A stretch of 11,419 nucleotides of DNA. Origin: Chloroflexota bacterium. GTDB taxonomy: Bacteria > Chloroflexota > Limnocylindria > Limnocylindrales > CSP1-4. The translations under genes were made by a program, and so were the position numbers. The notes under the pieces are model-generated. The model was not told the origin of the DNA, did no database searches, and was given only the letters and a program-made list of their open reading frames with translations. Below, piece after piece: positions 1 to 11,419 of the stretch (the first letter of the stretch is position 1; every line of letters begins with the position of its first letter). Location: the NCBI GenBank assembly GCA_021777365.1, contig JAJYDP010000102.1:1-11419 (forward strand), in the 5' to 3' direction.

Positions 1-34
1 CCAGCAGCGTCTCGGTAGGCAGGTTCGCGATCAT
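1..34 (-). CDS. Start of next gene after the portal (partial, runs off left edge)
   Basis: Only 11 codons are visible, reading M-I-A-N-L-P-T-E-T-L-L before the window ends. The ATG overlaps the TGA stop of the portal gene in an ATGA arrangement, the coupling used elsewhere in this cluster. In many tailed phages the gene after the portal encodes a capsid maturation protease or minor head protein, but eleven residues cannot support any assignment. No strong Shine-Dalgarno is seen, so translation is probably coupled to the portal. Confidence 0.5.
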   Translation of the reverse strand, partial: MIANLPTETLL

Positions 35-2907
35 GCCAGCGTCGCGATGTCGATACCGCGCGCCGTCAGCTCAGCGTCGAGCAGCGCCAGTAGGTCGGGG
101 GTTGCGGCCTTTGTCTCGACGAACGGTTCGCCCTGACCGGGCGAACGCGAACCAGTCACCTCGGCCACCTGACAATCGCCGCACAACCCGACCGCCGCCT
201 CGCTGATCGGCACGTCGGGCGATCCCAGCAGCGGCGTCCCGCAGCGCCGACAGCGCGTCGGGTGCGGGGCCTCGGCGTTGGGGGCCGCGCCCTCAAGGTC
301 GAACGGAGCCAGTCCGGACGCGACCGGGGACGACACGGCGAAGTCCTTGTCGAGTGACTGACGCGCTGCCTTGTGGGCCTGCTCGACCGTCATGCCCGAG
401 AGGTCCCGCCCCGCGAGGATCGAGGCGGAGGTGAGGAACGCCCGGTCGGCGTCGTGGATCGCCGCGTCGCCCGCGAACAGCTCGACCTGCTCCGGGGTCA
501 GGGCCGAGGGGACGAACTTCGTCACGTCGCGCCCGGCCTTGGCGTAGCGCCGCAGCACCGCCAGCTCCGCGAGCTGGGCCTTCCCGCTGACCGACGCGGA
601 CTCGTCCTGCATCGAGCCCCGGATGCGGTCGCGGTACTCGTCCGGCACGTTCGTCCCGACGAACGCGGGCACGTCCTTCCAGCCCGCCTTGTCGGCCGCG
701 CCCGTGCGGTGGTAGCCGTCCGCCACCGTCAGCCCGGCGCGGTTGTAGACGCCCTTCGACGCGAACTCGACGGTCACGATGGGGTCCATCGTGGCCCCGC
801 GCGCCAGCGAGTCCGCGATCTCCGCCTCCTTCTCGGGGTTGCGTCCGCCCGGCCGCCGCCTCCAGTTGATGTCGTCGAGCTTGACGTGCGGCTCCATCCG
901 CCAGTCGATGCGGTCGTCGGCCGCCCACTTCACCTGATCCTCGGGGTACGAGCGCAGCAGGTAGCCGTGGATCGTGCTGGGGAGCTTCTTGCCCTTGTAG
1001 CGGATGCGCCACTTCACCACGTCCGCCAGCGAGAGCTTGCCCGCCGTCGACCCCGCGTCTGACGGTGACGGCGTAGGACCGTCGCCCTGCGTGCCCTCGC
1101 CGTCGGGTGGGGTGACAGACCGCTCCGGGGGCTTCGACGGCGCTACGGCCGGTTCTCGGGTCGCTGGCGCAGTCCCGGCGGGCGCCCCCGAGGGGGCGTT
1201 CGGCTCCGCGTCGCTGCCGCCCGCCGGGGCGCCGGGGACCGTGCCGCCGGGGGCGATGGGGGCGGGCGCCGTGACCTCCGGGTCGAGCGGGATGATGCCG
1301 GTCCCCATCACGTAGATCGGGGTGCTGGTGAGCGGCAGGCCCCACGGGTCGCCGCCGTTGTCGACGATGACCTGATCGATGGTCTTCTGGCCGTGGCTGA
1401 TCTGGCTGGCCTCGGCCGCGGCCTTCTTCTCCGCGTCCTCCTGCTCCTCGAACTCGACCCACTTCCATTCGAGGTCCGGCTGCGCGAACCCCTGCTGGAT
1501 CAGCGCGTCGAACCGCTGCTTCCACACCTTGCGGTCGGGGCGGGTGCGCTGGCGCACCGTGGCGTCCATCATCTCCTGCGAGGCGGACGAGCCGCCCAGC
1601 CCGGAGGTGCGCCCGCCCGGCATCTGGCCGATCTCCTGCGGCATGACGTGGAGCACCGGGTACAGGTACTCGATGATCGAGAGGTCCACGTCCTTGCTGA
1701 ACGCGAGGTCCTTCTGCGGCAGCGCCTTGCTGTCCGGCGGCAGGACGATGACGCGGTGCTTCCACGCCACGTCGCCCGCCAGCGCGTTGAGGCTGTTCTG
1801 GAGCTGGAGCTGCTGCGTGGCGGTCGCGTAGGCCGGGCCGGCCACTACGAACACGCCGGGGATGGTGCCCTCGCTCCAATAGTCGTTCAGCCACACCTGC
1901 CGCTGGAGCCCGATCACGATGGGCAGCAGCGAGGCGGCCACGGGCGACAGGCCGTAGGGCGTGTTCGTCCACGGCGTCTGGCGCCAGTAGTGGAGCTGGT
2001 CCATGCGGTACTCGCCGTCGGGGTCCGCGTCGTCGAGGTTGGTGGGGAGCCCGCCCGCCTCCATCAGCGCGTCCGCCTCGTCGGCGTCGCCCACCGCCAG
2101 CACCTGCATCATGTCCACGCGGGGCACGCCCCACAGGTACTGCTGGAACGCCACGGCGGGCGGCAGCGGCAGCGCGCCGCGCTCGTCCACGAGCGGGCGG
2201 ATGGTCGCCGCGTCCAGCAGCTCCCAGTGCGCCAGCCCGCTCCCGAACAGCCCCTTGCCCGGTACCCGCGTGGGGAGCGGGTGGACGGCCACCGCGTCCA
2301 TCACGAACTGGTCCCACAGCGCCGCGGTGAACCAGCTCTGGAACCCGTCGGTGTAGTTCGGGTCGATGTGCCAGCGGAACCAGTCGGCCACCTGCTTCGC
2401 GCGACCGGCCTGATCCTTCGCCATGCCCTTGTCGGACTTGGCGATCTGCTGCGCGTCCCGCGTCGGCCCCACGTCCCAGTCCAGCCCGACCAGCTCCCGC
2501 ACGCGCACGTCGAGCATGCCCCACAGGGTCGAGTACCGCTGGGCCAGCGAGCGCAGGGTCTGGAACGCGGCCAGCGTCAGGCCCTCGCTGCCGGGCTGCC
2601 CGATGGGGAGGTTCCAGCCCACGGGGTACTGCCAGCGCCGCGGGGCGGGGCGGCCCGAGCCGCCCTCGGCGGGCTGGTCGAGCGGCATGGGCAGGATGGG
2701 CATGAAGGGGCCGAACGCCCCGGAGAGGAACGTATCCCACGGCCGCGGCAGGGCCGGGCCGACGGGGCGCCCGCTGACCCAGCCGGAGTAGCCGGAGTAC
2801 GGCTGCATCCCGGCGGGCGCGGTCCAGCCCATCAGCCCCGGGTCGGGCTGCGACTGCTGCTGCTTCTCGATGGCCCGCAGGCGCGCGATGGCGAGCGGAT
2901 CAGCCAA
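31..2907 (-). CDS. Phage portal protein fused to a ParB-like domain and a C-terminal zinc ribbon
   Basis: The portal is the dodecameric ring at the head vertex through which DNA is packaged. Residues about 95-545 look like an actinophage-type portal: the NTPYGLSPVAASLLPIV stretch at 315-331, the IVLPP turn at 387-391, and VMPQEIG followed by a Gly/Ser-rich GGRTSGLGGSS segment at 421-441. A Pro/Ala/Gly linker covers about 545-620. Residues about 670-770 resemble the ParB/sulfiredoxin-like fold, with DPIVTVEF at 708-715 and VADGYHRTGAADKAGW at 728-743. A C-x2-C pair at 886/889 and another at 909/912 make a zinc ribbon. At 958 aa it is about twice the size of a plain portal. The start is TTG: an in-frame TGA lies directly before it, the next in-frame ATG is codon 26, and GAGGAGG lies 4 bases upstream. 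The portal call is strong, ParB-like good, and the role of the fusion unknown. Confidence 0.88.
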   Translation of the reverse strand: MADPLAIARLRAIEKQQQSQPDPGLMGWTAPAGMQPYSGYSGWVSGRPVGPALPRPWDTFLSGAFGPFMPILPMPLDQPAEGGSGRPAPRRWQYPVGWNLPIGQPGSEGLTLAAFQTLRSLAQRYSTLWGMLDVRVRELVGLDWDVGPTRDAQQIAKSDKGMAKDQAGRAKQVADWFRWHIDPNYTDGFQSWFTAALWDQFVMDAVAVHPLPTRVPGKGLFGSGLAHWELLDAATIRPLVDERGALPLPPAVAFQQYLWGVPRVDMMQVLAVGDADEADALMEAGGLPTNLDDADPDGEYRMDQLHYWRQTPWTNTPYGLSPVAASLLPIVIGLQRQVWLNDYWSEGTIPGVFVVAGPAYATATQQLQLQNSLNALAGDVAWKHRVIVLPPDSKALPQKDLAFSKDVDLSIIEYLYPVLHVMPQEIGQMPGGRTSGLGGSSASQEMMDATVRQRTRPDRKVWKQRFDALIQQGFAQPDLEWKWVEFEEQEDAEKKAAAEASQISHGQKTIDQVIVDNGGDPWGLPLTSTPIYVMGTGIIPLDPEVTAPAPIAPGGTVPGAPAGGSDAEPNAPSGAPAGTAPATREPAVAPSKPPERSVTPPDGEGTQGDGPTPSPSDAGSTAGKLSLADVVKWRIRYKGKKLPSTIHGYLLRSYPEDQVKWAADDRIDWRMEPHVKLDDINWRRRPGGRNPEKEAEIADSLARGATMDPIVTVEFASKGVYNRAGLTVADGYHRTGAADKAGWKDVPAFVGTNVPDEYRDRIRGSMQDESASVSGKAQLAELAVLRRYAKAGRDVTKFVPSALTPEQVELFAGDAAIHDADRAFLTSASILAGRDLSGMTVEQAHKAARQSLDKDFAVSSPVASGLAPFDLEGAAPNAEAPHPTRCRRCGTPLLGSPDVPISEAAVGLCGDCQVAEVTGSRSPGQGEPFVETKAATPDLLALLDAELTARGIDIATLA

Positions 2908-2916
2908 TCATCCTCC

Positions 2917-3462
2917 TCAGCCCACGATCACCCTGAGGTCGCGCGGCGCGTCGTCGCGCTCCTTCGCGAGGGCATCGGCCTGTGCGGCTACGTAGTCCTC
3001 CGGCCAGATCACGTCGGAGGCGTCCCAGTGCTCCCAGAACTCCACCGCGGTCGGGGTCGTCCCGTCCGGGCGGAAGCGGATCGAGCGCAGCCGCGGGCAG
3101 GCGCGCTCGTGGATCCCGCCGCACCAGCTGCACCGCAGGGCGAGCTGGGCGGCGCGCTCCTCGTCGGTCAGCAGGGCCAGCCGCCGCCTGCGCTCGTCCG
3201 CGGCGTCCGCCCGCAGCCGCAGGGACGCCAGCTCGTCGAGGGCCGCCCGCCGCTCGCGGTCGGAGACCTCCAGCGCGGCCTGCGCCCCCTCCACCGCCAG
3301 CCGCGCCTGCGTCACCGCCCCCTCCAGCGCCGACGCGCGGCGGGCCTCGGCGGTCGCCGCGTCGAGGCTGGTCCGCAGCCGCTGCGCCGCCGTCGCGCTG
3401 GCGATCCAGAGCGCGGCCAGCGCGAGGCAGGCCGCCCCCAGCAGCACGACCGGCAGGCTCAC
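2917..3462 (-). CDS. Membrane-anchored coiled-coil protein with zinc knuckle
   Basis: This 181-aa protein has one hydrophobic helix at residues 4-21 and a long charged, Ala/Arg/Glu-rich helix at about 25-95 that should form a coiled coil. A C-x2-C-x3-H-x3-C cluster follows at 111-122, and then an RSIRFRPDG...EFWE...VIWPEDY segment. The zinc cluster plus the 'basic-strand, WPED' tail recalls short hypothetical proteins in actinobacteriophages; that is recall, not a search. The GTG start overlaps the preceding stop by 4 bases (GTGA), and a longer reading to 3618 would overlap the upstream gene heavily. The stop is 9 bases before the portal TTG, so it is probably co-translated with the portal. 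Function unknown; the topology suggests a membrane-tethered, metal-binding accessory protein. Confidence 0.72.
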   Translation of the reverse strand: MSLPVVLLGAACLALAALWIASATAAQRLRTSLDAATAEARRASALEGAVTQARLAVEGAQAALEVSDRERRAALDELASLRLRADAADERRRRLALLTDEERAAQLALRCSWCGGIHERACPRLRSIRFRPDGTTPTAVEFWEHWDASDVIWPEDYVAAQADALAKERDDAPRDLRVIVG

Positions 3463-3665
3463 CGCACCGACCGCCGCATGTGCGCCCGCGCCGCGTCGGT
3501 CAGGGGTCGCTCGCGGACCGTCCGCGAGATCGCGCCGTCGAGGTGGCGCCGCGCGTGCCAGCTCTGGAGCGGGCCGGGGTCGGGGAGCTTGGGATGGCTC
3601 CCCAGCGGCAGGCCGCACTCGCAGTAGGCGGGGTCGGCCGCCGTCAGCATCTCCGGTCGGTTCAC
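3459..3665 (-). CDS. Small Cys/His protein, possibly zinc-binding
   Basis: A 68-aa hypothetical protein. An N-terminal CECGLPLGSHP motif (Cys15, Cys17, His24) and later His37 and His41 could hold a metal ion. The C-terminal half is basic. I chose the GTG at 3665 because it forms a GTGA overlap with the upstream stop at 3662, as several neighbours do. The alternative is the ATG at 3650 (63 aa), but there a GGAG sequence directly abuts the start with no spacing, which is poor for initiation. The stop overlaps the GTG of the next gene. No family recognised beyond resemblance to small CxCGLP-type phage proteins. Confidence 0.6.
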   Translation of the reverse strand: MNRPEMLTAADPAYCECGLPLGSHPKLPDPGPLQSWHARRHLDGAISRTVRERPLTDAARAHMRRSVR

Positions 3666-3886
3666 GGCACGAGGAGCCGCGAGCGAATCGAGGTGCCGGG
3701 ACGGTTCGCCGCGCACTGCGCGCGTACCGGGCCGAGCAGGACTGCCGCGAGGTCGGCCAGCTCCTCGGCCGTCGCGTCGCGCGGCAGGCTCACGTCCGCG
3801 AACCGTCCCGACGACAGGGGGATGCGGAGCGGCATGCGCGCGGCCGAGGCGGCCTGCGCGGCGATGGCGGCGGCGATCCCGTCCAT
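3662..3886 (-). CDS. Small hypothetical protein with strand-turn-helix segment
   Basis: A 74-aa protein with an Ala-rich helical N-terminus, followed by RIPLSSGRFADVSLPRD (residues 21-37) and then an acidic helix TAEELADLAAVL. A short strand pair running into a helix is a common pattern in small phage proteins that presumably fold as tiny accessory domains. I do not recognise a named family. The ATG shares one base with the preceding TGA (TGATG), a tight translational-coupling arrangement, and its own stop overlaps the next gene by 4 bases. The first 16 residues are low in complexity. The coupling on both sides supports a real gene. Confidence 0.6.
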   Translation of the reverse strand: MDGIAAAIAAQAASAARMPLRIPLSSGRFADVSLPRDATAEELADLAAVLLGPVRAQCAANRPGTSIRSRLLVP

Positions 3887-4116
3887 CAGTCGCGCCCCCG
3901 CTGGCTGAAGAAGAAGTGGGCGAACAGCAGCCCGACGACCAGACCGGTCAGGACGCCCGTGTCGGGGTCGGCCCAGTACAGTGCCCGCACCCGCGCGCTG
4001 ATGGTGGGCCGGCCGTTGGCGATGAAGTATGCCTCCAGACCGATCCACGCCAGCACCGTCAGGACGAACAGGACGACGACCGAGCGGTTCCCGGCGTCGT
4101 CGAGCTGCTGCGTCAC
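3886..4116 (-). CDS. Two-helix small membrane protein
   Basis: A 76-aa protein with two hydrophobic helices (about 12-32 and 54-71), joined by a loop containing NGRPTISARVRALYWADPDTG and ending in a short positive tail SQRGRD. The size and two-helix layout fit small phage membrane proteins, including some holins, but no family-specific feature is visible. The helix-loop pattern with TIS followed by a basic/aromatic stretch resembles a class of actinophage hypothetical membrane proteins from memory. The start is GTG in a GTGA overlap with the stop of the 278-aa gene; the longer reading to 4533 lies almost wholly inside that gene and was rejected. It could be a holin candidate given the lysin two genes upstream. 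Confidence 0.65.
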   Translation of the reverse strand: MTQQLDDAGNRSVVVLFVLTVLAWIGLEAYFIANGRPTISARVRALYWADPDTGVLTGLVVGLLFAHFFFSQRGRD

Positions 4117-4949
4117 GACGGGTACGCGCCCGGCTGGTAGACGATGGGGCCCCAGACCCTCGCGAACTCGGCCTTCCACGCCCACGTCGGGGTCGGCTGC
4201 GCGGCCACCTTCGCCGACTCCAGCGCTGCCTGCACCTCCGGGCAGCCGACCACGTAGACGCCCTCGCTGTGGACGAGCGCGGGCAGGAACGTGGCCGGGT
4301 CGAGCGTGCGGTACGCGCCGAGCCCGGTGTTGGTACCCGCCAGCTCGACGCGGTTGATCTCGGCCTGACAGGCCGTGATCGCGGGCAGCACCGGCTGGCC
4401 GTTGATCTCGCCGCCGTCCTGCAGCGCGAGCATCCCGTTGAGGTCGGGCCGCTGCACCGCGTTGGTCAGGGCCAGCAGGCGCGCGTACAGCTGGTTCTGG
4501 TAGTCGGGGTTGCCGATCATGTCGCACATCCACCGTGCGCCCTCGGCCACGAAGGACACCACGATGGCGCTTTCGTCCACCAGCACGGCGTACTCGTTGA
4601 CCGAGAGCGCCAGATCCGGACCGGCATCCTGCGGGATCGCGATGGCCGCGTCGAAGTCCGCCGGGAACGAGCCCGCGAACGCCGCCACCCTCGGCGCGGG
4701 CGCCTGCACGGCGGATGCCTCGATGTAGACGGGCGGCTTGGTCGTGGTGCGCCAGTAGGTCCCGGTCAGGTCCCCGGTGAGCTGGTCGATCTGGTCGAAG
4801 GCGAGGATGGCCGGACCGATCGATCCGTCGCCGGACGGGCCGCCGTGCGTGATCGGGGTCCCGTCGAGCGTCCAGCGGGGCGTGTGCGCCGGGACGTGCT
4901 CCGTGGTGCCGGGCGGCAGGCTGGTCGAGCTGGTGATCTGGACCGTCAT
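4113..4949 (-). CDS. Unrecognised 278-aa protein downstream of the lysin
   Basis: I do not recognise a family. The protein is neutral to acidic, has no signal peptide or membrane helix, and has a mixed strand/helix look. The N-terminal 80 residues are Thr/Pro/Gly-rich (MTVQITSSTSLPPG), followed by alternating hydrophobic strands such as AVLVDESAIVVSFVAEGARW (121-140). A helical region spans about 150-205, and there are three isolated cysteines (142, 194, 236). The strand-rich start fits a virion or secreted structural protein better than a DNA-binding one, but this is weak inference. The start is well supported: ATG with AGGAGG six bases upstream. It sits between the peptidoglycan hydrolase and a two-helix membrane protein. 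Confidence 0.72.
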   Translation of the reverse strand: MTVQITSSTSLPPGTTEHVPAHTPRWTLDGTPITHGGPSGDGSIGPAILAFDQIDQLTGDLTGTYWRTTTKPPVYIEASAVQAPAPRVAAFAGSFPADFDAAIAIPQDAGPDLALSVNEYAVLVDESAIVVSFVAEGARWMCDMIGNPDYQNQLYARLLALTNAVQRPDLNGMLALQDGGEINGQPVLPAITACQAEINRVELAGTNTGLGAYRTLDPATFLPALVHSEGVYVVGCPEVQAALESAKVAAQPTPTWAWKAEFARVWGPIVYQPGAYPS

Positions 4950-4955
4950 GGTCGG

Positions 4956-4961
4956 CCTCCT
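4956..4961 (-). promoter_or_regulatory. Consensus Shine-Dalgarno AGGAGG for the 278-aa gene
   Basis: A full AGGAGG with six bases to the ATG at 4949 is among the best ribosome binding sites in the window. It lies in the 13-base gap after the lysin stop. The 278-aa protein therefore probably initiates independently rather than only by coupling, which suggests a need for high yield. Confidence 0.7.
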
Positions 4962-4962
4962 G

Positions 4963-6534
4963 TCAGGGCTGCGGTGGGGTGACGTTGGTCGGCTGCTGCA
5001 CGGGCTGGATCAGCCCCGCCAGCCAGTTCAGGAGCGCGGGCAGGTCGTTCCCGGCCCGGCCGCGGATGCCGTTGAGGGCGGCCATGAACAGCACGACCGC
5101 GAGCACGCCGCCCTGATGCAGCGTGAACTGGCTCCCTGCCACCGGCAGGTACGGCGCGAGGTTCACCACCGCGACGCCCTCGGCCGCCCCGACCGCCGCG
5201 TCCTGCAGGAACTTCGCGAGCGGCGCAGGCAGCCAGTTCAGGATCGTGATGACCGGCGCAGGCGTCGGGGTCGGCGAGGGGACCGGCACCACGATGCCGC
5301 CGCGGAGCGTCAGGTCGGACAGGTTCATGATCGCCATCATGCCCTTGACGCCGCCGTGGTCGATCACGACCGCGCGCTGCGTCGGGCTGGTCGCGCCGGG
5401 GCTGTAGATGCCGATCGAGGGCGGGTAGTAGTCCAGCTTGGTGAGCGGCGTGACGCCGTCGAGCGCGTAGATCTGCGCGCCGAGCGGCGCGTCGTAGTAG
5501 CCCGGCGTCCCGGTGAGTGTGACCACCTGATCCTCCGTGGCTGGCACGGCGCAGAGCACCGTCTGGTTGCCGGACAGGCCGTAGGCGTACGCCTGCACCA
5601 CGTCGTCGGGCCACGTCTCGCCCCTGTAGCCCTGCGCGGGGTCGCCCAGCGGGTCCATGACGAAGAACCCGTCGGCGTCGTGGTAGGCGAACACGGCGTG
5701 GCCGCCCGTGAACGTGGGGTCCCAGCGGTCGTAGGGGGCGGGCACCGCGCCGTAGAGCCCTTGGATGACCATGCCGCCCGTGAGGCCCTGCAGCTGCGCG
5801 AACGTCGGCGGGCTCGCGTACAGGCAGCCGATGTCGATGCCATAGGTCAGCTTGACCCACGCCGCGGCCGTGGCGAGGTCCGTGGCGCCCCTGCCCGGCG
5901 TGCCGCCGCCCGTGGCCGGGATGCCCTCGCCGTTGGTGACCGTGGCGCCGTGGGTCATCCAGTCCACCAGCATGCCCACCGAGCGGCGGGTACAGTCGTC
6001 CCACGGGGCGGGCTCGTCGCGCTCGGTCTGGAAGGCGGGCAGGTAGTTCGACTGCAGCGCCGCCGACTGCGCGGCGCTGATGATGTCGTCGACGTACCGC
6101 GTGACGCGCGGGGTCACCGTCGGCGATCCGGACAGCCAGTAGCCAGCCATCGTGGTGAGGGTGGCCGCCCAACCGTACGTGCGGTACTGCCCCATCAGGT
6201 ACAGGTACGCCTGCAGGCCGTGGGTCCAGTCGGGGTACTGGACGTACGTGTAGCCGTTGCCGGGCGCGTACGGCGTGCCGCCGAACTGGGCGGTCCACGA
6301 CGCCCACAGGTTGTTGCCCCAGTTGTGGGTGGTGACCGCGTAGCCCTTCGTGCCGTAGCTCGACTCGGCCGCGAACTGCCCGAGCGCGACGGCGGGGTCC
6401 ATCCCCGCCGCCACCACCAGCGCGTACAGCGCCGCGGCATTCGGCGCGACGGGCGAGGCGGAGAGCGCGGCCGTCCACTCCGCGAGGGTGATCGTGGGCG
6501 GCCCGAACACCGGGCTCGTCCCCGAGAGGGTCAT
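4963..6534 (-). CDS. Multidomain peptidoglycan hydrolase (glucosaminidase-like + C39-like peptidase) with hydrophobic holin-like tail
   Basis: 523 aa. Residues about 35-155 resemble a GH73/lysozyme-like glucosaminidase: QFAAESSYGTKGYA with Glu57 as candidate acid, then NWGNNLW, then a YPDWTHGLQAYLYLM helix. Residues about 170-320 look like a C39/papain-like cysteine peptidase: Cys181 in DDCTRRSVGML, His279 in GGHAVFAYH, Asp294 in FVMDPLG. Residues about 332-412 are strand-rich and could be a wall-binding module. A Pro/Thr hinge (417-428) leads to an amphipathic and hydrophobic segment (about 436-505, including GGVLAVVLFMAAL) resembling an r1t-type small holin in layout. The likely role is host wall cleavage, either at lysis or carried on the virion. 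The ATG overlaps the upstream peptidase stop (ATGA); a longer start at 6834 would overlap that gene by 300 bases. The domain calls come from motifs only. Confidence 0.8.
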   Translation of the reverse strand: MTLSGTSPVFGPPTITLAEWTAALSASPVAPNAAALYALVVAAGMDPAVALGQFAAESSYGTKGYAVTTHNWGNNLWASWTAQFGGTPYAPGNGYTYVQYPDWTHGLQAYLYLMGQYRTYGWAATLTTMAGYWLSGSPTVTPRVTRYVDDIISAAQSAALQSNYLPAFQTERDEPAPWDDCTRRSVGMLVDWMTHGATVTNGEGIPATGGGTPGRGATDLATAAAWVKLTYGIDIGCLYASPPTFAQLQGLTGGMVIQGLYGAVPAPYDRWDPTFTGGHAVFAYHDADGFFVMDPLGDPAQGYRGETWPDDVVQAYAYGLSGNQTVLCAVPATEDQVVTLTGTPGYYDAPLGAQIYALDGVTPLTKLDYYPPSIGIYSPGATSPTQRAVVIDHGGVKGMMAIMNLSDLTLRGGIVVPVPSPTPTPAPVITILNWLPAPLAKFLQDAAVGAAEGVAVVNLAPYLPVAGSQFTLHQGGVLAVVLFMAALNGIRGRAGNDLPALLNWLAGLIQPVQQPTNVTPPQP

Positions 6535-7346
6535 CGGTGCACCCTCCGCAGGAACCCCTGCAGGCATCCCAGCGCGCGGGCGACGTATCCCGGCGGCTGC
6601 GGCAGCATCGGCCGCCCGGTCAGGGCGAGGAAGTCGGCCTTGAGGGCGGCGAGCGTCAGCTCCTCCTCGAACGCCCGAGTGCCGAGGTGTTCCGGCCAGA
6701 TGACGACCCATGCCTCGTCGAGCTGGTGCTCGACGAAGGCGTCCGTGACGTCGGTGACCGCGCCCCACGTCACGACCCCCGTGCGGTCGGGCGACTCGGA
6801 GTACCGTCCGCACATCACGGCGTGACCGCCCCACTCGGCGCTGGAGCGGTAGTCCCAGAGCTTCTGGCGCTGCTGCGCCACGTCGAGGTTCACGCCCACC
6901 AGCAGCGAGCCGAAGATCGCCACCGCGGCCCGCATCTCGTCGAGGCTGGTGTGGTCGACCGCGGCGAACGCGACCGGCCTCACCCCGTCGATCCCGCCCT
7001 CCAGCAGCGCCTCCAGCATGACCTGCAGCACCACGCCGCCGTCGTCGCTCCCGGTGGCCGGATCGAACCCCGGGTTGCCGCTGCGGCGGTAGAGGTCGAA
7101 GATGGCCGCCTCCGACACGACCTGCGGCCTGCCCGTCAGGTAGGTCGAGACGAGCAGTCGGTCATTGGCGACCGACACCGGCCCGCAGTCGCTGTAGCGG
7201 TCGTTGCCGCCGAGGATCCACGACGGAACCCTCGCGAGGTGGTCGGCCGAGGACGGCGCGGTGGGGATCGCCCGCAGGTACGTCCCGAGGCGCAGCCTCG
7301 GGCGGTCGGGGATGGGCGGTCGCCGCCCCAGCTTGCGCTCAGTCAC
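6531..7346 (-). CDS. Papain/C39-like cysteine peptidase superfamily protein
   Basis: 271 aa. Cys54 in GNDRYSDCGPVSVAN has the nucleophile context of C39/papain-like peptidases. His175 in EWGGHAVMCGRY is the likely catalytic base, followed by VVTWGAVTDVT where the third polar residue normally falls. The closing EAWVVIWPEHL strand resembles a set of actinophage proteins with this fold, from memory. There is no signal peptide or membrane helix, and residues 222-271 form a helical basic tail. The start is GTG, with GAGGTGAGG just upstream and an 8-base gap after the PLD-like gene. It is coupled by ATGA to the larger lysin, so the two are probably made together. It could be a peptidoglycan endopeptidase, a virion-associated enzyme or an inactive relative. 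Confidence 0.75.
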   Translation of the reverse strand: MTERKLGRRPPIPDRPRLRLGTYLRAIPTAPSSADHLARVPSWILGGNDRYSDCGPVSVANDRLLVSTYLTGRPQVVSEAAIFDLYRRSGNPGFDPATGSDDGGVVLQVMLEALLEGGIDGVRPVAFAAVDHTSLDEMRAAVAIFGSLLVGVNLDVAQQRQKLWDYRSSAEWGGHAVMCGRYSESPDRTGVVTWGAVTDVTDAFVEHQLDEAWVVIWPEHLGTRAFEEELTLAALKADFLALTGRPMLPQPPGYVARALGCLQGFLRRVHR

Positions 7347-7354
7347 GCCTCACC

Positions 7355-7858
7355 TCACTGCGTGGGACTCTGGGACGGCTGCACCTGCCACTCGGGATGC
7401 TTGCCCGCCGCGTCGTCATGCACCTGCTGCCAGTTGGTCAGGAACGCGGAGACGAGTCCGGCGTCGCTGCGGACGCTGAAGGTGTTGTCCTGCGCCTCGG
7501 CGCTGGCTGAGAAGTTGAACGAGCCGAAGCCGACCACGTTGGTGTCCACGACGACGTACTTGCTGTGGTCGATGGCGCCGCGGCTGCTGGTCCCCACCAG
7601 CACCGCGATCCCGGCGTCCACCAGCCGCTGCAGCTGCGGCTTCTCCGCGCGGCCCTCGGCCTGCGTGTGGTCGGCCACGATGTTGACGGTCACGCCGCGC
7701 TGGTGCGCCGCGATCAGGGCGTCCATCAGCGGGGGGTAGGTCAGCCCATATATGTCGATGTGGATGGACCGGAGGGCGCCGTTCACCAGCCCCACCAGCG
7801 CCGTCGGCACGTCGTCGTAGGGCGCGAAGTAGGTGGCGTCGGTGATGGTCACCGGCAC
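7355..7858 (-). CDS. Single-domain phospholipase D superfamily (HKD) protein
   Basis: 167 aa with a complete HKD motif: His98-x-Lys100-x4-Asp105-x6-Gly112-Ser-x-Asn115, read in IDHSKYVVVD and GFGSFNFS. The N-terminal half has the expected strand-helix pattern (SIHIDIYGLT, then GVTVNIVADHTQAEG at 55-69). Family members with one HKD usually act as dimers and include Nuc-type endonucleases, restriction nucleases and phosphatidyl-transfer enzymes. No signal peptide is visible, so a cytoplasmic role such as DNA or lipid cleavage is most likely. The last 15 residues are Gln/Ser/Pro-rich. Start chosen: GTG at 7858, seven bases after GGAGGG. A GTG at 7852 would give a GTGA overlap but sits too far from that site. 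It lies immediately upstream of the two wall-hydrolase genes. Confidence 0.85.
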   Translation of the reverse strand: MPVTITDATYFAPYDDVPTALVGLVNGALRSIHIDIYGLTYPPLMDALIAAHQRGVTVNIVADHTQAEGRAEKPQLQRLVDAGIAVLVGTSSRGAIDHSKYVVVDTNVVGFGSFNFSASAEAQDNTFSVRSDAGLVSAFLTNWQQVHDDAAGKHPEWQVQPSQSPTQ

Positions 7859-8025
7859 GGCTCGGCCCTCCGCTCGACGACCGTCCCGGTCGGGGTGAGG
7901 AACGTCAGCGTCCCCCGGTAGGCCCGGTGGAAGTGACAGACCGGGTGGCCGCCGCGAAGCACGCTGGCCGGCCGGCCGCAGCGGCGCAGGCTCCCCACTC
8001 GGCCGATGCGGACGTCGCAGGTCAC
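7849..8025 (-). CDS. Small zinc-binding-type protein
   Basis: 58 aa. Cys3, Cys16 (in RRCGRPA), Cys30 and His31/His33 (in GHPVCHFHRAYRG) fit a compact treble-clef or zinc-ribbon unit, followed by a two-strand tail (TLTFLTPTGTVVERR). Proteins with 'CGRPA...HPVCxxH' are common small hypotheticals in phages; I cannot name this one. The GTG start overlaps the membrane-protein stop by 4 bases (GTGA), which fixes the start better than the much longer reading to 8412. Its end overlaps the start of the PLD-like gene. The role could be DNA- or protein-binding. Confidence 0.6.
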   Translation of the reverse strand: MTCDVRIGRVGSLRRCGRPASVLRGGHPVCHFHRAYRGTLTFLTPTGTVVERRAEPCR

Positions 8026-8330
8026 GTCCAGCCCCGCCACCACTGCCACAGCCAGTGCGCCTGCGGCAGGCTGATCAGGATGAACACCAGCACGGCGGTG
8101 CCGAATAGGTCGCCCTCCGGCATCCGCAGGCGCAGCAGCCGCGACGCCGCGAGCATCGCCACTGCGCTCGCCGCCACCGTCAGCAGTATCCCGGCCAGCA
8201 GCCGTGAGCGCAGCGCCACATTGCGCCGGTCGAGCCGCCAGATGGTCCACTGGAGGTAGGTGGCCCGGATGTCCACTGCCCACAACACGATCAGGACGAC
8301 CGATGCGGCGTCGAGTGAGTCGATGCTCAG
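8022..8330 (-). CDS. Three-helix membrane protein with probable CTG start
   Basis: 102 aa if begun at CTG 8330. Hydrophobic helices lie at about 9-27, 43-63 and 77-95, with a basic loop WRLDRRNVALRSR between the first two. An in-frame TGA lies at 8355-8357, and no ATG, GTG or TTG occurs between it and the GTG at 8288. That GTG would delete half of helix 1 and has no Shine-Dalgarno. The CTG forms a CTGA overlap with the upstream stop and has GGGAGG seven bases before it. The encoded N-terminus, SIDSLDAASVVLIVLWA, reads as a natural start into a helix. Holin-like topology is possible but nothing specific supports it. The protein is certain as an open frame; the start is inferred. Confidence 0.65.
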   Translation of the reverse strand: MSIDSLDAASVVLIVLWAVDIRATYLQWTIWRLDRRNVALRSRLLAGILLTVAASAVAMLAASRLLRLRMPEGDLFGTAVLVFILISLPQAHWLWQWWRGWT

Positions 8331-8554
8331 TGATGCGCCTCCCGCTGTACCTGCTCAGCCCGCCGATAGGAGGCGAGCACCCGCTCCGAGCGCCGGCTGG
8401 TAGCGATGGCATGCGCCGCTGCGAGAGTCGCGTCCGCTACCGTCTGCTCGGAGGCGACGCGCGCCTCGATGGCTCGCCGGCGTCGCTGCTCTGCCGCATC
8501 CTGGTCGGCGTGCAGCGCCTCAGCGATGCGCCCCATGGGAACCCATTTGGCCAT
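8327..8554 (-). CDS. Small helical, possibly coiled-coil protein
   Basis: 75 aa, almost entirely helical and rich in Ala, Arg and Glu (residues about 10-72, with AEQRRRRAIEARVASEQ). It has no membrane helix and no cysteine. The ATG at 8554 is preferred: it has GGAGGTGG about 8-10 bases upstream and lies 22 bases after the preceding TAG. A GTG at 8587 would also be in frame but would overlap the upstream gene and bypass this ribosome site. Composition suggests a coiled-coil scaffold or accessory protein. Function unknown. Its stop overlaps the inferred CTG start of the three-helix membrane protein. Confidence 0.6.
   Translation of the reverse strand: MAKWVPMGRIAEALHADQDAAEQRRRRAIEARVASEQTVADATLAAAHAIATSRRSERVLASYRRAEQVQREAHH
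8338..8343 (-). promoter_or_regulatory. Shine-Dalgarno GGGAGG placing a CTG start at 8330
   Basis: GGGAGG lies seven bases before CTG 8330 and inside the end of the upstream coding sequence. The spacing is ideal for the CTG and far too long (49 bases) for the alternative GTG at 8288. This is the main evidence for CTG initiation of the three-helix membrane protein. Confidence 0.5.
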
Positions 8555-8576
8555 CGTCCGCACCACCTCCGACAGC

Positions 8577-8876
8577 CTACCGGCCACCGCTCAATCCCCC
8601 GCGCAGAACGTCGCCGATGCCGTCCAGCGTGCGCTCGAACACCCGATCGCGTTCCTGGCTGACCGCCGCCAGTTTGTCCACCACGCTGGTCAGCCGCACC
8701 AGCGCATCGGTGTTGCGCTCGACCTGCGTATCCGCCGTCTGCCGCATCCGCATCTGATCATCGTAGAGCGCCCGCACCAGCACGTCGCCGTGCAGAAACG
8801 CGCCGAGGATGCCGGTGATGGCGGCGATGAACAGGACCGCCCACGGGTCGAGTCCGCTCGGCAGGGGCAGGGTCAG
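8577..8876 (-). CDS. Membrane protein with cytoplasmic coiled coil, probable CTG start
   Basis: 99 aa if begun at CTG 8876. A hydrophobic helix at about 12-28 (WAVLFIAAITGILGAFL) is followed by a charged helical region from 36 to 90 (QMRMRQTADTQVERNTDALVRL...) that should form a coiled coil. Small TM-plus-coiled-coil proteins of this shape are frequent near phage lysis genes. The only standard starts are an ATG at 8996, which would overlap the upstream gene by about 120 bases, and a GTG at 8783 inside the protein that would remove the membrane helix. The CTG overlaps the preceding TGA (CTGA) and has GAGGG six bases upstream. The stop is TAG, the only non-TGA stop seen here. Confidence 0.65.
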   Translation of the reverse strand: MTLPLPSGLDPWAVLFIAAITGILGAFLHGDVLVRALYDDQMRMRQTADTQVERNTDALVRLTSVVDKLAAVSQERDRVFERTLDGIGDVLRGGLSGGR

Positions 8877-9208
8877 TGACGACCCTCGGGGGGCGCCTTG
8901 AAGGCCGCCGGCACCCGGAAGTAGTCCGGCAGCCTCCCGCCCTCGCGCGGCGGACCGTCGGAGACGCCCGTGAGGTCCGCAACCGATGGATACCACTCCA
9001 GCACGGTATCCCGCTGTCCTTCGCCGTTCTTGCCGGTCTCCGCCAGCGCGGCGCGGACCTGCGCGAGGTGCGCGTCCGAGAGGGGCGCCTTCGCCACCGC
9101 GTCGAGGATGCGGCGGGTGAGCCGGTCGTCGCGCTTGCGCTGCGCCAGCTCCATGTCGTGCCGCACCCGGCGCGCGATGCGCCGGTCGTTGCGGTGGCCC
9201 TTGCTCAC
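8873..9208 (-). CDS. Basic hypothetical protein, 111 aa
   Basis: The N-terminal 40 residues are strongly basic and helical (MSKGHRNDRRIARRVRHDME). A helix DAHLAQVRAALAETG (45-59) follows, then a proline-rich C-terminus with VLEWYPSVADLTGV and LPDYFRVPAAF. The basic start could bind nucleic acid or be a scaffold-type tail, but no known domain is recognised. The GTG start forms a GTGA overlap with the upstream stop and has GGGGGAG five bases before it. Readings beginning as far up as 9427 are shadows of the neighbouring gene. Function unknown. Confidence 0.62.
   Translation of the reverse strand: MSKGHRNDRRIARRVRHDMELAQRKRDDRLTRRILDAVAKAPLSDAHLAQVRAALAETGKNGEGQRDTVLEWYPSVADLTGVSDGPPREGGRLPDYFRVPAAFKAPPEGRH
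8883..8887 (-). promoter_or_regulatory. Shine-Dalgarno GAGGG placing a CTG start at 8876
   Basis: GAGGG lies six bases before CTG 8876, within the last codons of the 111-aa gene. It supports the unusual CTG start of the membrane/coiled-coil protein, because neither alternative start (8996 or 8783) is served by it. Confidence 0.45.
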
Positions 9209-9429
9209 GGCTGCTCCCCCGGGGCGACGCCCTCGACGATCTTCCCGAGCGCCTTGCGCGCGCCCTTGAGGTCGCCCTTCCGGCCGCCCACCGTGGCCAG
9301 CACGTTCGCCGCCGCCGCGGTGGGGTCGATGCCCGCCGCCTGCGCCGCGGCCGTGAGCTGCGCCATGACGATGTTGCGCGCGTCGCCGTGCGGGTCGTTG
9401 GAGCGGCCGCATCCGCAGGTCAGACACAC
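9205..9429 (-). CDS. Small CxxCxC protein (actinophage-type)
   Basis: 74 aa. The N-terminal MCLTCGCGRSNDPHGDARNI holds Cys2, Cys5, Cys7, His14 and Asp16, a plausible metal site. The remainder is an Ala-rich helical domain ending in KALGKIVEG. Short proteins beginning with this type of CxxCGCG...HGD...NI segment recur in actinobacterial phages and prophages, by recall rather than search. No enzymatic role is known to me. The GTG start is preceded by GGAGGAGGT about nine bases upstream, one of the strongest ribosome sites in this part of the window. Its stop overlaps the next GTG. Confidence 0.65.
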   Translation of the reverse strand: MCLTCGCGRSNDPHGDARNIVMAQLTAAAQAAGIDPTAAAANVLATVGGRKGDLKGARKALGKIVEGVAPGEQP

Positions 9430-9497
9430 CGCTCCGGTACCTCCTCCGCGACGATCAGGTGCCGCACCTGCGTCCGACGCATCTTGAGCTGCGTCAG
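9420..9497 (-). CDS. Possible 25-aa minicistron bridging two small zinc genes
   Basis: A 25-codon frame starts at CTG 9497 (CTGA overlap with the zinc-finger stop), with AGGTG five bases upstream. It could instead start at the ATG at 9482 (20 aa, MRRTQVRHLIVAEEVPERCV). It ends by overlapping the start of the CxxCxC gene. It fills exactly the only gap between those genes. It could be a real microprotein, a coupling device carrying ribosomes onward, or chance, since any stop preceded by C creates such an overlap. Confidence 0.3.
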   Translation of the reverse strand: MTQLKMRRTQVRHLIVAEEVPERCV

Positions 9498-9607
9498 CTC
9501 TGCACCTGCCGGGGGCCGTGGCCCTCGCGCTGCCAGTGGGCGAGCAGATCCACGCGGCGCTGGAACCCGGCCCCGCACTCGATGCAGACGTACCGCGGCG
9601 GGGTCAC
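9494..9607 (-). CDS. 37-aa single C2H2 zinc-finger protein
   Basis: The whole protein is essentially one finger: YVCIECGAGFQRRVDLLAHW with Cys8, Cys11, His24 and then His30, a C-x2-C-x12-H-x5-H pattern with aromatic and leucine residues in canonical positions. Single-finger proteins of this kind can bind DNA or protein, and their use in phages is poorly understood. The GTG start overlaps the stop of the DUF5658-like gene (GTGA). The short length makes it easy to miss in automated calling, but the intact motif and coupling argue for a real gene. Confidence 0.7.
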   Translation of the reverse strand: MTPPRYVCIECGAGFQRRVDLLAHWQREGHGPRQVQS

Positions 9608-9948
9608 CACCCGAGCAGCCCCGCCGTGTTGGTCGCGGCCCCGACGATGCCCGCCAGCGCGACCATCAGCAGTCCGACCCGGCCCCAGCCGCGCTCGGCC
9701 GCGGGGCGCCGCAGGTACAGCCAGAGCAGCCCCAGCGCGAGCAGCGCCACACCGCCCTTCGCCAGCAGCAGGCCGAGCGGGCCGTCCTGCGCGTAGACCG
9801 CCGCCATCAGCGGGTTGCCCTCATGCCCCGCAGTCGCGAAGCGGAAGGCGAGCAGCGCCGTGGCAAGGTCGAGCCCCTGCCCGACCAACGCCAGCCCGAC
9901 GGCGTACCACAGGCCGTCGAACGCGCGGACACGCGGGTACGCCGTCAC
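9604..9948 (-). CDS. DUF5658-like three-helix membrane protein
   Basis: 114 aa with hydrophobic helices at about 12-37, 56-79 and 90-112. The first helix runs into GLDLATALLAF, and the loop GHEGNPLM (41-48) is the kind of 'D-x-x-T ... E-x-NP' signature that I associate with DUF5658-type membrane proteins. Their function is unknown. The start is GTG in a GTGA overlap with the preceding small ORF. Small membrane proteins of this shape recur in actinophages, where roles in lysis or superinfection control have been proposed for similar genes but are not established here. Confidence 0.68.
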   Translation of the reverse strand: MTAYPRVRAFDGLWYAVGLALVGQGLDLATALLAFRFATAGHEGNPLMAAVYAQDGPLGLLLAKGGVALLALGLLWLYLRRPAAERGWGRVGLLMVALAGIVGAATNTAGLLGW

Positions 9949-10136
9949 AGCTTTCCTCGGATTGCACTCGTAGACCGTGTGCCACGGCTAGTGGTGGAGC
10001 CCGGCGGCAGCACGATGATCTTATGCTCGTAACCGATACCGCAAGCGATGGCATTCAAGCGGTTCTGCAGCTGCTGTTGCGCAGACAGCCCGGCAGCACC
10101 CGCAGGATGAGGATTCCGGCACAGCACACGTCTCAT
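9945..10136 (-). CDS. Portal-like fragment, 63-aa ORF
   Basis: Residues 12-49 resemble an internal part of the portal at 31-2907 (its residues about 356-395): both contain a QQ-LQLQN/QQLQN-LNA run followed by H-x-x-IVLPP-x-S. By eye about half of the positions match across some 40 residues. The frame begins at ATG 10136, sharing one base with the upstream stop (TGATG), and ends overlapping the next GTG, so it looks expressed or at least retained. A full portal is about 450 aa or more, so this is only a fragment: a degraded portal copy, a recombination scar, or a piece reused as a small protein. Local GC is clearly lower than in neighbours, which suggests import from another phage. Confidence 0.55.
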   Translation of the reverse strand: MRRVLCRNPHPAGAAGLSAQQQLQNRLNAIACGIGYEHKIIVLPPGSTTSRGTRSTSAIRGKL

Positions 10137-10321
10137 CAGAGTAATCCCAACCACGCCATGATGGCGGCGAAAATGCCGACAAACCCCCCGAGGATAGCGA
10201 AGCCGCCCGTCCTCGCACCGAGCGGCAACGACAAGTCCGCCACCACACCGACGACAAACGGAATGACGGCAGCGGCAACGATCAGGGCCGCGCGTGTCAG
10301 ACGGTACAGGTCGCGGCTCAC
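10136..10321 (-). CDS. Two-helix small membrane protein
   Basis: 61 aa with two hydrophobic helices at about 10-27 and 37-61, joined by a short loop DLSLPLGARTGG. The protein ends in the membrane with almost no tail. The size and two-helix layout fit a small holin or antiholin, but no specific motif is present. The GTG start has GAGGGAG five bases upstream and overlaps a tiny frame that joins it to the previous gene. It lies in the same lower-GC patch as the portal-like fragment, so the two may have arrived together. Confidence 0.6.
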   Translation of the reverse strand: MSRDLYRLTRAALIVAAAVIPFVVGVVADLSLPLGARTGGFAILGGFVGIFAAIMAWLGLL

Positions 10322-10341
10322 CGCGTCTCCCTCATTCTCAT
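10318..10341 (-). other. Seven-codon bridging minicistron
   Basis: The frame M-R-M-R-E-T-R begins by an ATGA overlap with the stop of the 42-aa gene and ends by a GTGA overlap with the 61-aa gene. It carries the GAGGGAG ribosome site of the latter. It may simply pass ribosomes between two genes, and chance cannot be excluded. Confidence 0.25.
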
Positions 10342-10466
10342 GACAGCAGCGGTGCGATCGCCCACAGCCCGACCAGCGCGAGGACGAACACGGCCAGCAC
10401 CACGGCCAGCAGCAGCCAGAACGGCGCGTCCGGCTCCTCGTACGGCAGCGCGTCCCGCCGCCTCAC
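10338..10466 (-). CDS. Single-helix membrane microprotein, 42 aa
   Basis: A charged N-terminus (RRRDALPYEEPD) leads into one long hydrophobic helix at about 16-41 (FWLLLAVVLAVFVLALVGLW), and the protein ends almost at the membrane. The GTG start forms a GTGA overlap with the 59-aa gene and has GGGGAG seven bases upstream. The longer reading to 10526 would lie mostly inside the upstream gene. Topology is N-in or N-out with no clear signal. Function unknown; it is one of several tiny membrane proteins clustered here. Confidence 0.55.
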   Translation of the reverse strand: MRRRDALPYEEPDAPFWLLLAVVLAVFVLALVGLWAIAPLLS

Positions 10467-10642
10467 CGGAGTTCTCCCCGCAGGGCTCGGTCCACCCAGC
10501 CGCCCACCGGGACGCCCTTCTCCCACAGCGCCCGCCGCATCTGCGCGCGCTCACGCGGCGTAGTCGCCGTTCCCGGCGTGACCCGCTGGTGCTCCTCGAT
10601 CCGGCGGGTCAGCGGTCCCCGCGCGTCCCTCTGCTGCTCCAC
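10463..10642 (-). CDS. Basic helical 59-aa protein, first gene after the promoter
   Basis: A small, basic, probably all-helical protein: MEQQRDARGPLTRRIEEHQR, then TPRERAQMRRALWEKG and a closing GWVDRALRGELR. The final helix pair could be a small DNA-binding unit, but no recognisable helix-turn-helix or ribbon-helix-helix core can be asserted. The GTG start has AAGGGAG six to seven bases upstream and is the first start downstream of the predicted promoter, about 30 bases from the expected transcript start. A basic protein right at a promoter with inverted repeats could be an autoregulator. That is inference only. Confidence 0.58.
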   Translation of the reverse strand: MEQQRDARGPLTRRIEEHQRVTPGTATTPRERAQMRRALWEKGVPVGGWVDRALRGELR

Positions 10643-10666
10643 GTCGCTCTCCCTTGCTGCGTTTCC

Positions 10667-10702
10667 CGAGCGAGGAGACTCTATACCGCTCGCCGCGAGT
10701 CT
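10667..10702. repeat. Two interleaved 6-bp inverted repeats over the promoter (operator candidate)
   Basis: AGACTC (10676-10681) and GAGTCT (10697-10702) form one inverted repeat with a 15-base centre covering the -10 box and the spacer. CGAGCG (10667-10672) and CGCTCG (10687-10692) form another with a 14-base centre, interleaved with the first. Repeats overlapping a promoter this way often mark a repressor site. The arms are short and chance occurrence is possible in GC-rich DNA. Confidence 0.4.
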
Positions 10703-10707
10703 GTCAA
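10680..10707 (-). promoter_or_regulatory. Sigma70-type promoter reading left
   Basis: On the minus strand, a perfect -35 box TTGACA (10702-10707) is separated by 16 bases from TATAGA (10680-10685). The expected transcript start is near 10673, leaving about 30 bases before the GTG at 10642. The site falls in the longest gap between genes in the right half of the window, and AT content rises locally. It would drive the leftward genes, possibly down to the portal, as no terminator is seen between them. Confidence 0.6.
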
Positions 10708-10717
10708 TGGGTATCGC

Positions 10718-10804
10718 TCACCGCCAGTCAGCCCGGTGGGCGTGCCAGATCAGGACGGCGAGGAACAGCACCACAAATGCCCCCATGACGAGCCAGAACA
10801 GCAC
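10718..10804 (-). CDS. 28-aa single-helix membrane microprotein
   Basis: The frame MLFWLVMGAFVVLFLAVLIW followed by HAHRADWR is one hydrophobic helix with a short basic/His tail, a typical N-out, C-in microprotein. The GTG at 10804 has GAGG eight bases upstream. An internal ATG (residue 7) would shorten the helix. It ends just before the predicted promoter, so it is the last gene of the upstream group. The length is near the limit of what can be called from sequence alone, but the composition is not random. Confidence 0.45.
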   Translation of the reverse strand: MLFWLVMGAFVVLFLAVLIWHAHRADWR

Positions 10805-10818
10805 TCAGCCGTCCTCGG

Positions 10819-10923
10819 TCAGCGCGTCTCGTTCCACGCCACGAGCACCAGCGTGATCGCGGCGACGATGGCGACCGCCATCAGCGCCCACATCACCAGC
10901 GCGGCATACCCCAGCGACGTCAT
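10819..10923 (-). CDS. 34-aa single-helix membrane microprotein
   Basis: The frame begins MTSLGYAALVMWALMAVAIV and continues as one hydrophobic helix (about 6-30) with a short polar end, WNETR. The ATG overlaps the stop of the zinc-motif gene (ATGA) and has GGAGGG six bases upstream, a strong initiation context for such a small gene. A longer frame upstream is a shadow of the neighbouring gene. Function unknown; it resembles the other tiny membrane proteins in the window in size and design, not in sequence. Confidence 0.58.
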   Translation of the reverse strand: MTSLGYAALVMWALMAVAIVAAITLVLVAWNETR

Positions 10924-11360
10924 GCTCGTCCCTCCACCTGCCCCTCGACCTGCAGTGCCAGCGCCGCGTTGCGCAGCGCCTCGTCGAGCCCCGCGTACGA
11001 CTCGCCGCGCCAGTAGTGCGGCACCCTCGGCGAGTACTCGGATCGAGCCTGATCGAGCGGACTGTTCGGGACGTACCGGACGAGCCGCTGCGCGGCTACG
11101 ATGAACGTCGCGGCCAGCACACCCGGCGGGTAGATCGTCGCGACCCACTTGCCGTCGGCCTCGCGCTGCAGGTGGAGCGGCCAGTCCGCGTCGGCGATGC
11201 GCAGGCTCGTCCAGCGGCCCACCGCCGACATGAACGCGTCGGCCTGACGCGCGACTTCTCGCCGCCGCGCCAGCGCCTCGCGGTGCGCGCGGGTCCGGTA
11301 GTGGCTCGGCCAGCTCGCGAACTCCGAGCCCGGACAGGCGGGGCAGGCGCGGGCGATCAC
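10920..11360 (-). CDS. Hypothetical protein with N-terminal C2H2-like zinc motif
   Basis: 146 aa. The N-terminus CPACPGSEFASWPSHYRTRAH fits a C-x2-C-x10-H-x5-H finger (Cys6, Cys9, His20, His26), followed by a basic helix REALARRREVARQADAF. The remaining domain is mixed (LHLQREADGKWVATIYPPG, then a hydrophobic helix AATFIVAAQRLVRYV) with no family recognised. It may bind DNA or protein through the finger. The GTG at 11360 is chosen because it makes a GTGA overlap with the previous frame and has AGGG six bases upstream. An ATG at 11366, two codons earlier, is equally in frame, with only a distant G-run before it. It is coupled to the 34-aa membrane protein downstream. Confidence 0.62.
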   Translation of the reverse strand: MIARACPACPGSEFASWPSHYRTRAHREALARRREVARQADAFMSAVGRWTSLRIADADWPLHLQREADGKWVATIYPPGVLAATFIVAAQRLVRYVPNSPLDQARSEYSPRVPHYWRGESYAGLDEALRNAALALQVEGQVEGRA

Positions 11361-11419
11361 GTCCATCCCTGATGTCGGACCCCCCTGCAGAACTCACCCT
11401 CGATCGGCGTTTCGGACTG
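11357..11419 (-). CDS. C-terminal end of an unidentified gene (partial, runs off right edge)
   Basis: Twenty codons ending ...TPIEGEFCRGVRHQGWT and a TGA that overlaps the GTG of the zinc-motif gene. The frame is open to the window edge. Of the three minus-strand frames here, this is the one that ends with the cluster's usual GTGA overlap. Too short to identify. Confidence 0.4.
   Translation of the reverse strand, partial: QSETPIEGEFCRGVRHQGWT

Follow-up and report, generated by a model that had tools for sequence, protein, structure and literature searches.

Within an 11,419-nucleotide stretch of a Chloroflexota bacterium (positions 1 to 11,419 of contig JAJYDP010000102.1, assembly GCA_021777365.1; hereafter called the window), a small open reading frame (ORF) of 63 aa on the minus strand (9945..10136) resembles part of the 958-aa portal protein that is encoded on the same strand (31..2907), about 7 kb away. 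Why should a piece of a portal stand as a gene of its own? A sequence-only reading of the window had seen in it either a relic of a second portal brought in by recombination, or a fragment kept as a microprotein that could interfere with portal assembly, for example to poison a competing phage. Here we ask what the piece is, where it came from and what it could do.

Results

A coupled ORF with homology to the portal

The ORF starts with ATG at 10136 and its stop ends at 9945; an alternative upstream GTG at 10154 would give 69 aa. The frame is coupled at both ends, as had been read from the sequence: it has its own start and stop, and overlaps the upstream 61-aa ORF by one base (TGATG) and the downstream 114-aa ORF by four (GTGA). 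The window holds 79 ORFs of at least 40 aa at 72% GC, many of which are surely spurious, and an open frame alone means little at that composition.

The likeness to the portal, earlier put at about half of the aligned positions by eye, was borne out by alignment. In a tblastn search of the window with its own portal, residues 356–393 aligned with positions 9996..10103 (minus strand), 20 of 38 residues being identical (52.6%, E = 7.9e-6). The BLOSUM62 local score between portal and ORF was 89, whereas shuffling the ORF 5,000 times never gave that value (mean 30.1, s.d. 4.2, maximum 62), and the portal-segment profile matched the ORF at E = 1.5e-12. Together with a DNA match to portals at E = 1.5e-7, these values led us to reject a chance likeness. 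They also bear on the idea that the ORF is a convergent strand-helix-strand protein, non-homologous to portals. Weak look-alikes do exist (L006, L137), and some loci have, immediately upstream of the portal, small strand-helix-strand proteins of a different family, but in view of the profile and DNA matches we find convergence scarcely credible. Members of that family (REC..V.PGE.LVIR...) were seen on the plus strand of L017 (6545–6889), L018 (4569–4937) and L123 (7806–8159); that of L017 stops shortly before the frame of the portal.

Judged by its sequence, the 63-aa ORF is homologous to the portal clip. Searches that set the ORF against known portals agreed only in part: the portal-segment profile recognized it, but the ORF alone hit no family in Pfam, PHROGs and PADLOC (E up to 1) or in NCBIfam, and the portal profiles PF04860 and PHROG 2662 did not match it (E up to 1). 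It thus takes a profile built from this portal clade to see the match. The anti-phage defence profiles of PADLOC-DB matched neither the ORF nor the 61-aa protein (E up to 1).

The matched segment is the clip

The portal segment matched by the ORF is the clip domain, the docking place of terminase and adaptor. In the structure model of the window's portal, residues 348–398 (1714..1866, minus strand), which we used as the clip model, form a strand-helix-strand between long helices. Their alignment to the clip of phage 812 (PMC12886913) places the K of VLPPGSK on Lys334, and matches to solved portals also back the assignment. According to three further reports, the clip binds the terminase first and the adaptor afterwards (PMC7296036, PMC9958956, PMC10359639). 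Residues 686–854 of the window's portal form a C-terminal ParB-like stretch (phrog_8071, E = 0.0026; phrog_723, E = 0.0029; TIGR00180, E = 0.098, below its cut-off).

The clip model matched the ORF at E = 1.2e-11, with model positions 19–48 on ORF residues 20–49. Since the model was cut by hand to 51 positions, similar match ends arise partly by construction, and the independent fact is that models of the flanking portal segments do not match. Common to the ORF and the portal clip are the helix and the second strand, including LQ..LN and HKIIVLPPGS. The first strand is missing from the ORF, the match beginning only at position 19, and three positions that are invariant among portals are changed (G378 to C, D379 to G, P397 to R). 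Its two cysteines are arranged unlike a CxxC pair, and its structure model is poor (pLDDT 62, pTM 0.36, helix only). Compared with the clip in its portal (phrog_2662, PF04860 clade), the ORF lacks wing, stem and crown and is a separate gene 7 kb away.

Portals of other phages are closer than the window's own

A scan of viral contigs with the ORF gave 139 matched stretches, 35 of them confirmed; all 35 lie in open frames of 566–1778 aa and match the portal-segment profile. Among 102 distinct portal segments the window's own portal ranks only seventh against the ORF, the best protein match scoring 98 (L018) versus 89, and the best DNA matches among those listed are to portals of other, uncultured phages, with 76.6% identity over 77 bases for the top match (the E value of 1.5e-7 given above). 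Because six other segments score higher, a copy of the phage's own portal is not favored. For other free copies of the module, described below, the portal of the same locus ranks 21st (L031), 65th (L115) and 43rd (L113) of the 102 segments. A protein search with the ORF alone gave nothing useful, the whole ORF being without close relatives.

That a complete second portal gene once stood at this place and left the ORF as its relic is very improbable. In favor of such a relic, the ORF resembles a segment from the interior of the portal, but a portal-wide tblastn over the window gave no other convincing portal piece in any frame, only low-complexity matches. Of 16 overlapping portal windows (see below), only the clip window, residues 353–402, matched a small ORF here, and the stretch that carries the ORF is only 409 bp long and holds another gene as well. 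With no other portal piece nearby, we reject the view of the ORF as a decayed second portal, and this part of the sequence-only reading finds no support. A longer portal at the same locus was sought in G001, the sole relative seen, and none was found there.

The ORF lies in a 409-bp stretch that is absent from the nearest genome

G001 is the nearest genome and the only relative compared at this locus. Blastn blocks between the window and its contig C78 have 71–91% identity; one block ends at 10337 and another restarts at 9927, and in G001 the two are 4 bases apart. The stretch absent from the homologous locus (9928..10336, minus strand; 409 bp) holds nearly all of both small ORFs, and its last bases run into the next gene. 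With 409 bp in the window and 4 bases in G001, the 61-aa and 63-aa ORFs were either gained here or lost there.

Composition helps to decide between the two. The GC content is 59.9% in the 63-aa ORF (59, 58 and 62% at the three codon positions; GC3 62.5%) and 64.0% in the 61-aa ORF (GC3 77.4%), as against 72.0% for the window. GC3 reaches 89–96% in the larger genes of the window (those for the portal, the PLD protein and the proteins of 278, 623, 271 and 114 aa), and some smaller neighbour genes also go down to 68–81%. The composition of the two small ORFs, unlike that of the larger genes, favors gain over loss. A foreign origin of the 63-aa ORF is probable, and to this extent the earlier reading is supported.

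These observations can also be read as those of an inert relic, in which a piece of a foreign portal arrived with the 61-aa gene by illegitimate recombination into a variable slot for small genes, its frame staying open by chance at high GC. The low GC and flat codon-position composition of the 63-aa ORF, the absence of relatives of the whole ORF and of the stretch in G001, the poor structure model and the commonness of open frames in the window all fit that account. Against it, the ORF carries precisely the module that is found on its own in other places, its translational couplings are intact at both ends, and GC3 is 75–81% in the two central blocks of 16 codons, where the module lies, but 44–50% in the outer blocks. 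Given its composition, its lack of relatives, the missing first strand and the poor model, the inert relic is a close rival for the window's copy, and we regard it as quite possible.

The 61-aa protein (10136..10321, minus strand) is hydrophobic, resembles NCBIfam SLATT_1 weakly (E = 0.0011; 19 bits versus a cut-off of 41), overlaps the 63-aa ORF by the one base of TGATG, and may form a two-gene cassette with it. On the other side lies a 114-aa DUF5658 membrane protein (9604..9948, minus strand; PF18902, 27.8 bits versus a cut-off of 25.2), which is present in G001 with 84% identity. Upstream of this region, G001 carries a gene for a large terminase (L059, 14145–15734; phrog_2, E = 7.9e-30). 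Across 107 genomes of the family the 61-aa protein had no match, the 114-aa protein matched only G001, and the 63-aa ORF was weakly matched twice, by frames 458 and 122 aa long. Nothing useful came from viral scans with the neighbours of 114, 61 and 148 aa, and the cultured-phage collection gave only chance-level matches to the insert DNA and the 61-aa protein. Between the 63-aa ORF and the portal gene, the window also encodes, at 6531–7858 on the minus strand, a PLD-like protein (PF13091, E = 5.9e-16) and a protein matching phrog_19005 (E = 1.9e-17).

The module occurs in small proteins outside portals

Two profile searches (matches of 33–107 aa and 50–156 aa) yielded 42 distinct small proteins. 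The clip model and neither flanking portal model matched 29 of them, several of which come from contigs of about 1 kb and are possibly incomplete; 12 were portal pieces by the flank models, and P0025 was excluded on inspection by eye as probably belonging to a portal. The 63-aa ORF belongs with this module-only class, as defined here, in that it matches the clip model and carries no flanking portal segment. Nine of the 29 start at model position 10 or later, so the first strand does not define the class.

Several groups could be told apart among the 29. Seven proteins are zinc-ribbon-like (P0007, P0009, P0010, P0011, P0031, P0035, P0036), a call that rests on CxxC pairs seen by eye, with Pfam matches below cut-off. 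Like the 63-aa ORF, they carry a clip module and lack the remainder of a portal; they differ from it in having an N-terminal CxxC-pair ribbon and a complete module; lacking such a pair, the ORF falls outside their family. Four small proteins are alike over most of their length (P0002, P0008, P0013, P0016), and P0033, P0034 and P0038 form a family of 116 aa. In P0015, P0018 and P0032 the module is joined to a second portal stretch, near residues 494–530 (E = 1e-12, 5e-9 and 8e-7, respectively), and in P0041 the module and part of that stretch stand N-terminal to an epimerase domain. Of ten proteins scanned against NCBIfam, the eight module-only ones, the 63-aa ORF included, stayed below every curated cut-off. 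P0002 showed a weak match to the portal PHROG (E = 0.0094), and a plasmid search with it gave nothing useful. No record of the cultured-phage collection matched the 63-aa ORF, P0002, P0010, P0024, P0034 or P0015, and a further viral scan with P0034 returned its own contig only.

Within the zinc-ribbon-like family the mean pairwise identity is 59% for the module, 52% for the ribbon and 10% for the linker; in the P0033/P0034/P0038 family it is 65% for the module, 67% for the N-terminal part and 82% for the C-terminal part. As far as such identities can tell, the module appears to be kept by selection, a view best supported for the zinc-ribbon-like family; the Fisher values attached to this comparison take no account of how the proteins are related. 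In a comparison of 47 portals with 32 module-only rows (the 29 proteins, the 63-aa ORF, L188 and L113), positions that are invariant in portals relax outside them, N374 from 100 to 41%, D379 from 100 to 63% and P397 from 100 to at most 32%, and L389 and P390 stay at 96–100% in both sets. The second P of VLPP rises from 49% in portals to 91% outside, a figure that should be interpreted with some caution since the collection of portals and small proteins relied in part on VLPPG-containing patterns and profiles, which biases the conservation of that motif.

Free and grafted copies in viral loci

Two of the scans covered the best 80 of 124 and the best 80 of 93 confirmed loci, respectively. Among 168 sources with a portal (some contigs being represented more than once), three clear free copies stand beside portals (in the window, L031 and L115), so the free module is recurrent but rare in these loci. 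Where the context is known, free copies sit in the head and packaging region. In L031 the module is a 33-aa ORF (P0019, the same protein being found on eight contigs) whose stop codon shares one base with the start of the portal gene. Like the 63-aa ORF, it is a short helix-plus-strand module (model positions 20–44) with TGATG coupling; unlike it, it directly precedes the portal, and its residues differ. The portal of L031 is followed by a protein, encoded at 3042–6044 on the plus strand, that combines head-morphogenesis matches with an Alt-like ADP-ribosyltransferase match. L115 has a 116-aa module protein 1.1 kb past the portal, and L187 has one about 0.9 kb past the large terminase. The large terminase of L187 (2350–5157, plus strand) is interrupted by a LAGLIDADG-type insert, probably an intein. 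A weak case lies about 0.8 kb past the portal of L113 (one profile gave E = 4e-5, the clip model 7e-5); neither profile A2 nor the small-ORF search with 16 windows matched it.

That search served as a control. Sixteen overlapping 50-residue windows of the portal (residues 103–527) were compared with 41,057 different small ORFs drawn from 212 sources, at E < 1e-3. The clip window, 353–402, matched six ORFs (in L188, L187, L115, the window, L031 and L211), the most of any. Seven windows matched only L016, a portal cut by the contig end, and five matched nothing; the overlapping windows 328–377 and 378–427 gave weak matches to L211 and L188, respectively, and 478–527 matched one L188 ORF. L187, L188 and L211 had been fetched by module searches, and the unbiased cases are therefore the window, L031 and L115. 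In 400 genomes of the phylum, module profile A3 gave one weak match, L211, and a profile search of genome contigs gave one weak locus.

In L188 the module lies in frame inside a sugar C-methyltransferase, with Methyltransf_13 at residues 5–58, the module at 92–136 and Methyltransf_23 from 138. When aligned with enzymes of solved structure, the first block reaches residue 85 or 89 (101 or 104 of the solved chain) and the next starts at 137 (chain 107), leaving 47–51 residues where the solved enzymes have 2–5. The same locus encodes a 220-aa protein (7696–8358, plus strand) with the second portal stretch alone (SIDEiR..L.L.PWGLPeTS; E = 1.3e-21), and profile A2 found no portal on the contig. Such an insert between two domains, its 83% DNA identity to portals over 72–76 bases, and the N-terminal graft on the epimerase P0041 are what one would expect of a mobile peptide-coding module that spreads in frame among phage genes and is tolerated without selection for docking. 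The conservation of the module within the zinc-ribbon-like family speaks against this account, as does the fact that no transfer machinery was seen, and we consider it unlikely.

Discussion

Our preferred reading, which we hold tentatively and as a whole, is that the 63-aa ORF is a clip module captured from the portal of a foreign phage and acting as a docking mimic or decoy, its soluble product imitating the docking face that the portal turns outward. In its favor are the identity of the segment as the clip, the foreign source, the recurrence of the module without portal flanks, its conservation in the zinc-ribbon-like family, the relaxation outside portals of positions invariant within them while VLPP is retained, the excess of small-ORF matches to the clip window over other portal windows, and the head and packaging context. 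The free module would bind the partners of the clip, first the large terminase motor and later the head-tail adaptor, or it might join the clip ring; in either case it would be a competitor during packaging and the building of the neck, and its target might be a co-infecting phage that has a portal of this type. A protein that carries the module as a graft would be tethered by it to the same site. The sequence-only reading is sustained in part, in the homology to the portal, a probable foreign origin, and a fragment that has its own start, stop and couplings. It could not show that other phages carry the same module free or grafted. Interference with portal assembly may occur, but terminase and adaptor, which the clip is known to bind, would be targets no less likely.

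Several findings count against docking. The window's copy has no close relative, a deviant composition, no first strand and a poor model; free copies are rare, and in the P0033/P0034/P0038 family the module is no more conserved than the rest. Moreover, the grafts on sugar enzymes do not obviously fit a role in packaging, which leaves some room for the tolerated insert.

The reuse of virion-protein domains is known, and we rate the free or grafted clip module as a variant of such reuse. Our literature search, mostly outside subscription journals, recognized no paper on free portal clip modules. Satellite proteins that divert head assembly in a helper phage, such as one of PLE (PMC10945586), offer a parallel in the idea of how they work, as small proteins that act on the head of another phage; the PLE protein is described as remodelling the capsid, not as a portal piece.

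As a broader proposal, which we think rather unlikely to hold in its full extent, the portal clip would be a portable docking tag that some uncultured tailed phages use loose or grafted (on zinc ribbons, sugar enzymes and others) as a means of getting to the portal vertex, or to the motor and adaptor that partner it. The phage of the window would have acquired its module from a foreign portal lineage; with the adjoining gene for a small membrane protein it would form a cassette of two genes, possibly directed at competing phages. Clip modules outside portals would demonstrate that a portal domain can pass from protein to protein as one unit, and the contacts of the clip during packaging would become testable with small natural ligands. 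Loose clip modules would supply probes, and perhaps natural inhibitors, of the hand-over from motor to adaptor.
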